Below are positions 1 through 60,000 of a stretch of DNA of 60,000 nucleotides, piece by piece. Source of the DNA: Tubulanus polymorphus (taxonomy: Eukaryota > Nemertea > Palaeonemertea > Tubulaniformes > Tubulanidae). The notes under the pieces were generated by a model, which saw nothing but the letters and a program-made list of their open reading frames with translations, had not been told where the DNA came from and searched no databases. The DNA is taken from NCBI RefSeq assembly GCF_964204645.1, contig NC_134025.1, positions 19,872,001-19,932,000 on the forward strand, in the 5' to 3' direction. The translations under genes were made by a program, and so were the position numbers. Position 1 is the first letter of the stretch. Each line of letters opens with the position of its first letter.

Positions 1-253
1 AGATCAAACATCTAATCCTCTGACAAATATTCACAAATGGAATTGGTATCTTCAGTTAGCTCAATTAACTAATTAAGTTGTAGCCTCTGACATTTCTGTT
101 AGTGCTAAACGCCATGTTCTGTATGAACGGAAATATCACTAAGAATTGTATAACATCATAGAGTATAACATCATAGAGCATTTAAAAATAATGGAAAATT
201 TCAGGTGATTTTCATTATCAATCATATTAGGAATAATATTGCAGATAGGCTTT

Positions 254-580
254 AGCCGCGATCTCACAAGCATATTTGGCCCAGAACAAGTGTTCACACA
301 GGTGCCAAATGGGCCCGAGCCTGTTTGGCCCGGGCCAAATTTGGCCCGACCAAAAACGTTGGTCCAGGCCGGAGCCAAATTTTAGCACCAGACAAATGAT
401 TGCGTTTGAATTGCAACTGACACCGGAAATAATCCACTTCGCTTTGTTTGAGCATTGTTTAGTATCGAGTGAATGGTTTGCGTGTGAATGCGCTCTCTAA
501 TTAGGCACGGGCCAAATTTGGCCCGAGCCTGATCCGTGCCAATTTGGCCCAGGCCAAATCGTGTGCGTGTGATCGCGGCT
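254..580. mobile_element. MITE, TTTGGCCC family, complete copy
   Basis: Terminal inverted repeats AGCCGCGATC and GATCGCGGCT. The interior is packed with GGCCAAATTTGGCCC-type palindromes and shares GAATTGCAACTG and TTTGTTTGAGCATTGTTTAG segments with the copies at 26.9 and 40.7 kb. No coding capacity; the open frames here are artefacts of the palindromes. Confidence 0.75.
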
Positions 581-1239
581 TTTATCTGGTATGTGAACAT
601 TCATTAGTGATATTCATTAAACACTCTTCAGAAGATGTCCCCAAATATGGAATTAATAGATCGACCTTTTCAACTGCATTTCCAAAATCTATCTTAATGA
701 ATTGTTCACACATTATATATAGATATCCATATTTGGAAACATTCACTTTTTCACAGCTAAATCATTCAATGAGTCAAGTTCCCATGAGATTGATTATCAT
801 CTTACCAATTATCATATTAGATTCTTCATTGTAATGATGGCAGAAAGGCAGGCCGATTGCTGTAGAATATATGTATATAACCACATACACCTTTAAAGCT
901 ATAAAGCAAAGAATTATGAATGAAACCAAACCGTCATCTCATCATCAGCATCCCAATCATTGTAACGATCTATTGGCTCATCCTAGGTGACAACATGTTA
1001 CATTGTAATTTACAGGACGAGAACTATCTTGATGTGTGAACTAGTGCAAGTAAGTCAATCAAAATCTCTATCTATAGCACTTTCTCTCATACAATTGCCG
1101 CACACACCTGAACGATTTTCACTGATCGCCTTATCGCCCCAACATGCAAGGTATTAACCTGTTCCAACTATTTGATCATGTAATCATTTTTGTATAGTTA
1201 CCTAGCAATTTTCTGCGAAAACCCGATGAAGACATGCTT
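580..1239. other. Intergenic, no feature seen
   Basis: No domain-bearing frame and no repeat I can classify. The 96-codon open frame at 544-834 starts inside the MITE and shows no coding character. Confidence 0.5.
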
Positions 1240-1690
1240 GATTCCATCTGATTTTTACCACACGAAAAATCCAGATATCAGTTTCCCTGATGGACATTCG
1301 TAGCCAAATTCTTAATTGTTCCAGCATAAATAACAGCGTGAATACTTAGGGTAGGCCTACGTAGATACTATTACGAACTAGATTTCTTAGAAATTTTCAA
1401 AACTACGATAATGTGATTTTTATGCATGTTGGTAGCTAAAAGTCACGGAATAATTTCATTTAACGCACGTAGTTTGGTAAAAATCACAGATAATCCAAAG
1501 TGAATAATGTGAAAACACCACGGAAAATTGGAAATTTTTGAAAACTACATAAGTTTTTGAACATGAGAATATTGAAGTGTGTTATTGAATTTTGCAATGA
1601 AATCAAATTTGGGGGATTTTTACCTAGGGGGAATTTTTACCTTGGGGGATTACCGGAGGAATTTTACCAGGGACATTTTTACCTGTTACC
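1240..1690. mobile_element. MITE, GGTAAAAATCCCCC family, first copy (degenerate)
   Basis: It shares TTTTTATGCATGTTG, TAGCTAAAAGTCACGGAATA and GAAAATTTTTGAAAAC-type segments, in opposite orientation, with 11409-11763, and ends in several GGGGGATTTTTACC motifs. The left end is blurred. Confidence 0.5.
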
Positions 1691-1737
1691 TAATTAGAAG
1701 TGTCTAAATTTAGTTCAATTCAATTTTGAATGGACAA

Positions 1738-2296
1738 AGGGCTGGCTTATGTCGACAAGCAACGTGACGCCTACCGACGCAACTGGATTTTTCGCCGATT
1801 AGCGGCAACTAGCGGCCTACGAGAGGTAGTAAGCGTCATTCGTAATTAGTCATAAACTTTCAAATTCAAGTAGTTCAAGACATAAACCAAACCTTCAGCA
1901 TGGCAGTTGATTGGACCGAAGATCTAGAAACGAAATTGGTCGAATTATCGTTTGAGCGGCCATCTTTATATGATGTCGCTAGCACATTGTTTTCAAAACA
2001 GAATCAGAAAGATAAAGATCTTTAAGAAATAGCTTTTCTAATAGAAATATATTTCCCAATAATTCAATATTTCCCAATAATTCAATATAATTCAAATTTA
2101 TTCTCAAAATGCTTATCACGTGACCATCTGAGCCTTTGCAGTTGCCAGTAATCGTAACCGACATAAGCAGGGAAGCAACTGGGAGGATCTCGTATCCCGC
2201 CAGTCGGCCTCAGTTGCTGCGAATCGGAGCGCAGTCGACATAAGCTGGGCAGCGATCGCGGTTGCTCTCAGTTGCATCGTTGCTTGTCGACATAAG
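1738..2296 (+). mobile_element. Harbinger-like short element carrying an MADF fragment, copy 1
   Basis: The inverted termini GGCTTATGTCGACAAGCAAC and its complement near 2277-2296 bound the element. It contains a MADF-like reading frame and a GC-rich region of CAGTTGC/GCAACTG repeats that resembles the ends of the copies at 8.5 and 25.2 kb. PIF/Harbinger transposons encode a MADF/Myb-like DNA-binding protein alongside the transposase, which supports the class. Confidence 0.6.
1900..2025 (+). pseudogene. MADF/Myb-SANT-like domain fragment, copy 1
   Basis: 41 codons starting MAVDWTEDLETKLVELSFER and continuing with PSLYDVASTLFSKQNQKDKD. W-(T/S)-x-E-x4-L(I/V)-x-L-x3-RPxLYD is the N-terminal signature of MADF domains. 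It stops after KDKDL, about half of a domain, so it is a truncated non-functional copy. Confidence 0.65.
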
Positions 2297-4327
2297 ACAT
2301 TGCTGATACTGTGTTAAACTGGTCAGTTCCATATCAAAACGGATTAACTAGGTCAACCAAAAAGACAGATCCAGATATGTTCTAAATTATAGAAGAGACC
2401 ATTTATGTGCGGTTTAAAATGCACAATTCTGGTCTGTCCATTCTTATTCCACTCTTATGCTGTTCCGGTTATCCCTACCGCACAAAGGAACCAAAAGCAA
2501 CTGATTTTGAGTTATTGGCAGCAAACAACGGCACGCAATTAATATGACAACTGAATTTAACTATCTGCAAAATTAGTAAGAATTATAAATTAGCTTTAAC
2601 AAGTCGATTTTTAGAGGCTCTTTGGTTGATTTAAAATGAGACTGAAACATAACAGATGCCTTTGACAACACATCGATGAACTCGTCTTCGATCAATAATG
2701 AGCCGAGGGGCATTTCCATATAAGCACACTCGAAATGTTAGCTAGAGGTTGAATTCTAGGTGCTATTATCACCAGTCCTCACTCAATTGTTATCCCATAA
2801 TCTGGTTTAAAATCGAAAAGGTGTATGTTCGGCTCAATATGATTCAAGCCTCTAGCCAGGGGTTCATCTGTTGAAACAGGTCTTTCAGAAATTAGTTCTG
2901 CTCATAATTCGTAATAATGTAAGAAAATAGTTATCATTTTATGACCATTAAAATCTATTTTCTATAACATCTATAGTTCAAGCCTGTCAACATTAATAGG
3001 AATAAGAATGAAATCAAACTCACTTTATTCTTCCATTTCAAACGGAAGAAGAGTGGTAGTAACCACCCATATTCCTAATGTTTTAATAAACTTTAAGACA
3101 TTTATTCATTTATTTTGGGATTTTACTATTATTTTAGTCTTCCTAGTTGGGGAGGACATTGATAACTTGCCCAATGACTTACACTTGGTAAATTGAAAAA
3201 AACAAATTGGGACTGAAAAATTCCTGGCTAGGGGCTAGTAAGTTAAACTTTTCTCATCACATGAATATGCAAACTTGCAGAAAGAATGATCTTTTCAATA
3301 CCTTATCTTTGATGACAGTATCAGGATACGGATCACTCGAATAAGGTCGACACGGAGGTGGGTTGTGATACCATCTCAAATAATACATGTGATACATGAT
3401 TTAACAACTTGTGTTTTCTGGCATCTACTGATTATTTCTGACGGTTAACAACCCAATGACTAAGTCCCAGCGTGTGGCACTGCAATATCATATGGAATCG
3501 TGATTACTTTTATTGTACCGGGTTATATGTTGGAATATTCCAATCTTAAGTTCAACTCAGGTCACCCTTACGATCCGTTGGCCGATCTGTTGGTGTTGAG
3601 ATCGACGTTGTGCTTCTAAAATGAATAAGCGATCAATCCAAGTTGAACGAGTTCAATTTTATACAAACGTCATAAGTTCATAACCAATCGAAGCTTTGTA
3701 TTTAATCCCATGATATTTTACAAAATGGGGCCACCGTGGTCACAAATCAATGAAAATTTCAACAATTCATTGTCATTTTATGCGTAGTTAATATATGAAT
3801 TAGTTTTGAATGAATTTTTTATTCAAATATTTTGATAACCGAATATAAATAAACAGTGTACATTAGATTGTACATACAATGCTAGTGTCTTTGCTATTTA
3901 TTGATCGTCGAGAAGAAAGATTTAACTGAATTTGCTAGTACGTTACTATCGGTGATCAAAATAGAAGATCGGCGATTGTCAACATGAGTTGATCCTACGC
4001 CATCACCATTGAATCATATGGCGACCTGAGCGAGGCTTTACCTAATGAAAAACGTAACTGATAATCAAAAATTCACATTCACATTCATATACAATTAACA
4101 TGGCAGGGCAAATACAACGTAAAGGCGGGCTTAGGTCGACTTGTGACCTGTGTACAATGCAATGCAATAGTTGCAAATGGTGGCTTAGGTACATGGCCGA
4201 CCAATGCCTAGACATGTACTGCAAAATGTCAATGCATTGATATATTCAAAAATTTGCCATTAGTAAAATGTGTTGAAAATTCTGATCGCCCCATTGATGA
4301 AAATTTCCATAACAATTAAAAAGGATT
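2297..4327. other. Intergenic, no feature recognised
   Basis: AT-rich sequence. Open frames of about 60 codons (such as 3008-3196) show no domain or coding bias that I can support. Confidence 0.5.
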
Positions 4328-4696
4328 AGCAGCGTTCACACTAGGACAGTGCGGTACTAAGCGTTCACACTTGGAAGTTATTCAGGGCCTATTCGCGGCT
4401 TATCAGTTCCGTACTGATATATGTGGCATGCGATTCCGCGTTGAAAACCCGACCTGAGTATGGAGCTGGCCGTGTATTTTCTGAAGTGTGAACGCAAATT
4501 CGACGCTTATTTAGCGCGTAGTACAATACTAATTACACTCCCCTCTATCAACATAGCGGGTGACTACTATACTAGGCTTACTAATTGCCGAATCCGCTGA
4601 CTCACCGTGTGAAGATAACTGGTTATGTAAGCGCCGTATTTTGGCAGCACGGACATACGGTATTTCATAAGCGCCGAATCTAGTGTGAACGCGGCT
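4328..4696. mobile_element. MITE with AGCGTTCACACTAG termini
   Basis: The left end AGCAGCGTTCACACTAGG and right end CTAGTGTGAACGCGGCT are inverted copies. The interior is GC-richer than the flanks and has internal repeats GCGTTCACACTTGG and AAGTGTGAACGC. No frame. Superfamily not determined. Confidence 0.65.
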
Positions 4697-7007
4697 ATAA
4701 TCGATTCAGACCAGACTGCTTTGGCAATCCCATTAAAATAGGAAAAAGGGATAATCTTACATAAAAAATGGCAGTTTAATCTGAAATTGAATAGAAATTA
4801 TTAAGATTCTATAAGTGTTTCTTAAATCTTTTTTTTTATTGAGATCATAAAAAAGTAGAAACTAATCTGGAAACGACAGTAAACAATAATTGCACAAGTG
4901 AGTCGATTGTTGTAGATTACAATCTACTGGGTCCTATGTTGAGAAAAAGCTAACTCACATTTTGGTCTAGTAGCTATTTTTCCTGCGTTATCAATAAGGG
5001 CAACAGTTCAAACTTTACCGTTTTAGCTAAAACTATATTCAATTTTTCATTTTTTACAAATGAACGAACAGCTTCATTGACAATTCCACAAGTTGTGGTC
5101 ATCAGAAAGATGGACAAGAGTAGCATAAGAAGACAGTTTGAGAAGACAATATTATTTCATTTCAACGTTTCGAAAAACATAAAATTGCGCATGTTGTTTG
5201 ATATGAATTCATTGCACCGGTATATTATTTGATAATCATCAGCTGTAATTACGTAAACCTGATTTGAACAGTATCATCAATCTTACCTAATGAAAATACA
5301 ATAAACAACTAATCCTATATACTTTCATATACAACCAAGACTATTGCCGTGCGATGGCAGATTAGGGCAAATGCAATGCAAGAGATATACCGATAAATTC
5401 CATTGCGTTAATTCGATCATTCAAACTGTAGGTTGCCAGAAATAAATTGATTACTTATAGCGTCAAATTAAATGCCATATACAATGGTATACATACACAT
5501 GGCCAATGTTATACATGCATACACATGCCTATCCTCAAAACAACCTGTAATCAATCAACAATTCTCAAATCCACCCTGATAATAATACATCGGCTCAGGG
5601 AGCTGTTCTCTCACCTCCCAATCAGATCATAATGATGATAATATTAATAAACATAATTTATTTTCTTATATAGCGAACTCTTATCAGCACGTGAACAATT
5701 AACACGAGCTGTCAAAATAGTATTTCAAAACAGGTGGAGAATAAATATGAAGTTAGAATTTACTGATGACTATATGATTAGTTACGGCAATAAATTTCCC
5801 TTAAAACGTAAGTTTTCGAATTCTTCTTTGAACATTGAAATGGACTTTGCCTGATAGTTAAGGGCAATTGGTTGGTTTCATGAGAATTTAAATGTAAATT
5901 TGAACACCCTGTAATCTTTCCCTAATTAGTCTGTTCCTATTTGGCCCATACCTGGAATGGACCCATTTAGAACAGACCGACCAAATCAATGGTGCGCATT
6001 CACACACATTTTCAAATCAGCTGTTATTACTGGTCCCCCTAGATGCGATACTGTGTCACACTGAGAAATGGTCCGTACTAAAGTTCAAATTTTCTAAAAA
6101 GCAACAGCCTTTTCCTGTGTGAAAAAGGATGGTCCCTTCTAAAATGGAATTGACTACATATGGTGTGACTGCGGCTAATGAAAATTGTAATCAAGTATAA
6201 ACAACTTTTACATTGTAATGGAGTATTTCAATGATTAAGCAATGCTAATATCACTTAAGATATGGGCAGACTCATTGCAAATTTTTCTTTTGAATTTCTA
6301 ACCCAATCATACGCTGGTATTTGTATTCCTTGATCATAAAGCATGTAGAAAAATGAAAAATAGTATGTAGAAAAATGAAAAATTCTTATTTGTCATGAAA
6401 AGGAAAAATATTCTTTTTTCCAAGTGAATTTCTACTCGAAACCAGTGGAGGCATCTATCATGAAGCTTAAACATTAAAACATAAACCGGAGGTTACCGTC
6501 TATATGGTTATAGTCTCAAGACTATTAATTTAACACTACCGCATTCGCAACCATTTGATTGCCTCAAGACTAAATAGGTTTCACGTTTTATATTCCTGAG
6601 ACTTAACTAGACTCTACGTAGATGCTAGACTTAATGTTGGCAAGGCTAAAAAAGTGCACCAAGCCGGCCAGGTGATTAAGTTTATGTCCTTATGGAAAGA
6701 AGATATGTTGGTGTTGCATGCAACTCTTTAGCAGTGTTAGTTACAAGATGAACATCGTGATCTTCACCTGAACGAATAGAAAAGTGGATATTGTTCATCT
6801 AGAGAGCAAAAACAAAACAAACACTACCCAAATTACACAACAGTCCATGGCTACGTTTACATGTCATCAGTTTTGTGTATACACTACAATACAGGATGTA
6901 GCTCTATTGCCCAAATAGGGGATATGGCTAATTGTATTTCTTTGGTAACCACAGGAATTGGTAAAAATAAATATTCTTATTTTCATTACCAGCAGATGAT
7001 GAACCTA
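4697..7007. other. Intergenic, largely featureless
   Basis: A degenerate MITE-like segment at about 5930-6176 (CTATTTGGCCCATACC near the left, GTGTGACTGCGGCT at the right) may belong to the TTTGGCCC family. A short duplication TATGTAGAAAAATGAAAAAT lies at 6340-6380. Nothing else recognised. Confidence 0.45.
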
Positions 7008-7024
7008 GTTCTGTCTATAAACAT

Positions 7025-7345
7025 AATAATAATATAATATGTGTCTTATATAGCGCTAAATCCAGCCAGGCTGCTCAGAGCGCTTTACATTTTTCGATAT
7101 TATTACCCCGGCCAATTTTATACTCTAACATGTATCAGTCATCTCTCCCTGGGGTGAAGTAACACCGAGATGCTAACAAACGCTCAGGAGTCATCTATCA
7201 GGCCAGGTACCCATTTACTCCTGGGTGGAGAGAGGCAATGAGGATAAGTGTCTTGCCCGAGGACACTACGGCAATGTACGGGGTTCGAACCCACAACCTG
7301 GCTTCCCAGAGTCGAACGCACTAACCGCTCAGCCACACCGCTCCA
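7025..7345 (-). mobile_element. tRNA-derived SINE, minus strand
   Basis: On the minus strand an A box TGGCTGAGCGGTTAGTGCG and a B box GGGTTCGAACCCC lie about 50 bp apart, the internal RNA polymerase III promoter of a Ser/Leu-type tRNA. The tRNA-like head (7345 to about 7270) is followed by a conserved body (reading on the plus strand GGTACCCATTTACTCCTGGG and TAAGTGTCTTGCCCGAGGAC) and a 3' part with CTTATATAGCGC. The layout is that of SINEs common in aquatic animals. Not a functional tRNA: no acceptor stem closes. Confidence 0.75.
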
Positions 7346-8544
7346 CATTCTGTACATTTGTGGCCATATTTAGCTTGAAAAAATGTTAACGTCGCAATGT
7401 AAGCTTCACTGGTAGCTGCCATTTTTAATGTCAGGTCCGACGGGGTGAGCACCCTGAAAATGACTAGGATTGGGAACTAACTTATTCCACTACATAGTGA
7501 CTGGCAGTATATGGCACAAGATAACCCTTGAATGAACGATGTTGTTAAGGGGCACTCAGGTCGCCCTACAACAGGCGACTATTACTAGTGACTGATTTGA
7601 GCAACTAGCAGTGACCATCACTGACCGATCTGTTACCAGTTGCAGCAACCTGAGCTAGCATGTGAACAACAACCATCAGCAACACAAAAATCTCCAGTGT
7701 CTGAGCAACCCCATCACTAGATGCGTGGCATTTCTATCGACCCAAGAGTGCTACAACTGATCACAGCCAAATAGCAGCGGTTTTACGATCGCGTGAGTGG
7801 TAAATGGCTGTATAGGTTCGAATCCTGTTCAAATTGCGTTGATTTTGAATACTGATTGTCTACGTATTATTCTAAATACAATCGAATTTCAATAGGTTTT
7901 ATTGCAATATTTGTTACTTAAATGAAAGCAAGTTGAATATTTCTTCTGGGTAGGACACTGAACGCGATGATTAGAAGTCGTCGTAGGTTTTTATCTATTC
8001 ATTTGTTGAGATTTTTTTTTAAATATAATGTAGCCGTTAATCATTCAAATGATCAATGACAATATTATATTATCAGAAAAATCTTTTTGAGAATGTCAGG
8101 CTAAAATGTTTCATCGTCCTGAGTAAAGCTCAACCCCCGGGGGCCAGTTGCACAGTCGTGACATAAGTCCAGAAGTTGTCTTAAATCTTTAAGACTGGTC
8201 TTAAGTTGTTGGATTGGCTATAGAACTAAGCTGGTCTTAGACTGACTAAAATCCTAATAGGCCTATATTCAAATCCGATTAATCAAATATGATTATTAAT
8301 CAATGAGTTATTTCATTGAAAAAAAAACTTAAGACCCAGAAATGATTTCTTTATAAAATCATAAAAAACGCGCTTATCAACTATTAAATATTTTTATCTC
8401 AGTTGTATACATACTTTATTTTCTAATTGATACAAACTAAACACTGATTGAATTGCTTATGACACGAGTTGTCTCCTTCCTTTGATTTCACTAGGCCATT
8501 TTGATCGGTTACATGAATGTCTACAGACAGTTTAGTTACTAGTG
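7346..8544. other. Intergenic with a repeat fragment
   Basis: At 7555-7780 repeated CAGTTGC/GCAACTAG words suggest another decayed MITE. At 8140-8260, GGGGGCCAGTTGCACAG followed by AAGTCCAG and repeated TTAAGACTGGTCTTAAG palindromes looks like the end of a further MITE. No coding sequence. Confidence 0.4.
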
Positions 8545-8690
8545 ATTGTAGCCGACATACAGCAGGGAAGCAACTGGTAGATCATATCCTGCTAGTTGGG
8601 ATCAGTTGCTGGAAGTCAAGCGCAGCCGACATAGCTGGGCTACAGTCGCATTTCTTCTCAGTTGCATTGGTATCTATCCCGCCATAGCCC
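8545..8690. repeat. Terminal fragment of the MADF-carrying element family
   Basis: GTAGCCGACATACAGCAGGG and AGCGCAGCCGACATAGCTGG closely follow 2155-2290 of copy 1 (same order of CAACTGG, CAGTTGCTG and CAGTTGCAT). No coding part remains. Confidence 0.5.
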
Positions 8691-10058
8691 AAGATTAGCT
8701 AGGCTTCAGAATCCGCAATTAAGTACAATACAGGGTTATATACCAGTAGAGATAACTTATGTGACAATATGCTAAACCTATGTTTGTAGAAGTTTTAAAA
8801 TAGACTACATTTACAGAAGCAACCACGGATCCAGAAGAAAATATAGAATTGTGATCAATTGTACCTTTGACACAATGCATGACCAGAATAAAACAACAAC
8901 ATCTTCATAATCACTGCAGCTTGGAGGCCGGCTACAAATTAGCTAAAAAGCATTGACAAGTGTTTGTTCTTATTCGCTGATGGTGGGGAAAGTCTGGCGA
9001 TTTCGAAGGCAAATCAATTCAAGACACTCATGTTCAGGATTTTTTCAGACAGCGGGAAAATAATGGATGAATAATGGTAAAACAGGGGTCAATAAACTGA
9101 ACTGTCAACTGCATTGATTAGTGAAGATGACGTCAAAATATTTCAAGATAGAAACTGGCGTCATCATCGTTTTTCCATTGATTAATTATAGAAAGTGCTA
9201 TTTCGTGTCGATCCAATATCTGACTACGCAGGTTATAATTAGTCCTGGCATGTTCCATTCAATTACAATTGACTAGTGCACTTTCCTACATGTACAGATG
9301 CAAAGTGGCCAAATACAGAACAGAGGGGGATATATTGTCACTGTCTATGAATCAATGACCTGAATGAAACAGTCTGCTTCGTGTTCCCCTACTTATTCCA
9401 GTTGTTGACACGCTCATGACAGGTAGCCCAATCTGTCAGAGTAAGATTTTCACATTTCATCCCAAATTTTCTAATAGGGCCTACCCAGTATGACATCTAA
9501 AGAAATACAAACTACTCATACCTTAGAGAGATAAAAATGCATTGATTACCACCTTCAGACTAACTTAACAAAAGAAAACGAAAATGATACCAGCATGCTC
9601 AATCACTTTTCAAATGAAATGCCAACACTTACCATCACATATCATATAAAACTGCTTCAAAATACAGATGGAAATGTAGTTTGATAAATACAGTAAACAT
9701 TGTCTAATCTATACTCTACCCTGGTAACCCAGCATCAACTCTTTTATGTGAAATTAGCCTTCCGCTTTTCTATACTCCCTCGAGTACTTAAAGCTAATTA
9801 GCCAACAAGAGATTTTGTGATCAGGAGGAACTGCGCTGCATATATTGTTAGTGGCAACATAGTTCGAAATTTCATAAATGAGAAAATAGCATTGCGGGGA
9901 AGGAAGCAATAAAGTGAGAACGGGTGGTGGTAATTTCGTCAGAAACTATTTCCTTATATCTCATATCGGTTCTTGTTCGGGGAGTACCCTTTCGAACGGA
10001 TAAATCAGGACGAAATTCATTTAGTGGTGCCGATATCAAATGATAAATGACAACATAC
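8691..10058 (-). other. Downstream intron of the Rab-effector gene or unresolved
   Basis: The exon 7 donor at 10058 implies that the minus-strand gene continues leftwards. I examined this stretch for a phase-0 exon and for C2-domain coding and found none I can support. Confidence 0.4.
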
Positions 10059-10261
10059 CTCTACTTCAGTGACGTTGATACATGGTAGTGATATGTTGCT
10101 AGCATCACTCGGCTGTTTACTGTGATGATCTGTCTGTTGGGGAACCACTGTGGACCCGCTACCAGATTCAATGTGCAGTCCCGGAGTTAAGACATTCGAA
10201 CCGGAATCCTGGTGAGAACTGGATAATGTGGAGCTGTATCCTGATTCAGGGTGTGATATCT
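10059..10261 (-). CDS. Exon 7 of Rab-effector gene, last exon visible
   Basis: A 203-nt exon between acceptor ACTTTTGTTTCAG and donor GTAGAG|GTATGT. It begins with two bases (AG) that complete Glu481, then 67 codons: ISHPESGYSSTLSSSHQDSG onward, ending NVTEVE. It ends in phase 0. Ser/His/Gln-rich, so it looks like continuing linker. The good donor shows that the coding sequence continues at lower coordinates; I found no convincing next exon in 1-10058, so the next exon is either small or beyond the left edge. Confidence 0.8.
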
Positions 10262-13200
10262 CTGAAACAAAAGTATATGCAATCGATGAATAAACAATAG
10301 GTTTAAGTTTATTCTAAATTGATACTACAATTTACATAATCCATCACAGAAAATTCATGAATGTCGCATTTAAGGGTTCAAAAAAAAGAATGAAATGGAT
10401 ATATCTGGTTCATTAGAAGCATTTAATACTGAAGTAGAGTAAGCCATAAATGAACGCTGCACTGCTCATAATTTGATAGTAGCTGTTCATCATCATGTAA
10501 TTTTGCACATGAAACCGATGTTCAGTCCATATGGATGTGCTCGAACGCTTTTAGTGACTGACCCATGGGAGAAATTTACCTCTATACCAAACCATCAGAA
10601 TCTATCTTGAACACAATACATCTTTATAGCATATACTCGAGGTATTACTGACATTGTGCAGACACTCAAAAACAACTAATACTGTCCCACTCACAGTAGA
10701 AGCAGACATATCAATTACAAAGAAATATCGATCTAATAGATGATTGTAAGGGTGTCACGTGCTCATAAATTTCAACATGTAACCGAATTCCACACCTGAA
10801 CTATAAACAATGAATGTAAAAGATAAACAAGGGAATTATAATTATATGCGTACGTTCAGAAGATTTATGAATATAAGAGAATCATTCCATGTAATATGTA
10901 TGTAATTAATGTGCTTTAATCCATAGAGAAATAAACACATCTATCTGGTGATATACTCATGCATAATAATAAGAAGACACCTGTGCTTGAGAGTGGAATT
11001 CACAAAAACATTCCCCAGTTCATTAATGTAGAGCTGATAACAGTTGTTGTAATGAAGTCTTACAACGCAATTTAATATCATGAATAATATCAGCCATGAA
11101 AAATATGGTATCATTTATGACCACGGCATAGTTACCATCCCAACCATCGACATTCCCTCAAACATCTTCACAGAATTCCACTCTTACTGTATAATACCTA
11201 ATACAGACAATGGACCCTCAAAAAAAAAAGAAACAGAACATTTTGACAAACTGTCGGCAAATCAAACTTGATGCATGGAAAATTTTGCTACCCAAACATT
11301 GATTTGATCTAAGAACGTAGTGCAACACCAATCGACACTCAAATACAAATCACATCATACTCAAGTACAATTGCAGATAATATTCACGACAAAGTTTTAA
11401 CGGTATCAGGTAAAAATCCCCCCAATCTTGATTTGACACAAAAATTGAATAAATACTTCAATCTTCTTATATTGAAAAACTTTTAATAGTTTTCGAAATT
11501 TCAGATTTTCGGTGTTTTTAACAATATTCACCTTGGACAATCTGTGACGTTTAAGCAAGCTACGTGCATAAAAATGAAATTATTTTTTTACTTTTAGCTA
11601 GCAACATGCATAAAAATTATATTATCGTAGCTTTGAAAATTTCTATGACGAAATGTAGTGTAAAAGTAATGGTAAAATAACTATTTTCATTTAGGTTTTA
11701 TACTTAAGTTTGATTGAAAACTGAATTTGGGGGGATTTTTACCTCGGAGGGGGGATTTTTACCATGTTGGATTATTACCTATATTCAGCTTAAACCAGGG
11801 GTCCAGGGACACCATGGCCACTAGGTCAATAGCTTGACAAACGTTTCTGAACTATACACAGCCGATACACATGCATATAAACAGCCGCCGATTTCATCAT
11901 TATAATAGTTCTCTTACCCCAATTTCATATATATAGGAAATGTTTTTTATGACGATGTTGACAATTATTAAATATCAACACTATACAATGTAATAAAACC
12001 AGTCGATATTTTCTTCATGTACATACCAAATATCAAGACAATCCATTGAAACGTCAATAAAACTTCACAAAATAACAGAAGGCTGAAAAGTGAATGCGAT
12101 AGCGCGTTAGGGCTTAATGGGCTAAAAAAAATTTGTTTCTCAATGGTTTTTTTTAAATAAAAATGCTGTCCAATTGTCTTTATCAGGCATAGAGATAAGA
12201 TAACATAAAAAGAGAAAGAATCTTAAGCCAGTAAGAAGTGCTGTTAAAACCTTGGTGGGTGTATCACTCAATTACTAAGTGCATGAGACCAAAAAGCAAC
12301 AATTGAGTAAGCACAGTAGATAAGCAAGGCATTACTCAGAATAAGATATATCATTAACTGTACCCCGATTGTCTATTCAGTCATTTTAAGATGGATTTCA
12401 CATAAGCATTATGACCTTGTTTTAATCATGTGAGTCACTTTTGTGAAAAATGATTTCAAAATCAGACATATCACCTACAATACCCCAGATCAACATTACT
12501 CTATTTCGATAAATTTTCAGGTAAACATTGCAAAGCTTATAGGCCTATTATTGGCTGCTTTTGCAAAAAATGATGGTAATGCCATATGACCATACTGAGT
12601 ATAGTGATTTGACTGAATTAAATAACGCCTCATTGGAAATCTTACATACAGAGAAGAGGAAAAGCTTTTGAGTTGACTCTGTGCTTACGTCAGACGCAGC
12701 TCATCAGTGAATAGATAATTTATGCAAAAGTTGATTAATATCATATTGTGGAAGCTACAGAATCAAGTGCATTGGCATCACCTGAATGATCGTTATCGGA
12801 CATATCACTGCTATTTATTCGGACTTCAAATCCTTCCCCCGACATCGTGTTTACCGAAAGATAACCTACATCCGGTTTGGCACTGCAGTAGTTACCTCTA
12901 GATGAATGTCGTGACATAGTTGGACCAGGCAATTGTTCTAAAACTAGGCAAGAAGCAGACAAGCACCATTAAACTCATAACCAGGCCTACCTACGATAAA
13001 CAAACATACTACACTCATACTGCCATGAAGCGCAAATATGGCTTCTACAATAATGGCCTTTAGTCTACCTTCATTACTTAATTCTGGTAATCTCAAATTT
13101 AATTTAAGACGGATGATTTTGTTGATAAAAATTGTGACGATGAGCATTCTGAAGTAATTCATAAAATCTTATATTTTTGCATAATCATGAATTTATGAAT

Positions 13201-16200
13201 ATGCTATATATCTATCAACAGTCATTAACACATTCATTCTATTTTTCAACTTAACCCTTTCAGTGCGGTGTATAAATCAGTGATAGATTTTGCTAGTACA
13301 CCGCACTGCAGTGTATTGATGTAATTAGCAATTATCTCTCTTAAAAATGGCAGCACCTGTCAAACATAGTGAAATACTAGTAACTAATGATATACCGCGC
13401 CGCGGTGTAGACGCACTATAGTGGTATTCCCGTTATTCAACACACTAGGGTGGAATTTTCAAAAATTTTCAAATTATCTCCAGCACTACAGGGTATTAAT
13501 TAGTCAGCACTGGAAGGGTTAAGAATCTATAATTGAATTATTTTTTCTCAGTTCCCATATAGAAATTTCCCTTCCATAGGATTTTGGGTACCAAATTAAA
13601 TTTTCAAAACTTTATCGTATCTTTTCGCATAAATGTCAATTTGGTATTTTATATTTAAGAAAAAGACCATCATTAGATTGGTTCTGTGATGTTACTGTTC
13701 TAACATTTCTGCCATTTACGGTTAGGGAAATATAATACTTCATAAAAAGAGTACCAACGATTTAACAGAAAAACGATACAAATGCTATATAAATGGGGTA
13801 CGTTGTACCAAGAATCAACTGTTTACGATAATGAGGAATTATCGTCACATCTACGACCTTAGAGAGCAGAAATTTAAAAAGTCAACAATGAGAAATGATT
13901 GTTTTTTTCTGTTAGTCATAGTTTCCCTAGTAGCACTGATTTCCCTCATGATCAAGCTGACATATAATCCTTGATGGTGATAATTTGGTGATTAAATGCC
14001 AATAGGCTGTTATATACCGCTAGCATTAAAATGTATTTCTTAATTAAAGCTTAATTTCAGTATCGTTGTTAGACAGCATCATAACATAGATTTCAAAGAC
14101 ATTGATTTCTTTTCACACACCAATCATTCAGCAACATTTATTTAGACAGAAGCTGTTAACACTGCAGTTGCTTATCAAATTCATCAATCAGGGTAATGGC
14201 AAAGCTTGATCACTTGTTGTTGTTAACAATTAACAAAAAATTTTTCAAGCTAGTCGTGGTGTCAGATCTAGTCCGAGCCTTACCATTTGATAATGCTTTG
14301 GAATCATTTTCGCTTTCTGATTCAGATATATCGGGCATTTCTGGGTCTCTATCCTCCACCTGGACATATTCTCTTAACATTTGTCTATTGGCTAGAAAAT
14401 CAGTCTTGTCATTCGATAGCACATTATGGTCTTTGAGTTCGCAATTAGCATTGTCGTCAAGATTGTTACTCTTATCGCATGCGTCATTAGCTACCCCAAC
14501 CCCACTAACAGTGCCCAGCTTTTCACTAGCAGGTTCACTGCATACAGCATTGTCTCCTGAAGAAAAAATTTGAAAATCAAAGATATGAAAACTACATAAG
14601 ACATAAAATTAAGAAGTCACCACTAAACCTTTGAAGATTCATAGAAAACATTTATATATCAAAGGTATTACAGTAAACCATGTAAGTGAGCTGCTCAAGA
14701 AAAAGTCGGATGTCTTTGAACTGGCTGATTTTCTATGAATTAGAAAAACCCCAACTGTCATAAAAATTGAATTCTCAAGGTTTTTTGAATGAAACCACCA
14801 CATCAAAATGACAAAGGTTAATCTTAGTACTACAACCACAGCAGAGACGAGGCCGACATATCCCAACATGAACATTTGGTTCAACAACAGGAATATCATA
14901 GCGTGTTTAAGGCTCTGTGTCAGACTTACAGTGAGTGGTTTGATTACATTTTTAATCCGACCTTAAACAATACAACTTAGACTAGTTTCTGAGTTACAAT
15001 ATCTGAACAGGACACGATTTCCGTCGACTTAAAACATTATCAGACTTCTGCATGGTTTACTGTATCAACCAATCAAATAAAAATCACCTAAGATTATAAT
15101 TTATACATGTGCGTTATCTTACAACATGAGAACGATTCATGATCATTTGATTTAACTGATATTCTATAGTCTCTTATCATGTGGCGTCAGTCAGGCAAAA
15201 TGAAGTGGTAATGGGATACGGGATTCATGACGAAATATAAGACCTGAGTCTTTTCTGACATGTTACAAATTGAAAGGAAAAGCTGCATTTGACAGTGCAG
15301 TTATATGAAGGACATGACAATTATGACTTCAAAGAGACAAGTTAAAGTGCATTCTCTAAAACCATTGGCTAAAAAGCTCAAATCAAATCCACTTCAGCAG
15401 TTGTTATGATAGTTTTCAGAATGTGATGGGATACTCTAATTGAGTCATGAAATCAGTAACAGATGTGTAAATTACAAGAAGACCACAAAGATTAATCAAT
15501 ACATCAATATATAGATTTGATTGATTCATGGTATACACAGCTCAAGTAATTTCCGCCTCAGCTAAGCTACTTATAGCACCACGCCCTACATCAAAAAAAA
15601 ATATTATTACTAGAGTTTTGCACAATGAAGGTGCGAGCTAAAAAGTGAGTGGGCAAATGATTAGACCAGGTCTATACCATGTGAAATAACAACAGTCTAC
15701 AAGCTCTATACCATGTGAAATAACAACAGTCTACAAGCAAAACATGCTAGAAACACATTTATAAATACACGTGCAACATAGTTGGAAATTGGAGGATAGA
15801 ATGAAATGATCAATACGAAATGACAACATCCACCACCATAGATGGCATTTCAAAAAAAACGAAATGCAGAGCACACTTGTGTCTTACCACTTGAAGATCG
15901 GTTATGATGCCTAGTAGGTGATGGAGAGGGGCTCCTTGCACGTGACTTCGCCTTTATTGAAACTCTATGAAATTTAACTTTAGACAATTGTTCTACAACA
16001 TAATCCTCATCTTCTGCTGCAGAAGGTCTATCTATTTCAGATTGATTAACGTCAGCAGCTGTAGCAGCAGGTGGATTGGAATGTGATGAGCACCGAGATG
16101 GTGCTGGAGAAGGCGTCCTAAGGGGGGAATGGAGAGGTGATATAGGGGCAATGCTGTCTGAAGAGCTCGAGTCACTATCCGATCTCCGTCTTGAGCGCAC

Positions 16201-19200
16201 ACGCTGTATATAAACTGGTCCGTTATTTTTTATTTCATGCGGCGGTGAAGGCTTTTTTCGAAAGTTCATGAGATCAAGTAACTTACGCTGGTCTGATTCC
16301 GATGGGAAGCTCACATTGCTATTGGCACTTTGTGACGGCGCTTCTTGTCCATCCCATGAGGCCCGAGAGGCAATCGGTGATGGTTCCTGAGATATTCCAC
16401 CCAGCACATTGACATCAGATTTCTCATCTAGAAAATAAAGAATAAATTATATTGATTATATTCTAATTCAATTGAAATGGAAAAGGTGTCTAACCTTTGA
16501 TATAAGAATGATGTACAAAAATACTAACGTAAAATGCAAATAACATGAATCATTAGTATGCTCTCAAAATGCACAGCGCCAAAGGACATCACATTGTCTT
16601 AAGAACAATCTCACCGATCATGAATAAATCCCCAAAACACAACAAAAACTGATATCTGTATTGACAGGACAGGATGTCTTAAGCCTTATTGACATTTCAT
16701 TTCATGTTCTCAATCGGTTCTTTCAAAGTTTTAAAGGTCAATACAGGAAGAAAAATTTAGAGAAATGGAAGATTTAATTGATGATGACATTTGTGGCGTA
16801 CAACAAATTCTAAAGGAGACCGACTATTGCTAGAAGCTATGCGCAGCAAAACATCACCATCTACATGCATGATCCCTAAGAAACCAAGAATGAGAAGCGG
16901 ATATATAAACGAACTGTTTGATATCTTAAGTAGGAAAAGGCAGATTTAAATTCACAGATTCCAGGAACACATTATTATTCGAAAATGGAATTATTAAATT
17001 CGTGGAATCAGTTGTAAAGCTGAAAAAAGAAATACAGTTATGATTGGGCCAGGATAAAGACAAAGCAATAAGTAACCTGGCAGACTAGGTTGAGGCAAAT
17101 GTATGATTCATCAGTGGAACACTGACCGAGGCTACAATATTGTAACCTAGGTCGGTTGAATTGCGCGGATTTATCTGCATACACTGACCGAGGCTACAAT
17201 ATTGTAACCCGGTTGAATTGCGCGGATTTATCTGCATACACTGACCGAGGCTACAATATTGTAACCTAGGTCGGTTGACTTGCGCAGATTTATTTGCATA
17301 CACTGACCGAGGCTACAATATTGTGACCTTGGTCGGTTTACTACATTATATTTGCAGAATTCACTAAGCCAAGACCAAGATCAGTCAGTTAACTTGATCA
17401 GTTTTTGTATTTATTGCTGCTCCGATATCAGTCGGTTGATTTGTAGTTTTGACAAACGAGGAATCCTAAAGTGTTTCAGTCAAACGTCTCCTATCATTGA
17501 GGAATGACATGAACAGTTAGGAATGTACATCATACACATTGAAAATTAAGGGTTTAAAAGAAGTTTAAGTACGAGCCTTATACTTATATTGCGCAATTGC
17601 AATGATAGATAAAAAACGTTTCTAGAATCGGGTGACAATTTATATAAAATTGGAGTCAGATGTGCATTGTTTTGGGGGTGTTCGAACTTCGCTGAATCAC
17701 TGAATCGTTGATTTTTATATAAATTTCGCTGATTTGAATTTACGCTGAATCCATGCACATTTTACATATTCTAAAGAAAATGTTTCATTTGACCGATTCA
17801 TTGATAAATTTCGTTAGATTGTAAGTTGAGGCAACAATTGAAATGAAATCATTTGACTGCTGGATGTGATCACAAATAACAAATAAACTGACGCCAAAAT
17901 AGTCTACCTTTCAGAAAGAGTCTACTGCTGAAAAGTGACTGTTGTAAAACATGTGATGTGCCAGTGTGCTAGCATTTTGATAGTGAACACTGGCAGTAGA
18001 GGTGACTGTAACCAACCGATTGCAAACAGCGACTTAGTGATAGTAACTCCTACCACAATAGCTACTCTCAAAACACATCGTTTCTAAAAGTCAACCAGTG
18101 AAAAGTGACCATTTTGAGATGGCACGGTAATTTCCTGTTCAAAATAGCCACATCTGTTTAAGATTTGCAGTAATACGTGACAGGGTCAAAGGTACTGTTA
18201 AACCTCATGCTTTGTATACAGAACTCTGTATGCAGTTCTGTCAATAGAAATCCTAGTTTCTGAGTTGCTAAGAAAACCCCCTAAATTATATCACGCTCAA
18301 CAAAATGGAAATAACCAATAGGAAAACTATTGATTTATATAACATCATTATGGATTAAATCCGTTAAAACTAGTGTTGTGCCAGATCTAATTTAGAATTT
18401 TATGATTTTTGTTTTATATTTGCGATTATAAAACATGCTGGTGCATTCATACTGTCATAAATCTTTGATTCTGTAGAAATGAATTTGCCTTTTAGGCTTC
18501 ATTTGTCTTCAAGGATATATGAGAGACGAAAATACAAATAAAATCATATGTTCATGAAATGGATTATGTCTTTACATTTCATTACCTGGATGAAAGACTC
18601 CAAAAAATTTTCCCAAAAAAATGTATCTAAAATACTTAGAATTAACCTACAATTATTGTTTGTTTATATACCCGAACTGTTTGATATCTTAAGTAGGAAA
18701 AGGCAGATTTAAATTCACAGATTCCAGGGGAGAACCTACAATTTTTGAAATTGTTGTCCCATGAAATAAGGAAGATATTATCAAGAGGCACAAGCGATGG
18801 AAGGCATTTTGGAGACCACAAGAGGGTCTGTCTCTCTTGTAAGGAACTTGTCAGACATTTTACATTTAATACGTCTAAAAAGATATTCTGGGCAACATGG
18901 GGACCTCCATTAAGTGACCATTTTTCATATTAGAGCCAAGAGAAAAAAAAAAAAAAATTTCTAAACTTTCAACTTCTATATCAAATTCATAGGGTGCTTT
19001 GACATTTAGTGAGAGGAACCTGAACCCTAGATACCCGGATGTATAGGGCATGTTCGGATATTGAATCCAGTCAAAAAATAATCTTCAAACAAAACACACA
19101 GTTTCTGGATATATGTGACCTTAATAAACTCCATTAATTAAGACCGAAAAACCTGCATGAAGCAGATGCACAAGAAGTGACAGTTAAGTGAGAAATCTTG

Positions 19201-22200
19201 TATGATTTCCGTAATGGACTGTATTAGCAATTACCACAGGTAACTACAAAAATAGACAAAGCAGATGGGGGAAATAATCTGCCTAAATGAGAAGTGTCAC
19301 ATAAATCAGAATTTCACTGCCTTAGTGAAATGTCATAGTACGATAATACATGTCATGTGATTCATAGGCAATACATAGAATCAGTATACAATTTCAATCA
19401 AGCATCTTCTGAGCTATGTTGGAATCGGTGTTATTAACGGAAACTATTTCTGATGGATTCTGCCACTGAAACTCTGCCTCTTCTCCAATTGTTGTCTGTC
19501 AGCATGCAACAGACAAGATTTCATTCCTACCCCATGAAAAGCATGTCAACATGTTTTCTAGAGCCATTGAACCTGTTATTTTAACGCCCATGATGGATTA
19601 TGTAACAATTAATTCACTTCTACTGAATATGATTGGATAAGACACGCAGCTTCTTTACAGAAGCCCGGGTCTACAACCTGAACAAAATAAATTTTCTTTT
19701 CATAACAGTAGCTGCAGTTATCACGAGATGGGGCAAAAGAGTACCACCAAATGAGTCAGTATTTTCATACCAATAACAGGTTTAGTGAAATGCTTATAGT
19801 ACTGGTGTTCAAGTAAGAAGCATCAATGTTTAAACATTCATGTTGTAGGTAATGGCGCACACTGTATTCTAATCAAATTATGCCTGACAAATTCCCCAGC
19901 CAGTGATGAAGTTCATTAACCATCTTGGTCACACATCTAAACAATGGCTGCATAGATAAAAATAGGACCATGTCATTATCACTGAAGAGACAGACAGAAA
20001 TTCAAATGCTATTGATTTCTGCGATGATGGTCGAAATCACCACATCCTGCTTGTGATGATATCTACTACAAGCCCTTAAATATGAAAATGCTCATATGAA
20101 CCATGATATCAGTCATAGTTGATTAGTCAAATTGTCCTAATCTAACGAAATGAATGAGGACTGAAAACTATATCGAACCCGTGATTCAAAATATACTAGT
20201 CCTCACAGCTCATGCTTCAGTTAAAAGAAGCAAATGAAGCAAATTGTAATGCACTTATTAGATTACACTATACGTTACAGGACGCACTTCTGCTCATTTT
20301 GAGATATATTTAACTCGTGAATTGTAATCATATCAAATTTATAATTGTTGTGAATATAGCGATTGTATAATTGAATCAATGAATCTATTCTATTCTTACC
20401 AGACCAGGGGAAGAATTTCATTCAAAGTCAGATTGTTGGCGATACGTGAATTGGTCATTTTTTTAGTGGAGTTAAACAGCTTTGAGTAGAAAATTTGCAG
20501 TCGTGATATCACAAGTTACAGGGCATTAATTGTGTAATTAACAAAGATATCAATTTCTTGTTTTAATCATTAATGAACAAAATTGAGGCAAAATCTTCTG
20601 TCACAATATCATGCGATAAAAATGGCTCTAACTTATCATCAGACATGCTAACTTATCAATTACCACATTAGGGACAAAAAATACAGTTATCAGGGACACA
20701 ATGAAGTAAAATGAAGAATTACAACACTTTTTAGAGGGAGAGTAGAAAATCATTCCAGGGACATTTAAGTTTTCAATAGCATCAAAAACAAAACACCAGG
20801 AACAGTGAGGCATTTATGGGGACTATAGCTGACAATATGGGACATTTGGCATTATTATGACTGGAACAAATTCTAATCTTATGACTATGTCAATAATCAC
20901 AAGTGCTACGTTCCGATATTGATTGGTGACATATTGATAGCTCATTTTTGAGGTCAAATGTGATCACCAAAGAATAAATGGTGAAGGTGTCCACCGACTT
21001 CGGCATTAGAAAAATACACGCTTTTTTCTAAAATAAGGTTGAGTGCACATGAATCAATTTGATAACCAATTGTAAATATTTCCCATCAAATATCATTTAG
21101 AATTCATATTGAATCATTTGCAATAACCGTCTTTAATTTCTAGCCCACTAAAGACGTCGTGAATGCTCCTACCTTCCTCTGCGACCTCATCAGGCGTCTT
21201 ATTTCTGCCAAGTATATCACTAAATGCTAAAACACCAGTCACCAATGTCCGGAATCTTTGTAGCATCCGATCAGACATATTTCACATTACACGACGCGAT
21301 TGGTTTAATGCTTGTTATACAACAAACGTAATCTGGTCAGCAATTGATGATGAAACTGCGGAGCACGTTTTAATCCACTGGATGTTTAGATAAGTCACAC
21401 GCATTGAGTCGCTTATACCGGATAGTTTAAGTAAATTACAACGACTTGATTGTCACCACACAATCAGCGCACGTTAATCCTAATAGCTAAGCCAGGACAA
21501 GTCCAGCTTCAATAAGGTTATCAGCGACAACAGAACACAGAACGCTGCATTTAAATAATCAAAGGGCCAGCCGCTCTGTCAAGCATATGCAACAGCATCC
21601 AAATCCAATTCGCAGGATAATTGTCGATACGTTGATATGCAACCGAGACGCAGTACCTGCCAGTAATTAACAAGGTATCTGTGACAAGCCAACAATATCA
21701 ATTGATGCTTTTGTTTGCCGCAGACTACTACCACCACTGAGACCAGCACCGTTGAGGCTAGCAGTGACAATAGGGATTGACGCCAGAACGTAGTACAGTT
21801 TCAAGCTTGAATAAAAGTTTAAACGAGAGCTTATTTTATCCCATCTTTGATTGGATGTTTATCAATGACGAGCACTTTTGATTGGCCGGTTTACAACGCT
21901 GTCGTACAATAGTAATGTTGCTGACAGATACTTCGCCACGATGTTTAACAGCATCAGTCACTCGTTTCTATGGAACACTAAGCTCAATGATATTCACTTC
22001 CGCCGTGGATTACGTATGAATTTTTCGAAAAAATGCTGCACCCATTGTTAATCAATGTGCATGCAGCAAAATCATACTTTAATAAACAGCCTATGATTGA
22101 TTATTGATCAGTATATCATCCGATTGCAGAAGACAATTCCTCGAATTACATATTTCACAAAGAAAATTACAGGACTTAATCGTGCAATGATTTCCATACA

Positions 22201-25200
22201 GATCCGTCGATGCAATGACTACGGTAGCGTTAGTGTGGTAGAGATAAAACAGTAAATTCTACGCCGATCGCAAACATCCATCATCCTATCCGAACGAATT
22301 GATCGACTCTAGAAAACAACCGAACCGGCATTTCAGAAGATGTCCGGTCATTAAACAAGCTAATCCATGTAGATTGTAGCAACTCATAAATTCATAATAC
22401 GACAGAAAACAACTTCACAGGTGTGCTCGTGGCATTAGCTTGTTGCTTAGCAACAGATGCAGACAAGAGGCTATGCATCAAAGACGTTCTGTGTCAACAT
22501 TTTCAGGCAAAGCCACAAAGGAAATTTCAAATAGCAGAAGCTAATGAAAATGTTAGCCGTCTGTAATCGACGCACGATGTGCAGTCACGGGTCAGCTGAA
22601 ATCGTTTCATGTTCGACAAAGCCTCGCTAGGAAAAACACGATCACTGTGTTTTTCATAAAACTTAAACTCATCGCTGCAGATGAGAAAACAACAGAGTCG
22701 GTTTCCTTCTAAATTCAATCTATAATCACGTATCATCTCGAGGAATAGATACGCAGTCTTCAGGCTAAGCGCCTACGCATTCTTTACAATGAATAAGTAG
22801 AGCTCAAAGTGTCCCTGCGGTAAACACTCGATAGTCATTTCTTAACCATTAGGATAGTGACCTTCTCAATTTCAGCTTGATTGAAAAAGCTGGTCAAATT
22901 TTTCTACAGTATAAACACGAGGGGGGTAATAGATGTAGACATGGTGACATTACTTAATTGAGTAATTCAAAAAAATGTTTTCAATCATTAACCTTGAAAA
23001 TAAACATCCAATGAGCCCATCAGCAGAATGTCAACAACTATACAACGAAATGGTTTCCAAAGGAGTAGGCTACCCATACTCCATCTATATGGTCAACCTA
23101 GTTTTACCTACAAGATTTGGTTACATATCCACTGTCTCCCACACCCAGCAGTCAAATCTGGACTCTTTATATCGATTCAATTTCCTTATTAATTGATGAT
23201 TTTATAACTGATTTGCTGTAGTATTTATATGAAGCTGGTCCCTGGTCTACCATGTGGAGGTCAATAGGGAATTGCCAAGAGAATTGCATAATAGATTTTA
23301 ATTCAACTGAACTTATCTACTGAGATAAACTGCAGTCCTGGGACACCATGCCCACTAGGAAAATGGTTTGAAATGCTTATCAGAAAATTTCAATATTTAA
23401 CGCCCCCTGGTAAACATAGAAATTGATTGTGGTAACAAAATACGCCTAGGTACCAATACAACAGCAAATCGCTTAAGTATTCGGCTATTCAACGCTCCCT
23501 GGTGACCATATACAGAAACCAATGACCTCGAAACTCAGTAAGCGTTTCCAACAAAATGGTTTTGCTTTCATTGTGTACACACAAATGAAATTCTGCCGCA
23601 TAACCTTGACAGTTTTTCCTAAATATAACAAAACAAATACACATTAACTTTGCAGCAGTCGATATTTTGATTATCATGTGATTCTTCGGAAAAGTCTTCG
23701 GACGAACAATTTGATCAGAACAAGAATACTCTCATTTAGATATAAGCCCTGCTTGCACCTACAATTCGGAACCAGCAACAACTGGATTTCGAGTGATTGG
23801 GACTAGAAAAATCGTCAGGCATTTCCAGTACCACATCTTTATAAAATTAGCCCAATGATAAAATTTTGATGGGCTCCTTAAATGTCAGCCAAAAGAAAAT
23901 CCTGATTGACCTTTCCGAGTAAAATTAATGCAAAGTTCCCCCAGAAGCCTGTAGAATGCCAATTCCGTACAGGACACAGACCTCTTTCTTGGATCATTGC
24001 AATGATTGAATATTCTGAAATTAGGCCGAAAGTATACAATTACTGGGTCTAAATCAAACATCCCTCAAAACGCAGTAACAGTCTGTATAACACAGCAATA
24101 CACGCACAACATGCACACACCATCTGCTGGCAACTTCCTGAACTTACAACTGGCGGGAAATTCAAATGAGATTAGACCCAGGACTCAAATAAAACTAACA
24201 AAAAAAACCATTACCGTGTACATGCCAAATTTCATGAATAAAAAGCAATTTCTACAAAACTGCATATGAAAAATTGCAGTTTCCTCTTTTTTTTATAGCA
24301 CAGGTTAATATTATCAGGGTACCCACTTTTATCTGACTTGCTTTTCCCTGACTTTTCCTTGACATGCACATTGTTTTCCCTGATTTCATTTGCTAAGAAT
24401 CCTATCAATTAACACTAGCGGCCTGCGATAGGCCACCAGTTGCCATCATATCTGTTCTACAATGTACATAAGCCTTGCTACCAAGCTTGCTACCGCAAAC
24501 CAGCTCGTACCAACTATCGCAAGCCGTATTCGGCTAATTGCTCATGTTCTACTCAAGCCTACGATAGGCTGACAGTTGCTTTCGAACGCAACCAGCCCAA
24601 GTTCAGCTGCAACACAACGGAACTGAGTGTAAAAATTCCAGTCAATCAAGAGACCGCAGTACAAATTGTGACTGCTAGGTAGCATCATCAGTATCTTGTA
24701 ACGAACTTTCAAATTCAAGTACCGGTAATTTCCAATGCAAACCAAACCTTCAGCATGGCACATGACTGGACAGAGGATTTAGAAACGAACTTGGTTGAAT
24801 TATGGTGTGAGCGGCCCTCTCTATATGATGTCACTAGCACATTGTATTCAAAAAAGAATCAGAAAGATAAAGGCTTTTCAACTGTTATGATAATCTAAAA
24901 TAATTTAAATCTGTTCTCAAAATGCTTATCACGTGACCATCTGAGTTGTGTAACATAATCCAGGCTTAAGACAAAGATGAAAACTGTTTGATTTTAACAA
25001 GCTAGGAAATCTAGCAATCTCAACAAATTTTCCTGATTTACCCCTGTCATTTAGCTTTTTTTTACAAAATGCCCTGACTATTCCCTGATCTTTTAATGAA
25101 AAGAAAATTCCCCGACTTTTTACTTGATTTCCAGGTAAATGGCCACCCTGGTTATGAGGTGTGTGATCTGTTCTCGGTCCTACCGACTCCTACCGACGCA

Positions 25201-28200
25201 ACCGGGAGCAACTGCAATCGCAGCCCAGCTTATGTCGACTGCGCTCCGATTCCCAGCAACTGAGGCCGATTAACGGGATACGAGATCCTCCCAGTTGCTC
25301 CCTGCTTACGTTGGTTACGATTACTAGCAACTGCACTGGCTCAGATGGTCACGTGCTAAGCATTTTGAGAATAAAGTTGAATCATTTTGAATTATTGGGA
25401 AATACATTTCTTTTACTAAAGCTATTCATTTAAGATCTTTATCTTTCTGATTCTGTTTCGAATACAATGTGCTAGCGACATCATATAAAGATGGCCGCTC
25501 TCACCATAATTCTACCAATTTCGTTTCTAGATCTTCGGTCCAGTCATCTGCCGTGCTGAAGGTTTGGTTTACGTTTTGAACTACTTGAATTTGAAAGTTT
25601 ACAACTAATTACGAATGACGCTAACCAGCGGTCATAATTTGTACTATGTATATGCGGTCTCTTATTGGCTGGAACTCCTGCGCTCAGTTCCGTCGCGTCG
25701 CAGATGACCTTATGTCGAAAGCAACTGTCCGCCTACCGCAGGCCAGAGTAGAACATGGGAAACTAGCCAGATACGACTTGCGACGAGTTAGTAGGCGTCG
25801 GGTTGCCGACGCAAGCCGGCATATGTCGAACCGATAGAGCAACAACTGGCGGCCTCTCGTAGGCCGCTAATCGGCGATAAACCCAGTTGCGTCGGTAGGT
25901 ATCGCGTTGCTTGTCTACATAAGCCAGCCTTTACAATTAGATACCATGTGGGATCTCGGAAGCTTAGCTAACCTGTGCCTGTGGAGACCGGGTCCGTGTC
26001 CACTGAAAAGGCTACATATGACAGAACTATACATAGCAACAATGTGCTGATTCATCAGATAAAATTGTTTAACGTTATAACAGATTAACCATTGGACCAC
26101 TTAAAAGCAGATAGCAGTTCCTGTGTTGTGCAAAAAACACCACAAGGTACCTGGATATACAAAGTGACACCTCTGCTATTCAAGATTTCCCAGGCAGGAG
26201 GCAAATTCGGGTTACACTACTAACCAGATGCTCACAGCATGCAACTTTGCAACTATTAAGTTATAATAAACGCTGGCAGGTGCAGTGTAATACACAGCGC
26301 AGTGATGTCTCCTTAAATGGTCCAGAAATCTATCTAAGATAGATTTTTGGCAAGCCAGCATGCCGCATACTAGACAATTTTTGAGGCGAAATTGGAGGCT
26401 GTAAAGTGGCGTCAGTAGTTGGTGCCACTTCACCTCAGGAGGTGCCGTCACAGCACTGATTTTTATTTTTTACAATATATGTACAAAATTTCTATAATTG
26501 TTGATGTGACAGTTTGTTATGAGATTAGAAGAAGTGACTGGTCACAAGTAGCCGCAGTGAATTTATCCTTGCAACTTACAATCGCCAACAAATTGTCTAG
26601 TGTGAGGCAGGCTTAACTATGCGACACTATGTGACACCGGCTTTAGCTCAGTCAACCGAGTGGGCCATTCTTTTCAATGGGATTTCTAGAGTAGTGCCTC
26701 TGGACTGAATTTTTCAATGCAGGCAATGCAGTACTTCTTTTCTATCAATAGTACTGTCAAGAGCCAATCAGGGCATCATTAGCAGGAAAGAGTCTTGAGA
26801 AGAACCTTCAACCAAGACAATCCGACAAAATTCGAACAAATGAGGTTTCTTCTTCCCTTATAGTGGGAGTGAGGATGAGCATACAGCCGAGAGACTAAAC
26901 CAGTGTTTCAAAAGCCGTGATCACACCGGGCTAAATTTGGCCCGACCAAAAACGTCGGACTAGGCCCGAGTCAAAATTTAGCACTGGACAAATGATTGCA
27001 TATTAATTGCAACTGGTACTGGAAATGACCTATTTCACTTTGTTTAAGCAATGTTTAGTATTGAGCGAGTGGTTTGCGTGTCTCTTATTAAACACCAAAT
27101 TTGGCTCGAGCCTGATCCGTGCCAAATTGACCGCACCAAATCGTCCCCGTGTGATTGCGGCTTAAGACCTAGCTAGGGCTTTATATCACTCAGCCATTGC
27201 ACCTCGATGGATGCAGCATCAAGGGTCATCTAGAATTCGAACACTACTCAGAAAATAAATGAATGTATGGTATTTACCTTTCTGCTTACAACGCCTTGAA
27301 TTACGTTGATGTAGAGATGCATTCACCAAGTCAGGAGCATTGATCAACTTCTTACGTCGAGAATGACGTCTTTGAATACTTAAGTAAAACCAATTTCCTG
27401 TCAGCAGTTCTAACTCTCTGGAAAAAAGTGCAACTGGTACCGCTTTAAAACAAATGAAAGGGTGGTGAGTGTGGGAAGTGTGAATTTGAATGTGAGGTCC
27501 ATAGAAACCCGTGAGGGTGGGAAGTGTGAATTTGAATGCGTGGTTCCTAGATGTCAGCCTTAAATTAGTGTTTGACACAGAGCATGTGTCACCTTACAAT
27601 TATCCTCCTGTGAGTCATAATCGAAGGGTCATCCTAAAACATGATGCGAAGGACAAGTAAAGTGTCAACTGCTAGAGGTTGTAATCTGCAATTGGGAGGG
27701 GACTTCATCAAGCATGTGATAATTCAGTTCAGCTTTGATCCAACTGACATTAACTCAATGCCCGAGCCTTATGGTAGGTGTATTTTTTGCTCGATCAGCT
27801 GCAAGTTGGCTCATCCACTGAGCGATTGCTTTTTATCAACCAATAGAATACATTGTTGATATCATGTGATTTGTAAGCCATCTCCCAGTAAGTGGCGTAC
27901 CATATTGGAATTTGGATTTGATCGCTGTCACGCACATGTCACACGTTTAAATTCACTGACGAATTCGCTCTCGAAATTTGTGTGCCCCAAGCTTCATGCT
28001 GGTATCTATCAGCAGAACACCTGACAGATATTTGATAATCAGTCTCTATTATTCTAATCATATAGCCTAAGTGTGCTCAGTAGCTTACTTCGGATAACTT
28101 TTAATTGAATTTCAATTGGAGTTTGTAGTTCATTAGCCATTCGAAAGGTGATTCTGAAAACTCGCCTAAAAATTCTGAATGTCTGAAGGGGGAGGTTCAG

Positions 28201-31200
28201 GGTTGCACATTGATACCTACAATAACTTAACCAAAAGGATAAATCATTTAAGGCGGGTATACCAGTTTTCACGAGTTATGGCAAAATTGGATGATGTCGA
28301 GCAATATCGGACATGTTAGATATTCAGGCGTCCTGACATGCCTCATCATCGGCTCATGTACGCTCACCACCAATAGATCATCAGACTAGTAGAGCATTTC
28401 AGCCAATCACTAGCCAGCCAGTGTGACCTCTAGGGATCTCACACGTGACGCTGATGGTCTATAACAGGCAGTAGATATTAGATCCGGGTAAAGGAACAAG
28501 CAAGGAATGACTACTTGTCGCGTACAATACGAGCAACAGTAACAAAAAAATTGGTCAATACTTCATTGCATCCGAAAGTTGAAAATCGGTTTGTGTTAAT
28601 GCAGGCCTTCACTTAATTTGAACTGTGAGGGGGTTGGGTACCTCCTTGATTTGAATTAGAATACAACAGTGTGGTGATCTCCCATAGAAATGTTGTTGAC
28701 GAGTTTCAAAAGTGATGACTCTCGGCCATAATTAACCTGTGTATGAAATATTGAGATCGTTAGCCGACAAACTATATTACTTTTACCATGGGCCTGGTGT
28801 TTAATGTGAATAATAGGGCAGTCTACTAAACCATGTACTCAATAGTCTGGGATCAAATCGGGCACAGGAGGTTTAAAATGGGAGTTACTGACAGTGGCAA
28901 GGGCCGTGCTGATTCAAATGAGTGGGGGACATTAAAATGCACCCAAGCTACGGGCATGCATTGATTTCAAGCCAGTTAAATTTACCTTTGTTTGAAGCAG
29001 TATCTACATAACCATCGTTTCTCTATTGGTACATCGTATTTACAGTTCGTGCAGATTTTATTATGACATTTCGGACAAATTTCTCCCCGATGGAATACGA
29101 CGCCGAGTTTAGCTCTGCATCGCGCGCACAAATACGCTGGATCCTCTCCTGGCTTTATCACGCTTTTTAGTCGAATTTGGTTCAATTCACGCTTCAAATT
29201 TCTGAGGGAAAAAATCACACAAGAAAGAACATACATTGAAAATTCTGATTAAATTCCGCGTAAAAGTCATAGCTTTTTTCTCATCTGACTGCCACGCAAT
29301 CAAGAACTTCAGTGCACTTATACAGCAAGAAAATTCACAATCCATACACAATCTATATCATCATTATCATGTCATTTGTCGTGTAAGATGATCATAACAT
29401 ACATTAAAAAAAAATTAAGGTGAGAGGATCAGGGATGGATCCAGGAAAATTGGAAGGCTCGGGCCCAGTAAGAAAGACAAGGAGCCTTTTGGCTTATATA
29501 GCACCACTGTGTGATTTGAAGAAATAGAAACTGCATACCTAGGGGTGCCCCCTTATGGCCAAATCCAAAGAGCTCTGTACTTTGTAGGTATTGGTCCATA
29601 GAACATTCATACCAAATTTGGAATTGATCTCATTAATACTGAAAGACAAGTAGCAATTTGAATAGAAACTCCAACCCCAGGGGCACCCCATGGGGGACGA
29701 ATCCTAAAAATGGCTCTGTAACCTAACTTTATAGGCCTAGGTCCATAGAACATTCACATCAAATTTGGAATTGATCTGATTAAAACTGTAGGACTAGCAG
29801 CGATTTGAAGAAAAAGTTGACGGACGAACGAACGAACGAACGACGGCTCACCCCTAACCCATTAGCTCAGCTGGCCTTCCGTCACAGCGGAGCTAAAAAG
29901 GCATCACTTGGAATGATAGAGCAGCCATGTCAAAGGTCACGAGCAAGGAAGAAATACATTTTGAAAGATGCAATTTCCAAAAGGTGGTATACAGTAGTTT
30001 AAAATACAAAGCTGTGAATAACAACCTATTAGTATAGGATAATTGTATCTATTTATCATTTGGTTGTTACATTATTACATCATTATAGATATAACATAAT
30101 ATACTGTGAAATAAATTGCCCATGGGCAAAGTGTGGTTTACCTTGAAAGCTAGAGGTTGTTAGGAGTAAGAGCATTTTATCTTTCTTACAGTATTATTTT
30201 GTAATCAAATAAGACCAAAGATAAACATTTGTTTACGGTATACGTCAAAAATTTCGTAGGGTACAGATAGGCACAACAGGGAAACTATTTTATATTTTCA
30301 AAAAAATATTTTTCACAATATGAAAAAATATTCATATGATGTCACATAAGTAATAGGGATAATAGGCTTTCAGATCAAAGGTCGAAGGGTCGAGCTCGTA
30401 AAAAAATGAAAATAACAATAATTTACAGTTGAATTAGTCGCGCACACTCCTAATTCAACTGTAAATTATTATTATTTTCATTTTTTTACTCACTCACCCC
30501 TTCAACCTTTAACCTGAAAGCCCATTATCCCTATTACTCTTAAAATATTCATATATATATATGAACATAATTTACATGAATAACATATAAATTGATAGAT
30601 TATTCAATATAAAAGTGTGAGTAAAGTGTTAGTAAAAAAGTAACGAGTAATTAACGAGCTCTTATAGAATAGATAGATAGATATATTTTAAACATTATTT
30701 CAATATTTATATTTGTATGAGTTAGATTTTTAAACATTAAAAGTGTTAGTAAAGTGTGATTGAAATAATTCATATATAAATCATTGAATATTTATATTTA
30801 TATGCGTTAAATTCTTATTTTCAATATAAAAAGTAACGAGTAATTAACGAGTGAAATAATTCATATTTAAAACAGTGAATATTTATATTTATATGCGTTA
30901 AATTCTTATTTTATGTTTAAAAGTAACGAGTAATTAACGAGTTGATGAAAATATCAATTTTAATAACAAAATTACTTATAAATATGAATGAACAGATACT
31001 ACATTTCAAAGATATCGATTTAAATGAATTAGAAAAATATTTTACAATTAAAAATTTCATTCCTATTAAAGATTTGATTAAAACTGCGCGGCTTCGTTTT
31101 CAAGTGAAAAATATTACTGAATTAGTGTTTAAAAATCACTATCTAATAATAGAGTTATCGAATGATAAAGATAAAATCTTATTCAATACAATAATTCCAA

Positions 31201-34200
31201 AATTCACAACATTTGATGGAATAGATAAACATTCAATAATTACAGATGAAATGCAATCACTTTTTAATAATGAAAATTCACATAAAACATTATTTTTACA
31301 CTTACGTTATTGCCCATTCAGAGAATGCTATGTTATGTTTTTCAGATTACAAGAAAAGAGATTTATCCCTGACATTCCAAATGAAAAATCATATAAAGAT
31401 GTTGGAATTCAATGTAACTTAGATAATGAAATTGTTGCGCCTAAATATAATCCTAATGAAAGCGTTTTATGTAATTGTGGAAAATATTATACTCGAAGCA
31501 ATAAATCACACCATCTTAAATCAAAATATCATAACACATATTAAAGATAAAAAACTAATAACATAACAGATGATTTAAAAACATCAAAACATCATTTTGT
31601 TTTCAGTAACTATCCTAAAGATCATGAATTGTTTAGCATGAAATGATAAATTGTTTGACAGTTGAAATGATAAATTGTTTGGCAGTTGAAATGATAAATT
31701 GTTTGACAGTTGAAATGATACATTGTTTGACAGTTGAAATGATAAATTGTTTGACAGTTTAAATGATAAATTGTTTAACAGTTGAAATGATAAATTGTTT
31801 GACAGTTGAAATGATAAATTATTTGACAGTTGAAATGATAAATTGTTTGACAGTTGAAATGATAAATTGTTTGACAGTTGAAATGTTAAATTGTTTGGCT
31901 GTAAATTTAATTGTTATTTGATTTAATCATTTAAAAGTTAAATATTTTTAAAATGATTATAAAATATTTAATTAAAAACTAGCAAATATTTTATAAACTG
32001 TTTAATATTTCTCTTAAATAAATGGATGGTTTCATCCCAACTGGGAAAAGTGATTTGAAACATTATTTAGTAGCAGGCGGATTAATATTGGCTGCGCTTT
32101 TCTTTTATTATGAAAATATCAGTAAGGATTTGATTAATGAAAATATAAAATTGAGCAAGAAATTAAAGAAGTTAAATGGAAACAATCACAGAAAGAATAA
32201 CAATAAAAAAGTTAATGATTTAAATGATTTGGAGGATTAAAACAGCATCTTTTAATTTAATTTATTCTATATATTTTGACTATAAAAATGAGTGAAAATA
32301 AGGTATTAGAAATATTACATCTAATATATAAAAATCAACAGAATATTAAATCAATTATTATGATTTCAGGTTTATTTTCATTCTCAGTTTATACTATAAA
32401 ACAGTTGTTAGAATTCTATGATTGCTGTAAAATTAGATACACTGAATTAATAGAAAATATAAATTATCTATCAGATCGAATAAATAATATTAAATGCTGT
32501 GAAATATGTAATAAAAGATATAAAAATAAAAAGAGTTTGAGAAATCACATGTATATTCATGAATTAGATGAGAAATTTCATAATTCAAATTGAGAATAAG
32601 ACTGTTAAATTGGTTGAAAATATAAAAATAGATAATATTATAACTATTTCAATATTTAGATAAATAATTTATATTTATGATTTTTATAAAAACTAATTTA
32701 TATATCTATGTACTAGACGTACGAGTAAGAAAGTAAGATTCTTGCCAAGAAAGTAAGATTTCTTGGATTCTTACTCGTACGTCTAGTAGATTGTTGTAAA
32801 TGAAATAAATCACGAATAAGACTGTTAAATTAGCTGAAATGTATGAAATATTGTATGAAATATTAGTTAACCAAAAAAGGGGGTTGAGGTATCAATGTAT
32901 TAAATACGTATTTAATACGTATTAATGGTATTAAATACGTATTAATGGTATCAAATACATATTATGCTTTATTTCTGAAAATGAAGTCACAGAAGTAATT
33001 TATGTTTTTATTCATTCAAGTATGATATTGTAAATTCTTTACATTTGACTAGGATAATACAAGAGTGATATTAGTTAGCTTATTCAATAAGAGAAACAAT
33101 GAAATAATACAAGAGTGATACTAACAGTTAAAGTTATTGAATTTCTTGTTAAATCTATTTGAATTCTAGTCAATTCTTGTTAACCAATAGCGCGAATAGA
33201 AATCAAAAAGATTTAAATAAAAAAACAATAAGTTAAATAAGTTAGTATAAGATAAAGTAACTTATTGTTTTTTTATTTAAATCTTTTTGATTTCTATTCG
33301 CGCTATTGGTTAACAAGAATTGACTAGAATTGATTTAATATTCTGTTGATTTTTATATATTAGATGTAATATTTCTAATACCTTATTTTCACTCATTTTT
33401 AAAGTCAAAATATATAGAATAAATTAAATTAAAAGATGCTGTTTTAATCCTCCAAATCATTTAAATCATTAACTTTTTTATTGTTATTCTTTCTGTGATT
33501 GTTTCCATTTAACTTCTTTAATTTCTTGCTCAATTTTATATTTTCATTAATCAAATCCTTACTGATATTTTCATAATAAAAGAAAAGCGCAGCCAATATT
33601 AATCCGCCTGCTACTAAATAATGTTTCAAATCACTTTTCCCAGTTGGGATGAAACCATCCATTTATTTAAGAGAAAAATTAAACAGTTTATAAAATATTT
33701 GCTAGTTTTTAATTAAATATTTTATAATCATTTTAAAAATATTAAACTTTTAAATGATTAAATCAAATAACAATTAAATTTACAGCCAAACAATTTAACA
33801 TTTCAACTGTCAAACAATTTATCATTTCAACTGTCAAACAATTTATCATTTCAACTGTCAAATAATTTATCATTTCAACTGTCGAACAATTTATCATTTC
33901 AACTGTCAAACAATTTATCATTTCAACTGTCAAACAATTTATCATTTAAACTGTCAAACAATTTATCATTTCAACTGTTAAACAATTTATCATTTCAACT
34001 GTCAAACAATTTATCATTTCAACTGTCAAACAATTTATCATTTCAACTGTCAAACAATCTATCATTTCAACTGTCAAACAATTTATCATTTCAACTGTCT
34101 TATCATTTCCACAGTCGAACAATTTATCATTTCAACTGTCAAACAATTTATCATTTCAACTGTCAAACAATTTATCATTTCAACTGTCAAACAATTTATC

Positions 34201-37200
34201 ATTTCAACTGTCTTATCATTTCAACAGTCGAACAATTTATCATTTCAACTGTCAAACAATTTATCATTTCAACTGTCAAACAATTTATCATTTCAACTGT
34301 CAAACAATTTATCATTTCAACTGCCAAACAATTTATCATTTCAACTGTCAAAAAATTTATCATTTCATGCTAAACAATTCATGATCTTTAGGATAGTTAC
34401 TGAAATCAAAATGATGTTTTGATGTTTTTAAATCATCTGTTATGTTATTAGTTTTTATCTTTAATATGTGTTATGATATTTTGATTTAAGATAGTGTGAT
34501 TTATTGCTTCGAGTATAATATTTTCCACAATTACATAAAACGCTTTCATTAGGATTATATTTAGGCGCAACAATTTCATTATCTAAGTTACATTGAATTC
34601 CAACATCTTTATATGATTTTTCATTTGGAATGTCAGGGATAAATCTCTTTTCTTGTAATCTGAAAAACATAACATAGCATTCTCTAAATGGGCAATAACG
34701 TAAGTGTAAAAATAATGTTTTATGTGAATTTTCATTTTAAAAAGTGATTGCATTTCATCTGTAATTATTGAATGTTTATCTATTCTATCAAATGTTGTGA
34801 ATTTTGGAATTATTGTATCGAATAAGATTTTATCTTTATCATTCGATAACTCTATTATTAGATAGTGATTTTTAAACACTAATTCAGTAATATTTTTCAC
34901 TTGAAAACGAAGCCGCGCAGTTTTAATCAAATCTTTAATAGGAATGAAATTTTTAATTGTAAAATATTTTTCTAATTCATTTAAATCGATATCTTTGAAA
35001 TGTAGTATCTGTTCATTCATATTTATAAGTAATTTTGTTATTAAAATTGATATTTTCATCAACTCGTTAATTACTCGTTACTTTTAAACATAAAATAAGA
35101 ATTTAACGCATATAAATATAAATATTCACTGTTTTAAATATGAATTATTTCACTCGTTAATTACTCGTTACTTTTTATATTGAAAATAAGAATTTAACGC
35201 ATATAAATATAAATATTCAATGATTTATATATGAATTATTTCAATCACACTTTACTAACACTTTTAATGTTTAAAAATCTAACTCATACAAATATAAATA
35301 TTGAAATAATGTTTAAAATATATCTATCTATCTATTCTATAAGAGCTCGTTAATTACTCGTTACTTTTTTACTAACACTTTACTCACACTTTTATATTGA
35401 ATAATCTATCAATTTATATGTTATTCATGTAAATTATGTTTATATATATATATATGAATATTTTAAGAGTAATAGGGATAATGGGCTTTCAGGTTAAAGG
35501 TTGAAGGGGCGAGTGAGTAAAAAAATGAATAATAATTTACAGTTGAATTAGGAGTGTGCGCGACTAATTCAACTGTAAATTATTGTTATTTTCATTTTTT
35601 TACGAGCTCGACCCTTCGACCTTAGATCTGAAAGCCTATTATCCCTATTACTCACATATCAGAGGATGGCTGAATATTGAGTCTTGGAAACGAAACCTCT
35701 TCCAATGTATGGCCGCGGAAGCTAAAACACCGGGCGTAGTATTAGATCGTTTTAAATCCTGGAATTTACCATTACAATATTCAGACCTCGACCTATACCT
35801 ATAGTTTGCTGCTTAGTATTTTCAGGTCACGAGAAATTACAATTTATTACAAATTCTATCGAACAGAAAACACAGCTCATCTTCTGCTACGACGATTATT
35901 CAGCCTGTTATCATACCAAACGTGCACGCGCCAAGCAGCGTTACAGCATCACCATATAGTAGTCTGTATGAGCGTGTGTTTGTGTGCGCAACAGTCTATA
36001 GCACTCTTGCGCAAGTGGAGGCCTTGTGTAGTGAACGTTTGCTTCACTTCAATCTCAATCACCGATCACCGGGTATTAAAATGAAACAATACCTATGGCG
36101 ATATGTGAATAATTATATTCTCACCAGCAACAAGCATTTAAAATTCGCACATATACGGCACCAGTCCAATGAAACGTTCGCCATTAATGGCTTTCCCATA
36201 ATTATTTTAGTAGCGCCGGAATTCCCTGTATATCCCAAAAATAGCCAATCACATTCGCTCGTAGAGACGATGCCCCCCGATCGAGGTCATAGCATTTTGT
36301 TACGCAAGAGCTAAGAATTTTCCCGCCAAAAACAGTTTTTCATCGAATTTAAACAAAGTTTACCATGTCATCGACGGAGGTTCGTCATGTCTTCAATCGC
36401 ATCGATTATACATCGTTTGACCCGAGAACCAATGAAAAAAATTCTCACATAAAAAAAAAGTGGCGCAATTTTACATGAATTGGCTCAATGCCAACCTCAT
36501 ACTGCTGACAAAGGTAAACCAAAAATGTAACAGTGTGGGCTCCGGATATATATATTCAACAAGGAAATATCACATCAAACTTAAATCAAGCCTGTGTAGT
36601 TTTACAGTTCATTCAGCACTAACCAGGGATTTGAGCCCCAACCCTTACCTAAAGGAACTCGGAAAATACTACGCATCAAGCGAATAGATGATAAATTTAT
36701 GTCACAGCCATTGCTATTTTTGGGTAAACTTGAGGCAAGAAATTCACCGGGGATAACCAATCTAATTAATCTATTAGAAGCTCTAACGGAAACCTGCGGG
36801 TACCTGAAGGAATTAATTAACTGCAAAACAAAAGCTATAGCTTCGAGAAAATTTGCAGTGATTAAATTCAACTAGATACTCATTCCAGGGTAATCTTATG
36901 GAAAAATCCAGAAGAAAAACTAAATGACCTCATATCAGGGCTGGCAGAAAAGAGGTGGCTGAAGAATGAACTACATTTAATTGCATGAATCAGCTCAAGA
37001 TTTTTTTAGTCAATAATTGTTTATCTTAATCTGCTCTTCCGATTAAACTGTATTTCATCGTTAACGCATAAAGGCTGGCGACTTGAAGAAATATAGCTAC
37101 AACCGCAAACGCCATCTGCGAATACAATTAAGAACTAACATATAAAACCAAAAAAAATTTGTTAACATATGCCACGATCACAAGTGCCAAAAATGCTTGT

Positions 37201-39330
37201 GTGATCGTGACTTATTTTGGCAAATTTATTTTGAATTTCCCCGGACAAATGTTGGCACGGGTGCCAAATTGGCCGGTGTATTTTAAGGCTGGCTTATGTC
37301 GACGAGTGACGCAACGCCTCCCAACTCAAATGAGAGAATGGTCACACAGATGCTTTTCATATAAACAGATGAAACTCAGAAGTTCAGATCACAAAATATA
37401 CAAGGAAAATCAAATTTCCACGATTAATTGCAATGCCAGACAATTCTTAATCTGATATGATTATAGAGCCGTGCCTATAGAGCACTTATGTAGGTAATAA
37501 GAAGGTGACCTCTGTAGAAGTTTTGGAAAATAATTCTGCCCTCTATAGGATTTCTGAGACAATTTTTGGTGCTCTTTTCTGAATCTTCGGCATTATGACG
37601 TGCCCTTGAGGATTTTGGCAATTTGAACATGCTCTTCTTGAATATTTGACAATATTATTGTCAGTGAGGCGTGCCTGTCCCTTTTTAGAACGTATTATGG
37701 TTACGGACCGAACAGTATTTTGTGAGAAATTTGTTGAAAAGGCCAATTGACAAATTCAAGTGGTCGCCCCTGCATGACAACCTAAGATCAGCTTGAAAGG
37801 AAAAATATAACTAATTAGCCTCAAACTGAGGATTTATCTAGCCCTCAATCATGCTTTATTTTATGTTTTATGACACCATCTTACTTGAGACTATCATAAG
37901 TTTGACGATTTACACCGAATTCAGTAGTAATAATCTATATCAAATTTTGTGCCATATGGCAGAGTACAACAAAATCTAAAAAAAAATATACAGATGCAAG
38001 TAGGGTCAAATTGGATCTGATCAACTATGAAATATGACAGCTGACTGGGATATCCCTAAACCATTTCAGTGTGTCTACACCGCAGTGTGGTGTATGAATC
38101 AGTGATGGATTTTGCTAGTACACCGCACTGCGGTGTATTGATGTAATTTGTAAATAGTTTTTATCTCTATTGAAAGATGGCAGCACCTGTCAAACATAGT
38201 TAAATATTAGTAACTAACGATATACTGCGCCACGGTGTAGACGCACTATAGTGGTATTCCGGTTATTCTACACGCTAGGGTGGAATTTTTCACAATTTTC
38301 AAATTATCTCCAACACTATAGGGTATTGATTAGTCAGCACTGAAAGGGTTAAATCGTACAAATATTCATTGTTCAGAAAGGTTTCATCTCAGCACATATC
38401 AGTTAAGTTGTAAGTTCATTTTGGCTCTAGCAAAACAATAACTAAACAATTTCACTCGCCTACACGAAATATTCAAATTGTTATGATCTATGGACACTCT
38501 AAAAATAAGAACAGTGCATGGGAATGTCAACCGTTCCACATACAAAAAAACTAAGGATCACCGCTCTACCAAGGCTAATGTCAATGCTGTTTTCTTAGTA
38601 GTTAACCCTGAAAATTCCAGTGATTACAAAAGGAAGTGTGAAATATACGTGTAAACCAGTTTAAAAAGAACTGGACTATTAACTTTTTACACGTTCCTAA
38701 AATCATAATGGAAACGGAATCCATTTCTAAGTGTTTACGACCAACAAGGTCAGAGCCGAACTGATATTTTTGTGTATCATGATTTTGTCGATTCAATGGT
38801 GGCTACAGAAAAATCAAATTCATCTTATTATTGATAGGTCGATCTAGTTAAATTGATGCTCAACTATAGGCCGACTATAATGAAGTGTTATCCATCAAAG
38901 TGATTAAAATTGCAAGGTTTGCAATAACTTTTCAGTGAAATACGAAGAACGCTCAAAAACAAATCAGTAGTCAAGGACAATAATACACCTTTCATATTGC
39001 GTACAAAAAAATCATGTCACTATTTACCAGGCCAAAATTCTAACACATCTCCGATAGCCATATCAATTATAAAATTGGGTTAATTGTTTTCGAAATGTGG
39101 TGTTCATTTCAAAATGGAAACTCTTCACAGCTGTGTAAGTTTTTTTCTGGTCTTCACAGCCGCTGTTCCCTATATAGAACATTAAAACTTATTTCTGCTC
39201 GAAATACGATTCATACTTACTGTAAACGAGATTGTTCACTATTTTTGATTGTTTGATCCCGTTGCAACACGCTAATGACAGCGGCACGTTCATTTTCACA
39301 GAGATACGATAGATCGATCAATGCATCCAT
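10059..39330 (-). CDS. Rab-effector gene model (Slp/Slac2/rabphilin-type), 7 coding exons, 3' end outside window
   Basis: Joined minus-strand model: 39330-39221, 29201-28986, 27417-27278, 16427-15888, 14556-14284, 12943-12782, 10261-10059. The codon phases agree at all six junctions (2, 2, 1, 1, 1, 1) and every intron is GT-AG. The joined product has at least 548 residues. Residues 4-120 form a Slp-homology/Rab-binding domain: a long helix with VLQRD, eight zinc-binding cysteines (62, 65, 79, 82, 87, 90, 102, 105) and TGNWF at 115-119. The rest is Ser/Pro-rich and acidic. In this family the domain binds GTP-loaded Rab27/Rab3/Rab8-type GTPases on secretory vesicles, and Slp proteins carry C-terminal C2 domains. 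No C2 domain is seen here, so synaptotagmin-like (Slp/bitesize) is the preferred but not proven call; Slac2/MyRIP or rabphilin relatives remain possible. Intermediate cassette exons cannot be excluded. Confidence 0.85.
10262..12740 (-). other. Intron 6 of Rab-effector gene
   Basis: No coding sequence recognised apart from the exon 6 read-through. It contains the GGTAAAAATCCCCC-ended MITE at 11409-11763. An open frame at 11080-11271 (plus) has no domain and I treat it as chance. The rest is unremarkable AT-rich intron. Confidence 0.6.
11409..11763. mobile_element. MITE, GGTAAAAATCCCCC family, second copy
   Basis: The terminal inverted repeats GGTAAAAATCCCCCC and GGGGGGATTTTTACC are clear. Interior AT-rich, non-coding. 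Confidence 0.65.
12741..12781 (-). CDS. Read-through extension of exon 6 ending in a stop (alternative C-terminus)
   Basis: If the GTGATG donor at 12781 is not used, the frame runs on for GDANALDSVASTI and stops at TGA (12743-12741), giving a 493-residue product that lacks exon 7 and everything beyond it. The open extension is short, so chance is a serious alternative. No AATAAA signal is evident just downstream, only a TTTGCATAAATTA run, so polyadenylation support is weak. Confidence 0.35.
12782..12943 (-). CDS. Exon 6 of Rab-effector gene, spliced form
   Basis: The acceptor is TTGCCTAG at 12944. The frame continues exon 5 as Val427-LEQLPGPTMSRH and so on, ending DMSDNDHS before a donor CATTCAG|GTGATG, which is weaker than the others but usable. 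It is 162 nt, phase 1 to phase 1, so the exon is symmetric. It joins exon 7 to give Glu481-ISHPESG. Ser/Asp/Asn-rich, no known domain. See the separate entry for the read-through form that ends at 12741. Confidence 0.75.
12944..14283 (-). other. Intron 5 of Rab-effector gene
   Basis: It holds one intact piggyBac-type MITE (13255-13518) and otherwise unremarkable AT-rich sequence. A 73-codon minus frame overlapping 12944-13162 is a shadow of the exon 6 boundary and has no coding features. Confidence 0.6.
13255..13518. mobile_element. piggyBac-type MITE, copy 1
   Basis: CCCTTTCAGTGCGG at the left and GCACTGGAAGGG at the right, with TTAA on each side (13251-13254, 13519-13522). TTAA target sites with CCCTTT-type ends are the mark of piggyBac elements. 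The interior has ATGGCAGCACCTGTCAAACA and ACCGCGCCGCGGTGTAGACG. No transposase. Confidence 0.8.
14284..14556 (-). CDS. Exon 5 of Rab-effector gene: acidic linker
   Basis: A 273-nt exon (91 codons, phase 1 to phase 1) between acceptor TTTTTTCTTCAG and donor AATG|GTAAGG. It encodes Gly336 (split) to residue 426, starting DNAVCSEPASEKLG and ending EMPDISESESENDSKALSN. It is rich in Asp, Asn, Glu and Ser. Because the exon is a multiple of three and flanked by equal phases it could be skipped without a frameshift. No domain is recognised. The plus-strand frame through the same bases is also open but is a shadow. Confidence 0.85.
14557..15887 (-). other. Intron 4 of Rab-effector gene
   Basis: No repeats of recognisable class except a perfect tandem duplication of about 34 bp at 15671-15737 (unit CTATACCATGTGAAATAACA and onward). 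The rest shows nothing I can interpret. Confidence 0.55.
15671..15737. repeat. 34-bp tandem duplication
   Basis: Two adjacent copies of a unit starting CTATACCATGTGAAATAACA, in intron 4. Confidence 0.8.
15888..16427 (-). CDS. Exon 4 of Rab-effector gene: Ser/Arg/Pro-rich linker
   Basis: A 540-nt exon, fully open, between acceptor TTATTTTCTAG and donor AGTG|GTAAGA. It encodes residues 157-335 after Asp156. Segments seen are DLMNFRKKPSPPHEIKNNGP, an Arg/Ser tract RVRSRRRSDSDSSSSDS, a Pro/Ser tract with SPLHSPLRTPSPAPSR, an Ala-rich patch, an acidic SAAEDEDYVVEQL and a final basic SP-repeat (ARSPSPSPTRHHNRSSSG). The SP/TP and RxxS sites suggest a heavily phosphorylated disordered linker; that is inference from composition. 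Such linkers between the Rab-binding and C-terminal modules are common in Slp/Slac2 proteins and are poorly conserved, so they do not help choose the subfamily. Confidence 0.88.
16911..16968. repeat. 58-bp direct repeat, copy 1
   Basis: CGAACTGTTTGATATCTTAA then GTAGGAAAAGGCAGATTTAA, nearly identical to 18671-18728. The flanks are unrelated. Confidence 0.75.
17119..17345. repeat. 61-bp tandem repeat, about 4 copies, each with a palindromic core
   Basis: The unit begins ACTGACCGAGGCTACAATAT and continues TGTAACCTAGGTCGGTTGAA, then TTGCGCGGATTTATCTGCAT. ACCGAGGCTACAATAT and its complement ATTGTAACCTAGGTCGGT form an imperfect palindrome centred on CAATATTG in every copy. Confidence 0.8.
18671..18728. 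repeat. 58-bp direct repeat, copy 2
   Basis: The same segment as 16911-16968 in the same orientation, 1.76 kb away. Confidence 0.75.
21173..21278 (-). CDS. Predicted alternative first exon (isoform without Rab-binding domain)
   Basis: An open frame begins with ATG at 21278-21276 and runs 35 codons, starting MSDRMLQRFRTLVTGVLAFS and ending DEVAEE, before a plausible donor GAAG|GTAGGA. It leaves one base, exactly the phase needed to join exon 4 (Asp from G plus AT), as exon 3 does. It lies in the 10.8 kb intron 3 on the gene's strand. I infer an internal promoter upstream (21.3-22.5 kb) and a short isoform lacking the Slp-homology domain. Without splicing the frame continues a further 16 or so codons past the donor. 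The composition looks coding, but there is no recognised domain, so this could also be an unrelated small gene. Confidence 0.5.
23325..23520. repeat. CGCCCCTGGTG interspersed repeat, intron 3 copy
   Basis: GGGACACCATGCCCACTAGG, then AACGCCCCCTGGTAAACATA and a second CTATTCAACGCTCCCTGGTG; same words as the 41.4-42.8 kb block. Confidence 0.6.
24418..24945 (+). mobile_element. Harbinger-like element fragment with MADF, copy 2
   Basis: Related to copy 1 over CTTTCAAATTCAAGTA...ACCAAACCTTCAGC and the MADF frame. The upstream part (CTAGCGGCCTGCGATAGGCC) resembles the left interior of copy 1. The ends are decayed. Confidence 0.55.
24755..24898 (+). pseudogene. MADF-like domain fragment, copy 2
   Basis: 47 codons starting MAHDWTEDLETNLVELWCER and continuing PSLYDVTSTLYSKKNQKDKG. 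It is the best-preserved copy (LWCERPSLYDV keeps the tryptophan missing from copy 1) but is again truncated after KDKGF with unrelated residues. Confidence 0.65.
25165..25930 (-). mobile_element. Harbinger-like element with MADF, copy 3, inverted
   Basis: The right end reads CGCGTTGCTTGTCTACATAA then GCCAGCC, the complement of the copy 1 left end. The interior holds the MADF remnant on the minus strand and CAGTTGC/GCAACTG clusters on both sides. Copies 2 and 3 lie in opposite orientation within 1.5 kb. Confidence 0.6.
25428..25554 (-). pseudogene. MADF-like domain fragment, copy 3, broken
   Basis: The same coding stretch as copies 1 and 2, but the initiator is ACG instead of ATG (25554-25552) and a TGA follows the conserved tryptophan of ELW. 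It ends with the shared KDKDL segment. Confidence 0.6.
26212..26451 (-). CDS. Open frame with possible zinc-finger remnant in intron 3
   Basis: 79 codons containing CLVCGMLACQ followed by LDRFLDHLRRHH, which could be a C2H2-like finger (C-x2-C then H-x4-H). There are no matching splice sites and the rest is featureless, so it may be a fragment of a transposon protein or chance. No function assigned. Confidence 0.2.
   Translation of the reverse strand: MTAPPEVKWHQLLTPLYSLQFRLKNCLVCGMLACQKSILDRFLDHLRRHHCAVYYTAPASVYYNLIVAKLHAVSIWLVV
26913..27162. mobile_element. MITE, TTTGGCCC family, second copy
   Basis: It begins AGCCGTGATCACAC and ends GTGATTGCGGCT. The interior is the same as 254-580 in the same order (CTAAATTTGGCCCGACCAAA, GCAACTGGTACTGGAAATGA), with internal deletions. 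Confidence 0.7.
27278..27417 (-). CDS. Exon 3 of Rab-effector gene: TGNWF end of Rab-binding domain and basic linker
   Basis: A 140-nt exon between acceptor CTTTTTTCCAG and donor AAAG|GTAAAT. Joined to exon 2 it reads KQRELELLTGNWFYL, which is the expected C-terminal helix of the Slp-homology domain; the (S/T)GxWF motif contacts the Rab switch region in known family structures. The remainder, QRRHSRRKKLINAPDL and onward, is strongly basic. The exon leaves one base, which with the AT that opens exon 4 (or with any other exon of that phase) makes Asp156. Confidence 0.9.
27418..28985 (-). other. Intron 2 of Rab-effector gene
   Basis: A 30-bp-scale repeat at 27455-27545 (GGGAAGTGTGAATTTGAATG occurs twice, about 58 bp apart). 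No other feature is recognised. Confidence 0.5.
28986..29201 (-). CDS. Exon 2 of Rab-effector gene: FYVE-like zinc finger of the Slp-homology domain
   Basis: A 216-nt exon between acceptor TTTTTTCCCTCAG and donor AAAG|GTAAAT. It encodes residues 37-108 plus two bases of Arg109. After a charged helix (LKRELNQIRLKSVIKPGE) come four CxxC pairs, CARC, CPKC, CTNC and CRYC, the C4-C4 zinc-binding layout of the Pfam FYVE_2 domain in rabphilin, RIM, Slp and Slac2 proteins. All eight ligands are present, so the domain looks intact. LCARCRAKLG followed by a gap and RWLCRYC resembles Slp/bitesize more than rabphilin in my judgement. The last codon is completed by exon 3, which continues with the conserved ending of the domain. 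Confidence 0.92.
29425..29900. repeat. Interspersed repeat with GACGGACGAACG tract
   Basis: Two related segments of about 150 bp (each with CATAGAACATTCA, CAAATTTGGAATTGATCT and a GACTAGTAGC-like end) are followed by AAGAAAAAGTTGACGGACGA, an (ACGA)n tract and TAGCTCAGCTGGCCTTCC with AGCTAAAAAG. This arrangement is a widespread repeat in marine invertebrates as I recall it. The small open frame at 29805-30002 is a by-product. Confidence 0.6.
30343..30348. repeat. Left target-site duplication CACATA
   Basis: CACATA precedes the AGTAATAGGG terminus and is repeated directly after the right terminus at 35653-35658. The six-base length is the size made by Polinton-type integrases. Confidence 0.75.
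30349..30538. repeat. Left terminal hairpin of the palindromic element
   Basis: A 190-bp imperfect palindrome. Its outer strand starts AGTAATAGGGATAAT and its inner strand ends ATTATCCCTATTACT. The apex is TTACAGTTGAATTAG paired with CTAATTCAACTGTAA around the short loop TCGCGCACACTC. A segment on the outer arm (GGTCGAAGGGTCGAGCTCG) mispairs with the inner arm (its counterpart carries GGTTGAAGGGGTGAGTGAG), so the hairpin has a defined bulged region. This organisation resembles the hairpin telomeres of some linear viral genomes. Confidence 0.75.
30600..30944 (+). promoter_or_regulatory. Triplicated motif upstream of ORF1, left arm
   Basis: AGTAACGAGTAATTAACGAG occurs three times (about 30638, 30833 and 30921), each preceded by related AT-rich sequence with TTTATATGCGTTAAATTC. 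The last copy ends just before the ORF1 start. The mirrored array lies at 35060-35370. Direct repeats of this kind could be promoter elements or iteron-like binding sites; the function is inference. Confidence 0.45.
30945..31544 (+). CDS. Element ORF1, left copy: unknown protein with C-terminal zinc-finger-like motif
   Basis: Intact 199-residue frame from ATG at 30945; an in-frame ATG at 30984 (MNEQILHFKDIDLNELEKYF) is an equally possible start. It is Lys/Asn/Ile-rich, matching the AT-rich element. The body (to about residue 165) matches nothing I recognise. The C-terminus reads LCNCGKYYTRSNKSHH then LKSKYH, a C-x-C-G-x10-H-x6-H pattern like single compact zinc fingers on small proteins of virus-like mobile elements. 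The frame is preserved, and the other arm carries a near-identical copy with one frameshift. No catalytic motif is visible, so neither transposase nor replicase should be inferred. Confidence 0.65.
   Translation: MKISILITKLLINMNEQILHFKDIDLNELEKYFTIKNFIPIKDLIKTARLRFQVKNITELVFKNHYLIIELSNDKDKILFNTIIPKFTTFDGIDKHSIITDEMQSLFNNENSHKTLFLHLRYCPFRECYVMFFRLQEKRFIPDIPNEKSYKDVGIQCNLDNEIVAPKYNPNESVLCNCGKYYTRSNKSHHLKSKYHNTY
31637..31908 (+). repeat. 24-bp tandem array, left arm (about 11 units)
   Basis: The unit is ATGATAAATTGTTTGACAGTTGAA with few substitutions, so it stays open in at least one frame (it would encode the octapeptide INCLTVEM repeatedly) but has no credible gene start. It lies between ORF1 and the membrane-protein ORF. 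The matching array in the right arm is about twice as long. Confidence 0.85.
32022..32240 (+). CDS. Element ORF2, left copy: small single-pass membrane protein
   Basis: 72 residues starting MDGFIPTGKSDLKHYLVAGG. Residues about 14-31 (YLVAGGLILAALFFYYEN region) form one hydrophobic segment. After it comes a charged helix (KLSKKLKKL) and a polar Asn/Lys-rich tail ending in an acidic DLNDLED. The identical frame exists in the right arm, so both copies are intact. It resembles small membrane proteins of virus-like elements only in general layout; no family is recognised. An AT-rich leader with no clear promoter precedes it. Confidence 0.65.
   Translation: MDGFIPTGKSDLKHYLVAGGLILAALFFYYENISKDLINENIKLSKKLKKLNGNNHRKNNNKKVNDLNDLED
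32288..32593 (+). CDS. Element ORF3: membrane-anchored C2H2 zinc-finger protein in the unique centre
   Basis: From ATG at 32288, 101 residues starting MSENKVLEILHLIYKN. A hydrophobic stretch around ISGLFSFSVYTIKQLL could be one membrane segment. Near the C-terminus CEICNKRYKNKKSLRNHMYIH fits C-x2-C-x12-H-x3-H, a classical C2H2 finger with the hydrophobic F/Y and L positions in place. Only its first 22 or so codons are mirrored in the right arm (33396-33332), so this gene marks the inner limit of the inverted repeat. Function unknown. Confidence 0.6.
   Translation: MSENKVLEILHLIYKNQQNIKSIIMISGLFSFSVYTIKQLLEFYDCCKIRYTELIENINYLSDRINNIKCCEICNKRYKNKKSLRNHMYIHELDEKFHNSN
32711..32788. repeat. Small palindrome with 21-bp perfect arms in the element centre
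   Basis: Arms 32711-32731 and 32768-32788 (starting TACTAGACGTACGAG) are perfect inverted copies around a 36-bp spacer holding two AAGTAAGATT motifs. It could be a hairpin terminator, a replication site or a tiny nested element. Confidence 0.7.
32881..32965. repeat. ATTAAATACGTATT direct repeat cluster
   Basis: TATTAAATACGTATT and close variants occur four times within 80 bp in the unique centre of the element, each with a TACGTA palindrome. Possible binding site array; function unknown. Confidence 0.5.
33162..33331. repeat. 74-bp-arm palindrome at the inner edge of the right arm
   Basis: Arms 33162-33235 and 33258-33331 (starting AATTCTAGTCAATTCTTG, containing CCAATAGCGCGAATAG) are almost perfect inverted copies around a 22-bp loop. 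Its outer edge coincides with the end of homology between the two large arms. Confidence 0.75.
33332..33396 (-). pseudogene. Truncated 5' end of ORF3 in the right arm
   Basis: The reverse complement repeats the first about 22 codons of ORF3 (MSENKVLEILHLIYKN and a few more) and then breaks off at the junction with the 33162-33331 palindrome. This defines where the arm duplication ended. Confidence 0.6.
33444..33662 (-). CDS. Element ORF2, right copy
   Basis: An inverted copy whose predicted protein is identical to the left ORF2 over all 72 residues. Complete identity of both copies while the neighbouring array has diverged in length points to recent duplication or conversion, and is compatible with (but does not prove) selection on the frame. 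Confidence 0.65.
   Translation of the reverse strand: MDGFIPTGKSDLKHYLVAGGLILAALFFYYENISKDLINENIKLSKKLKKLNGNNHRKNNNKKVNDLNDLED
33790..34365 (-). repeat. 24-bp tandem array, right arm (about 24 units)
   Basis: Reverse complement of the left-arm unit, expanded. Two shortened units (CAACTGTCTTATCATTTC junctions near 34095 and 34208) suggest a block of roughly 115 bp was duplicated inside the array. This expansion accounts for most of the length difference between the arms. Confidence 0.85.
34461..35059 (-). pseudogene. Element ORF1, right copy, broken by one frameshift
   Basis: Inverted copy of the left ORF1 with very few substitutions (for example one His to Tyr in the zinc-finger segment). 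Near 34735 one base is missing from the AATAATG stretch, shifting the frame so the first part runs to about 34583 in the wrong frame while the zinc-finger part stays open from about 34670 to 34461. The high identity between arms shows either recent insertion or ongoing conversion between arms; this one-base loss postdates the last exchange. Confidence 0.7.
35468..35652. repeat. Right terminal hairpin of the palindromic element
   Basis: A 185-bp counterpart of the left hairpin. Read inward from the end, the outer arm again carries the GGTCGAAGGGTCGAGCTCG type and the inner arm the GGTTGAAGGGGCGAGTGAG type, and the loop again reads TCGCGCACACTC. Both ends are therefore in the same configuration. 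Confidence 0.75.
35653..35658. repeat. Right target-site duplication CACATA
   Basis: Direct copy of 30343-30348, immediately after the terminal CCCTATTACT. Confidence 0.75.
35653..35804 (+). CDS. Short open frame abutting the insertion site
   Basis: Directly after the target duplication the frame reads HIRGWLNIESWKRNL and ends YSDLDLYL at TAG (35802-35804). Across the pre-insertion junction (30342 joined to 35659) the same frame would extend left by a few codons including MMS, so the palindrome may have landed at the start of a short coding region. No family recognised; possibly part of the same unit as the following open frame. Confidence 0.25.
35817..36314 (+). CDS. Unidentified open frame / possible exon right of the palindromic element
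   Basis: Open for 165 codons from just after a TAG at 35814 to TAA at 36312-36314. A good acceptor (TTAGTATTTTCAG) ends at 35825, after which the frame reads VTRNYNLLQILSNRKHSSSS and continues to LLRKS; the first ATG is near 36081 (MKQYLWRYVNNY). Composition is less AT-rich than the neighbouring element and codon use looks protein-like, for example the stretch PIIILVAPEFPVYP. I recognise no domain. It could be an exon of an unknown gene on the plus strand inside intron 1, or the remnant of an older mobile element into which the palindrome inserted. Confidence 0.35.
   Translation, partial: YFQVTRNYNLLQILSNRKHSSSSATTIIQPVIIPNVHAPSSVTASPYSSLYERVFVCATVYSTLAQVEALCSERLLHFNLNHRSPGIKMKQYLWRYVNNYILTSNKHLKFAHIRHQSNETFAINGFPIIILVAPEFPVYPKNSQSHSLVETMPPDRGHSILLRKS
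36365..36478 (+). CDS. Very small open frame (37 codons)
   Basis: ATG at 36365 begins MSSTEVRHVFNRIDYTSFDP and the frame ends WRNFT at TGA. It follows the 35817-36314 frame by 50 bp. The composition looks coding but the length is too short to be convincing. Could be another exon of the same unknown unit. Confidence 0.2.
   Translation: MSSTEVRHVFNRIDYTSFDPRTNEKNSHIKKKWRNFT
37163..37290. mobile_element. Partial TTTGGCCC-type MITE next to a Harbinger-like terminus
   Basis: GCCACGATCACAAGTGCCAAA and GGCACGGGTGCCAAATTGGCC mark a short fragment. It is followed at 37287 by GGCTGGCTTATGTCGACGAG, the terminal sequence of the MADF-carrying element family, so two element ends are joined here. Confidence 0.45.
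38060..38348. mobile_element. piggyBac-type MITE, copy 2
   Basis: Same orientation and interior as copy 1 (ATGGCAGCACCTGTCAAACA shared). The right TTAA is intact (38349-38352); the left end is mutated to CCATTTCAGTG. Confidence 0.75.
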
Positions 39331-39338
39331 GATTATTT
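39221..39338 (-). CDS. Exon 1 of Rab-effector gene: start codon and first half of Rab-binding helix
   Basis: A splice acceptor (ACTTTCAG) ends at 39339, so the start codon at 39330-39328 lies eight bases into a second or later exon and a 5' untranslated exon must lie at higher coordinates. The reading frame gives 36 residues beginning MDALIDLSYL and containing VISVLQRDQ, the helix-1 signature of Slp-homology domains (usually E-x3-I-x2-VL-x-RD). It ends in a textbook donor CA|GTAAGTATG. The leftover two bases CA join the first base of exon 2 to make Gln37. The cysteine at residue 11 replaces the usual acidic residue, but the spacing to VLQRD is normal. The exon is separated from exon 2 by about 10 kb that contains the palindromic mobile element. 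Confidence 0.85.
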
Positions 39339-39433
39339 CTGAAAGTTGTAGACGTCATTAGTGTAGACAAAAGCAATTTGCGTAAAAAACATTTTCTTTC
39401 ATCTATTCAAACATACAGCAAACCAAAGCTTAA

Positions 39434-39721
39434 CCCTTTCAGTGCTGACTAATTAATACCCTATAGTGCTGGAGATAATTTGAAAATTTTAAGAAATTCC
39501 ACCCTAGTGTGTTGAATAACAGGAATACCACTATAGTGCGTCTACACCACAGCACGGCATATCGTTAGTAACTAATATTTCACTATGTTTGACAGGTGCT
39601 GCCATTTTTCAAGAGAGATAATTACTAATTACTTATTAGATCAATACACTGCAGTGCGGTGCACTAGCAAAATCTATCACTGATTTATACACCGCATTGC
39701 GGTGTAGACGCACTGAAAGGG
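39434..39721. mobile_element. piggyBac-type MITE, copy 3, just upstream of exon 1
   Basis: Inverted relative to copies 1 and 2, with intact CCCTTTCAGTGC/GCACTGAAAGGG ends and TTAA on each side (39430-39433, 39722-39725). It lies about 100 bp upstream of coding exon 1 of the Rab-effector gene, in the intron that follows the untranslated exon. Confidence 0.8.
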
Positions 39722-40685
39722 TTAAAACTCGAGTGCCCACAAGCCCCCCTCCTCAAACTTGCACTACAGGGGAAACAGCCACTCTCCATGACATGAAATG
39801 TTTCAATTTAATTTGCACAGTACAATCGCATTTTCTAAAGTAACACAAAGGCAGATGGCGGACAGGAACAAAAATTCTGATCATTCTGTTTATTCCTTTG
39901 TCTCGCTGATTTGAAGGCAAATTGATTACAAATGGATTAGATTTTTTCATTCAATGAAATTCAATTCAATTTGCCATTTAGTTGAATAAATAAAATTGAA
40001 TTTGCAATGGGGTACCCGCAACGCTACTGTGACATGCAAAATTCAAACATCCACCAGGTTCGCTGGCGTACAGTATGACATTGCTGCTGGATTTCTTCTC
40101 AAATTCACTTAAAATCTAACAATATAATTTCTCAAAGCATGGAGTACGACAATCGTGCCACATAATATGAACTCTAAAGACTAATCCCAGTATATTTCGA
40201 TGTATGATTTAACTAATTTTTGGATCGAAAGAGTGAAAATCGAGATAAAATTTACTTAAAAATGAACAAATTTTCATCAAGTTCATCCGATATCATCCGA
40301 TACATACGATGGGATAGAGCTGGTATGCCGGTATCCCATTCAAGCGCATGGCTAATAAGCATATCAAGGTATCCATGCCTGGAGCCTGATGTATCTTGTC
40401 TTGAGTAGGCTAGTCACAGAATGAATTTAAAAACTTTCAATTATCAACTTTCATTTCTATAATTTTTCACTTTTTTCAGATCTGCAGAATATTGGGTTGG
40501 ATCAAATCAAATTCTATTTTCTCAAAATCATCAGTTGAAAATCCACCTATGCCAGAGATGATTATCTCATAAATCGTAACAAAATTGGCTACAACAACTG
40601 ATAGAACAAAATAACCACAGACTTTTCAATTTTCCTTCCGATTCTCAAGCTAGGCTAACTATTTTGAGAAGATATTGAACTAGAT

Positions 40686-40935
40686 AGCCACGATCACACG
40701 AGCCTTTTGGCCTTGGGAAAAACTGTTCACACCAGTGCCATATGGGCCCATGCCAGTTTGGCTCCAGCTGAATTTGACCCTATCAAAAATGTCTGAGCCA
40801 AATTTTAGCACAGGTAAAATTATTGCTTGTGAATTGCAACTGGTTAGGGAAGTGAAGCTCCGTTTAAGCGTTATATGTTGTTTGGATGCACATCCCTCTG
40901 GCCGCATGTCAGTACAGTATGCGGAGTGCTTTTCA
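40686..40935. mobile_element. MITE, TTTGGCCC family, third copy, right end decayed
   Basis: It starts AGCCACGATCACACGAGCC and continues with CAGTGCCATATGGGCCCAT and TGAATTGCAACTGGTTAGG, matching the other copies. The terminal GATCGCGGCT at the right end is not found. Confidence 0.55.
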
Positions 40936-41379
40936 TTTTATTTTCATACACATGAATTAATTATTGATGTACGGTAATTTTGTTTCATTAGATAATGCCA
41001 TCACTAGCCTCTGGAGCAATACAACAGAATATCATAGTGAAGATTATGAAAATCATTATGTGGAAGAAATGGGAGAAAGGGGAAAATCAGCAAAAACGTC
41101 AATTGAGGAGGTGAACAAAATATCTATCAAATGTCACCGGCCATATACACTACAATGCAGGTATAGTAGCCGTGGGCTCTACATGATGTACGCTTACAAA
41201 AAACCTGACCCTAAATGAGAATGAAACTAAAAATGGGGCTTCAAACTTAAAAACCAATCTAAATAACAAGAGAAGTCTGTATAAATCTTAATGATTTTTA
41301 ATAGGCTCATCTGATGCAGGTATTACCGTGAACTGTGCCCCCTTTCCCCCATAGACTCTAAAACATACCAGGTATCACC

Positions 41380-43100
41380 TCACCCATATATACTGGGGAA
41401 GTGGTTTTGAAATGCCCAACAGAAAATTTCAATTTTCAACGCCCCTGGTGAGCATATAGCCTTGAGACTCACCATAATCATAGTAGATGGAACATGCCAT
41501 GTGCTACAATTTTGCAATTAATTGTGGTAAAAAATTATGCAATTAATTGTGGTAATAAATTATGCCTAGATTTAGATACCAAAATAATCTGAAAATACTA
41601 AAATTATTCAGCTATTCAACGCCCCTGGTGACCATATAAAAAAGCCAATAATCTTGATGCTCATCACAATCATAGATGATGTCATGAGCTACAACTTTGC
41701 AATTGATTGCGGTTACAAAATATCCATAGGTACCAATATAAACAGGCAAATTGAATATAATTCAATTTTCAACTCCCCTGGTGGTGAGAACAAAAAGCTG
41801 ATTAACCCCAATTCCATGCAAAAGGATGAACACTAAGACAGAGGTAACAATGATAAATATCAAAGCTATAAGTTAAAACCAGGCGATATATTCCTCAAAA
41901 AACTTTTCCTGTATATGAATGAGGACGTCAATAAGAGGACCGCCAATTACGACAATATTGACTGATGACAAATATGTCTGATATCTATAAGATCCCTTAC
42001 CATAGTATACCAATAACCAATCTTATTGAAAAATGGCCTACCTCGGAATTCGGGCAAAAATGACACAAAAAAGGTCTCCAGTCTGATTGACCCAATTTTT
42101 CTTATCTTGATGGGCCATGGGGGATACAAACATGTGTAAGATTAAGATAATTGAGTGAAGTGTCTTCAAAATTTCCCTCGAAAATTTCAACAAGAGCCCC
42201 AAGGGGCACAATGGCCAGCCTGTCAGATTTGCTTTTTATAAATGATGTAATCTGTGGGTTATATTTATCAATATACACTCCCTGCTCAATATCATTTACA
42301 TAGTAAAATCGTGTGTTAACACAGACAGCAGGAACGAATGTATTATAGAAATACGAAGTTATTGTATTGTTCAACGCCCCTGGTGGCCATATACAAAAAC
42401 CAATGAGCTTGAAACTCACCAAAATCACAGAACAGCTTATAAGCTACAACTTTCTAATTTATTGTTTCAACAAAATATGCTTAGGTATCAATATAATGTC
42501 GAAACCATGTCATGAGCTACAACTTTCCAATTGATTGTGGTAGCAAAATATGCATAGGTACAAATGTAATATAGAAATACTAAGTAATTGTAATGTTCAA
42601 CGCCCCCTGGTGGCCATAAACAAAAAACCAATGAGCTTGAAACTCACCTCAATCATAGAACATGTCATGAGCTACAACTTTCCAATTGATTATGGTAGCA
42701 AAATATGTTTAAGTATCAATTATTATGTGGAAAAACTTTTTTCCCACCTACGAATGAGTACTGATGACCCCAAGATGGCCGCCAAGTGTGTCATAATTGC
42801 CTGGTCAAAAATACCCTCTCTGATATAAAAGATCCCTTTCCAAAGAATACCCATTAAAAATTGCAATGAAACATGGCACACCATTAGAAAGCTACAGTAC
42901 TCAGAATTCAGGCCAAAATTGACATTTTTTGGGAACAAAAAAGGTCACAGGACAGCCATCTTGAGTCCGATCGACCCAATTTTTCTCATGCCAATGGGCC
43001 CTCGGGGGATACAAATATATACGAATGATCAAGGTTATTGATAAAAGTGTCTTCAAAATTTCCCTCGAAAACTTCAAAAATGTGTAAAAAGTGCTGATTT
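41380..43100. repeat. Degenerate block of about 180-bp CGCCCCTGGTG repeats
   Basis: Units starting TTCAACGCCCCTGGTGACCA recur at about 41438, 41618, 42370 and 42598, each followed by ACTCACCA/ATCATAG, GAGCTACAACTTT and CAATTGATTGTGGT then AAAATATGC. A second module (GTCTTCAAAATTTCCCTCGA near 42160 and 43050, with CCCAATTTTTCTCATG-type words) alternates with it. All frames through it are shadows. Confidence 0.7.
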
Positions 43101-43212
43101 TGGCGAACAACAATGGCTGCCAGTCGGCCATCTTGAATCTGAGAGGGCCAGTTTTTGGCCTGAAGATGTGTCTAGGGTAGATACACGTATACACCAAATA
43201 TTAAGACATTAC

Positions 43213-43328
43213 CTTGAAGCGTCTTCAAAACTTTGGAACTCTCACGAACTATCTAGATGGTTATCTCTCGACCTCAATAGCTTCAAGACCCATCTCAAAA
43301 CAATTTTGTTCCATGCAGCAAAACATTA
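43213..43328 (+). pseudogene. C-terminal relic of a LINE reverse-transcriptase ORF
   Basis: The frame reads ASSKLWNSHELSRWLSLDLN then SFKTHLKTILFHAAKH and a stop. (R/K)LWN-SLP...SL-x-SFK-x2-LKT-x-LF is the standard C-terminus of many CR1/L2/Jockey-type LINE ORF2 proteins. It is short and decayed, and AATAAAATTTGATTGAATTTG follows as a possible 3' tail. Confidence 0.5.
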
Positions 43329-45800
43329 ACTCTCGGAAAGCGAATTGTATTTAACATTTTTTTGGCAGAATAAAATTTGATTGAATTTGCAATTCGAGCA
43401 CATGGCTAATTAGCATATCAAGGTCATACACCCGATTTGATAAAACCTTTTTTTCGCGAACCTTGCGCAATTGTCAAGGATGAATTTTCTGTAGAGCAAA
43501 TAAAAATTCCTCCCAAACACCAAATCAACTAAAGATTTCATAGAAATCGATCTTGAAATACAATTTTAAATCTTAAAATAAAACCCGGAAGTAAAACAGT
43601 AGACGATACCGCGGGTTCACGTGAACACCTGATTTCTGTAAAAGAAATGTTGGTTGAGACAAAATTGTTCAGACGGTTTTAGGTGGTAATAAGTACGGAA
43701 ACGTTACGACCATGGTCGACTTATTCGATGAAATCAGGCCTATCTATGTGATATCCAAATTTTGACTTTTTTATTCTCCAGACCTCCCTGATATAGAAAT
43801 AAAAAATTTTGGTGGTACGAAAGTGCAATCACAGCGCCGACAGCGACAGAGCCGTGTCAGAGATCGGCGGAGTGAAAATTTAGGTGGACGAACACGAAGA
43901 AGTAGGCTATTGCGCTACTTGAATCGCGAAAACTCCTGGCGCGGCCCCGACGCTTTTCGTTGATTAAGTAATACAAATATCATGCAATGGGTTTTCACAA
44001 TCTACCGCCGGTATTTACCGGATTTCAATATCACTCCAAAATTCAAAGAAACCTCGATATATCGAACCGGAACACGTCCGGTAGATATCCGCGCCTGCCC
44101 AACCGGGAAACTTATTTGTTTCAATAGATATTGATAGGATCCATCATCTTCACCCGTCAAGGGATTCGAACCCACTAAGCTAAAGCCGTGCCAGAATCGG
44201 GTCGGGCCAATCACAGCCCTTGTAACTAACCACATTAGGCATTCTGTGGAATTTCCCAGTAAATGGGCCAATCAGCGAACACGTAGCGAACGCGGAAGTA
44301 TTGTCGCGTGTTGATACATGACGTCATGCGCAAAAGCGCCAGTAATGAAATCGCGATAATTCACGTGAACAGCTGCTGATATTTTCAGATAAACCAATCA
44401 CAGGGAAGACACAACTTCCTGATTGGCTGATAAAAATTGAAATTTTCCCGATTTAACTTTCGTGAAAAACGCAGAAAACATTTTTATGAGACCCTATTTC
44501 AAAATTCTGCTCGCTACGATTCCGAGAATGGATTACGCTTAAATACGTGATTTGTTCGAATATGCCCTCACTTGGCAAGCAAAAGAGCCTTTTGTGTGGA
44601 AACCATGTCATTTAAATTCCCTCCATTGGTATAGTAATAGGCTCAGCCTACGGCTGGCCTAAAAATGATTGAAAAATGCGGATTACGAGGAACTAAAAAT
44701 GGCCACCAGTCAGCAATCTTGATTCTGACCAGGACAATTTTTGAGCTTAAGATGTGTCTAGGGTAGATTACACATAGCATTGCCTCAAATAGATATGAAA
44801 TTGCTAGAATAGACGATCAACAATTGGCTACCACAAATTTTGAATACATAGCGCAATAACTTATACGACGATTCCAAAGTCTATTGCCGTGTCATTGGGA
44901 AAAATAGTGTCTAGATGATTCATACCCTATATCAATGCTCCAACCTATCTGTTTTGGATTTTCTAATAATGGCCAGATACTTATTTTATGCAAAATACCC
45001 CCTCTGCATTAGTGATTGCTGCAGATTTTATCACTTTTAAAAGAAATGCTGCTTATTCTACAAGAAAAAGGAAGACCAGATGAACAAATAAAACAAATTT
45101 GATGATGTCTCTTTTAGTTTTAGTTTTATGACTCAGTGAAAAACACCGAAATCCTGGCAAAGCGCAGCATTTCCTGAAAAATAGGCCTGGCAGGCAAAGA
45201 GTAGCCTACTGTATTTATTGAACAGTATGGGCTGATCACGCTTTTTCTTATTCGAATAAACTTACTCAAGACCCATAAATCGAAACTACCTATAGATCAA
45301 CTGATTTTCTTTCTTTTAACAAAACTTTCTAGGCCTAGTAAGAATTAAACGTGTCACTCCAAGTCCGTGAAAACAAAGCTCAAGCTACACTGGCATAAAT
45401 ATACCGCCAATATGAAACATGAGATTTACCTGTTAAACTTTCATATTTCACTCATCAAACTTTCATTTCTTAATTCGTCAAACTTTCATTTTGTATCTGT
45501 CAAAACTAAACATCAAATTTACCTGTCAATTCTAAATGCTCGTCAAAACATCCTATTTGACGGGTAGCCTATATCTAGGCCATATCAAGCATCGTACCAA
45601 CCAATATCTAACATACATGAAAGATATTTTTGACAATTGCATCCATGTTTTGAATTTAAAAATTGTGCAAGTTTTCGATTGTTTAATGAGTCATATTAGG
45701 AAGGAATTACTAACCAACATTAATGTGATAACCCAAAAAATAAGTGATTCATCAAATATTTTGTGTTATGAAATACTCTTACGGGTTTTATTCAAGTAAT
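43329..45800. other. Intergenic; GC-richer patch 43.6-44.4 kb
   Basis: 43600-44400 is richer in CpG than its surroundings (ACCGCGGGTTCACGTGAACA, GGCGCGGCCCCGACGC) and could hold the missing first exon and promoter of the Rab-effector gene, but I find no exon. A GGATTCGAACCC word at 44162 looks like a lone B box. The rest is uninformative. Confidence 0.35.
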
Positions 45801-47340
45801 CGGCCGAGATAAATGACTTGGGAATTCCAATTACAAAATCAAATTGACCTTAAAAGCAATATATAGACCAGATTAGTCTCAAATTCCTCAATTATTCTCT
45901 GCTGAACAACAGAGGTAAGTTGATTAATCTTTTTCATGCATTGAGCTTGACCACGACTGACATTTATTTAACATAGGCATATAAGTTTTCTTAACCTTAA
46001 TAATGATAATAACAAATGATAATCAAATTCTATTGTTACAATTGTTATTATCATCCAATGCCTTGATACGGAGATTGATTGTCAACATTGACAGAATGAC
46101 TGCCTCACTAAGGTCTGAATGATATATCATATGACTAACTACAGGATAGCAGCCTAGACAATATGAACTGTTCGCAATGTACTTGCTTGGACAGTATGGA
46201 GTCTTACTCATTCTTGAATTGAATTGTAAACCGCTTTGGGTTAATTTGCAATAGTACAGTACTATACAGGCCTACGCTGTATATTTACATACGGCAAAAG
46301 CTTAGGCCTATATACCACACTAATGCTAACAGATTCAAAACAAATTTTTAATAAAATGACAAGTAACCAACTAACCTTATATAAACGAAAGTTATCAAAA
46401 TAAAAACATGGCTTACATTGAGTGAAATATGCCCTACAATTACTATGTATAACCAGCGCGTTAGTACTTCTTAATAGCCTAATGGTTCTAGAACCCCTAA
46501 GTGGGTCAATTATAACAGAATTATTTACTGAGTAAAGGAATTCTATTCAGGGGTTTGATATCTTGTTTTTTTTATAGGTAAGGCCAGTTTATATGGGTCT
46601 TAAAGTTTGAATTCGTATCACAAAGCACAGGCTTGAATAGCAGATTATGGTCAAGGCTAAACAAAATAATTTATTGTCTACAGGGCAGGCAAATCCCTGA
46701 TCATGTAAAACTGCCTAATCCAACCCAATAGCCTACTTTGACAGGTTTATGCCTGGCCGCCCAAAACAATGAACAATTTTAAATATTACAACAGCATGTC
46801 GCCTACCACAAATTCTTTAGCACTACCCGTGCTTCATCACAGGACAGGGCATAACCAGCATATGAACTGTCTACTTTGTTTCAAACGTATAGATATCGGA
46901 TGTAATAACTCAGTCATCTGAGTGAGACATATTGATGTTTTCAGTTCATAGGCATGGAATGAGGTCTGAGGCTATCATTCAAATCGAGGGATATTTTAGT
47001 AAATGGCTGAACTTTTCTGTCGACGATCTTTCAACACAGCAGATATGGATACAAAAATCTTAATAGGGCTACAGCGGCCCGACCATTATCATCAGTTGGA
47101 ATAGGCCAGGGTGCCTATTTCAGGCCTATGTAGTCAATAGGCCTACAACCCGTCTGGTTGTTTTACGATCTCTAATACTTCCATTTAAGTTAGACAGTTA
47201 TTCTAATTGACACACAAATTGAAATTTTGAGTTGCTCTCTTAAGCCCATCCAACCACTAAATCAGGGGCCTATGATGATATAGCCTACCATACAGCAAAT
47301 ACTCCAAAAAGTTAGTTGTCGAATAAACACCATAATCCGT
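45801..47340. other. Intergenic, no feature recognised
   Basis: AT-rich, with many TAGGCCTA words but no domain-bearing frame and no classified repeat. Confidence 0.45.
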
Positions 47341-47353
47341 GTATACTGTAGAT

Positions 47354-47500
47354 AAATGAAGAAATCCCACACTTCGAATTTAAAATCATACGATCATACC
47401 ACCTGATGATGGCTGTTAGTCAACAGCCGAAACGTTGTGGTTTCATAACAACAAATTTGATCATATAATTTTAAATTCGAAGTGTGGGATTTCTTCATTT
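47354..47500 (+). ncRNA. Hammerhead-like ribozyme motif inside a long inverted repeat
   Basis: CTGATGA (47403-47409) is followed by stem II GGCTGTT-AGTC-AACAGCC (47411-47428, seven perfect pairs), then GAAAC (47429-47433) and GTT (47434-47436). ACCAC (47398-47402) pairs with GTGGT (47437-47441) as the start of stem I. These are all the conserved core pieces of a type I hammerhead with a minimal ACGU stem III. Around it, about 33 bp starting AAATGAAGAAATCCCACA is repeated inverted at 47468-47500, extending the outer stem. Such minimal hammerheads are known in Penelope-like retroelements. Cleavage would be expected after the GTT at 47436 and may require dimers because stem III has no loop. Confidence 0.6.
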
Positions 47501-47781
47501 AACTCCAAAAAGTGATAGTTTCAAAAAATCAACATTGAGAGTCCATGTGGATGGCTGACCTAATATTTTAAGCCCATGATTCTCTCATTTTCTAGACATT
47601 TTTGGGCCAATTCCATGACTTTTATTCAACAACTTATCATATTAGCCAGAGGTCAGTCCATCATTAACTCAAAGGCATATCACATTTCTGAATTACCAAC
47701 TACACAGGGGCTCGTATCAGAGTTGTAGGTAATGTAAAAACGATAATCTGTTAATCCAATGTATATAGTATATATATAAAA

Positions 47782-48274
47782 TAACAAGGGGGCTAACGAC
47801 GCTCACAAACTACTCGAAACTTCAGTTGCTTACTGCTTCGTTATTTCTCATCCAATTTCGATAATCCAGGCATGATATGAAAGGTAATGATGTAAAATCG
47901 GAAAATTTGCGTTTGCAAAGCTGGAAAATCCTATGGATTAACAAAACAACCGCAATATTCAGAAAATAGATGTTTTGCGCATTTGAAGCCCTCGATCATC
48001 AAAATCGGTGAAGGATTTCGCGTCGAACTCAACGTTTTAAAATTTGAAACCGGCCACATAGCATTTTCAGTCCAGGCAATTTCGGCCCTAATTTCGCATT
48101 CGAAGACATATAATTCACAAACTATTCATTGGAAGTTAACGAGATTATTTTCGTTAAAAGCAGCAAGCTATTAGCTTTCATATCATGCCTGGATTATCAA
48201 AATTGGATAAGAAATAACGAAGAAGTAAGCGACTTAAATTGAGTAGTGTGTGAGCGTCATTAGCCCCCTTGTTA
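47782..48274. mobile_element. Foldback element F1
   Basis: About 100-bp inverted arms starting TAACAAGGGGGCTAACGACG and ending CGTCATTAGCCCCCTTGTTA; the arms also share CGTTATTTCTCATCCAATTT-type sequence. A CACAGGGGCTCGT motif stands nearby at 47703. No frame. Confidence 0.7.
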
Positions 48275-48849
48275 GGCCTATTTCATATACAGGCCTACTA
48301 GACATTGGATCAACAGTAACTGATTACAATAAAACATCGCAGATTTCGGGACCGGCTCCTGTAAGGAGAAATGTCTTGTCAAGTTACCAGAGCAGATTAT
48401 GACCAAGGAGCGAGAGAAAATATGATTGCTGTAATGTTATTATTTGCATATCGTTTTGAAAACCTTGACAAATAAGGCAATATCAAACTACTAATATGCC
48501 AGTTGAGCATCATTTTTCACGTTTTTCTACAACGGGATATTGTGCCCCTGGATCTGCTTATCGTTTTTACATTACTTACAACTCTGATACAAGCCCCTGT
48601 GACCAAGTAGGCCTAGGCCTAGTAGGTGAGTGCCCAAAAAATCATTCCCAGACAGCATGCAGACAAAATAACTTAGAGAGGAAGACATTTTTTAGTGCTA
48701 AACTTTTTTTTGGCAGTGGGTATTTTACCGTATATGGCTGAGTATTTATTTACGCTATTTTACCGTACATCGTCGCTGATTGGCTGATTTACGAGGGGTG
48801 TGCGACTTAGAAAATTCAAGGACAGTGTGGAGAACAGAGTTAGAGAAAA

Positions 48850-48930
48850 TAGAGCGGATAGCGCAGGAATCAAACTCAGGCCAGCAAATTACTAGCGCAG
48901 CGTCATACCACTAGACCATCGAGCTCGCTG
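48850..48930 (-). repeat. tRNA-like sequence (pseudo-tRNA or SINE head)
   Basis: On the minus strand GATGGTCTAGTGGTATGACG matches an A box and CTGAGTTTGATTCC a B box with one mismatch, at tRNA spacing (Asp/Gly/Glu-like D arm). The acceptor stem does not close, so it is not a functional tRNA gene. Confidence 0.4.
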
Positions 48931-49288
48931 GGAAGCAGTCGAATGTTTTAACTATCTATATTACCTCACCTTACCCTTATCCTATCCCTAGAGGTAAAAC
49001 GGAACCCTCTTCTCACCCTCTCGACACTAACCCTATCGAACCCCTAACCCTAAACCCAATATAATGATTTCATTGTTACTTATTATGGAAGCCCTGAGAC
49101 AACACCTTGGGCTCATGAGTTCCCCAGTTCATAACTTCCAGAGTTTATGATATTTCGAGTTTATTTGAGCATGTACAACACTATGAAATTACGCGACATG
49201 AAGAATCCTGTTATAAGGATATTAAATCCGTTTATGTCATGAATTAACAACAAAAATGATGTCCCGCATCAACCAAGACTGGTTGACT

Positions 49289-49893
49289 CACAGGGGCTTG
49301 TCACAATTTGATAATGAATGGATGATACCAGTATCCCTGTATAAAAAAAAAGGGAGCTAACTAAATCGACTATCTGTAAATTACCTTCCCAATTAAATCG
49401 ACTGTCATTTCCCGAATTTTCAACCGATTTACACAAAATAAACTCTTATAAAAACTAGAAGACTTACTTTTTTCAATGAGCCTATGACTATCGCTCTACG
49501 ATGAATATTTCACATCGAAATCACCGTTTTCCTAAAAAAAAATCAGCCAAAATAAACCAGCACAGCAAATGATTCGACGCGATTTACAGGCGAGTGCGCG
49601 CATTAAACTGAGGAGATCTTGTCCGTTTCAGGCATTAAACACCACAAACCATACATCAAACGACGCACAACAGTCTTATCTTTCAAGTCGATGGTGATTC
49701 CACGATATTTTTAAACATTTGGAGGCGTTACGAGCACAAATTCTCAAATTGTAAATCGGTTGAAAATTCGGGAAATGACAGTCGATTGAATTGGGAAGGT
49801 AATTTACAGATAGTCGATTAAGTTAGCTCCCTTTTTTTTATACAGGGATACTGGTATCATCCATTAATTATCAAATTGTGACAAGCCCCTGTG
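49289..49893. mobile_element. Foldback element F2
   Basis: Arms of about 145 bp, starting CACAGGGGCTTGTCACAATT and ending in the complement at 49893. Shared landmarks are AAAAAAGGGAGCTAACT and AATCGACTGTCATTTCCCGA. The interior is non-coding. Confidence 0.8.
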
Positions 49894-50445
49894 TCCAATT
49901 CTGCACTGGCAGTCAACTGAAGTCGACCGGCAACCAGTCTATCATCAGCCATCTGCTTTCTTGATGGTTTATAGAAAATAAATAGATGTTTAAAAATCTA
50001 TAATAACGAGCGTTTGTTATCTTTTTCATCATTAAAACCCGAGCAGACACATCGAGAGTCACCCACCAGTTATTCGGAGTCACCCTCTTCACTAGCCCGC
50101 GCACCGAAAATCGGAGCCACCCGAGGTACCTGCTAGAGGAGGAATGGAGGCGCCCTTCAACATGCCATTAATCGCTGGTTATTCAGTTTCGTCTGAGCCT
50201 GAGACGTGGGTCTTTGATAGAGCATCGTGTTTACATTTGACGTTTCGGTATCGCAGGCTTTTTGTCATTAGACGAACTCATGAACTTGAGAACTCAGGAA
50301 GTTATGAACTCGGAACTCATGAACTCAAGATGTCGTCTCAGGGCTTCCATAACTTATAGTAAAAACTATGTAATAATGTACGGTAAAAAAGCGGAAGTAA
50401 ATACTTTTCCGTATACGGTTAAATATCCACTTCGTTTTTTTTAGC

Positions 50446-52019
50446 CTATAAATTAAGTTTCTTCGCTTAGTCCTAATTTTTTACACAACACGTACGCGGC
50501 GTTAGACCGTTGATTCTTTAATTCGTTGTACAAAATGAAGGTAGTACATGTACTTACAATTCGAGCGCACAAGAAGTCACGTTATCGAAATCCCGCGATC
50601 TAGCGATTGTAATCTCTCATGCAACACACGCACGCCGCCGCGCGTAAACTGTCAAAAATTATGTTATAACCGCAGCGCAACAGACGTGTTCTGTGTTCAC
50701 CGCGAGTGCCCGAACTATGCGACCGAAACGATGATAGATTGAAACTCTAGCCACAGTAATGAATCGTTAACTATTGTGTTGCTAATATTTACGGTATGGA
50801 TTTGATTAAATTTTCACGCCTGTTGGATGGATATTTTATGTATAGAAGTTCGTTTGAAAAGAAAATAATGATCCACCGGGTTTAGGTTTTATGATGTGTG
50901 GGAGGATTGCGCAATACATGGCGCTGCAATATTTGTAGACTGGTTGCCGGTCTCTACCTTCAGTTAGACAGTTCAGTTAGACTACTCCAGACTCATCTTT
51001 GTCACAACCCAAGTGGCAATCACCCCGTATTCAAACTATTATAAATTGAAGATTTCAAAGGTGGGCACGATGATTTGTTCAAATCATCGTTCTCTCCAGG
51101 AAAAGAAGAAAAATAATTCATATGAAGTAGAAGATTAAGAAATTAGAAATTATGTAAACGGAAGCCAAATCATTCATTACGAGCGGGTGGATCCGATTGT
51201 TTTTTGAATTTTTGCTACGCTGGGTGGCCCCGCAACCGCCAATTCGTTCGTTGGAATTAATACAATTTATATCTCCCAGTTATGATGTGATTGGGATTTT
51301 GAAAAATCAATCTTCTGAGAATAGAATGGTACCGGTATTAGTAGTACGTATTTATAGTTTAGTATCACGTAGTAAAGACTGCTTAGAGGGTGGATGATAT
51401 CCTCGTTAGTAAGCCTGTACCATGAAGTTCCTTATTGGCTTATCATAAAGCCGTTCTTCTAAATAATCCAGACGGTAAATATGGACCGAACCTCAACTGC
51501 ATATTAAAACACAACAAGGTGACAACTGCAGTCCTTGGTATGCCGATGTGATGAATAAATTCGACGATCATACAAACATTTCGGGGACAAAAATCAGCGG
51601 TCACATAATTTCCTAGAATTGGCATTTAAGTCCAACTTTCCCTAAGTTGAATAGCTCACAGACTTGGAATCATACCGAAAATAGCAATAGTGGAATTTAT
51701 TCCTATTTCACTCGGAATAAAACGAGGAAAGATTTTGGCGTACGATGGCGATCAAGATAACTTTTGAAATCTAAGATAGTTGATTCCTAGTCTTAGTTTC
51801 GTCAAGCGACTCCCTTTTGTTAAAATGTAATCATTCCTAGCTCACAAACGGTATAAACCTCGAAAATCACTAACTATAATGATTCTAGATCTCGAGTCGG
51901 AAGTTACCAATAATCCCTTAATGTGAAATTAAACTACTGATGTCCAGCTCAGAGACTCTAAATTTACACAAACACTCGTGAGAAAAGGGCGATGATTAAC
52001 TCAGAAACTCAGAATGTAC
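50446..52019. other. Intergenic, CpG-richer at 50.5-50.75 kb, otherwise nothing seen
   Basis: ACACGTACGCGGCGTTAGAC and ACGCACGCCGCCGCGCGTAA mark a short CpG-rich stretch that could be a promoter. The open frames here have no recognisable domain. Diverged minisatellite-like units begin near 51940. Confidence 0.35.
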
Positions 52020-53222
52020 CTAACAAAATCACTTTTGAAATTAAAAGGGCAATGATTTCAGCTCACAGTAACTCGGAATTTACCTAGAAAGTCAGTTGGG
52101 AAATTTAAAAAAGATGATTTCAGCTCAGAAACTCAGAATTTACCTAAATCACTTGTGAAATGCGAGGATTTCACTTCAGAAATGTAGCGTTGTGACATCG
52201 CTCTCTTGAAAAGAATCCATTGTTGTTCTGGTGAGTTGTGTGTGATCCCAGTTGTCACTGCGAAATTAAAAGGGCGATGATTTCGGCTCAGTAACTCGGA
52301 ATTTACCTAAAAGTCGCTTGCAAAATTAAAAGGGCGATCATTTCGGCTCAGAAACTAGGAATTTACCTACAAAATCGCTTGCGAAATTAAAAGGGCGATG
52401 ATTTCGGCTCAGAAACTCGGAATTTACCTAAAAAGTCGTTTGCGGAATTAAAAGGGCGATGATATTAGGTCAGAAACTCGGAATTTACCTAAAAAGTCAC
52501 TTGCGAAATTAAAAGGGCGATGATTTCAGGTCAGAAACTCGGAATTTACCTACAGAATCACTTGCGAAATGAAAAGGGCGATAATTTCGGCTCAGAAACT
52601 CGTAATTTACCTACAGAATCACTTGCGAAATGAAAAGGGCGATAATTTCGGCTCAGAAACTCGGAATTTACCTAAAAGTCGCTTGCGAAATTAAAAGGGC
52701 GACAATTTCGGCTCAGAAACTAGGAATTTACCTAAAAAGTCGCTTGCGAAATTATAAGGGCGATCATTTCGGCTCAGAAACAAGGAATTTACCTAAAAAG
52801 TCGCTTGCGAAATTAAAAGGGCGATCATTTCGGCTCAGAAACTCGAAATTTACCTAAAAAGTTGCTTAAGAAATTAAAAGGGCGATGATTTCGGCTCAGA
52901 AACTCGGAATTTACCTAAAAAGTCGCTTCCGAGATTAAAAGAGCGATCATTTCAGCTCAGAAACTCGAAATTAACCTACAAAATCACTTGCGAAATTAAA
53001 AGGGCGATGATTTCAGGTCAGAAACTCGGAATTTACCTAAAAAGTCACTTGCGGAATTAAAAAGGCGATGATTTCAGGTCAGAAACTCGGAATTTACCTA
53101 AAAAGTCACTTGCGAAATTAAAAGGGCGATGATTTCAGCTCAGAAACTCGGAAAATACCTAAAAAGTGACTTGCGGAAATAAAAGGGCGATGATTTCAAC
53201 TCAGAAACAAGGAATTTACGTA
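52020..53222. repeat. 61-bp minisatellite, roughly 18-20 copies
   Basis: The unit reads GCGAAATTAAAAGGGCGATG, then ATTTCGGCTCAGAAACTCGG, then AATTTACCTAAAAAGTCGCTT. Copies from 52258 on are 80-95 percent alike by eye; copies left of that are more diverged and one is interrupted around 52185-52255. The unit is 60-61 bp, not a clean multiple of three, so frames through it are not genes. Confidence 0.9.
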
Positions 53223-56200
53223 GTCGGATACTCGCTTATATCACGATCACATTTATATCACATGAATACTGATGGTCCAGAATTTTCTCCTCTATTCTCC
53301 TTTCTGTTCCGACCCTTTTTTCTGGCTGTAAATCGATGATACATGTCAACAGTCGTTATTCTAGTTGTGAGAGTATATTGGAAAAATTGAACCCGAAATA
53401 TTTCAGTGTTTTTAATCATTCTTGTAGATATAGATTCAATTTTTCCGTTTACAGAAATTAATTGGAAGTCGTATAGTTTTTGGAAACGGCTGGAAATCGG
53501 AATTTTTCGAAGTCGAAGGATTTGTCTTGGTCCCAAAAGATCCAACTTACGCAAGGCTTTTAAACTTCGGATAAACCGTCGAAATCACTTTTAAATTTTA
53601 AAACTAGTTATTCATAGCTCAGGAAGTCGGAAGAAACCCCACTTCATCTCTCCTTACAGATTCGGCACTGGAAATTATTTTTTAAAATGTGTTTTAGTTA
53701 CCCCACTAAAAAACGAGTCAATATGTTTAATGGATGGCTGAATTTTTAAATTTTGATGCTATGTATGTTGCGCTCATCTTAATAACTATTCTAAACATTT
53801 AGGCTAAGTAACATCACGATGTGAATGCATTACATGTAATATTATGATTGAAACAATAAAAATAAATTCATGCTTCAAAATATTTCGTATTGGGGCTTAC
53901 GTCGAGTACTTTACTTCAGTAATTATCATTAAATGATATGATAGAATGCTAGAAAAATGTATTTGTAGGGCTGAACAGGCTATTCATATGTTGGGCTCTG
54001 CATCAAAGATCTGGTCTGCAGCAGCGATGTGGGGGCCTCGAGATATTGCATTAGAAGCCTTGGCAGTACATAGGAATCGATCTGCAGTCTGGGCGGACCA
54101 CAATTCGATATTTTTCCTTCTATATATTTGAGATATTTGCCCAAGGGTGTTGTCTTCCAGTCAAAACTATAGATGCATAAACTACTCAACTAAAATGTTG
54201 AACTAAAACCCAATACGATAACGTGAACTTCGGAAATTGATGTCGGGGAATTTAACATATGTAGGCCCTAGTCGTATAAGGAATCAAGTATGCTGCATCG
54301 AATCGATCCTATTCCTTTTCAGCAATGGAAACACAACGCTATGGTCTTATTTGAAAATATCTTTATTGACATGTAAATATGCACAAAATCTGTAGAGATA
54401 TGATTAATTCTCGATGACTACAACATTAATACATATGTGTCAAACCTACGATGGAGAACCGAAACATTTTTTTCTCAACTATTTTTTCATTTTTTGACTG
54501 GTCCCCTGATGTACAACCATGGAGGACTCTTAGTAGAGACATCATGCCATGCAACAGAAATAATCTATTCCCACAATGGTTGTTACGTGGTATGGCAATA
54601 ATGAATATTCCGACACTTTTGATAATTACAGCACAAAATTAATCTTTTACACAAGGGTCATTTTAAACTATGTACGATATACATGTACCTGAGGTTGATA
54701 GAAATTCCTCAAATCGAAAATAACTGAATCTACATAGGGGAATCAATATATACCTTGTAGACAAATGGCCATTTAACATCATTATCAATACATAACATGG
54801 TTTTCATAAAAATTGACTAATACGTAGTAGTGTATTCAAATTTTCAACTCCCCTGGTGTAGAGTATACTCATTAGTCACAGATTTCTACAGGTATATAAC
54901 ATGTGACAGTGCTAATGATTATTGAAAATGAAGAAAATCATACATTGGATAATATAGCAGCAATATTAGACAATTGGTGGTCACCAATTTTAATAGGGGT
55001 AGACCTCTTACCTGCTAATACACCAGGGTCAAGGAAATCAATATAGGTTGGCAGGCTGTATGGTGCCAATGAAAAATTCAAGATGGCAGACATGGCTGTC
55101 ATGTTGGACATATCATCTAGCCGATAGATCACCATTTTCAATATCACCTCTTACCTGTTCCAACTCATACACAAACTTTCAAGAAGATTTATTAAGACTT
55201 ACCGGCTGTAGAGTTCTAACAAACCTTACAGGAGGGTGGTGCAGGAGGGTTAGAGATTATTACAACATTGAACATTTTGAAAGTTCAGATGAGAAACTAA
55301 GCTTCTTTCGCAAGTTATTTTGTACCAATGGAGGCACGTGTCATACATGAGCAAAAATGGACTTCAGTAAAGCAAAAGTCCATAAAAATTATACGATGCC
55401 CCTAGGAAAGGCATCAAGACAACACATCAAAGTGTAATGAAAACGTTAAAAAGAAACCTGATTCCATCTATGGACACTCATAATCCTCAAATGGACAAAA
55501 ATGTTTGAATATTCAATACAAGTTCATACCTGCAAATGCAAATCAATTATACAAATTCACACATGGAATCAAAATTAGAAGAAGTTGCGTTGGCACAACC
55601 ATAGAAGAGAATCTTCAATGACATAACAAAATAGAGAATATTCTTTTTTCAGAGTACATTTTTAAAGGGGTCCAGGAACACTGTACTATGCCTACTCGGA
55701 AAGTGATATGGAATGCCCAAAAATCAGACACTCCATGTCAAGTTTAAATATAGAATGAATGGTGTGAATTTTAGTTAATTAAAGATTTCATATCGATATG
55801 AGCTTACTGTTTTGATCAGTTCAAAAACCTGGTGAAAAAAGGATAAATTCGAGCCTCGACTATTTTTGCACCGGTAGCTGGCGCCATCTAATTAACTAAC
55901 ACATCAGCGTTTCAGTCGTAGCGGAGTTCGGATTTTAGATGCAACTATATTTCAACTTGGGTTGTATTCTCACTTGGGGCGTAACACTCTCACGCTGCTG
56001 GTGGAAGCGAGGGCGGGAGCGATACCGGACCACTGGCAAGCGAGGATGGTTCGGGAGTGATACCGGACCCCTGGCAAGCGAGGATGACTCTGACTGCGAA
56101 TGCAGGTGGCGCAGAATTGGACAGGCGACCAGTCTACAATATTTGGGGAAAACCCAACCCGGTAGTTTTTGTTCATAGTCTCTAGTCTCTGCCTAGTCTC

Positions 56201-56361
56201 TGAGTTCCATGGTGTATGGGTGTACACTCGCCCGGTAAGTTGTCAGAGGTGTATTTATATGTATTAGGCCCGTGCCGTGCTTAAATGAGGGGTAGTTAGT
56301 TAGGCCTACCTAATCGTTGGTTGTAAGCTTTTTATAATCGGATGATGGGCTTATACCACGG
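53223..56361. other. Intergenic, little recognisable
   Basis: A frame at 53946-54131 (MLEKCICRAEQAIHMLGSAS and onward to WADHNSIF) looks mildly protein-like but shows no domain or splice context. A TTTTCAACTCCCCTGGTG word at 54839 is another trace of the CGCCCCTGGTG repeat. At 56000-56085 a 39-bp unit (GGGAGCGATACCGGACCACT and following) is duplicated in a CpG-rich stretch. Confidence 0.35.
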
Positions 56362-57503
56362 CACAGGGGCTCGTTACGATAGCTGGGGGTCCAAAATCAA
56401 AGATTTGACCCAGTATCCTAGGTACCACCTATAAAAAAAGAAAAGGGAGCTAACATTTTGACATACAAGAATTGACCTTCTCATTTCAACCCCTCATAAC
56501 TTCGTAACCGATCGACCGATTTACACGAAATTAGATTCGTTTCATTCCTAAGAGGTTACTTTTTCGTTTGAGACCTTCCGCGCCAAAATCGGATAAATCA
56601 CGACTCAAATCCGAAAAAACGGGTCAAAATATCAAAAGCCGGAATAACTAGGATGGCTTGAAGTGCTCAATTTCCGATGAAAAACGATGAGTTGACGCGG
56701 TTCCCGGACGTTAATCTTCACATATCATACATCGCTGGAAAGCTTATGAACTGACCTTATTGAAAGACGCGTGTATTTGACAATGCGTTCCGATACCCGC
56801 GACTGGCGAGCTGATAATCCAGATTGATGCGATAAATACGATTTCCAAGTGTATTCCGGCCGCCATTAACTGCGTGACGTCATGAGAAATCCCAGCATGC
56901 AACGCTAGATAATTGACATATTCAGTCGACCAATCACGTATCGCGAATTTATCAGTCCTCAGAGCCCGTGACGTCACACCCTCAATGGCGGTTCAGTGAC
57001 GCTTAAAGTGCGTATTTATCGGTTCGGTGCGTATTATCACCTCGCTTGTCGCCGGTTTCGGAACGGATTATCAAATAAACGCATTTTTCAATAAGGTCAG
57101 TTCATAAGCTTTCCAGCGATGTATGATATGTGAAGATTAACGTCCGGGAACCGCGTCAACTCATCGTTTTTCGTCGGGAATCGACTACTCCGAGACGTCC
57201 TAGTAATTCCGGCTTTGGCTATTTGGACTCGTTTTTTCGGATTTGAGTCGTGATTTCTCGGGTGTCTCTTATCCGATTTTGTCGCGGAAGGTCTCAAACG
57301 AAAAAGTAACCTCTTAGGAATGAAACGAAACCAATTTCGAGCGAATCGGTCGATGGGTTACGAAGTTATGAGCGATTGAAATGAGAAGGTCAATTCTAGT
57401 ATGTCAAAATGTTAGCTCCCTTTTCTTTTTTTATAGGTGGTACCTAGGATACTGGGTCAAATCTTTGATTTTGGACCCCCAGCTATCGTAACGAGCCCCT
57501 GTG
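56362..57503. mobile_element. Foldback element F3
   Basis: Arms of about 415 bp (56362-56775 and 57080-57503) starting CACAGGGGCTCGTTACGATA. Both arms share GTAACGAAGTTATG-type and CATACATCGCTGGAAAGCTT segments. A 10-bp direct repeat GCTTATACCA lies at 56349-56358 and 57504-57513 and may be a target duplication (three extra bases, CGG, lie at the left end). AAAAGGGAGCTAAC is shared with F2. Confidence 0.8.
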
Positions 57504-57706
57504 GCTTATACCAACGTAGGGATGACAAGGGGGAAGGGCCAAAACACGGTTGAAAAGAAAAAAGTAACACGGCCCAAGTCCGATATAAGTCGAAATAGTG
57601 CAGCTGGCGCATGTTTATGGCGGTAATTCGGTCATCTTCTTCACCGAATGGTAGACAGGCCGACATAACAGTTTTACAGTAAACACACAAATTGCACGTG
57701 TCTACC

Positions 57707-58899
57707 CACAGGCAGGGGCGGATCCAGACCGTATTAGCCGTATTGCCCAATACGGTCTAGAATTTTTAAGTGCCCTTCGAAATTTCACCGGCAATATTTT
57801 TGACAGCATTATTTCAGCAACCGCTAATTCCGTGTCCGTAATCCGGGCATAATTATAAAATTAATCGGTATGTACTGCTGCCGAGAAAGTGAGGAGAGAT
57901 AATCATATTTGTAAAGCCTTTAATCATGATAAATTAAAAAGGGCACTTTCCTTTTGCAAGGGGCACTCATGCTTTAGATGAGGGCACCTTGTCCTTGCCT
58001 TTTCAGGGAGGGCTAAAGGGGCACTCGTACTTTAGAAGAGGGCACTATACGCCGAAAATGTTGAAGAAAAGGGCACTTTTTTGCCTAATTTTTAAAATTT
58101 AGGGGCACTTTTGGTTTGGAAGATGGCACAAGACATAAGGATAAATGTGAAGACGAGGCAATTTTTGGCCCAGACCCCCTCTAAGGACTTTGCGCCTACG
58201 GCGCTCGCATTGACCTGGATACTGGGTGTGCCCTAAGATCAGAAAGGTGCCCTTAAATTTCCTACCATTAATTATTGTCTACCCATCCCCCTGGATCCGC
58301 CCCTGACAGGGGCTTGTAAACTGGCTTGGATTTTACTTCCGGGTTGTTGATAATCTCGCGAGAATGGCACTAAATTTAAACTGCAAATAAATTCGAAATA
58401 TCACAGAAACCTCTTGTTGATGTTGTTTATTTATCCACTATAGAGTTCCGATAAACAATTGGCTGTTAAGGATCAGTAATAGTATCAGCGGGCGCGACAC
58501 CTTACTATATTAGAATAACAAGGGATGAAACGGCTTCGCTTTTGCCTGTGACCGTATTGATGCGGCGGAAACCACTGCGCATGCGTGGCAACTTGCCGAA
58601 AGGTTAAGATCAGTTCAAGTTCAATTGATTTTTCTCAAAAACCTCTGTCAAGCCAAGGCAATCACACTTCTAAGGAAAGTATCAATTTTTGAATTGATGT
58701 AGAAAAACTATAATGTGTAGTTTGATTGACAGCTCACTAGTGCTCGGAAAGTTGCCGCGCAATAGTGGATAAATAAACAACATCAACAAGAGGTATTTCT
58801 GTGATATTTTGAATTTATTTGCATTTTAAATTTAGCGCCATTCTCACGAGATTATCAACACCCGGAAGTAAAATCCAAGCCAGTTTACAAGCCCCTGTG
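57707..58899. mobile_element. Foldback element F4, split by a nested element
   Basis: Left stub CACAGG at 57707-57712, then a nested element, then ACAGGGGCTTGTAAACTGG from 58306 to the right end CCCCTGTG at 58899. The arms (about 140 bp) share TTACTTCCGGGTTGTTGATA and CAACATCAACAAGAGGT. TCTACC flanks both sides (57701-57706, 58901-58906), an apparent target duplication. Confidence 0.7.
57713..58305. mobile_element. CAGGGGCGGATCC-ended MITE nested in F4
   Basis: It is bounded by CAGGGGCGGATCCAG and CTGGATCCGCCCCTG. Inside are repeated AGGGCACT words (GGGGCACTCGTACTTTAGAA, AAGGGCACTTTTTTGCC). The five bases ACAGG occur on both sides (57708-57712, 58306-58310). CAGGGGCGGATCC ends are, as I recall, typical of an hAT-like MITE group in invertebrates; the short duplication does not confirm hAT, which normally makes 8 bp. 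Confidence 0.65.
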
Positions 58900-60000
58900 G
58901 TCTACCTGTCTACCTTGTTAATATGAAATTCGGTTCGAATCCCACAATTTACGGAATCAACAAATATAAATATATTTGGTTCAAATCCCAGAATGTACGG
59001 AATATAAAACACACATTGCATGTGCAGAGTTGCCACTTCTCCGGATTTCTCCGGAATTCCGGATTTTAAAAAAATCCAATTTCATTTCCGGATTTTCGGG
59101 AGAAGTCAAATAACCACAAAAGAAAACATCGCGAAAAAAATAAAATCAATTCGGGATTCGACCCTAAACATCAAAACGTAACGGCTCCGTAGAGGGTTCG
59201 AAAAAGCCGTAGTACAACCCTGCAGTACACGATTAAACCAAGATGACGCGACGATCGAAATCGACTGACGCTTCGTTTGTTTTTGGCTCTGGTTTATATA
59301 TGAGGTGTATTTGACGGAACCAATCGCTATTTGAAAAAATGATCTATACACATTGTTGTTATTGACATATCTTGGAGTGAGTGAGTGTATAACCTTTGAG
59401 AAAATGCTTACTGAAAGTTTGAAGCGACAGATTTTCATTGGATTGACAGACGTGAAAATTGATACACACTTCCGGTAAGGGAGCGTTCACAAATTACGTA
59501 CCTCAAAATCTTCCGTTTTTCTGACCCCCCCTCCCCCTTGTACCGCCTTTGTACCAAATTCACTGACCCCACTCTTAGGTACGTACCATCGCACCCATGA
59601 CCAGCCCCCCCCCCCCCAATTATATTGATGCAAAGAACACAAATCAAAAAAATATAAATACCTGATTTCATTAATGATGTACCAACAAGTGCGTGAAAGA
59701 TCGGTACCCGGTATTGGGGAAATCCCAGTTGAAGTCTACTACAAGTGGTACCTCGACATTTTGTTTAGAACAAAATTCCGATATTAAATAAATGACGCAA
59801 CAAAAGAATTAAGCAAGTATTGTTGTTTATTGATTTATATACCCGGTACTAAAAGCCGATAAAACACCAACGGCTATTTTCATTTGAGTTTGGTACATAA
59901 AGTACGTACCAAGATTTATTTATACCCCCCTCCCTCAAAGTACGTACCTTTTTTGCTGATCCCCCTCCCCCCATGTACCATTTTCTACCAAAATTCAGTA
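58900..60000. other. Right end of window, no gene seen
   Basis: A repeated pair TCGGTTCGAATCCCA / TTGGTTCAAATCCCA at 58932 and 58980 (about 48 bp unit with TACGGAAT) and a stretch of TACGTACC words with poly-C (59500-59620, 59900-59990, for example CAAAGTACGTACC) that occurs in both orientations and may be another inverted-repeat element cut by the window edge. Confidence 0.4.

Follow-up and report, generated by a model that had tools for sequence, protein, structure and literature searches.

What kind of unit is the gene-bearing, palindromic insertion of 5304 bp (hereafter E0) that occupies positions 30349-35652 of the window, the stretch of 60,000 nucleotides of Tubulanus polymorphus DNA analysed here, and whose termini read AGTAATAGGG...CCCTATTACT? 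We find E0 to be one copy of a large family, probably living as parasites of Polintons, elements believed to be viruses concealed within genomes. The reading that we favour, and consider likely, is that E0 is a gene-bearing satellite of Polintons, non-autonomous, with conserved genes of its own and mobilised in trans. The features that define the insertion are the following.

30343..30348, no strand: target-site duplication CACATA, left copy (direct reading)
35653..35658, no strand: target-site duplication CACATA, right copy (direct reading)
30349..30538, plus strand: left terminal hairpin of 190 bp, AGTAATAGGG...CCCTATTACT, with the 12-nt loop TCGCGCACACTC (folding)
35468..35652, minus strand: right terminal hairpin of 185 bp; read inwards, its loop has the orientation of the left one (sequence comparison)
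31639..31897, plus strand: 24-bp tandem array of the left arm, 10.8 copies
33787..34367, minus strand: 24-bp tandem array of the right arm, 24.8 copies

Direct reading bears out the inverted arms, AG...CT ends and exact CACATA duplication that the sequence-only reading of this DNA had described. The outermost 130-bp ends are 98% complementary, and the inverted arms pair 30551-31267 with 34737-35453 (100%), 31262-31553 with 34452-34743 (99%) and 31639-32372 with 33312-34045 (98%), leaving a spacer of 939 bp between the innermost arms. Gapped alignment gives arm identities of 97.8% (1556 columns) and 98.1% (731 columns); the arms differ in the tandem array. Taken in 1-kb steps, G+C content runs at 22-25% across the five steps of 30001-35000, 29% in 35001-36000 and 33-47% in the remaining 54, and the eight host ORFs scanned in the window gave no Pfam match above cut-off. 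Long, near-identical arms are a classic assembly artefact, and the same reading had itself raised a head-to-head joining of two haplotypes. We nevertheless deem it hardly credible that the assembly is wrong here, or that an inverted duplication arose locally once the element had inserted: head-to-head gene pairs are found on many contigs, relatives of E0 on other contigs have their own separate 6-bp duplications, and the arms of E0 differ in repeat number and in a frame break in ORF1.

The genes of E0 are, in part, present twice.

30945..31544, plus strand: ORF1, 199 aa, intact, with a C-terminal CxC..H(x5)H zinc-finger-like motif (ORF list; purifying selection)
34461..35059, minus strand: right-arm copy of ORF1, its frame broken into 158-aa and 69-aa frames (ORF list)
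32022..32240, plus strand: ORF2, 72 aa, one stretch of which is borderline hydrophobic (ORF list; dN/dS)
33444..33662, minus strand: right-arm copy of ORF2, its DNA equal to the left copy (ORF list; comparison of copies)
32288..32593, plus strand: ORF3, 101 aa, with a borderline hydrophobic stretch and a C-terminal C2H2 finger (Pfam matches just below cut-off)

The two full ORF2 copies are identical, as had been stated before (0 of 219 nt differ). Median dN/dS values amount to 0.15 for ORF2, 0.24 for ORF3 and 0.37 (close) or 0.63 (far) for ORF1, in hand-picked sets of mostly intact frames (11 and 13 for ORF1, 9 for ORF2 and 8 for ORF3) whose related copies are not independent. As judged from these comparisons, ORF1-ORF3 are under purifying selection, with dN/dS of ORF1 between distant types being moderately low only, while ORF2 combines deep divergence (median dS 0.76) with conservation. 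ORF3 has at least 150 scored matches in the genome, and 114 of the 150 listed are free of stops. Among the matches listed, the pairs within 6 kb are all convergent (15, against 0 divergent and 0 tandem), comprise 30 of the 150 matches and are spaced 0.5-2.9 kb apart. ORF1 lies upstream of ORF3 in 27 of 150 listed rows, a low share that tells against the satellite reading, and downstream in none, which speaks for it; this gene-arrangement count typed 150 of 154 ORF1 rows, some of them fragments of one broken copy. The head-to-head layout is found again in the satellite family. Searching ORF1 against 5.8 billion proteins gave no match, the ORF3 profile gave a single one (P0122, 64%), and the ORF1, ORF3 and capsid profiles gave no confirmed match in viral contigs. 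The predicted structure of ORF1 is without confident fold (pLDDT 36) and too poor for a structure search.

The sequence-only reading had proposed a search for longer relatives with integrase or polymerase between the same arms, and seven such elements (E1-E7, 11.3-18.2 kb) were found in the same genome, bounded by ends near-identical to those of E0; they were picked because both ends matched the E0 end at 97-98%. Their flanking 6-bp duplications are exact in six and 5/6 in one, and all seven have terminal inverted repeats (335-759 aligned columns, 83-99% identical). ORF L009:1161-4721 contains the motifs NNLYGWAM, NNAFYGKT and YFDTDS, which we take to be those of a PolB resembling the protein-primed Polinton type; the corresponding cluster, F0, a merged one, is present in 7/7 elements. 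At the cut-offs used, PolB models of Pfam and NCBIfam gave no match, and an EndoVII domain was detected above cut-off in L011:1058-3688 (2.1e-6) and below it in L009:1161-4721 (0.0013). The integrase L015:4002-5096 matches rve above cut-off (1.9e-9) and Chromo below it (9.7e-5), and its family, F3, occurs in 6/7 elements. An A32/FtsK-type packaging ATPase (L010:5318-5926, Pox_A32, 6.2e-12; family F13) and a capsid candidate (F11) each occur in 5/7. The F11 model (pLDDT 77.9, 331 of ~415 residues) matches the capsid proteins of PBCV-1 (2.8e-9), iridovirus and mavirus in structure comparison, by which F11 is a predicted double jelly-roll (DJR) major capsid protein. Family F16 had been considered for this role before F11, and its coiled-coil-like, hydrophobic C-terminal sequence spoke against it. 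NCBIfam and PHROGs added little besides transposase/integrase, terminase-like and EndoVII matches. With PolB, integrase, A32-type ATPase, DJR capsid, inverted termini and duplications, E1-E7 are, by predicted gene content, Polintons.

Alignment of E0 with pieces of these Polintons reveals what it has in common with them.

30349..30788, plus strand: left terminal region common to Polintons, E0 bases 1-440 (96% to E2/L011 and E6/L019)
35216..35652, minus strand: right terminal region common to Polintons, E0 bases 4868-5304 (alignment to Polinton pieces)
31536..31649, plus strand: PolB fossil of the left arm, just downstream of the DTDS motif and with PolB orientation kept (alignment)
34357..34469, minus strand: PolB fossil of the right arm (alignment)
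32620..32965, no strand: central stretch, part of which matches the Polinton region adjoining the ATPase gene (73-93% in pieces)

The termini match at 82-96% over 220-446 bp and the PolB fossil (~113 bp) is 89-94% identical in 7/7 Polintons. The Polinton DNA left in E0 is confined to the terminal ~440 bp, this fossil and the pieces at the centre, and ORFs 30945-31544, 32022-32240, 32288-32593 and 34583-35059 contain no polymerase, integrase, ATPase or capsid domain. Helper termini, a 6-bp duplication and helper remnants together class E0, at the sequence level, as a non-autonomous Polinton derivative. Its conserved ORFs and lack of Polinton genes bear out the earlier judgement that E0 is no normal MITE and no autonomous Polinton. 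The proposal of a satellite or derivative using a borrowed integrase and borrowed replication enzymes gains support from the Polintons with near-identical ends and the Polinton fossils in E0, the borrowing itself being what we infer.

The family extends these features. Exact 6-bp duplications, which the sequence-only reading had named as a check, flank 9/9 related satellites with both ends recognised, loci with one recognisable end falling outside this set, and sister arms are closest or tied in 6/6 two-armed elements. Over the first 200 bp, identity is 77% between E0 and satellite S1, reaching 97-100% from 400 bp onward, whereas E0 and the Polinton E2 are 95-99% identical over that initial stretch and unrelated past ~450 bp. 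Different end types on near-identical satellite bodies suggest that ends are swapped.

The left 190 bp of E0 fold into a single hairpin (-65.2 kcal/mol, z = -17.3, 0/200 shuffles as good) that recurs at 38 further genomic places and at its own right end at 97-98% identity. From 30 ORF1 loci, one (L045) was dropped, the palindrome there belonging to a neighbouring element; 20 of the remaining 29 gave 25 hairpin termini of 121-403 bp and nine gave none, these being four with an outer half-stem only as well as L031, L034, L041, L042 and L051. With the left end of L036, half-stem-only termini total five, and S4 and L036 are flanked by exact duplications despite such ends. These five show that the hairpin, usual and not universal, is not strictly needed. 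Across stems, paired cells make up 97.9% (83.5% in shuffles), with 91 double-change cells (32.2 shuffled) and two one-sided ones; covariation by further pair types is not in excess of shuffles (22 vs 22.2). One comparison of termini took 18 of the 25, leaving out longer termini, namely L026 twice, L027, L030, L035, L040 and one L048 end.

Such strong terminal hairpins, and stem halves that change together as if copied one from the other, could speak for rolling-hairpin telomeres of the parvovirus or poxvirus type, in which the 3' end serves as its own primer and the hairpin is turned round at every terminal resolution; a ResT-TelK model also matches L010:1387-2379, far below cut-off (E = 0.091, 12.8 vs 27 bits). 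Inversion of this kind is at odds with the loop motif, which has the same orientation in 19/19 satellite termini holding it (6/25 are without it; all 19 were located via ORF1, one being E0's own left end) and in 14/14 Polinton ends, which were chosen by similarity and are thus not independent evidence. No Rep or NS1 domain occurs among the ORFs scanned, and the helper polymerase presumably is of the protein-primed type, so that we regard rolling-hairpin ends as very improbable. The parvovirus comparison drawn earlier falls with them: Rep/NS1 and capsid genes or flip/flop hairpins would be expected, and the four E0 ORFs contain no parvovirus domain. A weightier contender, unlikely in our estimate, is that E0 is an ordinary internal-deletion derivative, with ORF1-ORF3 conserved because they serve a larger Polinton subfamily that is still autonomous. 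The PolB and central fossils fit this account, as does L070, where ORF1 is fused to PolB N-terminal fingers and adjoins HNH-like and F10-like genes (by eye); ORF1-like frames in L053 and L061 likewise adjoin an HNH-like gene (by eye). Because these longer homologues adjoin genes also found at Polinton right ends, ORF1, for its part, belongs or once belonged to the accessory genes of Polintons. Against deletion, E1-E7 contain 0 ORF1 or ORF3 matches among the matches listed, the ORF2 and ORF3 profiles have no match in them and the ORF1 profile matches the shared zinc-finger part only. The convergent ORF3 pairs, moreover, fit small palindromic elements, and ORF2 is deeply diverged and still conserved.

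For the satellite that we prefer, a helper integrase would insert E0 by recognising the outer part of its ends, for which the ~60-77 bp half-stem ends of S4 would be enough, and helper PolB would replicate a linear form from its ends. The terminal hairpin with its fixed loop would then serve as origin recognition site, a telomere-like replicator rather than a flip/flop parvovirus end, and helper ATPase and capsid may package the satellite. Strand snap-back during end replication would copy one arm, giving the palindromic body, after which inter-arm copying would keep the arms alike. ORF1-ORF3, as putative zinc-finger and small hydrophobic proteins, may target the helper or the recognition of ends, and satellites could follow their helpers through exchange of hairpin ends. 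A more far-reaching version, which we advance tentatively and place a little short of an even chance, has a long-lived satellite clade of virophage/transpoviron type parasitise Polintons in a eukaryotic genome, multiply as linear palindromes capped by hairpin telomeres and pass from one helper to another by telomere swapping.

Set beside known systems, E0 resembles Polintons/Mavericks (adintovirus-like) in its 6-bp duplications and inverted termini starting AGT, vertebrate Mavericks having 6-bp duplications and AGT-type end motifs (PMC8097293), and in its long relatives with PolB, rve integrase, A32 ATPase and DJR capsid. It differs in being devoid of these genes and in ends that read AGTAAT, not (AGT)2 or (AG)3. 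Our literature search found no description of terminal hairpins with a conserved loop in Polintons; neither PMC8097293 nor PMC12721341 uses the word hairpin in its main text, and PMC11071308 has it in the reference list only. MITEs and Foldback-type elements have comparable long inverted repeats, non-autonomy and target duplications, whereas the E0 arms hold genes under purifying selection between Polinton-type ends, and the dN/dS of ORF2 and ORF3 is at variance with the lack of conserved coding capacity that defines a MITE. Hairpin and duplex structures are also reported for a deletion derivative of the linear kalilo plasmid (Vierula and Bertrand 1992), which, unlike E0, is mitochondrial. Streptomyces linear replicons have telomeres with packed palindromic termini and a terminal protein (PMC4513846); E0 shares the packed palindromic termini with these bacterial replicons, the likeness being of mechanism only. 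Transpovirons and virophages, like E0 as we read it, are small parasites exploiting a larger virus, and the 6 to 8 genes of transpovirons include one for a stand-alone Zn-ribbon protein (PMC3671162); here, in contrast, the helper would be a chromosomal Polinton, the body is palindromic and scanning of four E0 ORFs turned up no helicase. Our literature search found no description of Polinton parasites keeping their own genes. A clade of satellites whose hairpin ends are shared and can be swapped would reveal, as an experiment of nature, the features recognised by the Polinton machinery, by which replication, packaging and integration of Polinton DNA in trans become testable.

The element in the window (E0, 30349-35652, 5304 bp) is an inserted unit, as the sequence-only reading had claimed from its AG...CT ends and perfect CACATA duplication, with two long inverted arms flanking a 939-bp centre and with ORF2 copies that are, as also claimed, the same DNA (0/219 differences). 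It is low in G+C, the ORF1 of its right arm is broken, and its arms carry a 24-bp tandem array of unequal length, listed here with the other tandem repeats of the window.

Tandem repeats in the window
17119-17338: tandem repeat of a 62-bp unit, 3.6 copies
31639-31897 and 33787-34367: array of the 24-bp unit of E0
52259-53219: 61-bp unit in 15.8 tandem copies (89% matches), outside E0

The 24-bp unit leaves several frames open; in a related element whose ORF1 is of a distant type (L068, L069), its array is expanded to about 1.6-2.2 kb in each arm.

In the genome searched (267.8 Mb, 77 contigs) the first 200 bp of E0 recur at 97-100% identity in at least 40 places (40 scored of 1610 candidates), several of which form inverted pairs 11-47 kb apart. 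Seven such pairs were read as E1-E7, with the 6-bp duplication exact in six and at 5/6 positions in one, and these are the longer relatives between matching ends that had been proposed for search: they hold an rve integrase with chromodomain, a Pox_A32-type ATPase, and an open frame that combines PolB motifs with an EndoVII domain. That frame matched no PolB model, and we take it to be PolB by its motifs. The predicted fold of the capsid candidate (pLDDT 77.9) matches the double-jelly-roll capsid proteins of PBCV-1, an iridovirus and mavirus; 653 of 1816 candidates are homologues of this protein at E ≤ 0.001. For the ORF length chosen, integrase is present in 6/7, ATPase in 5/7 and capsid in 5/7; the gene set of E1-E7 is that of Polintons. 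The E0 end has a match of 82-96% in every one of their 14 end pieces. The matched length is 440-446 bp for nine of them and 384 bp for two; one piece has 268 bp and, apart from these, another 109 bp; for both E1 ends it is 220 bp. Directly after ORF1, both arms carry a PolB remnant of about 113 bp, corresponding to the gene part downstream of the DTDS motif (89-94%, all seven Polintons), and the centre corresponds in parts to the Polinton stretch adjoining the ATPase gene (five elements, 73-93% in pieces). E0 is derived from such a Polinton and is no longer one itself; the earlier view that it is not autonomous agrees with the four E0 ORFs scanned, in which no polymerase, integrase, ATPase or capsid domain was found.

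Copies lacking the 6-bp duplication had been named as evidence against the sequence-only reading, and all nine satellites (small non-autonomous gene-bearing relatives) with both outer ends, namely E0, S1, L025, L026, S4, L036, L044, L047 and L048, have it exactly. The smallest, L036, has 1962 bp and the largest, E0, 5304 bp; coordinates put S1 at about 3.1 kb and S4 at about 4.9 kb. Inward of about 400 bp, E0 is 93-100% identical to S1, S2, L026 and S4, whereas its terminal 200 bp match S1 at 77%, S2 at 85-89%, L026 at 58-72% and S4, which lacks the inner half-stem, at 37-75%; the same 200 bp are 94-99% identical in Polintons E1, E2 and E6 and in satellite L036. Relatives alike in body differing at the ends, and others sharing the ends, indicate that body and end of E0 have separate histories, which suggests that ends are exchanged. 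Sister arms are closest or tied-closest in 6/6 two-armed elements (four clearly, E0 and S4 as ties), as expected if one arm is copied from the other.

ORF1 has 154 genomic matches and ORF3 at least 150 (150 scored of 375 candidates), 114 of the 150 scored being without internal stop. Among these 150, ORF3 pairs within 6 kb are convergent in 15 cases and divergent or tandem in none; ORF1 pairs within 8 kb are convergent in 25 and divergent in two (150 of 154 matches used), and 27 of 150 listed ORF3 matches have an ORF1 on their strand no more than 4.5 kb upstream, while none has one downstream, so that the head-to-head layout recurs across the family. Median pairwise dN/dS (Nei-Gojobori; hand-picked, mostly intact copies) is 0.15 for ORF2, 0.24 for ORF3 and, for ORF1, 0.37 in close and 0.63 in distant copies. 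ORF2 and ORF3, not seen within E1-E7, have borderline hydrophobic stretches; ORF3 ends C-terminally in a C2H2-finger-like stretch slightly under Pfam cut-offs, and ORF1 in a nearly invariant Cys/His motif. ORF1 residues 151-160 (KDVGIQCNLD) appear to resemble dynein light chain LC8 binding peptides, and a GIQC-like stretch precedes this position in distant homologues.

Twenty of the 29 ORF1 loci yielded 25 palindromic termini of 121-403 bp, beginning with AGTAATAGGG (at most one mismatch) and with z from -12 to -28 (40 shuffles each). Across 18 termini, 97.9% of stem cells are paired versus 83.5% in shuffles, 91 are changed on both sides versus 32.2 shuffled and two on one side, and pairing falls to 36-52% once the partner is slid; the hairpin is therefore kept while its sequence changes, both halves changing together. 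Further pair types in these stems show no excess (22 versus 22.2 shuffled).

Terminal resolution by flip/flop is disfavoured by the fixed orientation of the loop motif CGCACACTC, found (at most one mismatch) in 19/25 palindromic termini and oriented identically in 19/19; 14 Polinton ends have the same loop orientation, but were chosen by end similarity. The hairpin does not seem to be strictly required: only the outer half-stem is kept at L028, L033, L029, L032 and the left end of L036, and S4 (L028/L033) and L036 have exact duplications. The sole pointer to hairpin resolution, a hint, is a match of a telomere-resolvase model to one Polinton frame (E = 0.091, far below the model cut-off), which we treat as noise.

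E0 and its relatives have common ends, the same duplication, helper fossils, a conserved cassette and conserved hairpins. Polinton integrase and PolB may act in trans on the satellite ends; the hairpin loop could mark a replication origin or a packaging site; palindromic bodies would arise through snap-back copying while ends replicate; and helper capsids might, as a guess, package the satellites. Kalilo deletion derivatives are a possible precedent for snap-back palindromes, and Streptomyces telomeres are reported to combine palindromic ends with a terminal protein (PMC4513846). Neither gene-bearing Polinton satellites nor hairpin Polinton termini are described in the parts consulted of the open-access literature (including PMC11071308, PMC4028283, PMC3671162, PMC8097293 and PMC12721341), most subscription papers and Repbase being outside this scope.

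Longer ORF1 homologues (up to 310 aa) have the ORF1 core fused to two PolB-initial zinc fingers. Compared by eye, this fusion adjoins HNH-like and F10-like genes at L070 (F10 being a family from Polinton ORF clusters), ORF1-like frames adjoin the HNH-like gene at L053 and L061, and both genes occur at Polinton right ends too; at L063, the C-terminal part of PolB comes immediately after ORF1. The HNH-like gene, which had no Pfam match, is so named by its motif. Because of these fusions and neighbours, ORF1 is, or has been, a Polinton accessory gene. Three 294-aa ORF1-like open frames lie on one strand of contig C10 (6058627, 6061371 and 6064115) at a spacing of exactly 2744 bp, which suggests that a Polinton-end fragment is repeated there in tandem; the first of them, the copy read, is L061. 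Open frames beside a Polinton-like end at L070:2948-4423 appear to resemble another mobile element with a recombinase.
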